Below are positions 1 to 64,000 of a DNA stretch of 64,000 nt, piece after piece (within the stretch, counting starts at the first letter, position 1; each line of letters opens with the position of its first letter). The notes under the pieces were generated by a model. The model searched no databases and was not told the DNA's origin. It saw only the letters and a program-made list of their open reading frames with translations. Made by a program: the position numbers and the translations under genes. This stretch comes from Pomphorhynchus laevis. Lineage: Eukaryota > Acanthocephala > Palaeacanthocephala > Echinorhynchida > Pomphorhynchidae. Location: the NCBI GenBank assembly GCA_012934845.2, contig WNNJ02003704.1, positions 124,001 to 188,000 of the forward strand, in the 5' to 3' direction.

Positions 1-2222
1 ATGCACAGATTTATGTTCTTACATTGAAAACCAATTAGGCAAAATAGTGCATCTTAGTATAGATGTTTGAAGGAGACCCTTGCTAATTAAAGTTTTGAAT
101 TAACAAAACAATTTATGAATTAAAATGGTTGATTGATAAGTAAATATAAATCTAAAAATATATAGTAGTGCAATCTTAGGCAATCGATCACAATATGTGC
201 TACTTTGATGTAAATTAAATAAATCGTAATTGATCGATTTAAATTAACTGTATACACTGATAGATAAATGCTTATATTTATTGTAAATGTTTTATGGCTA
301 AATTAGCAAACCGCCAGTTACTAGTTTCAAATGTTGTTTCTGTACTTTGTAAAATAACTATATGCCTTCAGAAATAGCAAGTTTGCTGCGATATACAAGA
401 ATAAGCTATATAGCCTAAAATAATTAGTAATTATTTCTTAATACATTTACTAAAGATAAATTGAATTGTTACTTAAATATTTAAATGACTGTAGTTAGAT
501 ATTAAGTGAATTTGGATAAAGGACAACTGAGGTTTCCTAGTTAATAAAACCATAAGCACATAAAACCCATTCTTTGACTATAATGCACAGTACAACTGAA
601 TATTAAAAGTACGGTAATGCTTTCTCTCTTGATCACATACATTATCTTGTTATTGGTTCATTATTGCAAATTGGTGCAGTAATTACATCACCAGTAATTA
701 CATTTGAAATGTGAACTGGAAAATATATTTTAAGACCATCTACCTAATCATACATTCTGTTCTTAGCTAAATATAAGAATCAGCTATTTTTAATTTATCC
801 TTTGTAAAAGGAATGTAGACTTGTTGCTGTAAATATCCACTACATTTCTTCTGTGTATTAATTAATTTTTACAATAAAAGGATACTTATATAATCACCTG
901 TTCCATTGCTAACCGTGTCTCCATGCAAGTATTCATACAACAAAACGGGATGATTTGATGTGTATTCAGAGTTGTCTTTATGGTCGCTCTAATGCAATGA
1001 CATCATGAATGTCTCCATGTTTGTATTTTAAAAAGATATTACTCTTTTGAACAAATTTCATTTCGTCTATTAAGAAATTGATAAGTACAGTTAAGCACGT
1101 TCTTCATGCACAGTGCATATTGCGGCTTGCTCGAATGTGATGGGGTCACGAATCTCATTTGATAATGACATATCAAGAAATCAGACGAGCACGTTTTCAC
1201 GTTGTCATTTGTACAAGATTTGTGAAAAACAAACTTTCCTTTCATCACTTGCAAACAGCGAAACTAAGGATAACAAAACAAAGCTTTAATTAAAAGACTT
1301 TAGTCAGACAGGTTAATAAAGTATTTTAGACAAAACATTTGAGGCTAATCACGGCATTAGCTTGTCAGTCTATGATAGGCATTGCATTGCAAATGAATCC
1401 CGTGGAATCACGTGATAACTATTTTTTGGCAGTCAAACTTGATTATTTTATAAAATTATACGAGTGTACTTCAATCTAGTTTTTGCAAAAGGCAGTACAT
1501 TCTAATAAGTTCATTGCTTATGAAGGCTTGATCAGCCTCCGTGTAAATGATTGATTTTAAAATAATTAATTTTAACCGTGATACAAATCTTAGAGCGCTT
1601 GTTGCATCTATGTGGACGCAAATATGGCTATGGAACGTATTGAAGACTCGACTTATTTTTTTAATTGTTTTAAAATTCTTAAAATTTTTGAAATTGTTTT
1701 AAAGTTGTTTAAAATTATTAAAACAGGTTTAAAATTGTTTAAAATTAATCTTAAATATTTTTAAAATTAATTAATTTTAGTGCAAATACTTTACACGAAA
1801 ATCAATGCTTACCAACAAATCTTATTATGAAAAATTCCTAATTATATTGATTAGATTATAACATTAATGTTATAATGTAAATGCTAATGAAAAACAAATA
1901 TAATTCAAATGATATGTTTTTGTAAAAGAAAAAAAAAGTTTACAAAAAATTATTCATAAAGTTATTGATTTAAAATTAATATTAATATTTAATTAAAACA
2001 TTAAATTTATAAGATAATTAATTTTCCGGTAATAATCACAAAATAAACAGAATACAAAGAATATAAGTTAAATCTAGACAAGAGTCGAGAAATGAATCAA
2101 ATCAGCTAACTGAGTATACGTATTTAATCTAATTATAAAATAAACAAAACATAATAATACTTAATCAAAATTTAATAATTAAATAATAAAATAAATAATT
2201 GTTATAGCGAACGAAAATAGAT

Positions 2223-2262
2223 TTTTTATAATTTAAATTTAATTAAATTTAAATTATAAAAA
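2223..2262. repeat. 40-base perfect palindrome
   Basis: The 40 bases from TTTTTATAATTT to its mirror image at the right end are exactly self-complementary with no spacer. Only A and T are used, so chance is less unlikely than for mixed sequence, but the symmetry is complete. No flanking gene or duplication suggests a function. Confidence 0.8.
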
Positions 2263-2674
2263 TTAAATCAAAATTTAAATTTTATTTTCTATTATTTTTT
2301 AAAGTTACTTATAAGTGTACAATTTTTTCCTCGATTTAGTAGTATATACTAACTTCCAATAAGGATGATTTTGTGTATAGAAAATATAGAAAAATAACTA
2401 AAAAAGTAAAATAAAACTTAAATATATTGTATACCATATTATCCAATTTGTAAATTGAAAAAGACCAATGAAGAAATTTAATTAACAAGTGCTTTGAAAA
2501 AAGTAAGATATAAATCCGGTTTATATAAAAATAAAAATTCAGTTTATCGTTTTTGAATTGCTGATTCATTCGATTATGGCAAACTGTTTCTTTAATCAAA
2601 CCACGAAATTACAATTGTAATTTTCTGAAGATGCTAAAATAAATAAGCGAAATATCAAATAAAATTTTCCTTTC

Positions 2675-3165
2675 TTTGATTCAGCTTCAATAATTCTCTC
2701 TCAATAATGGATCATTATCAACTATTTAAATAATTTTGCATTATTTTTGAATTAAAATAATTTAGCCACTTTAATTTAATATCGATAAAAGCCTATTTAT
2801 TCTATATACCAAACTTTTCTCTTATTTATCTCTTAGCATCTTCAGAAAATAACATATTCAGTAATTTTCTGAAAATGCTAATTGATGCTAGCGAAATATC
2901 AAATAAAATGTTCCTTCTTTCTTTGATCCAGCTCCAATAATTCTTTATCAATAATATATCATTATCAACTATTTAAAATGCAAGTTTTGAATGAAAATTT
3001 GGTGATAATTTTAAAAATGATTTCGGTGGTTACTTATTCTAAGGCGAAAATTATATCATTGATAAAGATTATGACTACTAATGATCCAAACACGATTTAT
3101 ATTTTCTTTGATCCAGCTCAAATAATTCTTTATCAATAATGGATCATTATCAACCATTTAAAATT
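2675..3165. repeat. Three dispersed copies of a 60-base AT-rich repeat
   Basis: A segment beginning TTCTTTGATCCAGCT and running through AATAATTCTTTATCAATAA, a GGATCATTATCAAC-like core and ATTTAAA occurs near 2,675-2,735, 2,925-2,980 and 3,105-3,165. The first two copies also share the upstream context AATTTTCTGAA-ATGCTA and GCGAAATATCAAATAAAAT. The spacing is irregular, so this is not a simple tandem array; duplicated remnants of a small non-autonomous element are plausible. Confidence 0.65.
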
Positions 3166-3239
3166 AATGCACTATTAAAATAAAAAACAAAATTAGTCTT
3201 CGGAGACCCAGAGGTAGTGCACTCTAACCGAAACAGTCA

Positions 3240-4020
3240 ATTAATTTCTGTAGAACTGCGTGAGTTCTTATGAAGCAATGGTACGAATATTTCTAACACA
3301 ACACCATACGACCCAATCGGAAACGGCCGGTGTGAGCGCCTGAATGGAGTGATATGAAAAACTGTCAAGCTGGCTGCTAAATCACGAGGTCTTCCTTAAA
3401 CCCAACGGAAACCAGTCTTAGATATGGCTTTACATTCTATCCAATCTTTACTGTTCATTGCCACCAACTCCATTCCTCATAAACGGATCTTCAATTTTCC
3501 GAAGAAATCGAGCAATGGATACTCTATTCCCAGCTGGCTAATGACTGGTTCTGCTTTACTTCGAAACTTCGTCAGACAAACCAAATCAGATCTTCTGGCG
3601 GTGCCCATCGAAATTGTGAGTTTAAACCCTAATTATGCAAGAATCCGTTATTCTAATAGGAAGGAAGCAACAATGTCGACATCCAATCTCGCTCCATCAC
3701 ATGATTTAACTGGTAGGAAATATGCTGTTGTGGAAAGTCTTGGTGATCAAGATCTTGATAACCAGTTCAAACAACAGAGTTAGAAACCAAGTAACCTCAA
3801 TGGGAAAGTCATTGACAAGAATGATTACTCTGAAAATCTTCTGGGTTCAGGTCGTGATGTTAATATCCAACACCAAGGGGCACTTTACTCACGACACGAT
3901 ACTAATGAAAGTAGCGAGCTCCTCGATCCTTCCCTAGTGGAGTCAGAGCAAGATGATATATTCGAATTAATGACCGAACGTTCTTCACGGTGTACAGTTA
4001 TCAGAAGCTGCTGGTGTTAA
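3240..4020 (+). pseudogene. Ty3/Gypsy-type integrase C-terminal fragment
   Basis: In one frame from about 3,250 the translation reads ELREFL, a stop, then SNGTNIS, TTPYDPIGNG and RCERLNG. This is the hallmark end of a Gypsy integrase catalytic core (YHP-x-GNG-x-xER). After two more stops the frame is open from 3,424 to 3,783 with ALHSIQSLL, SIPHKRIFNF, SIPSWL, NPNYARIRYSNRKEA and DLAP-like SNLAP, the usual post-core region of snail- and worm-type Gypsy elements. A frameshift near 3,780 leads to an acidic tail (SLVESEQDDIFELM) and then GGGGAGAATGTGATGAT, which resembles the start of a 3' LTR. In-frame stops and the missing gag-RT part make it a dead fragment. Confidence 0.8.
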
Positions 4021-4253
4021 TATATGGATGGGGAGAATGTGATGATTGAAATATTATATCTTATTGATTAACACTGTTTGTAGATTTTTAATGAAAAATC
4101 TACAAATAACCAAAAAAAAACCGAAACTAGACGTTTTGGTTTTTCACATGCTCTATTTATTGTTGTTATGAGTACCCACTTTATAAGAGGCATCAAATCG
4201 GATTCTGAGCGGTTTATGTTTATAACACGTACATACCTGGCTTGTTGATACTT

Positions 4254-4570
4254 GGTATATTAACTTGACCCACTCAAGATTCTCTTCAGGGACTTTGTTG
4301 AATCTCAAAGCGTACCAGATAAACTAATGTGGGATTCGATCGAATACCTTTTAAGGTCGAGGAACGTACAGTATTAAGCTTTCTGGTTGTCTCGATTCTT
4401 TTCGAGAAGGAGGCAGAGTGCTTGGATAGCATCGTTGTGTCACAGTTCGTGACAAATCCACATTGATTTAGGAATATCTTGACTATGTTTCATCTATCGT
4501 TTATCACGTGTTACAAAATCTTGAGGGTGTGTGAAATGAGGCGAATCGGGTGGTAATTTGAACAATCAGC
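4254..4570 (-). pseudogene. LINE reverse transcriptase fragment (RTE/L1-like)
   Basis: On the minus strand, with some frame changes, I read NYRPIRLISHTLKIL, then NQCGFVTN, a heavily mutated LEKHR- and FDRVPHELIW-like stretch, and PEENLEWVKLIYQ. That order (YRPI-LISH-K, QCGF, EEL-WV) is RT domains 2-4 of an RTE/BovB- or L1-like LINE. Several stops and substitutions show it is decayed. It lies between the Gypsy fragment and a family A fragment of opposite strand, so these are independent insertions. Confidence 0.6.
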
Positions 4571-4664
4571 GGGGTTTCCCTTCTGTTTTCATATAGGTAC
4601 GGTTATACTGTGTCTCCAATCAAGAAGTATCTTCTTGTTTTGAAACAAGCGATTTCAAAACAAG

Positions 4665-5445
4665 GTATCTCCTTGTATACCAAGCGATTTTACTATGAAG
4701 ACGACCCTATGCGCGTCAGTTCTACCCTATTACGAGCGTGCCTCGAGGCTCCCCTCTTTCTCCTATCTTATATCTTGCTGCCTCCATTGAACTCTTTAAA
4801 ATATTTAAACGCGAACAACGTCTAGTGGTATACGCTGATGATACCAAAGCCCATTTTTCTGGACGCAGGTGCAAAGACGTAGTCTCGGACATCAGCCTAT
4901 TCTTTTTAAGATTAAAATACCAGTTACCAATATCCAATCTTATTTTAAATTCCGACAAATCGCAGGTGGTTGTCTTTCATGGCGCCCCTGCGACAAAGCA
5001 AAAACTTAAGAGATTAGTACTCGCCGCGCTCTCCTCCATTTTGACTAATCAACCACTCCCAGTCGAGTAAAATACCTGGGGTTCACCGTAAGGGTGAACT
5101 GGTCGGCGAAAGCCGACCTGGATAGACTTAAACGTATCCTGAAGAGAGCTAGATGGGCTCTGAAACGGGCCCAGCATCTGTCATTGAAAGGGATAACTCA
5201 GGTGCGCCTCTGGGTCACTTGGGCTATCTCGGGGTTAGCCTTCTTTTCTAGAGGACGTCCCCCAGAGCAAAGGATAAGGTTTCTCAATCTGTTCATCTCT
5301 CGTTTACCCAGCATAATCCGCCTCGATTGGACTCTTCGGGGTGTGAAAGACCCCGGGTGGTTCAATCGAAGAGCGGCGTGTTAGATTGGCTGTGGGGCTC
5401 AGATCCCACTAGACCTGAGGCTGTAATGAAGAGGACGATAAGAAT
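4665..5445 (+). pseudogene. Family A LINE, 3' fragment (copy A1)
   Basis: This is the 3' third of the family A ORF2. A damaged start (SLYTKRFYYEDDP) runs into PRGSPLSPILYLAA, the active-site motif VVYADDTKA near 4,830, SGRRCKDVVSDIS and LNSDKSQVVVFHG. After a small deletion near 5,065 it continues with WSAKADLDRLKRILKRARW and RGRPPEQRIRFL. The YADD catalytic aspartates are intact here, unlike in the more complete copy A2. The 3' UTR continues to about 5,560 and ends in a TATTATTATT-like tail, as in A2. It is truncated at the 5' end. Confidence 0.85.
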
Positions 5446-6581
5446 ATGATTAAGGAAGAAATCAGACTAAGTTAATTTTTTCATTCTTTCTTCCTTAACT
5501 GAATTTATTTATCCTGTATACTTTAAATCTAAATTTTTAACTTTTATTAAGAAAACCTATTATTATTACAAATGAGAGCGAACACACATCAATACAGTCT
5601 TTTCAAATACAAATTTTAATTTTTGAATTTTTATCTGGTATTCTATAATATTGGTTGATATCTACCAATATTAAAATGAAGAACACAAATTTAGGTACTT
5701 AACTACTGCTATATTCATTGCGAGCATTCTATCACGTGTTTTAGATGTGTCAACTTTTAACGGGATATTTCGAATCACGTTATAATATTTAGCACGAATT
5801 TTGCAAATTTCTTATTTTGATCAAATTCTTAATTTGATTAAATTTTAAATTTTAAATCAAGATCAATGAACAATAATTAATTTTTATATTTCGCTAAAGA
5901 TGTACATCAACAGTAGATAAACTGTGTATATTTCAATCATAAGAATAAACATACATTTTTTCAAATGAATTAAATACTTCCTCTCTTTTAACGAAATCAA
6001 CTCGAGTCCTCTTCCAACTCTAAATCTCATTGGAAAATCTTAAACTCAATTCTTTCACGATCCTCTACTTCTTGTAATATAAATCCTGATGGATTTTCTT
6101 CTTATCTACAATCTAAGCTAATTAAAAAACAGATTTATTTTTACGTGGACGGAAACGAACACATTTTTCGATACGAACACCTTTTTGAATTAAAATTGAA
6201 AAGACGGATGTACTACTGCGAAGTATTGAAACTGTGGTATCTAAAAATTAATTTGTTAAAACCAGTTGATGAACAAATTGTATGTTTTGTTTCTGATAAT
6301 GTAAGCAGCAGCAAACGAAATATAGGAATAAATTAGTGTTTATTGATCATTCGTCAAAATTCCAAATTAAAAATGAATTAAAATAAGCTATTTAATTAAT
6401 ATGCTATTAGTAAATGTAAATTCATATTTTGGCTGTTAACCTCATCCGTAACGAAACGTAGAAATGCTCTTAATTGTTTGAAAAATAAATAACAGCTATA
6501 ATTTCATAATTTTATCTTTATTTTTTTAACTTTATTTATGTTTTGTAGATTTATTTATTTACTTTATTTATGTTCATGAAA

Positions 6582-6790
6582 TGAACAAATTGTACACATC
6601 AAAAAAGTACGGAAGAGTGTTATGGTGTGTACAGATTGTACACTTTATAAGAATTTTTATAAACCTTCGCTTGATTTTAAGTTCCAATCTCCTAAATATA
6701 AAAATCCAATTATTAATAAATCAACAAATTACAGCGTCCATACGGAAATCCACTTTGTAACTATCTATATGAACGTTGTTTTCACATCTG
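6582..6790 (+). repeat. Dispersed repeat with terminal hairpin, copy 1
   Basis: Begins ATGAACAAATTGTACACA and ends in a CCACTTTGTAACTAT-like stretch. Near its start GTACACATC and GGTGTGTAC can pair across about 23 bases with one G-U, giving a hairpin. It matches copy 2 at 7,238-7,443 over nearly its whole length with scattered substitutions. No coding capacity is convincing. Confidence 0.65.
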
Positions 6791-7237
6791 ATTGTATTGT
6801 GCAGCTGATTGTAGTGTGCAGTGATGCTGATAGGATTGAAATTAAGCATACGAGGATAATATGAAAGTTCAGCATAGCTCAATTTCTATAACTTTAATTA
6901 AATTGACACCGATACTCTTATATGGATGTCTCGATGATTACTGGTTTTATTGAGAATTGGGTTGCCTGGATAATTATATTGCCAAGGAAAACTATGACTA
7001 GTTAAATTTGTAAATATAGGCAATATAAAGAAGTTTATAATTTATGTTTAAATGATATTTGTATTGTTTCTTTTGCATTTCTATGCAAATTCATATTTTA
7101 TAAAGTGTAAAATTAATTCGACTAATTTACCGATTAAATGAATGCATTTTTTCTTGTTTAAGTACGAAATCAACTTAAATTTATCAGAATATTTTTAGAC
7201 GTTTTAAATCGACCTTCGCTTAATAAAGAACTTTATA

Positions 7238-7443
7238 AGATGAACAAATTGTACACACCAAAAGAATACTGTGAGTGCTATGGTGTGTACAGATTGTACA
7301 CACCGTAAGAATTGATATAGACCTTCGTTTTATTTTAATTTTCTATCTTCTGAATATAAAAAATCCAATTATTAATAAATGTTTTTAAAGTAAAACAAAA
7401 TACAGCGTCCATACAGAAATCCACTTTGTAACTATATATATGA
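7238..7443 (+). repeat. Dispersed repeat with terminal hairpin, copy 2
   Basis: Same unit as 6,582-6,790. Here the hairpin arms GTACACACC and GGTGTGTAC are perfectly complementary over 9 bases. A 20-base insertion (GTTTTTAAAGTAAAACAAAA) distinguishes it from copy 1. Probably a small non-autonomous element or a local duplication. Confidence 0.65.
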
Positions 7444-7942
7444 ACATTTTATATTCACATCTACATATGATTTTCTCATCAAGTAAGCGTAGTTAAGTAT
7501 GCTAACGTAATAATGTCGTAAATTAACGTCTTAATTTAAGTTAAAAAACTGAAATTTTAAGTTATTAAGTTTTACGACTTCCTCTGTTATTAAATGTCCG
7601 CGTTACTACGTTGTTATCGCGTCAGTTGAAGGAATATGAATATCTATAAACCCACCCTCTTTATTTGTTTCATTATTTTTAGAATTAGGTTATTTGGATA
7701 TAATTTCTGACTGATCGACTAGAAATTAACAGACTTAATTAAACAAATATCATATAATATCATATAAATATCATACAAATATCAACAATATGAAATCAAA
7801 ATACAGCGTCCATACAGAAATTCACTTCTATATGAACGTCGTATACATTTTAATTTTTGACTTTTCTTTATCATATTCGGTTGAAGCTACGTTAAGTAAA
7901 TTAATGTTTTGATTAAAACCAAAAGTTACTTAAATGGTGGAA

Positions 7943-8154
7943 AGTATATTTGAGCAGCTAAGTTAATGCTCATATGATTCAGAGATAAATAGAGAAGTAT
8001 ATTTGAGCAGCTAAGTTAATGCTCATATGATTCAGAGATAAATAGAGAAGTATATTTGAGCAGCTAAGTTAATGCTCATATGATTCAGAGATAAATAGAG
8101 AAGTATATTTGAGCAGCTAAGTTGATGCTCATATGATTCAGAGATAAATAGAGA
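7943..8154 (+). repeat. Tandem repeat, 53-base unit x 4
   Basis: Four head-to-tail units start at 7,943, 7,996, 8,049 and 8,102, each beginning AGTATATTTGAGCAGC and ending near AGATAAATAGAG. The units are almost identical (one A-to-G change in the fourth), which implies recent expansion. Within each unit TGAGCA and TGCTCA form a short inverted pair. After the array, GATACAAATAGAGAAGAAAC is a partial echo. Confidence 0.9.
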
Positions 8155-8418
8155 AGATACAAATAGAGAAGAAACAATTTCCTTCCACGAAATTTGAAAT
8201 GTTATCAATCAACAGTAAACTATTTTTATACTGCGCTATCAGCTATCATCAGAAAAAAGATGTACAAATTGTAACAATAACATTAACCAGCAGCTAGCGA
8301 AATATAAAAATAAATTCGTGTTTATTGATCCTTTTTCAGAATTCTAAAATCTAAAATATTTATTAAATATTTATTTTTTATTTTTTAAACATATATTTTT
8401 CAAAAAAAAAACTAAAAA

Positions 8419-9865
8419 TTACAAATAATAAATTGTGTCTAAGTCTTGTCTATCGCTCGTACCCTCAACCGTGCCCAGAACGCAACTAGCGTTACCGCGT
8501 TGGATGGCAACGCTCAGCCTCTGCAGCAGGAAATCCGTGGACCGCCGCTCTCCTGTTACTGCTGCTATCCGCCGACCTATTTCGTGCAATAGGCCTTTCG
8601 ACTCAAGGCCCAACGCACCAAGCGTTTCCAGGGCGACCGGCATAAAATTGTAGATCGTTGTCAGGCAGACGTATTTGCTGCGTTTCTTGTCCTCTGCTCC
8701 ACTTACTACCGCTACCGGTGTGGTCACAGCTGTATTTAGATGTCTCGGTGCCAAGGTGTCTGGGTAGGTGAAGTCCTAGGCCAAATACCTGCCACTTGAC
8801 CATGGAGTCAGTGACAATCCATCCGGCCGCCTGTCATCATGTTGCGCCAGTGACTTCGGCTCCAGACGCGATGGGATTTCTGCCGACATCAGTGCACGCT
8901 TGATGAGATCGTTGACTGCGCTGTGGCGTGACAGTCTGCCGATGGACTTGTGACAGCTGAGCCCATGTCGTCCGCTGGCGTGCACATCCGCTCCGCAGAC
9001 ACATACATGTGGCAGACAGACTCGGGCACCTAGGCGCAGGGCAATGGCGATGCGTAGTGACGAATCGTCAAGTCTTGCGCCGAGCGACGAACATGGACGT
9101 GTGTGAAGGAAGGCACAGAAATGAGGTGCAGTAGCGGCAATTATACGCGCTTTGCTCGCCTGGTCAAGTGCAGCTGACAACACCTTCGCTCCCTGGACAG
9201 TAACCAATGGAGTATCCCAGAATTTATGTTCCGTAGCGAAGGACTATTGGACTGGCATGAAACCAGCTCGAGACTGCCATTCGGTCACTGCAGTAGTGTA
9301 TGTCGGTTCGATGATACCGCAGTAGTCATTTAGTCGCCCTGACAGGATCCGAGTTATGAGTGTTTGCGACCCGGCGATTGATGATAGGAAGACCGTTAGA
9401 GCAATATCCGTCGCTCTCTTGATGCCGAGTCCACTGTTAGCAACCGATAGTGATGCCTGGTTCCATGCCTTATCTGACAGCGCAATATTGAGGACGGACT
9501 GCAACGACGACCGAATTACGTTGTCGTATTCAAACAACAGCTGCTTCCTGTAGCATGGCGCGCTGCGTAGAGCGATCATCGTCTTCAGTGTCGCGAAGCA
9601 GATTTTAGCAGGAACAGCGCATCGTGAGCGTATAGAAGCGATAGCCGGCTAGACATGCGTTGTAATTCATGCAGTTTTATTTCCAATGTCTTGTCTACGC
9701 TCTTCTCACATCCGATTAGTGATCCAAGTAACATTACTGATGCTGGGTCGACGTGTTTGACGTCTGGAACGACTGCCTTGAAACTTCTCACAATATCGAT
9801 GTCGTTAGTAATGAGCTCAGACTTGCCAACATTGATGATGAGTCACAGCTCCTTTCCCCGCGTCG
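8419..9865 (-). pseudogene. Family D LINE: RT thumb plus restriction-like endonuclease (copy D1)
   Basis: Read from right to left on the minus strand: IINVGKSELITND, then VMLLGSLIGCEKS and QRMSSRLSLLYAHDALFLLKS (RT thumb). After a frame change come SVLNIALSDKAWNQASLSV, then a CCHC-like finger (CVCGADVHASGRHGLSC) and RLEPKSLAQ, followed by RRPDGLSLTPWSSGR, the P-D of a restriction-like endonuclease. Past another frame change follow HLNTAVTTPVAVVSGAEDKK, the FMPVALETLGALG block and LLQRLSVAIQRGNASCVLG. The order matches copy D4 domain by domain. At least three frame breaks make it non-functional. Its 5' side is fused to family E sequence at a minisatellite. Confidence 0.8.
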
Positions 9866-9956
9866 AACATCCATTACTGGATGTTCATTACTGGACGAAC
9901 ATCCATTACTGGAACATCCATTACTGGAACATCCATTACTGGATGTTTCAGTAATC
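9865..9956. repeat. 15-base minisatellite at the D/E junction
   Basis: Variants of GAACATCCATTACTG are repeated about five times, two flanking a short inverted piece (CCATTACTGGATGTTCATTACTGG). It sits exactly where homology to family D ends on one side and homology to family E begins on the other, and it reads through in frame as a repeated PVMDV peptide on the minus strand. Confidence 0.85.
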
Positions 9957-10841
9957 TACATTTTATCACGTTTGCATTGAAGCCATAATCGGGACCAACT
10001 TGAAGCAATCTTTTCCATACTTTTAGCAAATCAGTAGCCGTTCCCACGCAACAGGCGTCGTCCGCATACCATCGATGTATCACAGAGGTAGCACTTTTTT
10101 GAAGATCTCGAATAAGCGGTATGGACGTAGCAGCAAAAGCCGCCATTTGAGAAATTGGCTATACCAGAAGATACCTGATATTCTCGTGGTCTATCGCTCG
10201 ATCTTCCGGTTTGTAAATATATTTTGAAGTATTCGAGCTTCAATCAACAGAGATTGCCAGTTGTTTTCTGACCAGTGTTAATCTCATCTCGATCGTCTTG
10301 CGAATTACACTTATTTTTTGCATTCGATTCGTTGTCGAACCAGTTGTGTGAAAATTGTTGCTAGTTTTAGGGAGCTATCCGTTACGTCATTAGATGATGC
10401 AGCTTTATTGTATAAATCTGCCAATATCCCAATGAATCGATTACTTGCGTGGCATCTCGGTAAATGAAAGACGTTTGGACTCCAACCAATACATTCCTTG
10501 AATGTTGCTTCCACGCTGAAGGCATCTACAACTTCGGGACGGTGATTATAACGAGAACATGTACGCAGCTCAGAATCGTGAACAGGATGTACACTTGATT
10601 GTTGGACATCTGCAATGCAATCTCTTCGTAGATATTCATCATTCGCATCATTGGTATTGCCGGTAAATTCATGAGAACTCACGTCATCAATATGTGCGGT
10701 ATTTTTGTTCTGGAAATGATAAGCGCGACATCCCGTACATGTGCGGCCCACACGGGCGCATTGACAGTTTTTGCATCGAGCAGATTGTCCATTGCACGAA
10801 CAGCATCGAGGAATCGATGCTGGAACACCTTTAGGCATCAC
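9950..10841 (-). pseudogene. Family E LINE: N-terminus and RT core, internally deleted (copy E1)
   Basis: An open frame from 10,841 to 10,311 starts MMPKGVPASIPRCCSC and carries the family E cysteine cluster (CC-x-C-x6-C-x2-C-x-C-x6-C-x2-C), with spacing identical to copy E3. WSPNVFHLPRCHASNRFIG and LATIFTQLV follow. After a stop, SENNWQSLLIEARILQ still matches E3, then about 0.9 kb of RT is missing. The sequence resumes at the RT palm with MAAFAATSIPLIRD, IHRWYADDACCVG and VGPDYGFNANVIKC. The start codon and its context here identify the true N-terminus of the family. Confidence 0.8.
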
Positions 10842-10859
10842 AAAGTAGATAAGCCAGAT

Positions 10860-11600
10860 GACGTTGTCTCGTTGTGTGACGTGGTTGTGGCGTTTTAAAT
10901 AATAAAAATATTTTTATTAAATAATTAAATTTTGTGTATTTCAACGAGTATGCAGTTGCAATTTTTACTTTTTTACTTTTTTTTGTCGATTTGCTTATCA
11001 AATTTATTAATTAACTTATCAAATTAACAGATTTACATTTTGTAGTCTGTTTAGTCAATTCATTTATCTGTTTGGTCAATTGAAAATTTACTAATTTTAC
11101 ACCGTTTTAGTCAATTTATTCATAGAATTAATAAACATATTTACGTTTTGTACATTTGTACGCTCAAGGCCCCATATTGGTAACGTTTTTTGCTACATTC
11201 TAGCTGAAAAGTGTAGTGTGTGTGGCAGCTCGTTGCAGATAGATAAATTTCGTCTTGGGGATAATATATTTTTGCCACCCTTAACACTCCACACCGGATC
11301 TATATTGTATCTGTCAAACAAAAGATATTTGTATTGTATACAAATTAATATTTTTATTTTATTATATCTTACAATAAAATATAATTATAATGAATATAAT
11401 TTTAATAATATTAGTAATAATATTATTGATAATATTAATATTGATAGCATTATAATTAACAATAATAACATTATAAGCCCAAGAATTAACACATATATGT
11501 CATGGTGTTGAAATCGAACCTCGTCTTTCTCGCATTCCCGCATTAATGTCCTTCTAGACCACTGCACAACGAAAGATTATCAAACAAGAATATACATTAT
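10860..11600. other. AT-rich spacer with simple repeat
   Basis: No gene seen. A TAATAATATTA-type simple repeat fills about 11,345-11,475. The stretch 11,500-11,576 is tRNA-like on the minus strand and is listed separately. Confidence 0.5.
11500..11576 (-). other. tRNA-like sequence with pol III A and B boxes
   Basis: On the minus strand TGGTCTAGAAGG (11,561-11,550) fits an A box and GGTTCGATTTC (11,520-11,510) fits a B box. The 29 bases between them suit a tRNA without a long variable arm. The acceptor ends (GTTGTGC and CAACACC) pair poorly and I cannot draw a clean anticodon stem. A tRNA pseudogene or the head of a tRNA-derived SINE is more likely than a working tRNA. Confidence 0.4.
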
Positions 11601-12015
11601 TTGTTCTGGGTTGCATACGAAACGTTATGAGCGGACGTTTTGTGACGTCACGTTATTCTCCACACTAGCTCAATCGTACACAAATCGCAGTCCTCGATCC
11701 GCCTTCAAGTTTAATGAAGAACGCAAGAGATTAAAGTATAGAAAGCAAATCGAACTGATAGAGCATGACAGTTTCGTGCCGCTTGTTTTTTCTACGTCAG
11801 CCGGTATGGGGGCTAGTGTTGTACAATTACTTCGATCAATTGCCCGCAAGAAAATTTCAGCGTACCCACACGATTACGCGTAAACACTAATACGGTTGAA
11901 GCGACGCCTTGTCTGTTCAATAATCCGTTCATGCTCTGCATGTTGTCGGGCTCCAAGATCAAGTCGATCAAATCCGGCTTAAACGGACATTCTGGACTTT
12001 GGTGTTTTTTAACTC
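11600..12015 (+). pseudogene. Family E LINE, C-terminal endonuclease fragment (copy E2)
   Basis: The frame opening at 11,611 reads YERTFCDVTLFSTLAQSY, NEERKRLKYRKQIELIEHD, FVPLVFSTSAGMG and LLRSIARKKISAYP. This aligns with the end of copy E3 (FFDICVFNAFAQSN, ERGSLVPAVFSFSGG, LLRRIASKL). A stop replaces the continuation, but the same frame still carries the arginine-rich end and DILDF, matching the E3 terminus GRPEF. It is 5' truncated and on the opposite strand from E1, hence a separate insertion. Confidence 0.75.
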
Positions 12016-12139
12016 TTAACACTTATTTTAACTCTTAACACTTCTTTTAAAACGGGGCCATTTGAGGGAACCTATAGACCTTATGAATTTCGATAATAAA
12101 AAATTATTAACACAAAATTATGAATATTTGATAAACACT

Positions 12140-12310
12140 AGTTTATATTTGTGTGCATGCAAGGCCTACATGTACATATCAAAATAGAATATATGGTCTA
12201 TTGAATGTTCTCATCGACGTTATTGAACGATTATTTTCCCAAAAATTGAACACATCATCAGCATAGCAAAACGAGGTATAAATTCCACCGTCATATATAA
12301 CTCTGCGAGC
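12140..12310 (-). pseudogene. Reverse transcriptase scrap with YADD motif
   Basis: The minus strand reads YDGGIYTSFCYADDVFNFW followed by ENNRSITSMRTFNRPYILF. The YADD box in a hydrophobic context suggests an RT palm fragment, but it is only about 50 codons long and I cannot assign a family. Confidence 0.35.
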
Positions 12311-12334
12311 ATTAGTGCAAGAAAATCTTGAACA

Positions 12335-13640
12335 TTTCTCAGTGATGTTTTTGGGCTACGTGATTGGGGATGATTTGAGCATTGTCGCAGCCATCGTTAA
12401 CGCAACAAACTAACTTGCCGAAATGACGTCCCGCCTACTGCGACTGACAAAACATGACGTGACATATCTTCTCAGACACTGTGAGAGCGTCCTAAAAATA
12501 AGATATCTTCTCCGTACCATTACAGCTTTCAAGCGAACCTCCGTTACAGGGTATGATGCCACCCTTCGATCATCTCTAAAGATTGTGCTTAGCTTTCATT
12601 TTGAAGATCGAGGTCAGAGGCAACGCTTCCTGGGATCCTCGAGAATATCGGAATAATGTCCGATTTCAATATAGCTCTACCAGCTTATCTGTCCTTAGTG
12701 TCAACAAAGCAGGAGCTGATAGAGATTTTGCTTTTAAACAGCCCAATATCAACTAGCAGTGACCTGGACTTCGTCGACGGTCAAGCCACATGGTCTTCGC
12801 TCCTCGCCACATAGACTCCGGATCATGAAATAGCCAGGGTTTATGGAACTGACCAATTCACTAGCAGATAAGACAATGTCTACCTAGGAATAATCGGAAA
12901 TTGCACGTATGTACGCAATCGGGTGACCCGCAGCGCGTGCTTTCCTAGGAGCTGATTTCTGCGCATCTACTGGGACATGACTGAATGACGAAGCGGTGAG
13001 AATAGCAGTTGGCTCGCGTCTGGGATTGGGATGTGTGCGGCGCTTAGGTTCCAATGGGGAGCGTTAGTAGACCCTCTTGGACGACACGGATTGGATTGTC
13101 ATCAATCAGTCGGGCGATATTTTTGTCACGGTTTAATTAAGGCGTCACTTAACACGATTACCTGAGTATATTGGAGCCAACAGGAATGCTATTCAGAATC
13201 GGAATAAGGCCGGATGGAGCAACTTTCGTGTCTTGCGAACGCGGTCGCTTGCTTGCATGAGACTTCTTTTGCTCGAACACATTGACAGTCTCGCATCTGT
13301 CCCGTTCCTTGCAGGGTTCAGGCACACTTGCTTCAGACGCTGAATAAAGAAAGCGTGCAAAATACAATGACCTGAACCCAGCGTTTAGTCTTTGAGCCCT
13401 TAGCCATCAAATCCTCGGGCGCATTGAGGAGAACGCTAGGGAACTTTTGACAACCTCGGAAGAAAACTTCGGTGCACAATCAGCGACGGATGTACAGTGA
13501 GAAACCTGTTGAAGCATATCAGTACCGCTATTCAGAGTGGCAATGCGCCATGCATACGCGAGGAAATTGAATGTTGCTGCCCCCCAGAGGGAAGTTAAAC
13601 ATCTGGAGACATTCACATTCCTTGAATTTTCTAAAATCAA
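12335..13640 (+). pseudogene. Family D LINE, decayed C-terminal half (copy D2)
   Basis: Starts with a FLGYVIGDDLSI-like stretch equivalent to MLLGSLIGCEKS of D1. It continues MTSRLLRLTKHDVTYLLRHC, IRYLLRTITAF and ATLRSSLKIVLS at 12,423-12,600. Through several frame changes one can follow the GRHGLDCHQS finger region near 13,080, a RPDGATFV endonuclease motif near 13,210 and LEPT before it. The end (PLFRVAMRHAYARKLNVAAP) reaches about 13,600. Multiple stops and indels make it older than D4. Confidence 0.7.
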
Positions 13641-13649
13641 AATATGTCT

Positions 13650-16600
13650 CTAGCTAATGACAAATACAAAATATTAAGCCAAACTTAGTTATTCTCTTTT
13701 TTCAAATGAATTTTAAAGCAAGACAATAATTACAATTTAATCCTTAGCGTATTAATTCGAATATTTATGGATTTCGATGAGGGTTTTATATGCTTACTAT
13801 TTTATGTAAGTCTCTTGTTAATAAGCGAGGCCTCTGAGCGACCTTGCCGAATGATAGCAAAATCCATAACAATGAAAATCGCCACTCTTTGAAATTGATT
13901 ATGTTTTCTGTGTAGAGATAGTCTCGAATGCACACTGGAAGACAATCCTGATAACGAATGTACTTGTCAATAGATTTATCTGACTGTTCACGCGATTTGC
14001 TAAGCTTACGTCGTAAAAAATAAACTACTTACTGATAAACAATGTATTGCACGTTTCCATAGAGTTGCTGTATTCCGTCGATTTCTTGAAAGGTTCAATT
14101 AAATTTAACAAAAATATTTGGTTTTATTAAAATATGTAAAATGCTCATCTTTAGATTTCGTATGACATGATTTAGTTTAAATTATTTTTCTATTCCCTTT
14201 CTTGATTCGTATTATCTACTGACCTTAAGAAGCTTTTTATATTAACAATGAACAAGAATTGATTTACATTTAATGAATCGTTTATAAATCATTGATATAT
14301 TGAATGGATATATGCTATTTTATTGTGATTCTATTTATTTAGGAATATTGGAGCAAGATAAAATTTCACTTTTTATTCTTTAAATAATTGTTTTTTTTTG
14401 TAAATAATTCTTTAATTCGTTTTATTTCTTAATTTTGTGTTGTTGCATAGTTGTTTTAAAGTTTTGCTCAAATATATAGCAACTTTCTGAAAAGCTATTT
14501 TATTGTAATTTATGTTTTGATGAAGAAGGCAGTCAGCTATCGAAAGTTCGACTAATTTTAATAAATAAAATTTATTTTAATCCTTCCTACTAAATCAATA
14601 GTCATTTATTATGGTGATTTGCATGCCTTTTAGATATTTGTATATTGAAAATATACAAATTTGTTATCTTTTAATACTATTTTTTATTAAAATATTAGTT
14701 AAACATTTTATAATTCAATATTAAAGATGTAATAAAATATTATTGCAAGTTTAGATTTGATTATTGTCAGTTTTACATTTTTGATAATTGAATATAACTT
14801 AGGCTACCGGCTTACTAATCTGCTTCTAAAATTGTACTTCAATGACATTCAATTCAAAAGATATCAAATCATAGAAAATTTAAGACTTTTAACTATTTTA
14901 TCGAATTTAGGCACTTGGTGAACATATACCCATAATATGTGAAACGTAAGGATATTATGCTGTTCTCTTCTTTAATCATAAACAGCTGTCTGGAAACATA
15001 TACTCAAAATGCATGGTATTCAAGTATATAAAATTTCAAGTTTTTTTCTAGAATTAATGGATGTCATATCAATATCATTATTTATGTATTTACAGTGTTT
15101 TAAATGTCCGATGTATTTTATCTGCACATCTGAAAGGGCATTAAAAATAGTATCAATATATTTCTTAGATGAACCTATGACATTTATAATTATCTCCAAC
15201 ACTTTTAAGACATTTGGTTCATACTCTTTAATGATGTACAGCTAATTATATATTTTTCTCTTATCGTTGTATATAATGAACAGTTATATAGAAATATGCC
15301 TATTCTTATAGGTATATTAATAATATATAATGTATATAATATATAATATATCCATTATATGATGTATATATTATATATACATTATATAATGTATATATAA
15401 TATAATATATAACATTATGTATAGTATATAATGTTATAATATATAATATATTACATAATGTATAATACAATATATATTATGTATATATTATATATATTAT
15501 ATAATCTAATATATGTAATGAATACTAATATATGTAATGAAATGTATATAGGAATATTAATAAATATTATTGTAGTATTGATATCACAAAATAAATATTA
15601 CATGAAATAATATAGATTAAATATTACATAATAATAAATATGATAATAATATTTAAATAATATGACATAAATTTATTAATATAAATGATCCCAAATTAAT
15701 GACAATACTGAGTTCAGGTATAATAGTTGTACTACCTCTCTCATAAACATAGACAAAACGTTTTTACATGTAGGATTTATAATTAATTTTGCAACGACTA
15801 AAACAAAATAATAAATACTTTAACTTCCATGAGAGGGAATAGTGCGAGGGAATGACGAAACCTGATAACATAGTAGTTTCTCTTGATGAAATTTAATTCT
15901 TATTCCGATACATCGTATATTATTTATTAGTCAATTCATAATAATTGATTTTTATTTTAAATTTTAGTTATAAATTTTATCTTTATATAAATTGTATAAC
16001 ATATATAATTATTTATTTATTATTTATCTTTATTTTTAATTTATATACAATATAAAAAAGGTAGACTAAGTTAACTGATTTGATTTAATCCTTAATCATT
16101 AATTCAGATTTATGTTTAATTCATTCATTTAGATTTTATCATTCATTTTTAAGTGTGCAGTTTCGCTGTGTTATTTTATGTGAAAACCAGCATTACTGAA
16201 GATTTTAATATTAATATTTGTGAAAATACATTTCTATAATTATTTGGCATAATGTTCAAAATCATGTGATATCGTTTTGTACAAATTACACGTACCTTTT
16301 ACAAATTATGTTAATATTTTATCTATAAAATAAATACAGCATGGTAGGGAAAGTACTACCTTCAATTTGAAAATCTACCTATTTCTCCTAATGATTTTTA
16401 GGATTTCTAATTTTATGTTAATTATACAATCATCGTTATAACGCTGGTTTAATTTGAAATCATAAATGATTTCAATTAAATTTGCAAAATATAAGACGAA
16501 AGTCTTTCGTTAAATCTAATTACCAATAAAAGCAGACGATTCGAATGATCGCCAGCCGACATTTAAAGGACCGAAACGTGAAGCGTAGGTATTGGATCAG

Positions 16601-16920
16601 TAGCTGATAAGGCCCACCAACACTGAAATGTACCTACTGATGTTGACAATAGTTATTTTAAAAAATAAATATTTTAAAATAAATATTAAAATTAATTTAT
16701 TAAATAATAATTTATTCATTAATCTACTGCAACCGTAGTATGAGTGTATGTGAAAGATTATAATAGTCCTCGCAAATATGTAGATCGAAATGCAAAATAT
16801 AATTAGAATTTGATAAATAATGGTGTTAAAGCAGATAACGTGTCGTTATATGCAGCTAAAAAGATGACATTATGAGTAATAATTAGTGAAAAATGACATT
16901 ATGAGTAAAAAATATGAATC
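13650..16920. other. AT-rich spacer
   Basis: No supportable gene. The 78-codon frame at 15,009-15,245 has no recognisable motif and an equally open antisense frame, so I do not call it. A TA-rich satellite-like block at 15,315-15,560 is listed separately. A slightly less AT-rich island around 16,540-16,640 shows no coding or RNA structure that I can support. Confidence 0.5.
15315..15560. repeat. TATATAATG-type AT satellite block
   Basis: Almost pure A/T/G sequence built of irregular TATATAAT and TATATAATG units, many forming local palindromes. It ends with two clear copies of a 20-base unit (ACTAATATATGTAATGA-like at about 15,510-15,545). Confidence 0.8.
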
Positions 16921-16974
16921 ATTATAGCTTTAAGTTTTATTTAATACAACACATGGTGTTTCGAAGTTATAATA

Positions 16975-17763
16975 ATGGTTTTTAAAAATAAATATAAGCG
17001 TTTTGGCAATTATCAATCGAGAGCATTGGGAAAGAATAGCGAAACACCATTTGGAGTATATGGTGGTGGACTCTATAGTCAATACAGTGGTGACAAGCAG
17101 CGAGGGTCTCAAACAGAGCATAAAAAAAGATTACAAGAAGAATTCATAAATCAACTGTACAGAGGATTTAATGGCACACCGAATGGGGGATTTATTGGTG
17201 GACCTATAGGTGGGGACTACGGTGGATTAAATGGACGATTTGGATCGACACCATCCAGTGAATTTAATAACGGATTTCGAAGAGGGTTAGGATTTGTACC
17301 ACCAGCAGGATTTGACGGCCCACGGGCCAGAGGATTTTATGATCCAACACAAGGTTCATATGCTACACCACAAGAAAGATTATATGGTAATCAATCCGGA
17401 GGCATCGGCGGGGTACCGTACGGAGGGCATTATGATACACGTCAAGGAGGATTTGGACAGTATGGTTATCCTCAATCATCTGAATACGGTTCAGCCGGAT
17501 TTAACAATAATTTTGGTAGTGGAGTTTCTAATGAATTCGGCAGTACATTTCCTGTTGGATTCAATAATGGATTTCCAAGAGGATTCAACAGTGGAGATCT
17601 TTATGGATTGGGCAGTGAACTACTGAGTGGAATGGCCAACGCATATTATAGTAGATTTGGAAATGGGCCGTCTAATAGCTACCGCAGTGATTTTCCAGAA
17701 AGATTTGGCAGTAGTGTGCCTGGTAGCTTTGGATTTGGACAATCGAGAGGATTTGGAATGTGA
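16975..17763 (+). CDS. Glycine/phenylalanine-rich repetitive protein, 262 aa
   Basis: An uninterrupted 262-codon frame from ATG in an otherwise stop-rich AT-rich stretch. The N-terminus is basic (MVFKNKYKRFGNYQSR) and has no signal peptide. A short charged segment around residues 44-62 (KQRGSQTEHKKRLQEEF) is followed by a long low-complexity region of G-F, G-G and NNGF-RGF units: GFIGGPIGGDYGG, FNNGFRRGLGF, FNNGFPRGFN and FGSSVPGSFGFGQSRGF. No catalytic motif is visible. Codon-level repetition with varied third bases argues for protein-level constraint. The only comparable genes here are the 92-aa glycine-rich pair, which share composition but no alignable sequence. A structural, cuticle-like, silk-like or RNA-binding low-complexity role is possible, but I do not recognise the gene. 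Confidence 0.6.
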   Translation: MVFKNKYKRFGNYQSRALGKNSETPFGVYGGGLYSQYSGDKQRGSQTEHKKRLQEEFINQLYRGFNGTPNGGFIGGPIGGDYGGLNGRFGSTPSSEFNNGFRRGLGFVPPAGFDGPRARGFYDPTQGSYATPQERLYGNQSGGIGGVPYGGHYDTRQGGFGQYGYPQSSEYGSAGFNNNFGSGVSNEFGSTFPVGFNNGFPRGFNSGDLYGLGSELLSGMANAYYSRFGNGPSNSYRSDFPERFGSSVPGSFGFGQSRGFGM

Positions 17764-19655
17764 AGCAATTAAAATTGAAAGATTGAAAGTTAAAAATTAT
17801 TGATTATAATTTATTGTGTATGGATTATGTTACTTAGACTTTATATTACACCTTAAATTACACCTAAATTATACTTTAGTTGTCATTTAAATTAGTTTAT
17901 GTTAACGTCATACATTTGAACTGCTTGCTAGAGTATTAATCGTATTAATTGCATCGACAATTTACGACAATTCCACAATTATTTTTACGATTATATTATT
18001 TTTACGATTATTTTCATCTTTGCTAAGTAAAGTTATTAACCTATTCTTATGTAACGTTTAAATGCTTTTAATTGTAATAATTTTTATAAATAATTTTTAT
18101 ATTATAAATAATATAAAATACGTATACTCAGTTAGCTGTCTGATCTGATTCGTATAGTTGAAACTACCCATTGCTTTCAATAGTTCTTAAGATATCATTT
18201 AAGTTTTCCTGTTTTGACACTTCATTTGTCAGTTTTGCCCCATAAAAAGATGGTCGCCTAGAATTTCAAACTATATACCTGCGCACGAGTATCCATAACA
18301 TATCATATTTATGAAAAAATTAACATGCCTTTATGAAATTTATCTTTGATCTTTTCATAAGATCAGGTTTTGATGTCATGTTAAGCAAACGTATTTATTA
18401 CGCCAAAGCCCTGTGATGCTTATTACAACATTGATAAGGTATTATAAACGCGACTATCAACACAATTCTCACTCATAACTAAAACTTAGCATCTTAATCA
18501 TTTCCTTCCGAGTTATCAACATGGCATTTAAGTCATCTATCAAATCCCCACAAATGTACTGTTCAGCAATACTCCACAATCAGAGATTTGTAATCTGAAC
18601 CATTCTAAAGGTTAGAAACTGCATCACTTAGTTCTATTCACTCGCAGACGCTAAGTTATGGATTATCACATTTATCAGATATAGCAAGCATTCGTAGCTA
18701 TAAGAACACTAGATGCTAAAGAAACATTAGTAAATAACGATATGGCGTTCGCTGTTGCAAAGACTTATTAGCATTTTGACATTTGACCTTTGCGAATTCT
18801 GGACAGTCCTTGATAGTTGAGAAATTGGTATCTTATGAAATTGTAATTTACTAATCATTTTTGACGATTTATGCCAGAAATCTATATAGGATTTACTTAA
18901 TAGAAGGAATGTCAAGTTTGTTTTGTAATTTTGATAAAGGTATAAGCCAGCTGTGAAACTGTAGATCTGGCTCTTTTAATATAGATGTTTGATCAGTTTG
19001 CTTCCCTTATGCAATTTTGAATATACAGCAGTTGAATATACAGCTAATTTAATTAACTTGTTGCAGATGTTAATAGTAGGTTCCCATGTTCTACATAATC
19101 TTTCGAAAACAGTCAGTGATTTCCCTGTCTGCTTTGCATATTGAGATGTAAAAGATATGATAGGCGTTGACATGACGTTTCATATGCCACAAAACGATTC
19201 ATTGGGTAGGTTATTTAACATGATCTATGCATCCCCCGTATTTCAAACATACTAGGCATTTATGTGGGGATAAGATCATGACCTCGATTTATTAAAACCG
19301 CTTCAGTGTCGGGTAGAATGTTGGAAGAAACGTTTCTAAAACTTTTCTCGGGGTCATCTTATTGCAAATACAGTTGCTAAACTGAATAGTTTGGCCACCT
19401 GTCGTTATGTGGTAGCGTTTCATGTTTTCATGCTATTAGATGCTCGTTGACCCGGATCATATCATCATTAAGGATACTTCGGATAAGATTACACAAAATA
19501 ATGACGAGTTTGATAGATGTACATTTATTTCCTTCCATTACTGGCGTATGCCTAATCTCATTAAAAAACAAAATCATAGCTATAGTGAATATGTTCAGGC
19601 ATACAATGGCATGTGCAGCTAGATCGAAAACCTACAATACAGTAAACATTATGTG
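17764..19655. other. Spacer without recognised gene
   Basis: Contains the second copy of a dispersed repeat at about 18,116-18,150 (inverse of 2,085-2,125). Minus-strand frames at 18,727-18,915 and 18,976-19,173 (for example QYAKQTGKSLTVFERLCRTW) are open but unrecognised and too short to call. The last 200 bases may belong to the family D fragment that follows. Confidence 0.45.
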
Positions 19656-19659
19656 TGTC

Positions 19660-19788
19660 AAACATTCGGTACGACCTTGTTACTTCAACGCATAAGGGCG
19701 GCGATTCAGAGAGGAAACGCAGCATGTATCCGGGAAAACCTTTCCGGGAACAATCCCGTTCCATCTGGATGCGCCACATGAAAATATA
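19660..19788 (+). pseudogene. Family D LINE, extreme 3' coding end (copy D3)
   Basis: Reads LLLQRIRAAIQRGNAACIRE and then NNPVPSGCAT before a stop. It aligns with LLQRLSCAVQRGNAACLLE at the end of copy D4. Only the last 40 or so codons are recognisable. It lies just upstream of family A copy A2. Confidence 0.65.
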
Positions 19789-19845
19789 GCTCACGTGTCT
19801 AACTATTTGTACATTGATTTGCTATTTTTATTAAATTAAATAAAA

Positions 19846-21105
19846 ATGTTCACAAGTGAAAACGCTTATTGCGTGTCGGAGCATCAAAGCTCCTATGAAA
19901 ATGTGCCTGTAATCAACGCTTCCGCTGGAATTACAAATGGTAAAGGTAAAGTACCTTCTCCTAATCTTTCCTTTCGGACTTGCAGGTTAGTCAATTTAAT
20001 AAGAACTATGTTACTGACTCGGGGGAGCTCCCCCCGATACCGAAACTAAAAAATTTAGCAATCATTAATTCAGTTATGCCAATTGAAAAGCATAAGCTTT
20101 TCAATGTTTTTTTTACGTAGCTTCGTCCAGAACTACTCTGGAAGAGTAGTATTCAATTCGGTCCGATCATTCGTTAATCAACTAAAAGTCTCATTTTCGT
20201 CACATGAACTAATGGATGCTTATGAATCATTTTTCAATAATAATCTGTCCCATCTGGGATCTCTAACGCTAAAGCCCCTACAGGCAACTGTTAAGATTTC
20301 TAATTACCCTCCTTATTTGGAGGAGGAAGATCTGGTTCTCTTACGGGACACGTTCAAGTTGAGTTCAGTCCGCGGATTGAAATCTAAAACAGGGGAATCC
20401 TTACCTGTTGCGTTCTGCGGTACGGACTTAAACAACGCTGATATTTTGTCACGGAATGCAGTCAACCCCTTTATGGGGTATAATCTCAGATTCAATTTGG
20501 TTGATCAAGATTGCTTCACATTTCCTCATTGTAACTCCTGCCACTGCTGGGGGCACTGGGCCTCCTCCTGTACGCGGGAGAAATCGTGCGGAGTATGCGG
20601 CAAATCTTCCTGTATCGCTTTGTCAAAGGGGGAGAGGTGCGTAGCTCCCCCAGTCTGTACTAATTGTGGTGGGGACCACCCCGCGTGGTCACGTCGTTGT
20701 CGTATTTTCAGAGAATATAGAATGAAATATGCAGTCCCGGCTCCCCCAACTGAAAGAAATTTTGCTGCTGTTGCCGCGCAGCCATCGGAAAGAATGTCCA
20801 ACATGGATATTTTGCACTTGCTGGACAACAACAGGAAGAATACATTCTCTCAAATACAGCAGTGGCTAGCACCCCTCCTTGGGGCGTTCCTAAGTTCTCC
20901 CTCAGTTCCGTTGCAATCGGAGAAAGATTGTCCGAAATCAAAGAAAAGGGGTGGATCAGCAAGATCGGTTCCACCCCTCAAGGTTGGCAAGCTGATAAAA
21001 GAGAAAGGCGCCTCAAAGGGAAATGAAGATACTGCCCTGGGGGTTACGATTCTGGATGGGGCTAGTGGCGGGAGGGGCGACCTTCCCGCACCTAGCTCTG
21101 TCTAG
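19846..21105 (+). pseudogene. Family A LINE ORF1 (gag-like, CCHC) of copy A2
   Basis: The main open frame runs from ATG 20,104 (MFFLRSFVQNYSG) to 21,105, 333 codons. Homologous upstream coding is visible in other frames: GELPPIPKLKNLAIIN at about 20,022-20,070 has a counterpart in copy A5 (VLPPIPKLTNLAMI), and a frame from ATG 19,846 precedes it. The original ORF1 was therefore probably longer and is now frameshifted, one break falling at a run of eight T near 20,107. Three zinc knuckles lie at about 20,527-20,700: CNSCHCWGHWASSC (CX2CX4HX4C), CGVCGKSSC, and CTNCGGDHPAWSRRC (CX2CX3HX6C). ORF1 proteins of this type coat the element RNA. The stop is 32 bases before the ORF2 ATG. Confidence 0.8.
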
Positions 21106-21137
21106 GTTGACTTCCCCCGTCCAACTTGTCTAACACA

Positions 21138-23657
21138 ATGGTGAGTAAGCCTGAGCCTTTTTCACTGAATATTCTTCAGTGGAATTCGGGAGGTGCTTCT
21201 GCCCTTAGACTTTTATCTGGTAGAGATGCAGATGTTATAGTCCTTCAGGAGACGCGGTCTATCCGTATCCCCCAGGACATTACTCGATTTATCCCTCAGC
21301 ATATATACACCCACTTCACTCCGTATATAACGCCTTCTCACTCCTCTTCATCTCAAGGTCTTTTAACCTTAGTTAAATGCTCCTTAAGATCTTCCATCCT
21401 TCTTAACTATTCTTGTCCTGCCCTATCTTGTCTAGCTATATTACTTCGTAAGAGCGGTAAATGTATCAGCATAGCCAATATTTATATACGGCCAGGAGAA
21501 ATTCACAAGAACCGTGACCTCCTGGATCGTTTATTGGGTAGCGGCTATGACATGTTACTTGGTGATTTCAACGACAGAACTGGTCGTTGGATTAATGCAG
21601 CAAACCGCAGAGCCAGGAACGAATATCTTATTCACAAACCACCATCCCCCACCTTTCATTGCTCAACAACTAATTCACTCCTCGACATATTACTGCTTCA
21701 TAAGACGTGGTTGTATAAACCCTTCTCTACTGAGCAGTCGCGCCAACAACATGCCACCTCTCATGACCTAATTCGTTGGCAGTTAGAGGAAGATACGTTG
21801 CTGAGGAGAAGGTTCCACTTTGATCCCGTCAGGGTGGCCTTCTTTCAGGCAGCTATCCAACTATTCCCCCGAATTGGGAATGAGAGTTTGACCAAATTTA
21901 ATACTTACCTCTCTTCGCAAGCTACCGCGATACTATCAACTACCTATAAAGGTCGCATACACAATCCCACTCCAACAAAACTCAAGGTCCTAGCTAAAAT
22001 GCTACATCTTCCTACTCTCTCTGTTTCCGCCAGACAAGCCCTCTCGAATGAATACTGGAGCACTAGATATAGGTTCCAGTTGAGTAGGGATAAGGCAAGC
22101 ATTTCTCGCCTTAGCCCTTCTCAGTCTTCCTTCTGGAAGATACTCAAGAAGGAGAAGTTTGTCTGTTGGAAGGATAGAGCATTAGGTTGGATTGGTAGAA
22201 TAGGCCTTGATAAAGTTTTGGAAGAGGCACTATCCCTTCACAATTATGGAGCCATTCATTCACCCCAACCAATCCCGCCTTGGTGTGACTTCAGGAGTAG
22301 GGACTTATCTGTTACAGATATCCTTAACTCATAAAGGCCACTCCCGGGCACCTCCAGAACCTATGCGCCACTCTCCACTTGTGTCTGTCAGCTTTTGACA
22401 GACAGTCAAAGAAAGGAAGTCGCCATAACAATGCTATTAGCCTCCCCTTCCGACATTGCTAACATAAATATTAGCCGTCGAGTATTTTTACCTAAAAAGA
22501 AGTCGATTACATGTCCCAAAGATCTGCGGCCTATTTCAATTCAAAACTCCCTCATCTCCATTTACGAAAAAGCGCTTGCGCGTAAAATCCGCGACCATCT
22601 AAATTGGCGAAATTTAATCCCACCAGGTTTTCATGGGTACGTAAAAGATCGCTCGGTCCATTCAGCAATAGGTGAAGTGCAACAGTTTTGTCAGGATAAC
22701 AGTCATCAGCTTGCTGTTGCTGTCTTTCTTGATTTTTCGGCTGCATTTGACCGCATTTCCATTCCTTTTGTTATCACTTCTCTCAGGTCCCTCGGGTTGC
22801 CTGCGAGAATTGTTAACAGGGTGGAAATATTGCTGTACTCCAAGCGATTCTTCTATGAAGGCGACCCTGATGCACGTCAGTTCTATCCTATTACGGGTGT
22901 GCCTCAAGGCTCCCCACTTTCTCCAATCTTGTATCTTGCTGCCTTCATTGAACTATACAAAAAATTCAAACGAGATCAACATATTGTGGTATATGCTAAT
23001 GATACCACAGCCCTGTTCTCTGGACGCAGGTGCAAAGATGTAGTCTCTGACATCAGCCATTTCTTTACCAGATTAAAAGATCAGCTGCCAATTTCCAATC
23101 TTGTTTTAAACTCCTCCAAATCGCAGGTGGTTGTCTTTAATGGCGCCCCTGCGACAAAGAAAAAACTCAAGAGATTAGCACTCTCAGCTCTATCTTCCAT
23201 CCTGACTAATCAACCACTCCCTACCTTCACAAATCGAGTAAAATACCTGGGATTCACCATTACGGTGAGCTGGTCAGCGAAAGCTGACCTGGATAGACTA
23301 AAACGTATCCTGAAGAGAGCTAGATGGGCCCTGAAACGGGCCCAACATCTGTCATTGAAAGAGAAATCCCAAGTGCGCCTCTGGGGTACTTGGGCTATCT
23401 CGGGATTAGTTTTCTTTTCAAGAGGACGTCCCCCAGAACAAAGACTAAGGTTTCTCAAGCTCCTTGTCTCGCGTTTACCCGTCATAGTCCGCATCGACTG
23501 GACTCTTCGGGGAGGGGGTGAAAGACCCCGGGTGGTTCAGTCGCAAGGCGGCGTGTTGGATTGGTTGAAGGGCTCAGATCCCCATGGATTTGAGGCTATA
23601 ATTCTGGAAAACGGGCTTGCATTTGAAGAGTGTCAATTATCTATGAAGAAGATTTAG
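21138..23657 (+). pseudogene. Family A LINE ORF2 (APE endonuclease + RT) of copy A2
   Basis: One frame of 840 codons from ATG 21,138 to TAG 23,657, interrupted only by TAA at 22,332-22,334. Copy A4 has tryptophan there (DILNSWRPLPG). The N-terminal apurinic endonuclease shows NILQWNSGG, DVIVLQETRS, ANIYIRPGE, LLGDFNDRTGRW and ATSHDLIRW. The RT follows with DLRPISIQNSLI, PPGFHGYVKDRSVHSA, VFLDFSAAFDRI, VPQGSPLSPILYLAA and the active site at 22,992-23,003. That site reads YAND instead of YADD, losing one catalytic aspartate that A1, A3 and A4 retain. No RNase H domain is apparent. The clade (Jockey-, I- or R1-like) is not resolved by eye. Confidence 0.85.
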
Positions 23658-23734
23658 ACTGTAACTGTATCATTGTATTTATTCTATTTATTTATCCTGC
23701 ATGTTATTTATTATTAATAAAATCTATTATTATT

Positions 23735-26700
23735 ATTTATATAATAATAGACCTAAAAAAATTTAGGTTTCTTATAAACATACATTTGAGATAAAAACAT
23801 ACAAAATCAGTTTGAAATTCTAAGCTGCTAACAAATAACTATTTACAAAAGTTTACAATCCTTCGAATTTTTTAATCCATCAATAACAAAGAATCACTGT
23901 GCTCAGTATCAACGCTCTGAAATCGACGCTACATGCCTAGATGAATACCTTCTTCGCTATCAAAATGCTGCAACTGCAACACGAGTGCAGCCAAATGTAT
24001 TCGCTGTAAATGTGCGCGCAATTCGAAACCTTGCACAACGTGCTCTGCTCCTAACTGCCCCAGGAAAAACCAGGTGCTGTCCACACACGCGTCTACCAAT
24101 GTCCAATTTACATCGCACTTACGTGCTACATCTGAAACTCAAAACGTTGGAACAAAAAGTCCGCAGAACATTCTTCAGACAGAACTTGAGCCTATAACTG
24201 CAACCATCTCGCAACTCCAATCTTCATCAGATACTCTCTCGGTGGAGTCGATATTGCATGAAGTTATTCTTTGGAAACCAAACCTGTTTAGACTACCAAG
24301 ATGCATCGGATCTAAGCGATTTATCTCAGAGCTTGCACGGATATATGAATTAGCATCCACAAACGATTGCTCGCTTTCACTCGCGGTTGTCATCAGTCAG
24401 TTAATCCTCCAGCGCCCTGCTAAAGCGAACCCTAAGCAACTAAAACAAATTCTCGATCGCAGACTTGATTGTTGGACAAGCGGAGATATGCAAACGCTGC
24501 TCAACGAAGCTCGTTTTCTCCAGTCTCAGTCTTCCCACAAGCTATATGATCCTCTAAATAATGATATTCTGAAAACTGTTCAGAAGCTTGTTCTTGGTGG
24601 GAAAATGACAGCTGCTGTCAAATTACTTGAATCAAATGATGGTACAGAACATCCTCTTCGAATAGACGAAATAATAGACGGCCAAACAGTGAGACAAATT
24701 CTTATTGATAAGCATCCGATGGCTTCAGCAAAATCTGATGACGCCATTCTGCGCAGGCCTATCGATGACATTCCTGAGTTTCACCCAGTTGCATTTGATT
24801 CTATTGACTTTGAACTGATCGTTGCCAACTCTAAGAAAGTAAAGGGAGGAGCGGGCCCGTCCGGATTAGATGCAAGAGCATGGCATCGAATGTTGGTTGA
24901 CTTTGGGGCAGAATCGAAACGTCTAGCTGAATCACTTGCATCTTTCGCTCGACAATTAGCATTAAATCCAATCTCACAGGAGTCGATGACAGCCTTCACC
25001 GCTAGTCGCCTTATTCCTCTTAGCAAAAATCCTGGCGTACGTCCTATAGGAATAGGAGATGTTTCCAGACGCATTATATCTAAATCAATATTGAAAATAA
25101 TATCACCCCAACTGCAAACAATATGCGGGAACGTCCAATTCTGCGCCTCGCAGCGTGCTGGCACCGAATGTGTTATTCACGGTATTCGTGACTCGTTGAA
25201 GAGAAATCCTACATTCGTGCTACTCACAATAGATGCTGACAACACATTCAACAGAGTGAATAGAATGACCGCTCTCTCAAACATGCCAAATATCTGTCCA
25301 GCATTGAACACAGTCCTTTCTAACCTATACAGAAAGCCGACACTGCTAACAATTGACAGTGAATTCTTACTATCTGCTGAAGGATTTACACAGGGCGACG
25401 TCTTTTCGATGGCAGCATTTGCCTCTGCAACACTTCCGTTACTACTCCGTATCAAAAGAACTTGCCCAAACATTAAACAGTTATGGTACGCAGACGACGG
25501 CAACCTCATAGGTTCCCCACAAGATGTCATTGAAGCATTTAAGTTGCTTCAATCCTTCGGCCCCTCATATGGCGTACACTTGAATCCGGGAAAATGCAAG
25601 GTATATTCCAACGGGAACGACATCTCGACTTTCCAATCGTTACTTGATAACGCTGGAGTCTCCATCGTTGAGGATGGCTTACCCGTTCTTGGAGTACCAA
25701 TCGGATCAGCCGAATACATAGAGACGTTTATACGATCATCAGTTTCCTCCCTTTGCACATTAGTGTCACAGTTGAAGAAAGTAGGAGAGTTAGACACTCA
25801 GGTTGCATACGTGTGCTTAATTAAGTCTATTCAGCATAAATGGACACATACTCAACGATGCTATGAATGCCCCTCTGCGTGGTTCGCACCTCTGACACTG
25901 AAACTAAAATCTACAATATCACATCTTTTTGACATTGATATTTCTCAAGACGATATCTTATGGCGCACATGCCAGTTGAGTTTTCGCAACGGCGGTTTAT
26001 GCATTAGAGATCCGTCCACGTTACCAAGCAACGAATATCGATCATCGACCTCAGTGTGTGAGCCAAGCATACAAGGATATATTGGCTCGGTACTTAATTC
26101 TATGCAGGAGACAATTATTAAAAATCTACGGGCAGCAAAAGCCTCTAGTGAAAAGCTTGACCAAGAAGATATTTTGAGCAATGCGAGTGGAATTCTGTGT
26201 ACCGCAATTGAGCATGCTTCAACAACAGGGGCTTCGTCATGGCTATCCGGATATCCTACATTCGATCGAGCAACTCGATTAAGTAACATCGAGTTTTGTG
26301 ATTCTATTTCTTCTAGATACGGAATTACGCCTAAATCCGCACCAACTCAATGTAAATGTAGGCAGATTAATACAGTTGCCCATGCTCTCTCATGCCCATT
26401 CGGTGGTCTTCCGTCGATGCGACACGATGCCGTGCGCGATTTTATTGCCTATCAGCTAACAGAAACATCGTATAACGTACAAGTCGAGCCGCTGCTTACA
26501 CCAGTCCCGCCAAACTTTGACTTTAGAAACGGCTTAACGACAAAAGACCGTGATGCTAGGCTCGACATTGCATGCTCAGGGTTGTATGGTGATAGGAGTG
26601 AGCGAACTTTCTTCGACATTTGCGTGTTTAACGCTTTCGCTCAGTCCAACTCCTCCAAGACACCAGAGTCCTGCTATAAGTACCACCAACAGCGAAAGCG

Positions 26701-27043
26701 CAGTAAATATCTCGAAAGAATAACAGAGTTCGAGCGGGGGTCTCTTGTACCCGCCGTCTTCTCATTCTCAGGTGGAAGCGGTGAAAATGCCACACAACTT
26801 TTAAGACGGATCGCATCTAAATTGGCAAATAAGCGAGCAAGCAGATACCCTGACGAGCTTACAAAGCTTAGAACGCGTCTAGGCCTATTACTTGCAAAAA
26901 TGACATCGCGATGCATCAGAGGAACGCGATCTGCAATCGGACGTCCAGAATTTTGAACCCAAACTGAACTTAATTATCATTTACGGGCCCATTTGCGGGT
27001 AACCCAGAGATTGTAAAATAATAATAGATTTATATAATAATAG
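23735..27043 (+). mobile_element. Family E LINE, apparently full length with 16-base target duplication (copy E3)
   Basis: The exact 16-mer ATTTATATAATAATAG occurs at 23,735-23,750 and again at 27,028-27,043, bracketing 23,751-27,027. The left copy is in the AT-rich 3' tail of family A copy A2, so E3 inserted into A2's tail and is younger. The element starts with an 18-base inverted repeat (ACCTAAA, four A, TTTAGGT), has a 182-base leader, one ORF, and a 71-base 3' UTR with GGGCCC...GCGGGTAACCC that could fold, ending GTAAAATAATAATAG. The surrounding DNA is repetitive, so the duplication deserves a check, but the 16-mer is not a simple repeat. Confidence 0.7.
23933..26956 (+). pseudogene. Family E polyprotein: cysteine cluster, RT, CCHC, restriction-like endonuclease
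   Basis: From ATG 23,933 the frame reads MPR, TGA (23,942-23,944), then IPSSLSKCCNC and onward without a stop to 26,956, 1,007 codons. Copy E1 starts MPKGVPASIPRCCSC, so this ATG is homologous and the TGA replaces a glycine codon. Residues 12-42 hold nine cysteines spaced like a CXC (tesmin/TSO1-like) zinc domain. The RT includes RLIPLSKNPGVRPIGI, LLTIDADNTFNRV, FTQGDVFSMAAFA and LWYADDGNLIG (YADD at about 519-522). After the thumb come a finger CKC-x7-H-x3-C (about 807-819) and RHDAVRD. Endonuclease-like R876-L-D878 and F-F-D895 follow, then FVFSFSGG-like blocks. This domain order is that of RLE-type non-LTR elements (R2/NeSL/Hero-like), which nick DNA and prime reverse transcription there. 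No other inactivating change is visible. Confidence 0.85.
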
Positions 27044-27270
27044 ATTATTATATAATCTATTATTAATAATAGATTATAATTATTAATAATCTATTATTAT
27101 TAATAATAGATTTATTATTAATAATAGATTTATTATTAATAATAGATTTATTAATAATAAATTAATAAATCTATTAGGGGAAATAGATTTATTTCCTCCC
27201 TTTAATAATAGATTAATAGATTTATAATAATAAATAATAGATTTATTATTAAGGGGGAAAGGGTGGGAAA
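27044..27270. repeat. AT minisatellite with 18-base unit
   Basis: Built around ATTATTAATAATAGATTT, three near-perfect units at about 27,094-27,150, surrounded by related TAATAATAGATT variants in both orientations and two G-rich interruptions (TAGGGGAAAT, AAGGGGGAAAGGG). It directly follows the right flank of E3, and its units resemble both the E3 and A2 tails. Confidence 0.75.
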
Positions 27271-27343
27271 AATGAGTCCTCTGATTGATAATACTTCTTA
27301 TAGTGAGGTAGGAATAGTGTCGGTAGCAGACACTTCAATATGA

Positions 27344-30340
27344 CTAAAACCAAATTCTCCATTTGTAGAGTCTGAATCCGATTTTATTGACCTACGTCGT
27401 TTTCTGCTGTTTAATGTAGAAGGTTTAGAAACACTTTTAAAAGAAGAATTTAGTGATTACCTTTTATCTTTTGACATCATAGTACTTTTGGAAACTTTCG
27501 CTACCTCTCCTATTACATTAAACTCATTTTATACTTTTGAAATTTTAGCTACTCTAGGCGATCGCGGTCGACCGCGTGGAGGTGTATTTTTGGCCGTCAA
27601 TAGACTGTTGAGAGATTGGTCTTTTAAGACTACGGAAAACGCGATTTATCTTAATTCGTCAAATTTGGTAATAATTGCTTGTTATTTCAGTCCTTCCTTG
27701 AATGCATGTGATATTATCGGTGAGTTGTCTGAACTTCTTGTAGATGTTTCATATCATAAACCTATCGTTATTGCTGGTGACTTTAACGCCAATCTTAGTC
27801 GCTCCGCTCAAAAACTTGATTTATTGAAAAAGTTCTTTGTGTCTCACGATATAACTCTTTTTGCTCCTATTGAAGGCTGGGCATATGAATTTGGACAATC
27901 TAGAAGTTGTCTTGATTTAATCTTTGCAAATTTTGGGATACATAACGTGCGTCTAGATTTTGATTCTACTTGGGCGCTACGTCGCAAACATAAGCCAGTA
28001 ATATGTATTCTAGAGGGCTTTGTGACAAACCGTAGTACTTACCAATCTGTTCAAGCCGTCAGTAGGAAAATCTCATTTGAAGCTCTTGACCTCTATAATT
28101 TGGAGAATTCTAAGCGTCTTTTGAGTAAGGGACACATTTATCACAGTTACTCTTTACTTTGCAACACACTTTTATCTTCATGTGAGATTAAAAATCCCGT
28201 TTCTCGTAGTTCGTTTAGAATGCCGGATAATTTGAGACGATTGCAGAAACTTCTACTTTCATTCTACAAGTTAAATGAATTTGCACTCTCCAACTCAGAT
28301 TTCGTATACTTACGTAGGCTTTATTTGAATGGTGTGAAAAAGTTTAAGTTGGAGAACTTATTAGCAAAAGAGCGAAGACTGCTTTCCAGAGCAGAGAATG
28401 CTCCGTGGCTTTTACACTCTAGATCTTGTAAACTTGCTTCTCGGATTCCTTTGGAACAGTGGCGTCAACATTTTGTGAATATTCTAGCTTCAACTAATCT
28501 TTCGTCTTTTAATTCTAAGGATTGTGTTCTTTATTGCCATCTAATTGACCAAAATCATCTTAATCTTAGTTTTGACTTAGACGAAATTGAGTTATGTCTA
28601 TTCAAGATGTCCTCCTGTAAAGCAGCGGGAATAGACCAATTGTGTGTGGAACACATGAGACAGACCTTCGGCTTAGTTTCGGAATATTGGCTATTTTTCT
28701 TCAATGCTATACTTAGAGGCCACCCTATCCCACTTGGTTGGCGTGATGGCATAATTAAAGTAATCTACAAGGGTTCAGGGGATCCTTCCTGTAAAGACTC
28801 GTACAGGGGAATAGCGCTACTTAATCATGCATATAAAGTTTTATCGAATTTAATGGCGTTGCGTTTGCTTCGGTTTCGCAGTGATTTGTTACCATCTGAA
28901 CAACATGGGTTCCGTAGAGGTTATTCGACACTGAGTGCTCTTCAAATTCTAAGGTCAAAGGTTCTGGATACTATACGTCAGCACTCCTCCTTGTACGCTG
29001 TGTTTATCGATTTTGCCAAGGCCTTTGATTCTATAGACAGAGCGTTGCTTTTGTCAAAGCTTCATAAATAAGTTAATGTTCATGGTGATTTTCTATTACT
29101 TCTCGAAAGGATCCTAGCGCCTAGTTCATTACGAATTTTTGACGGCATGAATTACTCCGAAGTATTTACCACCAGTCGTGGAGTACAACAGGGAGATCCG
29201 CTTAGCCCGTTATTATTCTCTTTTTTTGTTGGACCTTCCAAATTTTATTCGTTCATCAGTATCAGATGTTACAACTATATTGTATGCGGATGATTTAGCC
29301 TTGATAACATTAAATAAAATATAACGCTCAATTGGCGATTTCAGCTCTGTTAAATTATTGCGAAACTAATGGACTCATTATTAATACAGAAAAATCCAAA
29401 ATTATTAAATTCAGAAAAGGTGGACCTTGTCGTCGTGATGACGTGCTGTATATCAAGGACAGTATTTTAGAGTTCGTGCCAACATATAAGTATCTTGGAT
29501 TTTTGCTTAGCTCGCGATGGTCATTCAAAGCGCATCTATTGAAACAATCTGCAAAAGTATTGAAATCTACGAATGCTGCTTCTAAACTTGGATTACTTTC
29601 GTTTGAGGGTGCGGTTAGTTACTTTAACATAATGCTGCTACCTATTTTGAGTTATGGAATTAAATGTTTCTGGACCGATTTGTTACCAACGGATTTTCAG
29701 ATAATTGACAAATGTTTCTGGCGATTCCTAAAGCGGGTGGTAGGGGTCTCGCCCAAAGCTTCCTCTACGGCTGTGGTCGTCCTTAGTAGATCAACACCCT
29801 TGTCAGTAAAAATATCAAATGATTTACATCTTGACTCGACAGATGCTTATTTAGAAAACCGATATCTCTTTGATTCCAAAGTCAGTAGATTAGATCCTGA
29901 TATATTATGTTCCCCTGTTTACACACAATCAACTTGGAGGAACCCAAACTATCACAAACGTCCGCTTATCTGGCGTCTATCATTAGATGGCTATCATTCA
30001 AAATTTTGCATTATTCGGCTTCCTTTCCACTCTCGCACTTCCAGCTGTTATTGTCGATTTTGCTCATTATCTTGCTCTTCTCTGCTACATGTTTTTAAGT
30101 GTCTATACTTATCCTCTTTGCCATTAAAACTCATTGACAAGGGTCAGTTGTACTTGTGATTAGCTTATGCATTTCATTGTACTAACATTACAGTTTTTAT
30201 ACGCAATGTGGCTACATTTATTTTGTTTGATTATGTTGATTACTATGCTACTGTTTCTGTTACTATGCTACTGTTTCTGTTTAAGGGCTTTTGTGTTACC
30301 CGAAGCCGACAGGCGTTAACGGGAAAATAAAAACGCTGCA
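27344..30340 (+). pseudogene. Family B LINE ORF2 (APE endonuclease + RT), broken
   Basis: The open frame from 27,344 to 29,071 begins inside or at the start of an endonuclease (SFDIIVLLETF, GRPRGGVFLAV, VIAGDFNANLS, SCLDLIFANF). It enters the RT: MSSCKAAGIDQLCVEHM, IPLGWRDGIIKVIYKG, SYRGIALLNHAYKVLS, PSEQHGFRRGYSTLSAL and VFIDFAKAFDSID. A stop at 29,069 is followed by VQQGDPLSPLLFSFF, a frameshift near 29,220, then TILYADDLALITL, another break near 29,325, and ALLNYCETNGLIINTEKSK to a stop at 30,159. The end holds a SSCYCRFCSLSC cysteine block. The 3' UTR has CCCGAAGCCGACAGGCGTTA then ACGGG, able to pair as CCCG/CGGG plus GCC/GGC, and AAAATAAAAA before an ATTATTATTTA tail. No ORF1 was found upstream. 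Confidence 0.8.
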
Positions 30341-30399
30341 TTATTATTTATTAAATTAAATTAAAGGTTTTAATAACTAACAACTGATTAGAAATAATT

Positions 30400-32990
30400 A
30401 AAAACTAAACATACAGAAAAATACAATCAAAAAAAGCCAGTCGTTAAAAATTTGTTCGCTTCTTTAACTTTGTTATGGCATCAGGTCCAGCCTGATCTGA
30501 GCCATCCAGCTAATACAATACGCCGCTCTCCGGCTGAACCACCCGGGGTCTTTCGCCCCATCCCGAAGAGTCCAAGCGAAGAAGACTATGCTTGGTAATC
30601 GCGATATGAGGAGCTTAAGAAACTTTAGTCTTTGCTCTGAGGAACGTCCTCTCAAAAAGAACACTAATCGCGAGATAGTTCATGTACCCTAGAGATGCAC
30701 TTGGGTTTTCCCATTCAATGACAGATGCTGAGCCCGATTCAGGGCCCAACTAGGTTTCTTCAGGATACGTTTGAGTCTGTCCAGGTCAGCTTTCGCCGAC
30801 CAGTTCACCGTAACAGTGAACCCCAGGTATTTTACTCGACTTTGTGAAGGTGGGGAGTGGTTGATTAGTCGATATGGAAGATAGAGTTGAGAGTGCTAGT
30901 CTCTTTAATTTTTTCTTTGTTGCCGGAGCGCCATGAAAGACAACCACCCGCGATTAAGAGGAGTTTAAAATAAGATTGGATATTGGTAACTGATCTTTTA
31001 ATCTTAAAAAGAAACGACTGATGTCCGAGACTACATTATGGCACCTGCGTCCAGAGAACAGGCTGTGGTATCATCAGCGTATACCACGAGATGTTGATCG
31101 CGTTGAAATGTTTTAAAAAGTAAAACGGAGGCAGCAAGATATAAGAAAGGAGAAAGTGGACACCCTTGAGGCACAGCTGTAATAGGGTAGAACTGACGTG
31201 CATCAGGGTCGTCTTCATAGAAGAATCGCTTGCTATACAGCAATATCTCCACCATGTTAACAATTCTCGCAGGCAACCCGAGGGACCTGAGAGAGGAGAT
31301 AACAAACGGAATGGAAATGCGGTTAAATGCAGCAGAAAAATCGAAGAAAACAGCCACATCGTGTTGATGAATGTTATCCCGACAAAACTGATGCACTTCA
31401 TCTATTGCTGAATGGACCGAGCGACTTTTGACAAACCCATGAAAACTCGGCGGAATTAAATTACGCCTACTTAAATGGTTGCGGATTCTTCGCGTAAGCA
31501 CTTTTTCGTAGATGGAAATGAGGGAATTTTGAGTCGAAATGGGCCACAGGTCTTTAGGACATGAGACCGGATTACGTGTGGATAAAAAATTCTACGACTA
31601 ATATTGATGCCGGCTACATAGGATAGTGTGGCTAAAAGCATTGTGACGGCCACTTCTCTTCTTTGATCGGCTGCCAGAAGCTGACAGACCCGAGAAGATA
31701 GTGGAGCGACGGATTTGAAGGTGCCCGAAAGTGGACCCCAGGAGTTAAGGATACCTGTAACAGATAAGTCCCTGCTCCTTAAGTCACTCCATGACGGGAT
31801 TGGTTGAAGAGATTGAGTACCCCAAAGTTGTGTAGGGATAGTTACTCTTCCAAAACTCTGTCAAGGCCAATGCTCCCAATCCAACTCACAGCCATGTCCC
31901 TCCAGCAGACAAACTTCTCTTTCTTGAATAATTCCCAAAAAGAAGACTGTAAAGGGTTTAGGTGGGCAATGCTCGCCCTATCCCTGCTCAGCTGAAATCT
32001 ATATCTATAGCTCAAGTATTCATTCGAGAGGGCCTGTCTGGCAGAAACAGAGAGATTAGAAAGGTGTAGCATTTTGGCTAGGACCTTGAGTTTTGTTAGA
32101 GTGGGATTGTATATTTGACATTTATAGGTAGTCGAAAGAAATGTGATAGCTTGCGATCAGATGTAGGAATTAAATTCGGTCAAACTCTCATTACTAATTC
32201 TGGGGAAGAGTTGGATCGCTGCCTGAAAAAAGGCCACTCTGATGGGATCAAAGTGAAACCTCCTTCTAAGCAACGTATCTTCCTCTATCCGCCAACGAAT
32301 TAGGTCATGAAAGGTGGCCTGTTTTTGGCGCGACTGCTCAGTACAGATGGGTTTCATCAATCACATCTTATGAAGCAATAATATGTCGAGGGGAGAATTA
32401 GTTGTTGAGCAATGAAAGGTGGGGGACGGTGGTTTATGAATAAGGTAGTCGTTCCTGGCTCTTCAAAGTGCAAAATTAATCCAACGACAAGTTCTGTCGT
32501 TGAAGTCACCGAGTAACATGTCATAGCCACTACCTAAAATACGGCCCAGGAGCTCACTGTTCTTGTGAATTTCCCCTAGCCTAATATAGATATTGGCGAT
32601 ACTGATACGTTTCCCGTTCTTACAAAGTGATATAGCTAAACAAGACAGGGCTGGGCAAGAATAGTTTAGTAAGAGGGAAGATCTTAAGGAGCTCTTAACT
32701 AGGGTTAGGGTTAAAATACCTTGAGATGAAGAGGAGTGAGGAGGGGTTATGTACGGAGTATAGTGGTTGTAGATGTGCTTAGGGATAAATCAAGTAATTT
32801 CCTGGGGTAGACGGATAGTCCGCGTCTCTCGAAGGACTATAACATCTGCATCTATACCAGATAAAAGGCTAAGGGCAGAAGCACCTCACGAATTCCGCTG
32901 AAGGATATGCAGTGAAGAAGGCTCATGATTACTTTACATTGTGTTAAGTTAGCTGGAGTGGGATTGCCCACTCTTAGTAGGAATTAGGAG
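30400..32990 (-). pseudogene. Family A LINE ORF2, decayed copy (A3)
   Basis: Read right to left: the endonuclease start (ILQRNS at about 32,900), then a broken endonuclease to about 32,400, EQSRQKQATFHDLIRWRIEE and FFQAAIQLFPRI. Next come LHLSNLSVSARQALSNEY, RRNLIPPSFHGFVKSRSVH, VAVFFDFSAAFNRI, GCPLSPFLYLAAS and VVYADDTTA near 31,085, and the RGRSSEQRLKFLKLL and WTLRDGAKDPGWFSRRAA end. Many frameshifts separate these blocks. YADD is intact. Its 3' tail meets the 3' tail of family B near 30,345, so the two elements lie tail to tail. Confidence 0.8.
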
Positions 32991-33329
32991 AGAGAAGGTT
33001 GTGAAAATAATAAACAATTACAAAAGGAAAGATCAAATTAATCAAGATATGTATGAGATTCACTATATAACAACTATGTATAACTTACTTTGTCTTCATA
33101 TTCAAAAAGCTTTATTATGATAAAAGTTAATTATAATGATTTAAATGTAAACAAAGTAATGTGTGCTTGACGATCCCGTAATGAGATCGTCAAGCATAGG
33201 GCATCATCGAAATAATATAGAAAACAATTTAATTGAAGTTGTAGCAGACGGACGATTCCATTAATTTAACTGGAATATGGGTCGAATAATTTAATTCGAT
33301 AATTTTTACTCTAATAATTTTTATTCAAT

Positions 33330-33738
33330 TAGTAAACCAATTTATCCAGAAAGCCTTATTCTTAACAAAACCAATATTGTTATTAAAGAAGGTGTATATC
33401 TAGATATGAACATTAAATTAACATTAACTTAAACTACTATTAATTTATATCGTCAAGATGACATATTTAAATTTACAAGAAACATATTTTTGCATGAGCA
33501 TTCATGCATACCATATAATATAAAATACAATACATTAAATAATGAAATTTTAAGAATTGCAACAATATGTGATGATATTGGCTTTCTTCAAAATCATTTA
33601 AATAATTTAATAGATACATATTTTAAACTAGGTTACTATAAAAATAACATCAAGCAGAAAATAGTAAAATATATAAATCAACACAATAATATAAAGAATA
33701 AATTTAAACTCTTAGATAGGCAAATGTTTATCAAGTAA
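33330..33738 (+). pseudogene. Penelope-like RT, C-terminal piece (first unit)
   Basis: Through one stop the frame reads PESLILNKTNIVIKEGVY, LDMNIKLTLT, INLYRQDDIFKFTRNIF, CIPYNIKYNTLNNEILRIAT and CDDIGFLQNHLNNLIDTYF. In elements of this type this region follows the RYIDD box. Here it lies upstream of a separate piece that carries that box, so the order is permuted. The preceding 33,000-33,330 is AT-rich without a gene. Confidence 0.55.
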
Positions 33739-33748
33739 ATATAAATAT

Positions 33749-34270
33749 ATGGATAAAATTGAATTAATAGAATCCATAAATATTTTGATAAATCAAAATT
33801 ATTTAAAGGTAGGGACATCTATATTTAGACAAATTAAAGGTGTTCCAATGGGAGGTAATAGTAACCTAATTATAGCTGACTTATTTTTAAGCTTTATAGA
33901 ATATGAATTTGTTCATAACTGTTATTTAGATTTACATAAATCTAAATTATATAAATATATGAAATATATGTTTCGATATATTGATGATATATGTGTATTT
34001 AACTCTAGCAATTTGTATTCAATAAGCGAACAAATTTATCTAGGGTAGCCTCATTCTTAATAAAACCAATATTAATAACAAAGAAGGTATATATCTATAC
34101 AAAAACATTAAATTAACATTAACTAAAACTACTTTTAATTTATATCGTAAAGATGACATATTTGAATTTACAAGAAACATTTTTGCATGATCATTCATGC
34201 ATACCATATGATATTATATGGTAATATAATATTATTATAACATACAAGACTATAGCCATGCAGCTGTTTT
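33749..34270 (+). pseudogene. Penelope-like RT, active-site piece (second unit)
   Basis: The open frame 33,749-34,048 contains NQNYLKVGTSIFRQIKGVPM, GGNSNLIIADLFLSFIEYEF and YMFRYIDDICVFNSSN. The G-V-P-M-G and R-Y-I-D-D boxes are typical of Penelope-like RTs. After a frame break at about 34,047 the sequence repeats the first unit (LILNKTNINNKEGIYLYKNI, KTTFNLYRKDDIFEF, FLHDHSCIPYDI) and fades by 34,270. Two overlapping copies of the same family therefore lie head to tail here. No GIY-YIG nuclease domain is visible. Confidence 0.6.
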
Positions 34271-34768
34271 GTCTGCTCAATATAAAATATAATACATTAA
34301 ATAATGAAATTTTAAGAATTACAACAATTTATAACGATATTAATGACATTTTAATAATTGCCATAACTACAATGCTATTGGTTTTCAATATAATTCAAAT
34401 AATTTAATAGATGCATGCTTTAGGCAATTACTAAAAAAGAAAAAGAAAATTAATGATTTATTTTTTATTTGATGAAGATCGATGTCCTCCAGAATGTAAA
34501 TTTGCCAAATTTATTTTATGATTTCAAGTAATATATAAATGATTAATCGAATTTTTACAATGCCGTTATTATTTTCTGCTGTAGACTCTTAAAATTATTT
34601 GTTACCAATATTATAATTTTACTTAAATAAAATTATAAAATGTTTAGATTGTTACTGTTTGAATCTAATTTGCCAAACCGTGTTGCTGCCAGCATTTTAT
34701 AAATGAAAATTATAAATTGCGTTTTTAGCATAATCAGCACTTTTTAAATAGAACTGGCTATAGCGTGA
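34271..34768. other. Spacer before the duplicated block
   Basis: About 34,285-34,410 still shows weak echoes of the Penelope-like piece (AAAATATAATACATTAAATA and ATGAAATTTTAAGAATTACA). The remainder is AT-rich with no gene. Confidence 0.45.
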
Positions 34769-34909
34769 AAAATGGATGCATATTAAAATAAAGGAAATTC
34801 TTCACAATGGCTCTATTTCTTTATAATAAAACATCACTCAATAACTTGTTTTAAATAGAAACAATTTCGTATATAAATTCGAAGTGACTCAGATAATTTA
34901 TTAGCATAC

Positions 34910-34917
34910 TATATAAA
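34910..34917 (+). promoter_or_regulatory. TATA box of the 92-aa gene, copy 1
   Basis: TATATAAA lies 37 bases upstream of the ATG at 34,954, so a transcription start about 30 bases downstream would give a very short leader. A second ATATAAATTCGAAG-like site lies at about 34,870. In copy 2 the equivalent site reads TATATATA. Confidence 0.5.
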
Positions 34918-34953
34918 TTCAACATTTGTATTTTCTAAACTTAAAAAATAAAA

Positions 34954-35232
34954 ATGAGTTGGTATCCTAATTATAATAATGGTGGAGGCTATGAAGGTGG
35001 TTACGGTGGCGGATACAATACTGGGTACGGAAATGGATCATGGCAAGGAAGTAATTATAATCCAGATGATTTTGGATGGACAGATAGACAAGGATTTCTG
35101 GATCCGTCAACGAATGAATTTTTAAGACGAAATGTACCAGCTGATGCTAATATAAATGACTTCCTTCCGAAATATTTGCAGCCGACATTTCCCTCTCACT
35201 CAACAGATTGGAATCCATACAGACCTTGGTAA
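34954..35232 (+). CDS. Glycine/tyrosine-rich small protein, 92 aa (copy 1)
   Basis: Complete intronless frame from ATG to TAA. The first third is low complexity (MSWYPNYNNGGGYEGG, then YGGGYNTGYGNGSW). The rest is ordinary sequence: DRQGFLDPSTNEFLRRNVP, ANINDFLPKYLQ and an aromatic, proline-rich end STDWNPYRPW. No signal peptide or membrane segment. The downstream copy at 46,930 differs at eight residues, all substitutions, with no frame break. That is stronger support for coding than either copy alone. AATAAA at 35,297-35,302 is a plausible polyadenylation signal and TATATAAA at 34,910 a plausible promoter. I do not recognise the family; a secreted role is unlikely without a leader, and a structural or RNA-associated role is only a guess. 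Confidence 0.7.
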   Translation: MSWYPNYNNGGGYEGGYGGGYNTGYGNGSWQGSNYNPDDFGWTDRQGFLDPSTNEFLRRNVPADANINDFLPKYLQPTFPSHSTDWNPYRPW

Positions 35233-35296
35233 ATGATGAATCATTACTAAGAATTGTGGCGTTATCAAGTATAAATGATCATTTTATTCAATACAA

Positions 35297-35302
35297 AATA
35301 AA
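35297..35302 (+). terminator. Polyadenylation signal of the 92-aa gene, copy 1
   Basis: AATAAA 65 bases after the stop codon, conserved at the equivalent place (47,273-47,278) in copy 2. Confidence 0.5.
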
Positions 35303-35439
35303 TATCCAGTAGTCTTAATTTTTGTTTTGATTGCATAATTATTCTGGTTATTTCAATTATATTAAATTAAAAATAATAATTTTATAAAATAACGATGTTA
35401 AAACTTATATTAATGATAAAGAAAAAAATTGTATGGTTT

Positions 35440-37045
35440 GTGATATTTCAGTATCGTTAAGTTGGAAGGTTTCCGTCTCGAGCGACCTCTAACAGGCACG
35501 CTGCATTTCCCCGCTGCACTGCACAGCTTAAACGCTGCAAGAGGAAATTGGCAGCTCTTCGATCATATGTTGCCACCACCAACATATTGCCCAGTTTTGT
35601 CGAAAAATTCGAAGTTATCGGCCCGGCTGCACCAATTGTGTCGATCGCCAACGGCACAAATTTATATTGCGATTCGTCAATACATGTATATTTGGCCTTC
35701 TTTCGATCCTCTGCCAATCTAGCAATCTCCCCGGCCCCAGAGACCACATTAGGCAAATGACTGGCAGCAATAATGTTGGGACAGGTGAAGTCCCATACTA
35801 GCAGACGTCCCCTTTCCCATGGGACTAGTGAAGCACCGTCCGGTCTCTTTCCGTCGTTTCTGCAGAGCCCGATTGGTTCAAGGCGGGACGGGACACCGGC
35901 TGTGGCAAGGGCGCTACGAATAAGTGTGTTTACAGCACTGTGCCGATTGTGCCGAGAAACCACTCTGGGGCAGTCTAGCCCGTGAATACCAGAGGGGTCT
36001 GATACGACGCCGCACTCACACTTAAATGAAACCGAGTTGAGAATACCGAGGGGGAGGGCTGATGCAAGACAAATTGAACTGTCGTCTAGTTTTGTGCCCA
36101 TCGAAACTATCGATAGGGCATTATAGAATGCGCCAGACCATCTGGTAGACGCGGCTAGCAAGCGGACCGGATCTTTGGGAAAGGCGCATGAAGCTGCCAG
36201 GTGTCGGAATTCCTCCTCAAACAATGGGGCTGTCAAACGTTTTTGCAAGGTTGCAATCGTTGGAACAGTCAGGTCGAATTTAGTGGTCGAACTCTCTGAC
36301 GCCGTTCGGTAGTTAAGGTCACTAGTTTCTGAGCGATTTGCCAAATGCTCTGGGATTAATAGCGCAGTTAAGTCCTTCGTGCGCGAAACAGATGAACAAA
36401 AGTCCGGTATAGATAACTCTTCCGCACGCAAAACACCCAGTCCACTCATCTTAACAGGTAGCGAGGCTTGACGCCAGGCTATGTCAGAGATCCTGGGGTT
36501 AAGGATTTCCTCCAGAGAACTGCGAACTTCCACATCGAAGGCTTTCACGAGGTCGCTTGTATAACACGGTGCGCAGCGTAAAAGGAAGTTGATCTTTGGC
36601 AGCGTCAAACAATGTCGAAGGATAAAGAAGGCGTCGTGCTTCGCAAGTTTTGAGAGCTTTCGGCCTACCTGCTGAAGTTGTGTGATAGCCGATTCCAAGA
36701 ACATATCGAGGTGAAATCCGGAGCAAGGCGGAGCGCCTAGCAAGTCCGCGGATGACACATCACAGACTTTTACGTTTGGCATTATATCATTAGAGGTCAA
36801 ATATAGGTACTGTTTTTAGAAATCACTTGGCATTTGTCTGGCTGTAAGAACAATCCAATTTTTGCTCCTTGAGTTCGAATGTGTTCGATATCATTGATTA
36901 GAGTGGAAACTTCTCCCCCTATGCAGCAGTCATCCAGATACCAAACAGCTAATGGTGACAAAAGGCTGTGGGTCAGACTATTGATGGTAACTGAGAACAA
37001 GAGAGGACCGAGAGGATCCCCTTGTTGTACTCCCTCTGATGTAAA
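35440..37045 (-). pseudogene. Family D LINE, 5'-truncated with intact C-terminal frame (copy D4)
   Basis: Starts inside the RT: SEGVQQGDPLGPLLFSV, LAVWYLDDCCIGGEVS (YLDD active site) and LFLQPDKCQVISK. A small break near 36,800 is followed by a 447-codon open frame to 35,457. That frame has the thumb (LAKHDAFFILRHC), LPVKMSGLGVLRAEELS, a finger CEC-x9-H-x3-C, RHNRHSAVNTLIRSAL and SRLEPIGLC. Next are the endonuclease residues KRPDGASLVPWERGR and LLVWDFTCPN, then GEIARLAEDRKKAKY and LLQRLSCAVQRGNAACLLE. It interrupts the duplicated block: copy 2 is continuous at this point. Flanking sequences GATG-tt-AAAA and GATG-tAAAA hint at an imperfect target duplication of about 20 bases. Confidence 0.85.
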
Positions 37046-37779
37046 ATATATTATTTCTAAACCAACCTAATTACAAATCTAATTTACATGTGGTATTTAA
37101 GCAGATAGATATCGTTTATGTAACTTTATATAAAAATTCAAGAATTCATTTAAAGTGGTAATTTTGAAACATTTCGATATGAATGTATAATTCCTGTCCA
37201 TTTTTCGCTCATTAGTATATTCCATCAACAGGTTTGCAAAATCTGACTATTATATAAATGCTTTAAATAAATTATTCTATCACATGCGTTAATTGATATT
37301 TAAATTTTTTGTTCTTTTGTATTTCTACTTGATCGAAAGATCAAATGGACCAGAAATAAATACTGTATAATTACAAATTTAAATTATTTTAATTGGCTTA
37401 TAGGCTAAAAGTTCAACAAGCAGTAAAACATTTAGCTGAGATATCTAAGATTTATATTGACTTAAATCAATGTTTTTTGGTATGGTAGCGTTTTTTCTGT
37501 GCACGGCAATAGTTTGCTCGGGTACGCTTTACACCGAAGTTTAGTGTGGATATGCACTGTTGTGCTTTGTTTTGTATACGCACTTACATGCATTATCTGT
37601 TCTATCGTTAAGCCTGGTATTGTGCGATAATGTATATCTATTGAAGACAGAAATAGTTGGGATAAGCCCCGTCTTTCTCACTTTATTAAAAGGCTTATCA
37701 ATTCTTGGATTAACTCTCTGGATCTTTTATTCATAACCATCCAGCCTTTATCAATAAGATATTATTATTAATGTTTCAA

Positions 37780-40700
37780 CTGCACATAAAAGCATGGCTT
37801 AATTGGCTGGTTCACTGCAGAAAAAAAAGAAAATATAATAAAAGTATCACAAATACGGAAAAGCAGCGTTCCCCATGGCATCCTCCATTCGTAATTTCTT
37901 TTTGAATTCGTTGATATTGCTACTGCACACTGTTGACTCTCCAAGCCTATTCCACAGAGATACAACTCGCCGATCAAATTGGACAGCTCGTGATTTTCTT
38001 ATCCTTTCACATCGCAGGGTTAAACCATGGCCTCGGAGGATATTGGATGATCGCAAATGAAGGCAATCTCGAAGTGGATGATCAAAACATTAAGAATTTG
38101 CCATACCATACTCATATCGATGTACCGGCGGGTCCACGTGACAGTGTCAAGTCTAAGTGATTTTAATCGATCAGGGTACGACAAATATTTCAGTTGCGGT
38201 GCTAGCTTGGTAGCTCTATGAAGTACCCTCTCTGAACTAATATGTTCTTTTGAATTTTGGGGATACACACACGGCGCAGCATATAGAAGACGGCTCAACA
38301 CATGAGCAAAGATTTGCGGACTAGGGCAAATTTATTGAGTGCAATGAAAGTGCGTCAAAGTTGACCGATTATCCCCAACGCATTTGAACAAGCATGTTCA
38401 GTATGTGTGACGGTACTCAAATCACTGTTTATCTACACTCCCGAGTCCTTATATTTGTTCACTCGTTCTATATCACTGCTTTGAAAGCTATAATTAGCTA
38501 AAGATTGAGCATTTCCGCCACAAACACGTAAATGTTTGCATTTTGATATATTTACAATCAACCTATTGAGCAGAGCCCAATTTTCGACTTCATCGATATC
38601 CCGTTGCAGTTTAACTATATCATTGGGTGAACGAATTGCCCGCCAGATTTTCAAATCGTCTGCATATAAAAGCATCCGAGAATCAATAAATTCCGGGAGA
38701 TCGTTGATGTAGACACTAAATAGCAATGGACCCAATACTGAACCTTGAGGCACCCCTATATTACATGGCCGCGAAGAAGAGTAAATATTATCTACATGCA
38801 CACAATAACTATGATTGCTTAAAAACGATTCAATCCATCTAACAAGCAAAAATGGAATGCCACTTTTCTCTAGTTTATTTAGGAGGAATCTATGGTCTAC
38901 TCTGTCAAATGCCATAGAGAAATCGAAGAATATGATGTCAGTAGCAATGGATACGGCTTTATTAGCTAACAAATCAAGATAGGCTGCGAGTAAATTGGTA
39001 ACTGTCGAATTACCCTCACGGAAACATTGTTGCTCAGAAGCTATTACTTTATTCTCACTATGAAACTTGACCATATAACCATGTATAATTCGCTTTTACA
39101 TTCTACAACATAAGCAAGTAATACTTACTGGTCTGTAATTGTCTACTGAAAATCTATCACCCTTTTTGAAGATGGGGTGAATGATCGATTGTTTCCACTC
39201 TTTTGGAAGAGTTGTATCAATAATAGATTGTCGAAATATGTTACAAAGTGGTGTATATATTGAGAGTATGCTATTCGACGAAGATATATCAAAGGTAACA
39301 AATCAGCACCTTTGGAGTTTGTCTCTTTAAGACGATGCAGTTCAGCTAAAACTTTCTCAGAAGTTATCAAATTAGCTATGTCTAAACTAGGATATGAAAC
39401 ACTAGCACCTCTTATCGTCTCACTGTTCTGGATAGGTTCAGAATACTCGTTTGTAGTCTCTTTGTCCAAGTAAAAATTCCTTGAGAACAACTCAGCAAGG
39501 TCGTCTTCAATAACGCTATCAAAATATTGGCCAATTGTTTTATTAGCGTTCCTACTACTATTCACATATAGAAAGAGAGCTTTGGGATCATGCCTACAAC
39601 TATGAGCTGCACCATTTTCAAATAAATAGCGCTTATGCCGTTTTAAAGAATTGAAGAAATTTCTCGCCTGCTTATAAACACCATATTCACAAAACTCACC
39701 CTTAAAGCATTTGAAACTGAAGTCACGAGCCTTTATCGCAGTAGCCAGCTCAGTATCAAACCAACGATCGCTTTTCCGACTAGTCTTATAGTTCAAAAGT
39801 GATAATTTTACCATTAGAGAATAAAGCGCCACTCGAAAATGATCCCAGGCCTCGTCAACTCCGACAACGGCCGGATCAGGCCAACTTACTCTATGCAGCT
39901 TTGATGTAATAACATCATAGTTCGCCCGAAAGACATTAATCTGACGTTTGTACCGAGCATGATGAAACACCCTCATTTGTATATTTAGCAAAACTTTAAC
40001 TACACAGTGATCAGACAAACCAACAGGAGAATCATATTGGATACTACTGATTAATTTACTGTTTGTCGATAGGCAAAGATCAAGAAGGGAAGAACTACAA
40101 CTTGAAAAGCGAGTATGTACATCAACAAATTGAGCAAGACCACAATAAGTAAAACACGCCATAAGGTCACAAGATTCACTATCACAAGTAGGAAGAACCG
40201 TATTCGAAGTCCATTCAACATCTGGCATATTCAGATCCCCAATTATCACAGTATCACAATCTCCTCGCGTATACAACTCTATCTCTTCAATGAGTTTCTT
40301 AGATATTGCCTTAGGAGCACGATACACAAGACCCAGTATGATGGGTGAGCTGTTATCAAACTTCACCTGACACCACAAACTCTCAACTCTATCAATAGAC
40401 GACTTACTCAAAACACGCACCTTAACTTTGTCTCTCATAAAGAGAGCTACGCAACCACCCCTACCCCTTATCCGATCACTACGGAACAAAGAATAGTCTG
40501 GGATGGATCAGCATCGGATACATCACAATTAAGCCAAGATTCTGTAATACCAACTATAATTGGATTAACAGACTCGATCATAAACTTTAGCTCATCGACT
40601 TTCTGTAACAAGCTCCGAACATTACAATAAAATATACTATGACTTTTATTCACACCAGTGCGAGTAGTAATATCATCTCTAGCAATCTGACACACTTCAG

Positions 40701-40833
40701 ATCCCAAATCAGCTAGGCACTTATATGCTATAACACCTTGCCAAAACCCTCCACATTCACGAGAGGCAATACATCTAGTGGGGACCAACAGATTCGAATG
40801 CGTCGCCTCACTACTTGAAAATTTTGCACACAT
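37780..40833 (-). pseudogene. Family C (CR1-like) LINE ORF2: APE endonuclease + RT
   Basis: Frames from 40,833 downward: SIFYCNVRSLLQKVDELKFM and VGITESWLNCDV (endonuclease N-terminus). After a one-base-type break near 40,490 come FRSDRIRGRGGCVALFMRD, VIIGDLNMPDVEW, LLDLCLSTNSKL and VGLSDHCVVKVLLN. ETNSKGADLLPL opens the RT. After a break near 39,140 follow QQCFREGNSTVTNLLAAYLD, IIFFDFSMAFDRVDHRF, IGVPQGSVLGPLLFSVYIND and MLLYADDLKIWR at about 38,660. The tail through more breaks includes LEKLAPQLKYLSYPDRLKSL-like sequence and RAVQFDRRVVSLWNRL, ending near 37,850. The YADDLKI box and WNRL end are CR1/L2-group features. It has at least four frame breaks. Confidence 0.85.
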
Positions 40834-40859
40834 AGATTGCTCTCACCAAGCGCAACACG

Positions 40860-41847
40860 AGATGCGAGTTCTTTCTTAGCTTGAGACAATTTCTCCCTTT
40901 GAAGAGCGTCAAGATCTTTAAAGAGACTAGCATGGGATCCTTTTAAAGCGATATGAATTCCGAAGAATTAACTCAGCATGTGACTGCTTCCTAAATACGC
41001 CCTTGAGTAAACGCGGCCTATTACTAAGTGTATCACACTTACGCAGTCGAAATAATGCAACGAATTTAACACGTTTGACAATATCCACATTGCAAGAACC
41101 AAGTACCTGCATCAATATAAATCTCACACTCCGGACGTCCTCATTAAGACGTACTTGTGCGTTCTCAAAACAAGATTATCTTGCATTTGCCAGAATAACA
41201 GATCTACATCGATCAGCGGTGTGTTTCCTATTATTACCAATTTGCAATTCGAGACTGTCAAGTGACACTGCGGATAGTGTATGTTGACTTATCGTTGACG
41301 CTTGTTCCTTCTTTTTAACAGTCCCATTATCAGACATATGACCATAATTCAAAACCTGACAATATGTATTTTCATCATTAGTAACATCAGGTAAATGCAC
41401 TGGAACATCCATGGCTACAGTATCACCCTCTACAGTTAAATCTATATTCATTGGATTATTTGTAAGACTTGAGGAGGGATATATAGAGTTAGAATAGCTT
41501 CCATCACTATGACTGGAATTTTCAACATTCTTAGTAGATTTGGAAATAAGAACTTCCTTACTTTGACCGGCACTTATGCTTTTTGGAATTGGTGGAGCTG
41601 ATATGGGTCCAAGAGAATTACAACTCGACTGACCGACAACCAAGGGGGTAGATTCCGTCTTCAAATCATTTATTAAAGATGCGCAGCAGTACCCGCAGTA
41701 GAAAGATGCATTAGACAGAGCTGTTTTCTTTTCCCCGGGAACTGAAACACTTGCCCACACGTGACAATCTTCACTTGAACACCGAACCTGATAATCCACA
41801 AACTTGGCACCATCACCTTGCTTTGTAGTCTTCCTCTGTTTGACCAT
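40860..41847 (-). pseudogene. Family C LINE ORF1 with N-terminal zinc finger
   Basis: The open frame 41,847-41,176 starts MVKQRKTTKQGDG. It has a PHD/zinc-ribbon-like motif at about residues 23-55 (CSSEDCHVWASVSVPG then FYCGYC), followed by a serine-rich linker. After a frame break a second piece (VLGSCNVDIVKRVKF, LRKCDTLSNRPRLLKGVF) and a third (LDALQREKLSQAKKELASRV, ALGESNL) continue to about 40,860. These resemble the RRM-like and basic C-terminal parts of CR1-group ORF1 proteins, which bind element RNA. The upstream region 41,860-42,060 is its probable 5' UTR. Confidence 0.75.
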
Positions 41848-41860
41848 TATATGAATGTAT

Positions 41861-42479
41861 ATTCAGACTTTATCAGAGTAAAGTCTCTTGTGTAGATTTC
41901 AATATAGATTGTGTAGGTTCGTCTGGTATAGGTTTTTTAGGTTTAGATTCTTCTAATTTAGGTTCTTCTTTAGAGTTTTTAGGTTTTTTTGTTCTTCGGG
42001 AATCGTGTATTTTATCTTGTAGTTAGAATAGCTTAACAATTTTTTAAGTGCAGCCGTCAAAGGAGCCGTCGAAGCCTTCTCAAGTCGTTAGTCTACAAGT
42101 CGTTAGTGTGAAGCAAGTCTTTAGTCTGCAAGTTGTTTGTTATTTATCTCAAACTTTTTTAAGGTAATAATTTAATAATAAGTAGGAATTCGTTTATAAA
42201 TTACTTAGGTTATAGATTAAAAGTAATATATTACGCTTAATTAAACGACCAAGTTCAAGTCTATTTGTTTCCCCTTTAACATTGATCATCATGGAAAACG
42301 CATATACTGAGATAAGCTGCTATCAATACTTGAGATAAGCTGCTATCAATACTTGAGATAAGCTGCTATCAATACTTATGCCATGTTTATATATTATTAT
42401 GTTCACTACTTATTTTATGCAAATAAGTAGTAATAAAATAAGTAAGTTTTTTTAATATAAACTTTCCAATTTGATGGTT
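41861..42479. other. Family C leader, end of duplicated block and spacer
   Basis: On the minus strand 42,000-41,870 reads a short K/P/E-rich stretch (RRTKKPKNSKEEPKLEES) without a start codon, probably leader sequence. At 42,180-42,256 the third block shared with duplication copy 2 appears (GGAATTCGTTTATAAATTAC). A 23-base tandem repeat is listed separately. No gene is called. Confidence 0.5.
42309..42377 (+). repeat. Tandem repeat, 23-base unit x 3
   Basis: Identical units GAGATAAGCTGCTATCAATA-CTT start at 42,309, 42,332 and 42,355. It sits just outside the last block shared by the segmental duplication. Confidence 0.9.
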
Positions 42480-43046
42480 TAGACATATTGTGGATATTTT
42501 TGTTATTTGACCAGATGATGTCTAGTGCAGTTAATTTAGTGGATTTCCCAAATGCTTGAGACATACGCGAATTGTCTTTTATGATTCTTGACCGGATTCA
42601 AACTTCTTCCTATTCCTAAACTGTGATTTATCTACCAGTAATTTTCATATTACAAGGTTTTATAAAAAACCAACTGAAATTAATAAATTCATTTCTTGGA
42701 TAATGCACAATCAAATAAAGGCAGAATAGGTAATTTTCAAGGATTTTGTATTAGGACATTACGACTATCGATCACTAAAGAATTTATAATAGCAGAGCTT
42801 CAACGTCTTCTAATGAGTTTTCGCCTTTTAAACTACCCGGATATTGAATTAGTCAATGCAATTAATAAAACAATTAGTAATTTTGATAAGAATGTGAATC
42901 TTAATAAAGTCCGATGTCGTCTTGATCAAACAGATATTGGTCCAAATAAGCTGAATGTTGTATTTTATTTACCAATGATGATTCACACAAAGAATGTCAT
43001 TCATAATGTCAAAATCCGCGCTGCTAGACAGCCCATTCAGTTGTGA
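42480..43046 (+). pseudogene. Penelope-like RT, C-terminal region
   Basis: Broken upstream frames give CNLSTSNFHITRFYKKPTE and INKFISWIMHNQIKA. An open frame from 42,696 follows: GFCIRTLRLSITKEFIIAEL, LLMSFRLLNYPDIELVNAI and NKTISNFDKNVN, ending KLNVVFYLPM and a stop at 43,046. The FYRKPT block followed by a helical R-x-L-x-L-S/EL-x-x-L/NYP region is the post-active-site part of Penelope-type RTs. It is distinct in sequence from the piece at 33-34 kb. The RT core upstream and any GIY-YIG domain are missing. Confidence 0.6.
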
Positions 43047-43229
43047 TGCAACGATAAATTCATACCATCAATATGCACATATATACATAAGGCTAATCGC
43101 TCTCATATCAAATAAATAAATAAAGATTTTATTAACAAAATAACCAAGTTAGATAAAGAAAACTAGATCTGGTATGCATTGTCACCTTCATCAATAATTG
43201 TCATACATAGCTCATAAAAAATTTCTTCG

Positions 43230-45735
43230 AAATCTTCACGGCCTTAGGTCCAGAGAGATCTGAGTCCCCGGCCGCACACGCGCGCCGCCTTCCGACTATA
43301 CCATTCGGGGTCTCTACATCCTAAGAGTCCAGTCAAGGCGTACTATGGTCGGTAATCTCGAGATGAGGAGCTTAACAAACTTTAGTCTTTGCTCTGGGGA
43401 CGTCCTCTAAAGAAGAAGACTAATCCCGAGATAGCCTAAGTACCCCAAAGGCGTACTTGGGTTTACCCAATCAATAACAGATGCTAAGCCAGTTTCAGGA
43501 CCCATATAGCTCTCATCAGAATACGTTTGAGTCTATCCAGTAAGCTTTTGCGTACCTGGGCCCACCTGGCTCTCTTCAGAATACGTTTGAGTCTATCCAG
43601 GTCAGCTTTTGCGGACCAATTCATCCTAATAGTGAACCCCAGGTATTTATTCGACTCGTGAAGGTGGAAGTGGTTTAGGCTGCAAAATTTAACAGAGTGC
43701 AGAGAGTGCTTGTCTCTTAAGCTTCTACTTGGTGACAAGGACGCTGTGAAAGACGACCACCTACGATTTTGCGGAGTTCAGAATAAGATTTGAAGGGGGT
43801 GGTTGGTCTTTTAATCTTAAAAAAAATGACTGATGTCCGGGACTACATCTTTGCACCTGCGTCCAAAAAATGGGCTGTGGTATCATCAGCGTATACCACG
43901 AGATGTTGATCGCGTTGAAATGTTTTGAAACTTAAAACGGAGGCAGCAAGATATAAGGAAGGAGAAAGTGGACACCCTTGAGGCACAGCTGTAATAGGGT
44001 AGAACTGACGTGCATAAGGGTCGTCTTTATAGAAGAATCGCTTGCTATACAGCAATATCTCCATCATGTTAACAATTCTCGCGGGCAACCCGAGGGACCT
44101 GAGAGAGTAGATGACAAACGGAATGGAAATGCGGTCAAATGCAGCATAAAAGTAAAGAAAAACAGCCACAGCAAGCTGATGACTGTTATCCTGACAAAAA
44201 TGGCGCACTTCACAAATTGCTAAATGGACCAAGCGACCTTTGACAAACCCATGAAAACTCGGCGGAATTAAATTACGCTTACTTAAATGGTCCCGGATTC
44301 TACGCGCAAGCGCTTTTTCGTATATTGAGATTAGAGAGTTTTGAATCGAGATAGGCCGCAGATCTTTAGGACATAAAATCGATTTATTTTTTGGTATAAA
44401 AATACGACTGCTGATATTAATGCCAGCAACATCGGACGGGGAAGCTAGTAGTATTGTAATGGGGACCTCCTTTCTCTGACTGTCTGTCAAAAGCTGACAG
44501 ACCCAAGTGGAGAATAGCGCGTGTGATTTGGAGGTGCCTGGAAGTGGCCTCCAGGAGTTTAGGATATCTTTGACAGATAAGACCGTGCTCCTGAAGTCAT
44601 ACCAAGGCGGGATTGGTTGGGGAGATATAGTGGCTCCGTAATTATGTAGGGGTAATGACTCCAAAACTTTGTCAAAACCTATGCTATTGACCTAACCCAA
44701 GGCTCTCTCCTTCCAGCAGACAAACTTCTTCTTAAATATATTCCGAAAGGAAGGATGAGAAGGGTTAAGGAAAGAAATGCTCGCCATATCCTTACTCAGC
44801 TGGAACCTATATCAAGTGATCCAGTATTCATTCGAGAGGGCCTGTCTGGCGAAAACAGAGAGATTAGAAAGGTGTAGCATTTTGGCTAGGACCTTGAGTT
44901 TTGTTGGAGTGGGATTGTATATTCGACATTTATAGGTAGTCGAAAGAAATGTGATAGCTTGCGTTAAGATGTAGGAATTAAATTCGGTCAAACTCTCATT
45001 ACCAATTCTGGGGAAGAGTTGGATCGCTGCCTGAAAGAAGGCCACTCTGATGGGATCAAAGTGAAACCTCCTTCTAAGCAACGTATCTTCCTCTATCCGC
45101 AAACGAATTAGATCATGAGAGGTGGTCTGTTTTTGGCGCGACTGCTCAGTACGGTTGAGTTTCAGCAAATACATCTTATGAAGCAATAATATGTAGATAA
45201 ATAGTTGTTGAGCAATGAAAGGTAGGGTACGGTGGTTTATGAATAAAGTAATCGTTCCTGGCTCTTCGAAGTGCTGAATTAATCCAACGACCAGTTCTGT
45301 CGTTGTAGTCACCGAGTAACATGACATAGCCACTACCTAAAATACGGTCCAGGAGCTCACGGTTCTCGTGAATTTCCCCTAGCCTAATATAGATATTGGC
45401 TATACTGATACGTTTCCCGTTCTTACAAAATGATATAGCTAAACAAGACGGCTGGGCAAGAATAGTTTAGTAAGAGGGAAGATATTAAGGAGCTCTTAAC
45501 TAGGGTTAAAAGACCTTGCGATGAAGAGGAGTGAGGAGGGGTTATGTACGGAATAAAGTGGGGTGTAAATATACTTGGTGAAAAATCGGGTATATTCTTG
45601 GGGGAGACGGTTAGACCGCGTCTCCTGAAGGACTATAACATCTGAATCTCTACCAGATAATAGCTTAAGGGTGGAAGCACCTACTGAATTCAACTGAAGA
45701 ATATTCAGTGAAAAAGGCTTTTGGTTACGTCACAT
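43230..45735 (-). pseudogene. Family A LINE ORF2, decayed copy (A4)
   Basis: Right to left: LQLNSVGASTLKLLSGRD and VIVLQETRSNRLPQE (endonuclease) to about 45,500. A broken middle has FFQAAIQLFPRIGNESLTEF and LSVFARQALSNEYW. A 273-codon open frame 44,664-43,843 then gives ILNSWRPLPGTSKSHALF, PKDLRPISIQNSLISIYE, PPSFHGFVKGRLVHLA, GCPLSPSLYLAAS and VVYADDTTAHF. Further frames continue to the usual thumb, including a local duplication near 43,500-43,610 (ADLDRLKRILKRARWA twice). This copy shows that the codon-399 stop of A2 replaced tryptophan. Confidence 0.8.
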
Positions 45736-45749
45736 TGCGTTAGTGTAAC

Positions 45750-46735
45750 CAATGTGGGACGACCTCCACTTAGTCGTAACCAGGGGCGGAAAGGTCGTCC
45801 TGTCCGCCTCCGCTTTTAACAGTTGAAGTCGCTTGCCCACTGACAATATTTTCATTTTCCGTTGAGGCCGCTGCCTCTACTGTCCATATTAGATCTTTCT
45901 TGACTAACTTTAGAGAGACAAAGCCCTGCATTGAGCCGGTTCTCTTTTTTGATATGGGTACTTTCTTTATGGCGGTATTGGCAGGTACGAACGGAGTTAA
46001 TGACTCAATCAATTTTGTCATTAGGTTTTGGATTATATTCTCCAACTGAATCATCGAGGCTTGGTGTTTGCTTTCTATTAGCTTCATAATATCAGCGTCT
46101 GACATTATGTCGCTCGTCTTGGTGGAGCCACACGCCCCCACAAAGCTTGTCGGTTTCTCTACAGCACCACGGTCTTTTCTGGTAGTACTTAAAAGCTTTG
46201 CACTTCCTTAACCAATTGAGGAGATGATCACCTCCGCAATTCGTACAAACAGTATTCTTGTCACACTTACCCGGGTGTTCAACTGTCGTACCACAAACCC
46301 CACATTTTTGGGGTAGACTACACCCAGTTGACCAATGCCCCCATCGATGACAGTTGTTACAGTGGGGGTACGTTAGCGAGTCAGATTCAATATGTGTGAA
46401 TCGAAGATTGTGTCCCATATAAGGGTCGCATGCTGAATTCGCCAGCCGCAACGCCTCGTCAATTGGCCCGTTGCAGAACGCACAGGAATCGGAAATTCAT
46501 TATTCCATAAATCTAACGTTAGATACATTGAATTATTTCTTCAGTACAAAATATCAGCCTCTGTAAGAGGAATATTAGTCACTTTAAGTGTCGCTTGAAT
46601 CGGTTTAAATAACATTATGCCGAGATCAGTACATTTAGTTTTAAAAAAGTCAGTATATGTAATTGCTAGTTCCGAGGTGCTGAAAAAAATTTTTATCTCA
46701 TAAAGCAGTTTAGTAACCAGTTCATGTAACCAGTT
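45750..46735 (-). pseudogene. Family A LINE ORF1 of copy A4
   Basis: FKPIQATLKVTNIPLTEADI at about 46,600, then frame breaks, then an open frame 46,451-46,092 with YPHCNNCHRWGHWSTGC, CGVCGTTVEHPGKC and CTNCGGDHLLNWLRKC. These are the same three zinc knuckles as A2 in the same order. A further frame 46,141-45,770 covers the linker (DADIMKLIESKHQASMIQLE) and a basic C-terminus. It ends just before the ORF2 start. Its 5' side abuts duplication copy 2. Confidence 0.75.
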
Positions 46736-46929
46736 CTTGCCGTAGAAATGGATGCATATTAAAATAAAGGAAATTCGTCACAATGACTATATTTCTTCAT
46801 AATAAAACATCACTCAATAACCTGCTTTAAATAGAAACAATTTCGTATATAAATTCGAAGTGACTCAGATCATTTATTAGCATACTATATATATTCAACA
46901 TTTGTATTTTCTAAACTTAAAAAATATAA

Positions 46930-47208
46930 ATGAGTTGGTATCCTAATTATAATAACGGTGGAGGCTATGAAGGTGGTTACGGTAGCGGATACAATACTGG
47001 GTACGGAAATGGATCATGGCAAAGAGGTAATTATAATCCAGATGATTTTGGATCGAGGGATAGACAAGGATTTCTGGATCCATCAACGCATGAATTTTTA
47101 AGACGAAATGTACCAGCCGGTGCTAATATAAATGACTTCCTTCCGAAACATTTGCAGCCGACATTTCCCTCTCACTCAACGGATTGGAATCCATACAGAC
47201 CTTGGTAA
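46930..47208 (+). CDS. Glycine/tyrosine-rich small protein, 92 aa (copy 2)
   Basis: Complete intronless frame, colinear with the copy at 34,954 without gaps. Differences are G19S, G32R, S33G, W42S, T43R, N54H, D64G and Y75H. The C-terminal half, including RQGFLDPST and STDWNPYRPW, is nearly unchanged, which suggests that the non-repetitive part is the constrained part. The polyadenylation signal is kept (47,273-47,278). The TATA-like site at 46,886-46,893 is TATATATA where copy 1 has TATATAAA, so expression may differ. Function unknown. Confidence 0.65.
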   Translation: MSWYPNYNNGGGYEGGYGSGYNTGYGNGSWQRGNYNPDDFGSRDRQGFLDPSTHEFLRRNVPAGANINDFLPKHLQPTFPSHSTDWNPYRPW

Positions 47209-47345
47209 ATGATGAATCATTACTAAGAATTGTGGCGTTATCAAGTATAAATGATCATTTTTTTCAATACAAAATAAATACCCAAAAGTCTTAATTTTTG
47301 TTTTAATTGTATAATTATTCTGGTTATTTCAATTATATTAAATTA

Positions 47346-47585
47346 CATTAAATTATTACATTATATTATTACATTATAGAGGGACATAACAACGATGATA
47401 CAGGGACGTCCACTGATGAGTCCCGCCCCGTGGAGTTGTCTGGACAGCATGCCTTCTGTCGTAGTGCGGCCTGATAGCTGAAGCTATTATGTAGCCAGCT
47501 AAAATACAAGTTAGTCCAAGAGGTCCGGAAATATCTCAACAAAATGAAATTCAACTGACTACCAACAAGACGATTTCAATGCATC
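47346..47585 (-). mobile_element. 240-base retroposon-like insertion with 14-base target duplication
   Basis: ATTATATTAAATTA occurs at 47,332-47,345 and 47,586-47,599, and once only at the matching point of duplication copy 1. This proves an insertion after the duplication, or a loss from copy 1. On the minus strand the insert ends in a TAATG-type simple tail (GTAATAATATAATGTAATAA), typical of a 5'-truncated LINE or a SINE 3' end. No coding motif is recognisable in the rest. Confidence 0.75.
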
Positions 47586-48347
47586 ATTATATTAAATTAA
47601 TTATATTATTTTATTAAATAATGATGGCAAAATATATTATTTCTAAGGCAACCTAATTACAAATCTAATTTACATGTCGTATTTAAACAGATAAATATCG
47701 TTTATGTAACTTTATATAAAAATTCAAGAATTCATTTAAAGTGGTAATTTTGAAACATTTCGATATGAATGTATAATTCCTGTCCATTTTTCGCTCATTA
47801 GTATATTCCATCAACAGGTTTGCAAAATCTGACTATTATATAAATGCTTTAAATAAATTATTTTATCACATGCGTTAATTGATATTTAAATTTTTTGTTC
47901 TTTCGTATTTCTACTTGATCGAAAGATCAAATGGACCAGAAATAAATACTGTATAATTACAAATTTAAATTATTTTAATTGGCTTACAGGCTAAAAGTTC
48001 AACAAGCAGTAAAACATTTAGCTGAGATATCTAAGATTTATATTGACTTAAATCAATGTTTTTTGGTATGGTAGCGTTTTTTCTGTGCACGGCAATAGTT
48101 TGCTCGGGTACGCTTTACACCGAAGTTTAGTGTGGATATGCACTGTTGTGCTTTGTTTTGTATACGCACTTACATGCATTATCTGTTCTATCGTTAAGCC
48201 TGGTATTGTGCGATAATGTATATCTATTGAAGACAGAAATAGTTGGGATAAGCCCCGTCTTTCTCACTTTATTAAAAGGCTTATCAATTCTTGGATTAAC
48301 TCTCTGGATCTTTTATTCATAACCATCCAGCCTTTATCAATAAGATA

Positions 48348-48645
48348 TTATTATTAATGTTTCAACTGCACATAAAAGCATGGCTTAATTGGCTGGTTCA
48401 CTGCAGAAAAAAAAGAAAATATAATAAAAGTATCACAAATACGGAAAAGCAGCGTTCCCCATGGCATCCTCCATTCGTAATTTCTTTTTGAATTCGTTGA
48501 TATTGCTACTGCACACTGTTGACTCTCCAAGCCTATTCCACAGAGATACAACTCGCCGATCAAATTGGACAGCTCGTGATTTTCTTATCCTTTCACCTCG
48601 CAGGGTTAAACCATGACCTCGGAGGATATTGGATGATCGCAAATA
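48348..48645 (-). pseudogene. Family C LINE, 3' end only, between 62-base direct repeats
   Basis: Nearly identical to 37,745-38,060, with the KSRAVQFDRRVVSLWNRLGE reading in the same frame. It is bracketed by 48,286-48,347 and 48,646-48,708, two copies of a 62-63-base sequence starting AATTCTTGGATTAACTCTCT. The right copy has a few differences (TTTAATTTATAATC against TTTATTCATAACC). In duplication copy 1 only the left repeat is seen. Confidence 0.8.
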
Positions 48646-49089
48646 AATTCTTGGATTAACTCTCTGGATCTTTTAATTTATAATCATCCAGCCTTTATCA
48701 ATAAGATAAGTTGGAATTCGTTTATAAATTACTTAGGTTATAGATTAAAAGTAATATATTACGCTTAATTAAACGACCAAGTTCAAAGCTATGGTATTAA
48801 ACGCCGCAAATTCATAATTAATTTGAACTTAAGAAACTTTGATGCTGTTATTTTCTGATATCTAAAGCTTTCTGAGCATGTAGACATATCTTTTGAAGAT
48901 ATAAAACACTAACTACCAGATTGGCAATTAGCAACACAATTAACAACACTTGATTATAAATTCATACAATTGATAAAGCCCAGTAGGGCGAAACGTCAAA
49001 AATAATATTCTGTATCTGTTTATTTGGGTATAACATTATTCCATGGAATATATGACAGTATCTCGAAATAAAGATCCCCAGAGGTGGTG

Positions 49090-49960
49090 TAACAATCATT
49101 CAAAAATATATATTGTTGATAAAAGTTAGAAAAAGAAAATTTATAAGTTCCAAAAAATACGAAGTCACTTGCCCCTGAGCAGCATATTCATTTCCCCGGT
49201 GCTTATTAGATTTCAGCAGTTTGCCTATCTTGATAGGGGGATGGGATGAACTGAAGCCCCCTTTTTTGAAGCTGGAAGTGCAGCTGAGGAAGGTAAGGCG
49301 GAGTTCGTGCACAGGACCAATATTGCCTTCGATACCAACTCCTCAATTTTCTAAAACGCAGTGTTAATTCGAATGTCCACCAACCTCATCATGTCATCGT
49401 CCGCCATACGAGCAGAATTGGCAACTGAATCGGCCTTAGGACGGGCCTGCTTAAACTGCTGCTTGAATTGGCTTCAATACCTTTTAAATAGGTGGTATTT
49501 CCGTGTCCATGCTAGATGTTCTCCACCGCAGTTAGAGCAAGCTGGGGGGGGACAAGACATGTCTCCCAGAGAGCAACGCCGGACATGATGAGGAACCAAA
49601 TATCCCACACTGAGCTGGCAAGTTGCAATCAATATGGCACTCATCCAACTATCTGGGCAGATTGGATTTCTTAAGAGTATCCAGAATGGGTTTTGCTTCC
49701 AGTGATCCATAATCAACAAGAGTTGTTTCGAAATATTTTACATAACTTTTAAGCAGGGACGTAGCAAACGCGAGCCTTAACGACGTCTCGTGATACTTAA
49801 CTGAGTTGAATAAAACTCTGTTTAGTAGGTTAGCTGCAAAAGCTCGGAGAAATAAATTGAACATATTATGCCATTCTACCGGTTTCTTTTTGGCGTAATC
49901 ATTGCCAAGTTTGTTAATTTTGGAATGGGAGGAAGTACCTCCCCTTCACTATTAAACATA
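49090..49960 (-). pseudogene. Family A LINE ORF1 only (copy A5)
   Basis: Right to left: a GEVLPPIPKLTNLAMI stretch upstream of the frame at 49,864 (MFNLFLRAFAANLLNRVLFN), which parallels the MFFLRSF start of A2 ORF1. After a deletion come QLSVGYLVPHHVRRCS, a CSNCGGEHLAWTRKY knuckle missing its last cysteine, and a C-terminal stretch (HPPIKIGKLLKSNKHRGNE) equal to A2's PPLKVGKLIKEKGASKGNE. No ORF2 follows. It lies head to head with A6. Confidence 0.7.
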
Positions 49961-50100
49961 GAAACATTGCTTTCCTTGTTAACAGCAGAATATGACATAG
50001 ATTTTACCTGTATATAATCTTTTATGAAGGAATTCTCCATGATTTCCTTTGAAAAACTACTGAAAATGATCGTTTTAGGAATATACGATTTACTTTTTCA

Positions 50101-51955
50101 TTGTTAAATTCGTTAGAAACAAACTGTAACATTGCCTTCTCGTACAACTTAAAAGCGGAATCATATTTCCTTAAAAAAACGATTACAAATGCTCAACAGC
50201 GAAAACATACAGTCGGAACCTTCAAAGGTTTCCATTTCCCGCAAATTTTCATGGAGAGAATGGTGAAAGTTTTGCCTCTTCTTCGACGATTTCTAGGCAA
50301 CGAAGATCAGTAATGTTTTGTGTTTATCTAGTGATGGGGAGGTACTCAACAGATATTGGCTAGTGATGGCAACCCTATCCAGGTGGGTTTTTGCTCCTCC
50401 ACCGTGGACAGGGCAAAGGTTCTCTCCAAATCTTCATTAAACCCATTCATTGGCTTCAACCGTCACTTCTCAATCGTGGACATTGATGAGTTCACATATC
50501 CCCACTGCCGTCGGTGCCAAAAATGGGGGCATTGGGCCTCCAGCTGAAGTGGGACGCCAACATGTGGGGTGTGTGGTTCCCCCACATGTACTTCTCTCTC
50601 GTACAACGAATCCTGCAAGGCCCCCATCATGTACCAACTGTGGGGGAGCCATCCGGCTTGGAAAAGTTGCATCAGTTTTAAGTCCTACAAAGGTCAATTC
50701 GTACTGCGACCAAGTTGTCCTCAACCTTTTCAGCTAGCGCTGATCCACCAAGAATGAGCGATTCTGAAATTTCAAGAATGGTGAATCTTGATTCTAATGG
50801 CCATTAGGGCTGTCAATACCAATCCGACTGTGCAAGCTTCATCGGTCATTCCTCTTTAGAAAAAAGAGGATTTGGCCCATGCCGTCCCCCAATCAAGATA
50901 CGGAAGTTCCTGAAGATCAAACGGGGAAATGAAGACATTACCCAGGGGCAAGTACCAACACTGGTTGGAGCTAGTGGGGGAGGCAATCCTCCTGCACCTA
51001 GTTCCGTTAGGTTGGCAATTCCCCGTCCAACTAATCCATCACAATGCAGAGTACTCGTGAGCCTTTTTCACTGAATATCCTTCAGTGGAATTCACGAGGT
51101 GCTTTCCCTTAGACTTCTCTACGGTAGAGATGCAGATGTTATAGACCTTCAGGAGACGCGGTCTATTCGTCTCCCCCAGGACATTACTCGATTCATTCCC
51201 AAGCACATTTGTTCCCACTATACTCCGTACATAACCCCGTCTCACTTCTCTTCATCTCAAGGTCGTTTAATCTTAGTTAAATGCTCTTTAAGATCTTCCC
51301 TTCTACTCAACTATTCTTGTCCAGCCCTTTCTTGTTTAGTAATTTCACACTGTAAGATTAAAAGGCATCAGCCGTTTCTTTTTAAGATTAAAAGACCAGT
51401 TACCAATATCCAATCTTATTTTAAATTCCGACAAATCGCAGGTGGTTTTCTTTCATGGGGCCCCTGCAACAAAGCAAAAACTTAAGAGATTAGCACTCTC
51501 TGCCCTCTCCTCCATATTTGCCTATGAACCATTCCCCACCTTCACAAGTCAAGTAAAATACCTGGGGTTCACCGTTACGTTGAACTGGTCGGCGAAGCTG
51601 ACCTGGATAGACTCAAACGTATACTGAAAAAAGCTAGGTGGGCCCTGAAACGGGCTCAGCATCTGTCGTTGAAAGGGAAAATCCAGGTGCGCCTTTGGGG
51701 CACCTGGGCTATCTCGGGATTAGTCTTCTTTTTGAGAGGACGTCCCCCAGAGCAAAGGCTAAGGTTTCCAAGCTCCTCATCTCGCGATTACCAAGCATAG
51801 TCCTCTTCGCTTGGACTCTTCGGGGGGGGACGAAAGACCCCGGATGGTTCAGTCGGAAGGCGGCGTGTTGGATCGGTTGGGGGCTCAGATCTCCCTGGAT
51901 TTGAGGCCCTAAAAACGATGGAAGGTAGAAGTGCCGTTTTGGCTTAACTGACTGT
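50101..51955 (+). pseudogene. Family A LINE, internally deleted copy (A6)
   Basis: ORF1 remains: GNPIQVGFCSSTVDRAKVLS, NPFIGFNRHFSIVDID and YPHCRRCQKWGHWASS at 50,356-50,547, then broken further knuckles (CGSPTC, CTNCGGAI). ORF2 begins near ATG 51,042 (REPFSLNILQWNSRG) and keeps the endonuclease start to about 51,345. It then jumps directly to the RT thumb (NIQSYFKFRQIAGG for the LNSDKSQVVV region, then KLKRLALSALSSIF and VKYLGFTVTLNWSAK) and ends at about 51,915. Roughly 1.7 kb, including the RT active site, is missing. The 50,101-50,313 frame probably belongs to the ORF1 N-terminus but is not clearly alignable. Confidence 0.75.
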
Positions 51956-54771
51956 CTCTTTAACTTAACTGACATTTGTGACAATTGTCTTATGCTTAAT
52001 GTTTTTGTCATATAATCTTTAGTATTATTTCCTTAAAACAGATTTTTACGATTTGTTTCGAATCTGATTCGTGTTTGGGTTCATTGTTTATTGACACAAT
52101 CTGATAATCATAAGAAAGAGATGCTACAGAACAAAGACCATTATGGGGAAACACTTATTCCTTTTCTCGATTACAGCCATAGGACGAATGTTATTTATTG
52201 GGAAATAGTGGAATTTAGAAGTGGTTTCTATTCACGAACGATATAGATTTCTATTAATTTTATTTTTTATAAATCACTGATATAATCTTAAATTATTACA
52301 CTGAAATTAAGTAATGCTCTTGTAACAATCAACGAACAACAATAAAATTAACGACGGATCGATTTAAATTCTGAATGAACATCTTAAGTATAAAATGTTT
52401 AATTGCTTTTAAGAATCAATTGTTTGAACTTAGACATGAACTGCAATGCTTTCTTAGTTAAAGATTTGAAAAATTATTTGACGCTTAAAATGGCTTTGTA
52501 AAGACATCAAAATTGCATTAACTTATTGTTACATGCAAATAAATTTACAAACAGATACTTGAACAGGAGTATTAACTTCATTTTGGTTACAGATGCATGT
52601 GTCATCATACCTTATGGCTGTGTAAAACCCATATAACTGTACAAACCGATTTGTAGAATATAACGCCGTATGGGAAATGTAAATTACCCATTTGAAGAAT
52701 GTATAAGCATCGTATGTGGAATGCCAACAGTAAACAGTTTTTACATATAAAACTCATTATAAATTAATAATGATATACAATAAATTATTTAAATAATTAT
52801 TTTTAAGTTATAAATGCTTTTACGCACAAAAATTAAATTCTATTCAATAATAAGTCAATATCATCAAAATGTTCGCTAAATCCCATTGCTTGTTTTAATA
52901 AAATCTCAGACTGTCCTTCTTGCAAGATGTTAACTTGCCATTTTTGCCAGTATTTTATTTCTTGCTTGTAATATTCATTTTTAAATTCGTTTCTGGCAAA
53001 CATTCAACGATCATATTTAGTTCAATCTTTCTATTTTGTTCAATTCATGTGTTATAAGCCAGATCTCAACGGATTTAAACAGGTGATACACGATAATATT
53101 AATAAATAAATGGAGTTGATATTTTAATGACTTATTCGATATTCTTTACTGTAGACACTCTTCAATTGCTTAAGGACAACCTTAACTTTTTTTAACCTAT
53201 TGATCTTTATTATTTTTAATAGTATGTTACATAAATTGGAACAATTTTGATATTTATGAATAACTTTATACTTCCATAGCCTGATTCATACAACAATATT
53301 CAATTTTTGGTTTTATTGCCTCAAAAGTATTAGTTTCAATCCATCAGTGATTGAAATAATGATTCCCTATATAAAATTCTTTTGATTTATTTTTAATATT
53401 TTTGATCAAAATATTGAAAATTTCATTAAATTTGATATTACTAAAATGATATCAATAAACGCGATACTTTACCAATCCTTTAAATTTTTTATTTATTTTG
53501 TAATTTTTGAAATAAAACTAATATCTTCGTTCTTGTAAATTTACAAAATTTAAATTTCACATATCAGTATAAGGTTATTCCAGCTTGGTACGAGTAAATG
53601 GTTAAAATATATGTTAAAAACTTAAAAAATCACTTCTTAGAATATGAGAAAGGTTTGCTTCTTTTGTATATCCGACGATATCTAAACGATACGTTCAATT
53701 TGTCATTTGGTAAGGACATTTAATCCACATTCAAAAGGACGAATGCCATTCGTATGGCATGTTTTATACATTCATACAGTTGAGAATAATAAATAATAAT
53801 TTTGTTTTTTATATATTTTTGTTTTAATAAATCAATTTTTTTGTAAAGTTCGTTACTTCAATAAATAATTTGTTAAATTTGAAAAAACAAATCTATAATT
53901 TAAATAAGAAATAACGATCAGGTCAGATAAGTGAGACTACGTATTTTAAATTGTAAATTTAAAAATATTTAAATCTAAAGATTTTATTAATTTAAATTAA
54001 TTTAAATTATTAAATTGCAAGTCATGTGGATTACTACCGCGATCACCAATATACGAGGATCACTTCTTTTCACGAAAACTTTTAATGCTTACTGGAAAAT
54101 ACTAATAAACGTCTGCTCGTAATCAAAAGTTTCAAATGAATGTATAGAAACAATCAATTTATTACAATCCCTTAATAGCAAAATACGTAGTTACAATATA
54201 TTCAACAAAGCAGCTAGTTAAAACTATTAGTCAAAAAATAGTTGAATTTGAAAATAACTGTTTAATTTAAATTAGAAATAACGATCAGGTCAGACATCGT
54301 ATTTTAAATTATAAATAAATATTTTAATCTAAAGATTTGATACTGAATTTAAAAGAGATGTAGAATGGACCGGTGGATTATGAAATAATGTTAAATTGGG
54401 AATGTTCTTTCCCTAGAGTTATTTTTAAAGTTTATTCGTAATTAATAGTTGTAAGGTTCCAATTAATTCAAATTGGATACTCGCTTCCTAATTTGCTTTT
54501 TGATTACACAAAACACATTGATCTTTATATCATTTAGATTAAAAGTACAGCGTTCACGGTAGTACTGAAATACAATTAACTTAGCTAAACAGAACAGACA
54601 CGGATTTGTTCACTTTGAACGAAAGTGAACAAAAAATCATTTGTTCATTTCAGAGAAACACAATTTTCTTTGGTGTAACATTTGAACAGCATTCATTGAG
54701 GTGGTAAGGCAAATGAAGTTAGTATTAATAGAAGAGAAATAAGCTGTGTATCTCTTTTTAAGTTAAAATGG
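51956..54771. other. AT-rich spacer upstream of the RpL19 3' end
   Basis: No gene. A repeat of about 105 bases occurs at 53,880-53,990 and 54,235-54,345, sharing GAAATAACGATCAGGTCAGA, a TATTTTAAATT core and TTTAATCTAAAGATTT. Bases 54,690-54,771 are presumably the RpL19 3' UTR; I see no canonical AATAAA on the minus strand there, only AATGAA at about 54,696. Confidence 0.5.
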
Positions 54772-57700
54772 TCACTTCTTACTGCTGGTAGTTTTCTTGT
54801 CAACATCCTGTTCCGAATCGCCAATTGCCGGTTCAGATTTCGGCATTTCTGCAAGTTTTTTTCCAGCAAGCAGCTCGTAACGATTAGCAACGCGATCCTG
54901 GCGACGCTTCCTCGCGTCCTTATTTTTCATTCTGCGGGCTTCAGCTTGTTCGGTAAGAGCCTTCGATCGAAGAATTTCTGCTTTTCGTTTGCGAATATGC
55001 TCAATCAGACCTTTTTTGCTTTTAAATACATTTCCCTTGCACTTAAGGTAGAATTCCCGATAGCTAAATAAAATGATTACAATTTAAATAATTAATTAAA
55101 TAAATAATATTGATTAAATTTCTGTTTTAAATTTTATGTAAAATTAAAAACAATTCAAATTTGTAGTAAGACCATTTATGAAACAACATAATAAAGTATT
55201 TTAAAGTATTTATAATTAAGACAGTTTTAACCCTTCAACGGGTTAAAGATAATTACAATTTTAAATTTATGAAACAACATAATAATTTATAATTTTTAAT
55301 AAAATTTTTAAAAATTTTAAAATAAAATTTTTATCAATTTATAATTTATTAATATAGCCTCAGTTACATTATCTGATTAATATTATTTGGATTTGCATCA
55401 TTTTTCCGGAATTGTTTATATTCTGACTAGTTAATTGTTTAATCAATTCAATCATTTAGTGCATTTTAAAATAGTTTTGGTGTATTTTAACCTTTCAATG
55501 TATATTAGAAATATTTTTTGCAAAATATCTGAATTTTTATCTGAATTGATAAATTAATTCAGATTTCGATTATTAAAAATAAAATTATACAAAAAATATA
55601 AACTATAAAATATAGATGTTATTGTTTATCTCAGTATATATAGTTTTTTAAAGAATATACCAAAAATATTTTTAATTAAAAAATTTTAGTAACACAATTT
55701 ATTAAAAACTAGATTAATCTAAAGTTATTAAAATAAAAAGATGATTAAACGTTCACGGTAAATGTGTGAAATAAAGACATACCCGACAGAGAAAAATCGT
55801 GACAGTTCAATTAAGTGATCAAAATCATTTAAAGTACAAAATACACATAATATTTCAAATTAATTATTATTAATATCAAAATATATAAACTAATAGCGGC
55901 GTAGTTATAACAACTATATTACATATTCAATCAACAAAAACAATTTCTCGACAAGAAAGAACAATATAATTTTTTTCCGTCAACCACTTGTCTGAAGGTT
56001 GGATCGTGAAGGCAGTGCATGAACTAATAGAGGCACAGTTATAACAACAATATTACATATTCATTCGATTGTGATAAATCACAATCGAATGAATATGTAA
56101 TATGGGTTATAAAAATTTCTTTTGAGATTAAGATATTTAAATCTTTTTAATATATAAAATAGGTTGCTACAATATAGAGCTTTAGCTAAGTGATCTTATT
56201 GCTTATACCAAGCTCTCTAAATTAGCCAATTATAACACAACACATGTCCAATTATATATAAAGTGTTCTGTTTGACGAAGACCAGGTAGCGTTAGTCTTT
56301 TATTATATGAGAAGTTATTACGCTCAAACTGTGGATACATGATACCGACAAATTTATGAAACATTTTTATTGTCGAAAGAGGATGCTAGTTTAAAATTTA
56401 AAATTTAGTGGCAAGTTATCGAAATTATGACACAATATGCACATGATTAAATACAAATTGAATAAGTAACAACAAACGCATATCGTTAGATGAACTTGTT
56501 ACTGCTCCCGCATGATCACGGCTTTCTTACAACATTTTCGAAATTGGGTGTTATCAATTCGGGATACGAATGATCAACGTATTAGTAGTTAAGATGTCAT
56601 TATACATGTGGATGAGACTAAACAGGGAAATTAAATACAATGGGAAATAGCTTGGACGGTGTTTGGGCCGAGGATAATTTTGATGAAAGAAATATCAACA
56701 AGCAAAAATATTAAGTACTTATTCTATGATAAACAATCTATACGAATGGGAATGAAAAATCTATAGTTTTCGGAAATATTCTGAAATGAATTTTGAACTC
56801 AGTTTTTGTATGGAAATGAAACTCACTCATACAACTTCGATACGTACATACTTGATTAAAAAACACTGAATAAGACTAATAGCGTTGTAAAATGACTTAA
56901 TGAGTTCGTAAGGATCAAAAATAATAATAGATTGTTGCACGCGTATTTTTAGAAGTCTCTACATGACAACACTCGACATATGTAGCCCTTCAGATCAAGT
57001 ACGAATTAATTTGAGAACTATATAAGAATTAATGCTTAGGTTTGGAAATCATCATTTACAATCGCTAGCAATGAGTGATAAAAGCTGATTATACGAATCT
57101 TTTCATTGATGTCAAAGTTGGCAACACATTAGTATATGTAGCCCTCCATAGTCTATCTTGGAGCAAATGCTCTCTATGGTAGCATCACATAAAGAAAATT
57201 GAGAAGATAAAGAACTAAAATGGTAGTGCTGGAACATAGTTAGGTTTCTTTTTGAAATTGGTCGTATTACTTAATTCCAATCCCAAGAATTGGAATTACC
57301 TTGGAAGGTAAATCCAATTCTTGATTACTCCGTATGTAATCGATTTTAGTGAAGATAAGCGAAAAGGCTGAGGCATTAAACGCCTACTGAATAATAGTTT
57401 CTCTTGGAAGGTAATTCCAATTCTTGAGTGGAATTACCTCGATCTGCCAAACAATTAAGTATTTTCAACCTTCGATGCACTCTTTGAATAGTAAATTCAT
57501 GACTCATAGTATTTGATGCATGCTACAAGGGAAACAAAAATGATGGGACTTCTGGGATCTTTCACAGCACACCAAGTGATATCTTTCATTTTTCGCATAT
57601 GAGACATTGGTTTCACATTTAAATGCCGTAAGCAATCGTGGTAAGGTAGATCTTCAAAACCTGTAACACCACATTAAGATGTTCCTCTCATGATTCTTTC

Positions 57701-59164
57701 TATATGGAGAACTTCACCGTTAGCTTGTGGATACGAAACTTCAGAGAGTACATTAAAATTCTACCTACGTATGCATTAACAAATAGGGAAAATTGTCGAT
57801 TGAGTTTTATGAATCATCTCCTGATAATACCAAATGTCCTCATCGCCCTATATCAAGTATCATCTGTATTTGTTTCAGTTTTTAAGTTGTTTGCCATGAC
57901 AATTCCTAGGATTACGGATCCTATGTTATAACAGTGATTTAAATATTACTTGTTCAAATGCATATAAGTTCACTTTGCCATTCAAACTTTTATCTTATTT
58001 GCCAATATAGATCTATCATATCCATCATATCATCTAATATCATCCGCGTACATCGGCAAATGTGACTTAATAAAATCAGGTTGATCATTTATGAATATAA
58101 TAAATATAATAATGAACTGAGAATAACCTTGAGAAACACGCATTCTAATGCTCACCTAGTCAAGTGCTTTAGCTAAGTCAATAAATATAAGATCACCATC
58201 AAAAACTTTATCTAGGGACTTAAGCAAGTTGTTACGAGCTATTAGAAGTCTCTACATGACAACACTCAATATGTGTAGCCCTTCAGATCAAGTACGAATT
58301 AATTTGAGAACATGTTATCAAATTATAAAAAACTATATGGGTTCTTATTGATGTACTGTTAATCAGTTCAATAAAAAATCAAAAAATTCAATTTGAATAA
58401 ATTTAAAGTCATGCTTTGTTATAATAAATGCAATTGATCTGTGGATAAATGGATTCGTGTTAGGGATTATGTAATCCACAAAATGTGATCAAAATAAGAT
58501 TATGTAAGCAATTAAATTTTATATTTTAAACTCAAATTCCATTTTATTGAAATTAAATTTTAAAATTTGGGTTGAAATAGAACATACTTTGTCTAAAGCC
58601 TATAAAATAAATGGTACTAACTAAATTGCAAAATAATTTAAAAAATTAAACAAAGGTCAACGCCTACAGATGCTTGTCGATCTTCTTCTGCTCTCGATAT
58701 TTCTTCAGTAGATTTCGAAGTACGCGAATCCGTTTCATCCATATAATCTAGATATAATAATTTAATATAAAATTAAATGTCATTGCTTACCTTTTCAGGC
58801 ATTCGGGCATTGGCAGTACCCTTGCGTTTCCCGAGTCCACGATGACGACCCTTTCGCCTGGCTTCAGCTCTCTTCTTTGCACGGAATCTAGTATGAACTG
58901 CAACGGGCTTCTTTATTATAAGACCGTCCTTAATCAAACGTCGAACACTTTGTCCTTAACACAAAAGTACAAAAGTTTGGCAAAAGTAAATCAAATATGT
59001 ACTTGAAACGGACAACTGTATTTCGCTGGTTTCGTTAGGATCAAACCATATCTTTCGTTCACCACACTTTAGTATTGAAGCAGCCAAACGCTTCGGCAAC
59101 AGCAAAGCACTGGAAATGAAAAATGTTCTTTAAAAGAGAGATTATTAAGGTTCAGTTACCTCAT
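54772..59164 (-). CDS. RpL19: 60S ribosomal protein L19, five coding exons
   Basis: Coding exons on the minus strand: 59,164-59,160, 59,109-59,003, 58,954-58,791, 58,747-58,668 and 55,063-54,772. They total 648 bases, 215 residues plus TGA, and all junctions are GT-AG. The protein starts [18 protein letters not shown]. It then carries [107 protein letters not shown] and LTEQAEARR, the L19e family in order. L19 is an essential large-subunit protein that contacts the small subunit through its long C-terminal helix. The acidic, serine- and lysine-rich tail makes it slightly longer than the roughly 190-200 residues usual in animals. Three introns are 50, 48 and 43 bases; the last is 3.6 kb and contains retroelement debris. 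The 5-base first exon (ATGAG) needs its splice confirmed. Confidence 0.93.
55891..56103. repeat. Duplicated segment and long perfect hairpin
   Basis: ACTAATAGCGGCGTAGTTAT with the following AACAACTATATTACATATTC (55,891-55,936) recurs with few changes at 56,022-56,066. The second copy continues into an inverted repeat: 56,050-56,075 and 56,078-56,103 are exactly complementary over 26 bases with a two-base spacer, and ATAAC/GTTAT extend it after a small internal loop. The first copy lacks the mirrored half. Confidence 0.85.
56945..58315. repeat. 72-base direct repeats flanking LINE remains
   Basis: A segment starting AGAAGTCTCTACATGACAAC and ending GTACGAATTAATTTGAGAAC occurs at about 56,950-57,021 and 58,241-58,312, differing only in the middle (CGACATATG against AATATGTG). 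The RT fragment lies between them. They could be an unusually long target duplication, terminal repeats, or the product of a local duplication. Confidence 0.75.
57390..58270 (-). pseudogene. Decayed CR1/Jockey-like RT inside the RpL19 intron
   Basis: The minus strand reads [18 protein letters not shown], then [45 protein letters not shown] and D (an MYADD active site) near 58,040. Downstream [17 protein letters not shown] and [13 protein letters not shown] match the tail of RTs with the DLGV-x-x-LK and LG-x-I-x-R motifs. Stops are frequent. Same transcriptional strand as RpL19. Confidence 0.6.
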
Positions 59165-59204
59165 TGGTCACAAACGATAGGCGGATATGTTTGAAAAGGT
59201 GAAT
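59165..59204 (-). promoter_or_regulatory. RpL19 5' untranslated exon with upstream splice-acceptor-like site
   Basis: On the minus strand TCTATTTTCAG ends at 59,205, 40 bases before the ATG. This is a strong pyrimidine-AG acceptor. It could be the end of a 5' UTR intron or a spliced-leader trans-splicing site. No TATA box is seen close upstream. Confidence 0.35.
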
Positions 59205-59639
59205 CTGAAAATAGACAAAATTACTGCATCTACATACACGATGTCAAAGCACGCGGAAGAAATCAACAGAGAAAACTATATTCTAAAACATCGTCATTAA
59301 CCTATTGAATAAATTAAAATTCACTGCAATAATATTTTAACTGCGGTTGTAAAAACACTCCGTTTTTAAGCAAGTGAGCATCTACCATTCAATAGATAAC
59401 GACGGTTTCAGACAAGTGATTTTTAAGTCTAAATCCGTTTGAGTGTGACTAATGTGACTCAATAGCATGCTAAAATAACGCTTAATATTACTGATCCAGG
59501 TTTAAGCGATGTTTTTGTCATACGCATTATTTGAGCAAATTACAAATTTTAATGACGAAGAACACTATAATGATGATAATATCATATAATAATAATATAT
59601 CAATAAATTTCCTCAAATGGAAATACTATTGTTCGTGGA

Positions 59640-60095
59640 ATCATTTGATATCAGGGCGTCAGCACCACGAAATAAATTCAACAGTGAAATTGTCGCAAAT
59701 GACAAAGTCACCGTTTCGAGCTAGTTGGCTCTCATCAGTAGCTTGTACTCCCCACAATTGTATTGATAGTAATGCATAGCAGCATTGCATCGTAGTGCTA
59801 CATTGTACTATCCAGTAGCCAACTGGTGTGTATCTTTGTAGCACAACGCGCTTGGTTCTCCAGCGCTTAATGCAGACGGGTAAATATTTGCAGTTGCAAA
59901 CCCCAGTCTTTGCAAGGGAACAAGGAGCCTTTGTTGTTTCAAATCACCGTATAGCTTTTCTCCCAACTTCAATCCAGTTGTGGGGACTACAAGCTACTGA
60001 TGAGAGCCAACTAGCTCGAAACGGTGACTTTGTCATTTGCGACAATTTCACTGTTGAATTTATTTTGTGGTGCTGACGCCCTGATATCAAATGAT
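59640..60095. mobile_element. Foldback element: 127-base inverted repeats around a 202-base spacer
   Basis: Arm 1 (59,640-59,766) and the reverse complement of arm 2 (59,969-60,095) differ at only about five or six positions, starting from the shared ends ATCATTTGATATCAGGGCGT. Both arms contain CTGATGA, GAGC...GCTC and GAAA of a hammerhead core, on opposite strands. Only arm 2, together with adjacent spacer sequence, makes a complete ribozyme. No clear target duplication flanks the element. The spacer has no coding content. It may be a solo terminal repeat of a Penelope-like element, a retrozyme relative, or a MITE. Confidence 0.75.
59944..60027 (+). ncRNA. Type III hammerhead self-cleaving ribozyme
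   Basis: Strand order fits type III. Stem III 5' side is TCACCGT (59,944-59,950), then H17 = A at 59,951 with cleavage predicted after it (GUA triplet). Stem I is TAGC (59,952-59,955) and GCTA (59,993-59,996), with an inner helix TCTCC/GGGGA (59,959-59,963 with 59,982-59,986) plus AAC/GTT. The invariant CTGATGA follows at 59,997-60,003. Stem II is GAGC (60,004-60,007) and GCTC (60,014-60,017) with a CAACTA loop, then GAAA at 60,018-60,021. Stem III 3' side ACGGTGA (60,021-60,027) pairs with the 5' side over seven base pairs including A15.1-U16.1. Every catalytic-core nucleotide is present. Such RNAs cut retroelement or satellite transcripts. RpL19 is transcribed away from it on the other strand. 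Confidence 0.85.
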
Positions 60096-60525
60096 AATAT
60101 AATGTCATAATAATGATATAATGCATTTATTAAAATATCTATTAATTCATTATAGTATAAATTAATTTATATATTAATTTATTCAAGTATTTAAATATTA
60201 ATAAATTTTAAAATATTCAAAAATAATAATATATTTTTATTTTATATTAGATATTTTATGAGTTGAATCATAAACACAGTTATAGATGACACCCGTTCCA
60301 CGTTTCTGAAAAGTATATTCAACAAGTAATGTATCATAGAGATTTGGTGGCCTGCGAGGCGAATTTAGTTCTTCTAGCCATTTCATTCGGCGCACTGCTA
60401 GATTTTAAAGTTCGTATATTTGGATAAAGTTTCATAATTTCGAAATCATAGTTCGTCTTCTCTTTGTTATCGGTCAAACTTCACTCCTGTGAAGTAGAAA
60501 ATATTTATTAATAATTATTTTGAAT
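60096..60525. other. Spacer
   Basis: AT-rich sequence without a recognisable gene or repeat; the only notable patch is a slightly GC-richer stretch at 60,290-60,400 that shows no motif. Confidence 0.4.
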
Positions 60526-60529
60526 GATT

Positions 60530-61330
60530 AATTTTTTAGCCTTAATGAAAATCTCAAAAGTAAAAGACAGATTAAGAGAAATGACAAATTCAAGACAAAT
60601 AAACGAACTGATATTATTTTATCCCCCGGATGCGGATCGATATGTTTGTTATGCAGTGTGTCGTTTGCTTTCAAATAAAACAACTTAAAATTAGATTTTA
60701 ATACAAAGCATCCAGGCAAGCAAAACTTTAAGATCAGCTCGGAACGGATGATGTTCAAAAAATATAAACAGAAGGAGTACGTCCAGAAACAGAGTAATAC
60801 AAAATGAATATCATACAATGTAAAGGTTAGTTTTGTGATTGATAAAAAATTATAAGTATTCCAGATGTTTTATCCGATGGAGGTTTATTTAGGAATGACT
60901 ACTTAAAGTTGGAATTTTAATGTCCTCATGATAATGAATACAGTTCTTAATCATTTTGGATTTAAATGGGGTTTACTGTCGGGCATACGCGGTAATGGTG
61001 CCCTACAATGTCTAGTGCGCATTAAGGACTTGTTCAAATAGTTCTTAAAATAGCAAACGAACTAAAAATGAATCCAGAATTAAGATATTTTCACTGCGTT
61101 TTAGATTTTATGGATGTAAAAGGCAAGGCAGTAGAACAAAGGATGAAAATATGATTTGCCAATTTTAGTAAACGTTGCTGGATATATTTTAGAGCTAAAT
61201 CAAAAATTACAGAACAGGGATATCCATAAATTTAATATATAACTGAACATATTCATGAACTTCATGGCCGTCTCAAGACATTTTCTAAAAAATTAAAATT
61301 GTTTGAAGTTAAGTCTCAAACTACATGCTT
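60530..61330 (+). pseudogene. ZBED/GTF2I-like hAT-derived transposase remnant
   Basis: Read across frames: LSPGCGSICLLCSVSFAFK, a stop, NNLKLDFNTKHPGKQNFKIS, SERMMFKKYKQKEYVQKQ. The C-x2-C, then LK-x-H/DF-x-x-KHP spacing followed by SERxxxxxxxK is the BED-like finger of ZBED/GTF2IRD2-type proteins. Downstream IANELKMNPELRYFHCVLDF, FANFSKRCWIYFRAKSK and EHIHELHGRLKTFSKKLKLF resemble the FHC-x-LH, vNfIRa and HLNELN-x-xLQG blocks of that transposase family. Frequent stops and frameshifts mean it is a remnant; the match is by memory of motif order. Confidence 0.45.
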
Positions 61331-61539
61331 TATATTTTAGCAAAGTTGTTCTGGTATTAAGAAATTATCACGTTTAATAATTTAGTCCGGCCATTCAAGA
61401 AAGACAAAATTATAATTTGGTCAACAGCGTAACCGTCTCCCGCCCCTTATGTAATGCTTAAATATACCCAGAGTTTAACTTAAAACGCTCAAATTGATAA
61501 ATCATAATATTATTCTTGCGATATGTCAAAAATGGATTT

Positions 61540-62700
61540 ATAAATGCTGAATCAAATACATCGCAAAGCTAGCAGAATATGCGGTGCTAACTTTTCTGTA
61601 TTAGAAGTTGTGCTTGAAAGAATTTTTTACACTAAATGTCGAAAGCTGTCTAGATGTCCGGGAAATCTTAAAAAATTTAGATTTATTTTTACGTATCAAA
61701 TGCGTGCTGGCTCACGTTTACATTACCACAACAACAAAATACAAAATGTAAATCATGTGTCGAGAAGGTGAGAACGGAGGAGGTGTTTGAATATGATAAA
61801 GGAGCGAGCGCGGCGGACGTCGAGTTAGAGCTGATTCCATGCGAGGGAAGCGACGAGGAGGAATGGTCGGAGACCATAGTTGTTAGAGTAAAAAGTTATG
61901 AAGTGAACGCAGCGATAGCGAGGTGGGGCGAGTGTCGTCTAAGAAAGGAAGGTTGATGAACATGGGGATTCGATAGCGATGAGACGAAAAGTTACGAAAA
62001 GAAGACGGAGTTTGATGCGGATGTGGATATTTTCAATATATAATGTCTCCAGCAAATCAGTATTCTCATAATTCAAGACATTCGGAGTTGTATAGTAGGC
62101 CACATATTCGCATCGAAATTTATTACAATAGCTTTGTTCCATCCTGTTTCAGAATATTGAATGAAAATAAATAGGGGAATGATCCGTTCATCCACGTCGC
62201 ATTAGTCAGTGTTTTTCTTTCTTCTCTTTTTTCTTTTTCTGGTTAATTGTACGAATTTAATGTGATGACTTAATTTTATATTTTAGTGTTTTTTTTATTT
62301 TTGATCAACTACTCGAATATTTTTTTATTCGAAAGTAAAACAACTTTCTCGAATATAATGTAATGAATTAATTTTATAGTTTATTGCTCGCCAAAAATAG
62401 ATGGTTGGCCAAAAAATAAAGGCATTTATTATTAGCGTTGTGTATCTTTAAATTATTTTAATTTAGGAATATGTTCCTTATTATTTTATATTTTATTGCT
62501 CGCCAAACATATATGAAAGGTGCCCTCGAATATATCGTCTTTCGCATCGAGCTGTTAGCGTGTGGAACATGTTACCGGACTTTTTAATATATATCCATGA
62601 CATTGATATATTCAAACGAAAATTACTAGAATGGATACGACATCCTGATCAGCAAACTATCCGAATGACATACCCGTCAGATCAACGATAATTTCAACAA
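61540..62700 (+). pseudogene. CR1-like LINE C-terminal fragments split by other sequence
   Basis: Frame 61,544 starts LNQIHRKASRICGANFSVLE, VVLERIFYTKCRKLSR. After about 0.85 kb, 62,520-62,690 reads ERCPRIYRLSHRAVSVWNML, PDF and IDIFKRKLLEWI. The pattern L-x-x-IQ-x-KA-x-RI ... R-x-x-HRAV-x-VWN-x-LP ... FK-x-x-L is the usual end of CR1/Jockey-group ORF2. The split suggests an insertion or deletion after integration. It differs from family C in sequence. Confidence 0.5.
61768..61956 (+). other. GC-rich short open frame of unknown origin
   Basis: 62 codons, acidic (ADVELELIPCEGSDEEEWSE then TIVVRVKSYEVNAAIARWGE), in sequence distinctly richer in G and C (GAGCGAGCGCGGCGGACGTC) than its neighbours. 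It lies inside the stretch that separates the two CR1-like pieces. Possibly part of an inserted retroelement gag or host exon; I do not recognise it. Confidence 0.25.
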
Positions 62701-62869
62701 TTTAACCTCGTTTTTTCTTTTTTTGTTTGTCTATCTTTCTATGTGATCAACTAAACAGCCAACGGTCGTTGTTTTGTGTAAAACAAATCTAATCAAATGT
62801 CCTGCTGTCTTGATAACTTCATGCCGGACCGACGTAGATACGGAAATGTCACGCCACTACCCATCACGG

Positions 62870-64000
62870 AAGCAGCATTGACGACCCTCCTCTGCTCACG
62901 ATCTCCATTATGCATGCTGCATTTCCCAGCTGAACGGCTACGCTGATCCGTTTAAATAGGAAAGCACGGACTCGAGGTTCGGAAGTTGTGCGGATTAATC
63001 GTGTGCCGAGTTCATAAAGGAATGTGAGAAACACTTGCCCGATCGCTCATGTGCTTTTAACTGCCACTGGTATGAAAATATATTGGCGGATGTCAATGCT
63101 GGCATATTTGTGTACTTTCTTAGTATCGGCGTTTTTTACTACACTAGCCGCGCTATATACCAAACTGCTAAGGTTGCTGGGTGCTGTGTTATCCATACAA
63201 GTGAAGTTCCAAAGTAGCAGTCTACCTGACGACCAGGGAATCAGAGTTCCATCGTCAGGTGGTCTGCCGTCGACCCTGCAGACTCATGTAGGCTCCAACC
63301 GCGAAAGAAAGCCAGCGGACGTCAATGCCTTCTAAAGTAGATTGTTAGCGTCGGCATGACGGGAATGCCAAGACTGATCGGCAACAGTCCAGCCCGTGAG
63401 TCCATACGTTATCAACTTCCTTTCTGCAGATTCACCGATACGAAGCGCAAAAACGGATTCCCAATCGGATTGCGACGGCTACTGTGATGCTAGCGTCATC
63501 CAGGCAAAGTGCCTATTGAGCTAACTGGAATGAAGTTCAGAAAACCACCAGTGTGAGCGGAACTTACTGCTAGCAGCTTGGCGCGGGCATCGGTAGTGGT
63601 CGCTGAGTTCATAAGAGCCGCTTGTTTGACCGAGTAAATAGGATCTGTCTAATGTTTCTGGTGATCTTTAACCACTGGACACTCAAACCCGGTAAACGGG
63701 GACTACTCAAAAGCTGCATCGGCGAAGTCTTCACTTGCCCCAAAATCATAGTTTGATAATTTGGCATCGCCCAGGATTTGAGATACAAGTTGTTAGGATC
63801 CTGAAACCGAGGAACTGAAAACCGGAATAGACATGTCTATGCATGTTGATATGCCCAATCCACCAATGTTAACCGGTAGAGAAGACCGGAGCCATGTAGA
63901 ATCGTCGATATGCAAGTTGAGGATGTCCTGCAAAGTTTCGCGAATCACCACGTCGTACTATCCGTCTACATTTGGTAGGAAGCAAGGTGCGCACTGAAGA
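62870..64000 (-). pseudogene. Family D LINE, decayed C-terminal half running off the window (copy D5)
   Basis: From the window end leftward: LQCAPCFLPNVDG, VVIRETLQDILNLHIDDSTW, RSSLPVNIGGLGISTCIDMS (compare D4 LPVKMSGLGVLRAEELS). Further broken frames reach PPDDGTLIPWSSGR near 63,240, LLLWNFT-like sequence and, near 62,900, the FLFKRISVAVQLGNAACIM equivalent of the QRGNAAC end. Many stops. The 5' part lies outside the window. Confidence 0.65.

Follow-up and report, generated by a model that had tools for sequence, protein, structure and literature searches.

The window analysed in this study is a stretch of 64,000 nucleotides of the genome of Pomphorhynchus laevis, and one motif near its end reads as a complete hammerhead ribozyme of type III. 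A sequence-only reading of the window had called such a copy unusual in an animal. The literature cited here agrees: in the parts of PMC7761336 and PMC6155905 that we drew on, type III is described chiefly from plants and their subviral RNAs, from bacteria and phages, and from some HDV-like agents. The question raised by the locus is what this motif belongs to, whether the copies of its family record cleavage, and which machinery moves them.

The hammerhead motif

Direct reading and the MFE fold both confirmed that 59,944-60,027 (+) is a complete type III hammerhead with every core base present, as the sequence-only reading had proposed. The core CUGAUGA, GAAA (60018-60021), the U16.1-A15.1 pair and H17 are all there, together with three helices, and the topology is type III because stem III is open. 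Stems I, II and III have 6, 4 and 7 bp; the earlier counts for stems II and III held, and stem I proved longer than the 4 bp given before. UCACCGU and ACGGUGA pair over all 7 bp of stem III (59944-59950 with 60021-60027), and the 6-bp base of stem I is followed by an internal loop and an extra inner hairpin. The cut predicted after position 59951 agrees with the hammerhead layout, in which H17 is A59951 (Table 1). The MFE fold of 59943-60027 reproduced exactly these helices at -28.1 kcal/mol (z -3.5), and 0/200 shuffles of this segment folded as well. A type III descriptor that asks for 4 bp or more in each of the three stems was run on both strands of the window and gave one match, which was this motif. 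Simulated windows with the same dinucleotide frequencies gave 10 descriptor matches in 3,057, a chance of about 0.003 per window before stems of 6/4/7 bp are required.

At the gathering score, Rfam gave 0 matches in the window. The best permissive hammerhead match was a partial one to Hammerhead_HH9 (16.7 bits, E 0.41), and RF00008, a model of 54 positions, gave no match anywhere when run over the genome, 14 controls included, which makes that run uninformative. The sequence-only reading had named a covariance score below threshold as a result that would refute the motif, and the Rfam score is indeed below the gathering threshold. In our view the cause is the extended stem I, with its 6-bp base, internal loop and inner hairpin, and the miss reads as a limit of the Rfam models facing such a stem; the gathering threshold is a database threshold and lies outside the definition of the ribozyme. 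A covariance model made only from sequences of a second family, F2, matched 59943-60028 with 39.1 bits and a rough E-value of 3.3e-7. A type I reading of the motif was rejected: the HH9 match relies on a local stem III, and no fitting stem I was seen by eye. Phage records gave no match.

Table 1. Features of the hammerhead and of the surrounding repeat copy in the window.
Feature	Position	Strand	Basis
Extended type III hammerhead ribozyme	59944..60027	+	Direct reading, fold, descriptor, F2-only model
Stem III, 5' strand UCACCGU	59944..59950	+	Sequence reading
H17 = A59951, with predicted cut	59951/59952	+	Sequence reading
Stem I, 5' strand UAGCUU, then inner hairpin	59952..59957	+	Reading and fold
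Stem I, 3' strand AAGCUA	59991..59996	+	Reading and fold
Core CUGAUGA	59997..60003	+	Sequence reading
Stem II GAGC-CAACUA-GCUC, 4 bp, loop CAACUA	60004..60017	+	Reading and fold
Core GAA, then A15.1 and stem III 3' strand ACGGUGA (60021-60027)	60018..60027	+	Reading and fold
F1 element copy, about 490 bp, inverted partial unit and plus-strand unit	59600..60089		Mapping on 369-nt unit
Minus-orientation piece, unit about 184 to 18, outer end at 3' site B	59600..59766	-	
Plus-orientation piece, unit 179-369 then 1 to about 138, outer end at 3' site A	59761..60089	+	
Probable left target-site duplication AATAATAATATA	59588..59599		By eye
Probable right target-site duplication AATGATAATATA	60090..60101		By eye
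Defective minus-strand hammerhead half (core and stem II only)	59708..59785	-	Model scores, folding

The insertion copy in the window

The motif lies in a copy of a dispersed repeat, here called F1, with a 369-bp unit in tandem or inverted arrangement. Unit position 1 was set at the first base 3' of the predicted cut. The window copy (locus L001, BLAST ends 59598 and 60095) consists of a minus and a plus piece that overlap at 59761-59766 and form a 127-nt inverted repeat of 97% identity. It looks like an insertion product in which two cDNAs were joined head to head. The segments 59588-59599 and 60090-60101 are identical at 11/12 positions; the exact target duplication is uncertain, because the site is AT-rich and the automatic flank search chose a different exact 10-nt match, ATGATAATAT. 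The minus-strand copy of the core has lost the 5' half. It still scored 44.2 bits with model R1, in which the window sequence is included, yet its stems I and III contain non-pairing; the F2-only model gave 11.5 bits (E 1.6), and the copy showed no hammerhead fold when folded. The extended type III hammerhead is the sole recognised functional part of the element.

An inverted repeat of this kind would also be expected from a foldback or MITE-like DNA transposon that carries a hammerhead by chance. We regard this as extremely improbable, since the arms vary among copies, many copies are without arms, the motif has a chance of only about 0.003 per window, and F2 has the same ribozyme layout.

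The eL19 ribosomal protein gene lies in exons at 58667-59129 (-), and the F1 copy is about 0.5 kb from the exons found. Among the 120 relatives listed of 1,729, nearly all named relatives of the hand-spliced eL19 are animals, which identifies the host as an animal, as for metazoan retrozymes. The best named ones among the matches listed are nematodes and tardigrades (69-75%), and one is, going by its label, presumably a red alga. A repetitive open frame of 272 aa at 16945-17763 (+) is rich in glycine, serine and phenylalanine.

F1 and its sister family F2

F1 has at least 247 matches in its own genome (249 Mb, 3,242 contigs), a lower bound from 198 candidates of which 40 were scored. The exact core occurs 99 times in the 249 Mb, with 0 in the reversed control, and it was absent from the viral contigs searched. 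The unit has a GC content of 42.8%, and tandem arrays show a period of 369 nt. F2 was reached through a core pattern search and has a unit of about 304 nt (GC 40.8%), with at least 45 matches (2,328 first-look candidates, 40 scored) and 948 exact cores (0 in the reversed control). The search for further type III families covered cores other than those with T after CTGATGAG.

The F1 and F2 units share no detectable similarity beyond the ribozyme; their best match is 33 nt long (73%, E 0.66) and lies within it. The ribozyme of F2 agrees with that of F1 in its type III layout; its loop II is UGUG, and its predicted cut follows GUC. In an alignment of nine chosen F1/F2 rows, 95.4% of stem cells were paired (74.0% after shuffling) and the covariation score was 0.608 (0.226 after shuffling), and 0/500 shuffles were as high in either measure. 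Since the alignment is in essence one contrast, F1 against F2, these cell counts overstate the number of events. Both sides changed in 9/17 stem pairs, and slid structures reached at most 2; shuffles averaged 7.8 such changes, and 107/500 of them reached 9. The capping hairpin of stem I contains ATCCAGT.GTG in both families, which are otherwise unrelated; it is a possible tertiary contact or protein site.

Twenty of the first 30 F1 loci were mapped, the other 10 overlapping them; locus ids number 43 in total, six of them pieces of three long arrays. For F2, 18 of 20 loci were mapped, plus L079. The flank test was applied after removal of the six array pieces and of loci ending <40 nt from the stretch edge, which kept 35/43 F1 and 17/19 F2 loci. 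Exact stretches of at least 8 nt common to both flanks were found at 20/35 F1 loci (7.4% for re-paired flanks) and at 7/17 F2 loci (9.6%).

Conservation values in F1 were 2.0% for the whole unit, 1.7% for the ribozyme core and 2.2% for the rest, and the ribozyme ranked 155 of 369 windows. No selection on the ribozyme was visible when it was compared with the rest of the unit. That it is no better conserved is as expected for a young family and proves no use. The same lack of excess conservation, and head-to-tail arrays such as those on C836 and C2846, would be in keeping with satellite DNA amplified by recombination with the ribozyme as a passive passenger. This explanation is very unlikely, as there are many separate insertions with shared flanks, and the 3' ends recur and the 5' ends vary.

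A pattern for other hammerhead cores, which leaves out F1 and the main F2 form, gave 1,777 matches in the genome and 9 in the reversed control. Among seven fetched regions, 13/16 copies fit type I. Type I tandem families of about 463 and 351 bp are present on C47, C13, C6, C19 and C12 (L101-L104, L107), and copies in L104 and L107 lie in opposite orientations. End mapping of F3/F4 covered three loci only. Fragments resembling cox1 with stops or frame breaks occur on several contigs (L074, L075, L076) and are possibly nuclear copies of mitochondrial DNA. The sequence-only reading had described a single type III copy in an inverted repeat near a ribosomal protein gene. Its topology, cut position and inverted-repeat setting stand; the context was drawn too narrowly, as the copy belongs to a multi-copy mobile repeat with a sister family, beside type I families.

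The 3' ends of the copies

The outer 3' ends of F1 fall mostly at unit positions 131-146 (site A) or 178-191 (site B), with 44/54 ends in these windows. Outer 3' ends of F2 lie at 100-116 or 138-150 (23/29). The two sites are about 45 nt apart in F1 and 33 nt in F2. The windows were chosen after the F1 and F2 ends had been viewed, the hold-out excepted, and segments of <60 nt were omitted from the counts. In the F1 hold-out, for which the windows were fixed beforehand, 19/22 ends fell in A or B. No poly-A tail was found at the F1 3' ends inspected, and some flanks are AT microsatellites (e.g. L025, L030, L062).

The inverted copies combine the two sites in a regular way. Among F1 tail-out copies whose two outer ends both fall in the windows, a pairing of site A with site B was found in 8/8 two-segment pairs, in the three-segment copy L020 and in 2/2 hold-out copies; 7/7 F2 inverted copies with both ends in their windows likewise had one of each site. 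This makes 18/18, for which the chance is about 4 in a million by our own arithmetic if ends are drawn evenly and independently. Ten further inverted pairs, six of F1 and four of F2, have an end outside the windows and are outside this count. One of these is L056, with ends at 136 and 153, both near A. The genomic ends fit two adjacent internal initiation sites and extension of both target strands, as in Penelope-type initiation.

The 5' ends of the copies

The 5' ends gather at the predicted cut. A 9-nt window at this position holds 9/58 ends from 9/40 loci in F1 and 10/34 ends from 8/19 loci in F2, and 0/20,000 rotations reached the observed counts in each family. The 9-nt windows richest in 5' ends begin at 366-369 for F1 and, for F2, at 300-304 or 1, and a scan over all F1 unit positions for a 5'-end peak gave P 0.002. 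One locus, L081, supplies three of the ten F2 ends at the cut. The F1 hold-out, 20 further loci that are short copies picked for keeping the core, had 1/22 ends in the pre-set window (p 0.42), and two more at 6 and 9; this set lends the peak no support. L078 and L081 are one place, where F2 pieces stand head to head with both 5' ends at 1 and a few A/T between, as if two full-length cDNAs had met.

A second, weaker excess of F1 5' ends was seen at unit 56-76 inside the ribozyme (8/59, p 0.018, in a window chosen after looking); one locus-edge end was removed between the two counts (59 to 58). These ends are perhaps stops at folded RNA. Such an excess would lend itself to the view that the ends at the cut, too, are made by a reverse transcriptase halting at folded RNA, and not by cleavage. 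We consider this quite unlikely. An enzyme coming from the 3' side would meet the ribozyme at 76 and reach position 1 only after stem I had been copied, and six of 34 F2 ends, three of them from L081, are exactly at 1. Cleavage-made ends are the preferred reading, and the ends of the genomic copies suggest that the predicted ribozyme may cut in the living animal.

Several copies end at the cut after crossing an intact unit junction (L051, L060 and L061 in F1; L085 and L086 in F2). The template may therefore have been a linear multimer, or the enzyme may have jumped between unit-length RNAs. A simple circular template would leave the end at the cut unexplained.

The mobilising machinery and a proposed cycle

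In vitro, cDNA synthesis by a purified Penelope-like protein begins at two internal sites of the RNA that are separated by a tail of 30-40 nt; the protein also cleaves and extends the two strands of the target and favours AT-rich DNA (PMC11167929). The one-of-each ends of F1 and F2 match this two-site, two-strand initiation, and a Penelope-type mobiliser is therefore inferred. The own genome contains at least 75 GIY-YIG matches, of which 20 loci were fetched. Minimal hammerhead cores were found in 7/20 of these loci (L033, L034, L036, L039, L043, L044, L047), mostly of the form CTGATGATGATAGC..GCTATCGAAA, and L043 and L044 have one core on each side in opposite orientation. Pfam found a GIY-YIG domain in L043 and L047 and no reverse transcriptase match on the pieces of L047, where reverse transcriptase-like motifs were seen by eye. 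Local GIY-YIG loci with hammerhead cores are presumed to be Penelope-like elements. No sequence link was seen between local Penelope-like 3' ends and sites A and B of F1 and F2. The best GIY-YIG match, L031 on C1660, is a bacterial-type UvrC gene and probably reflects bacterial contamination or a symbiont on a contig of the animal assembly. F1 and F2 themselves were rejected as Penelope-like elements, as units of 304-369 nt are too short for an RT and GIY-YIG ORF.

The mobiliser might instead be an ordinary LINE, with F1 and F2 moved in a SINE-like way and inverted copies formed by twin priming of the LINE-1 style. LINE insertions likewise yield 5' inversions and shared flanks of the length observed at the loci, about 8-16 nt. 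By eye, long open frames at 20059-30159 and 38433-40507 of the window resemble non-LTR reverse transcriptases or endonucleases, and one of 1,003 aa at 23945-26956 has reverse transcriptases as its relatives. The reverse transcriptase of the local GIY-YIG loci is unconfirmed, which also favours a LINE. This origin is nevertheless unlikely, because the 18/18 use of one of each internal 3' site fits Penelope-like initiation and the F1 3' ends inspected have no poly-A tail.

We believe that the best explanation of the locus is the insertion of a non-LTR retrozyme with an extended type III hammerhead, mobilised by Penelope-type machinery, with a probability of roughly 0.76. It builds on what was computed here: the motif, the family, the two 3' sites and their one-of-each rule, the target duplications, the 5' clustering and the layout of the sister family. 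Catalysis, transcription and a Penelope protein as the mobiliser of F1 and F2 are what we infer. Tandem genomic F1 units would be transcribed into multimers, which the hammerhead would cut between A59951 and U59952 into linear RNAs, and some of these would keep a junction that was left uncut or had been religated. AT-rich DNA would then be cut on both strands by a reverse transcriptase/endonuclease of Penelope-like type, provided in trans. The cDNA would begin inside the RNA at either of the two sites, A (about unit 138) or B (about unit 184), and copying would proceed to the ribozyme-made 5' end or halt earlier. Where both target strands prime, the two cDNAs may join head to head and give tail-out inverted copies such as that of the window.

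Relation to known systems

Animal non-LTR retrozymes carry type I hammerheads, and Penelope elements are named as their strong candidate mobiliser in the parts of PMC7229834 used here. In the same parts, these retrozymes are short tandem units of 150-450 bp with GC <50%, have many copies, no LTR and target duplications of >4 bp, and live in genomes that also hold Penelope elements. F1 and F2 share the short tandem hammerhead units, the GC <50%, the many copies, the target duplications and the absence of LTRs. They differ in their extended type III hammerhead, where the published type is I, and are therefore classed as a variant and not as plain members. They also form inverted copies, of which PMC7229834 makes no mention: a search of its text for 'inverted' gave 0 hits. 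No type III tandem retrozyme of an animal was found in the open-access literature searched.

Plant LTR retrozymes, as described in portions of PMC7229834 and PMC7761336, are likewise non-autonomous and of type III; they measure about 600-1000 bp, are bounded by LTRs, make target duplications of 4 bp and are believed to rely on Gypsy machinery. F1 and F2, with units of 304-369 nt, no LTR seen and longer shared flanks, do not fit this class: LTRs, a unit of about 700 bp and a 4-bp target duplication are all missing. An HDV-like agent is also unlikely, as units of 304-369 nt argue against a larger circular RNA with a delta-antigen ORF. A similar hammerhead layout is seen in the extended type III motifs described from HDV-like RNAs of toad and termite and from the genomes of termites and dipterans, which also have a short stem I base, an internal loop and an extra hairpin (PMC7936874, in part). 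According to the same portion, the genomic termite motifs are isolated, whereas F1 and F2 are tandem repeats, and a GCCR/YGGC loop pseudoknot is reported, which was not seen by eye in F1 or F2 (CAACUA, UGUG).

Penelope-like elements share with F1 and F2 two internal cDNA start sites (theirs separated by 30-40 nt), the cutting and extension of both strands, a use of AT-rich targets, and tandem copies; they differ in encoding RT and GIY-YIG, for which the F1 and F2 units are too short (PMC11167929). They carry a minimal type I hammerhead, unlike F1 and F2 (PMC7229834 and PMC7761336, in the sections used). The in vitro work on a Penelope element found the hammerhead dispensable for insertion, and the cut site of that hammerhead coincided with neither the start nor the end of any read (PMC11167929). 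We think it probable that animal type III retrozymes, in at least two families beside type I, are copied by Penelope machinery from two internal sites, and that their insertion ends are a genome-wide record of in vivo cleavage unseen in that in vitro study.

In the literature sampled here, type III hammerheads mostly characterise plants and their subviral RNAs, and type I characterises animals. If our reading is true, this boundary between plant and animal hammerheads would be blurred by an animal retrozyme with a working type III motif, which would also have a bearing on where the ribozymes of viroid-like RNAs and HDV-like agents came from. Two open questions could then be put to the test with genome sequence: whether such hammerheads cut in vivo, and which machinery moves retrozymes, the latter being open because PMC7229834, in the parts used, names Penelope only as a strong candidate.
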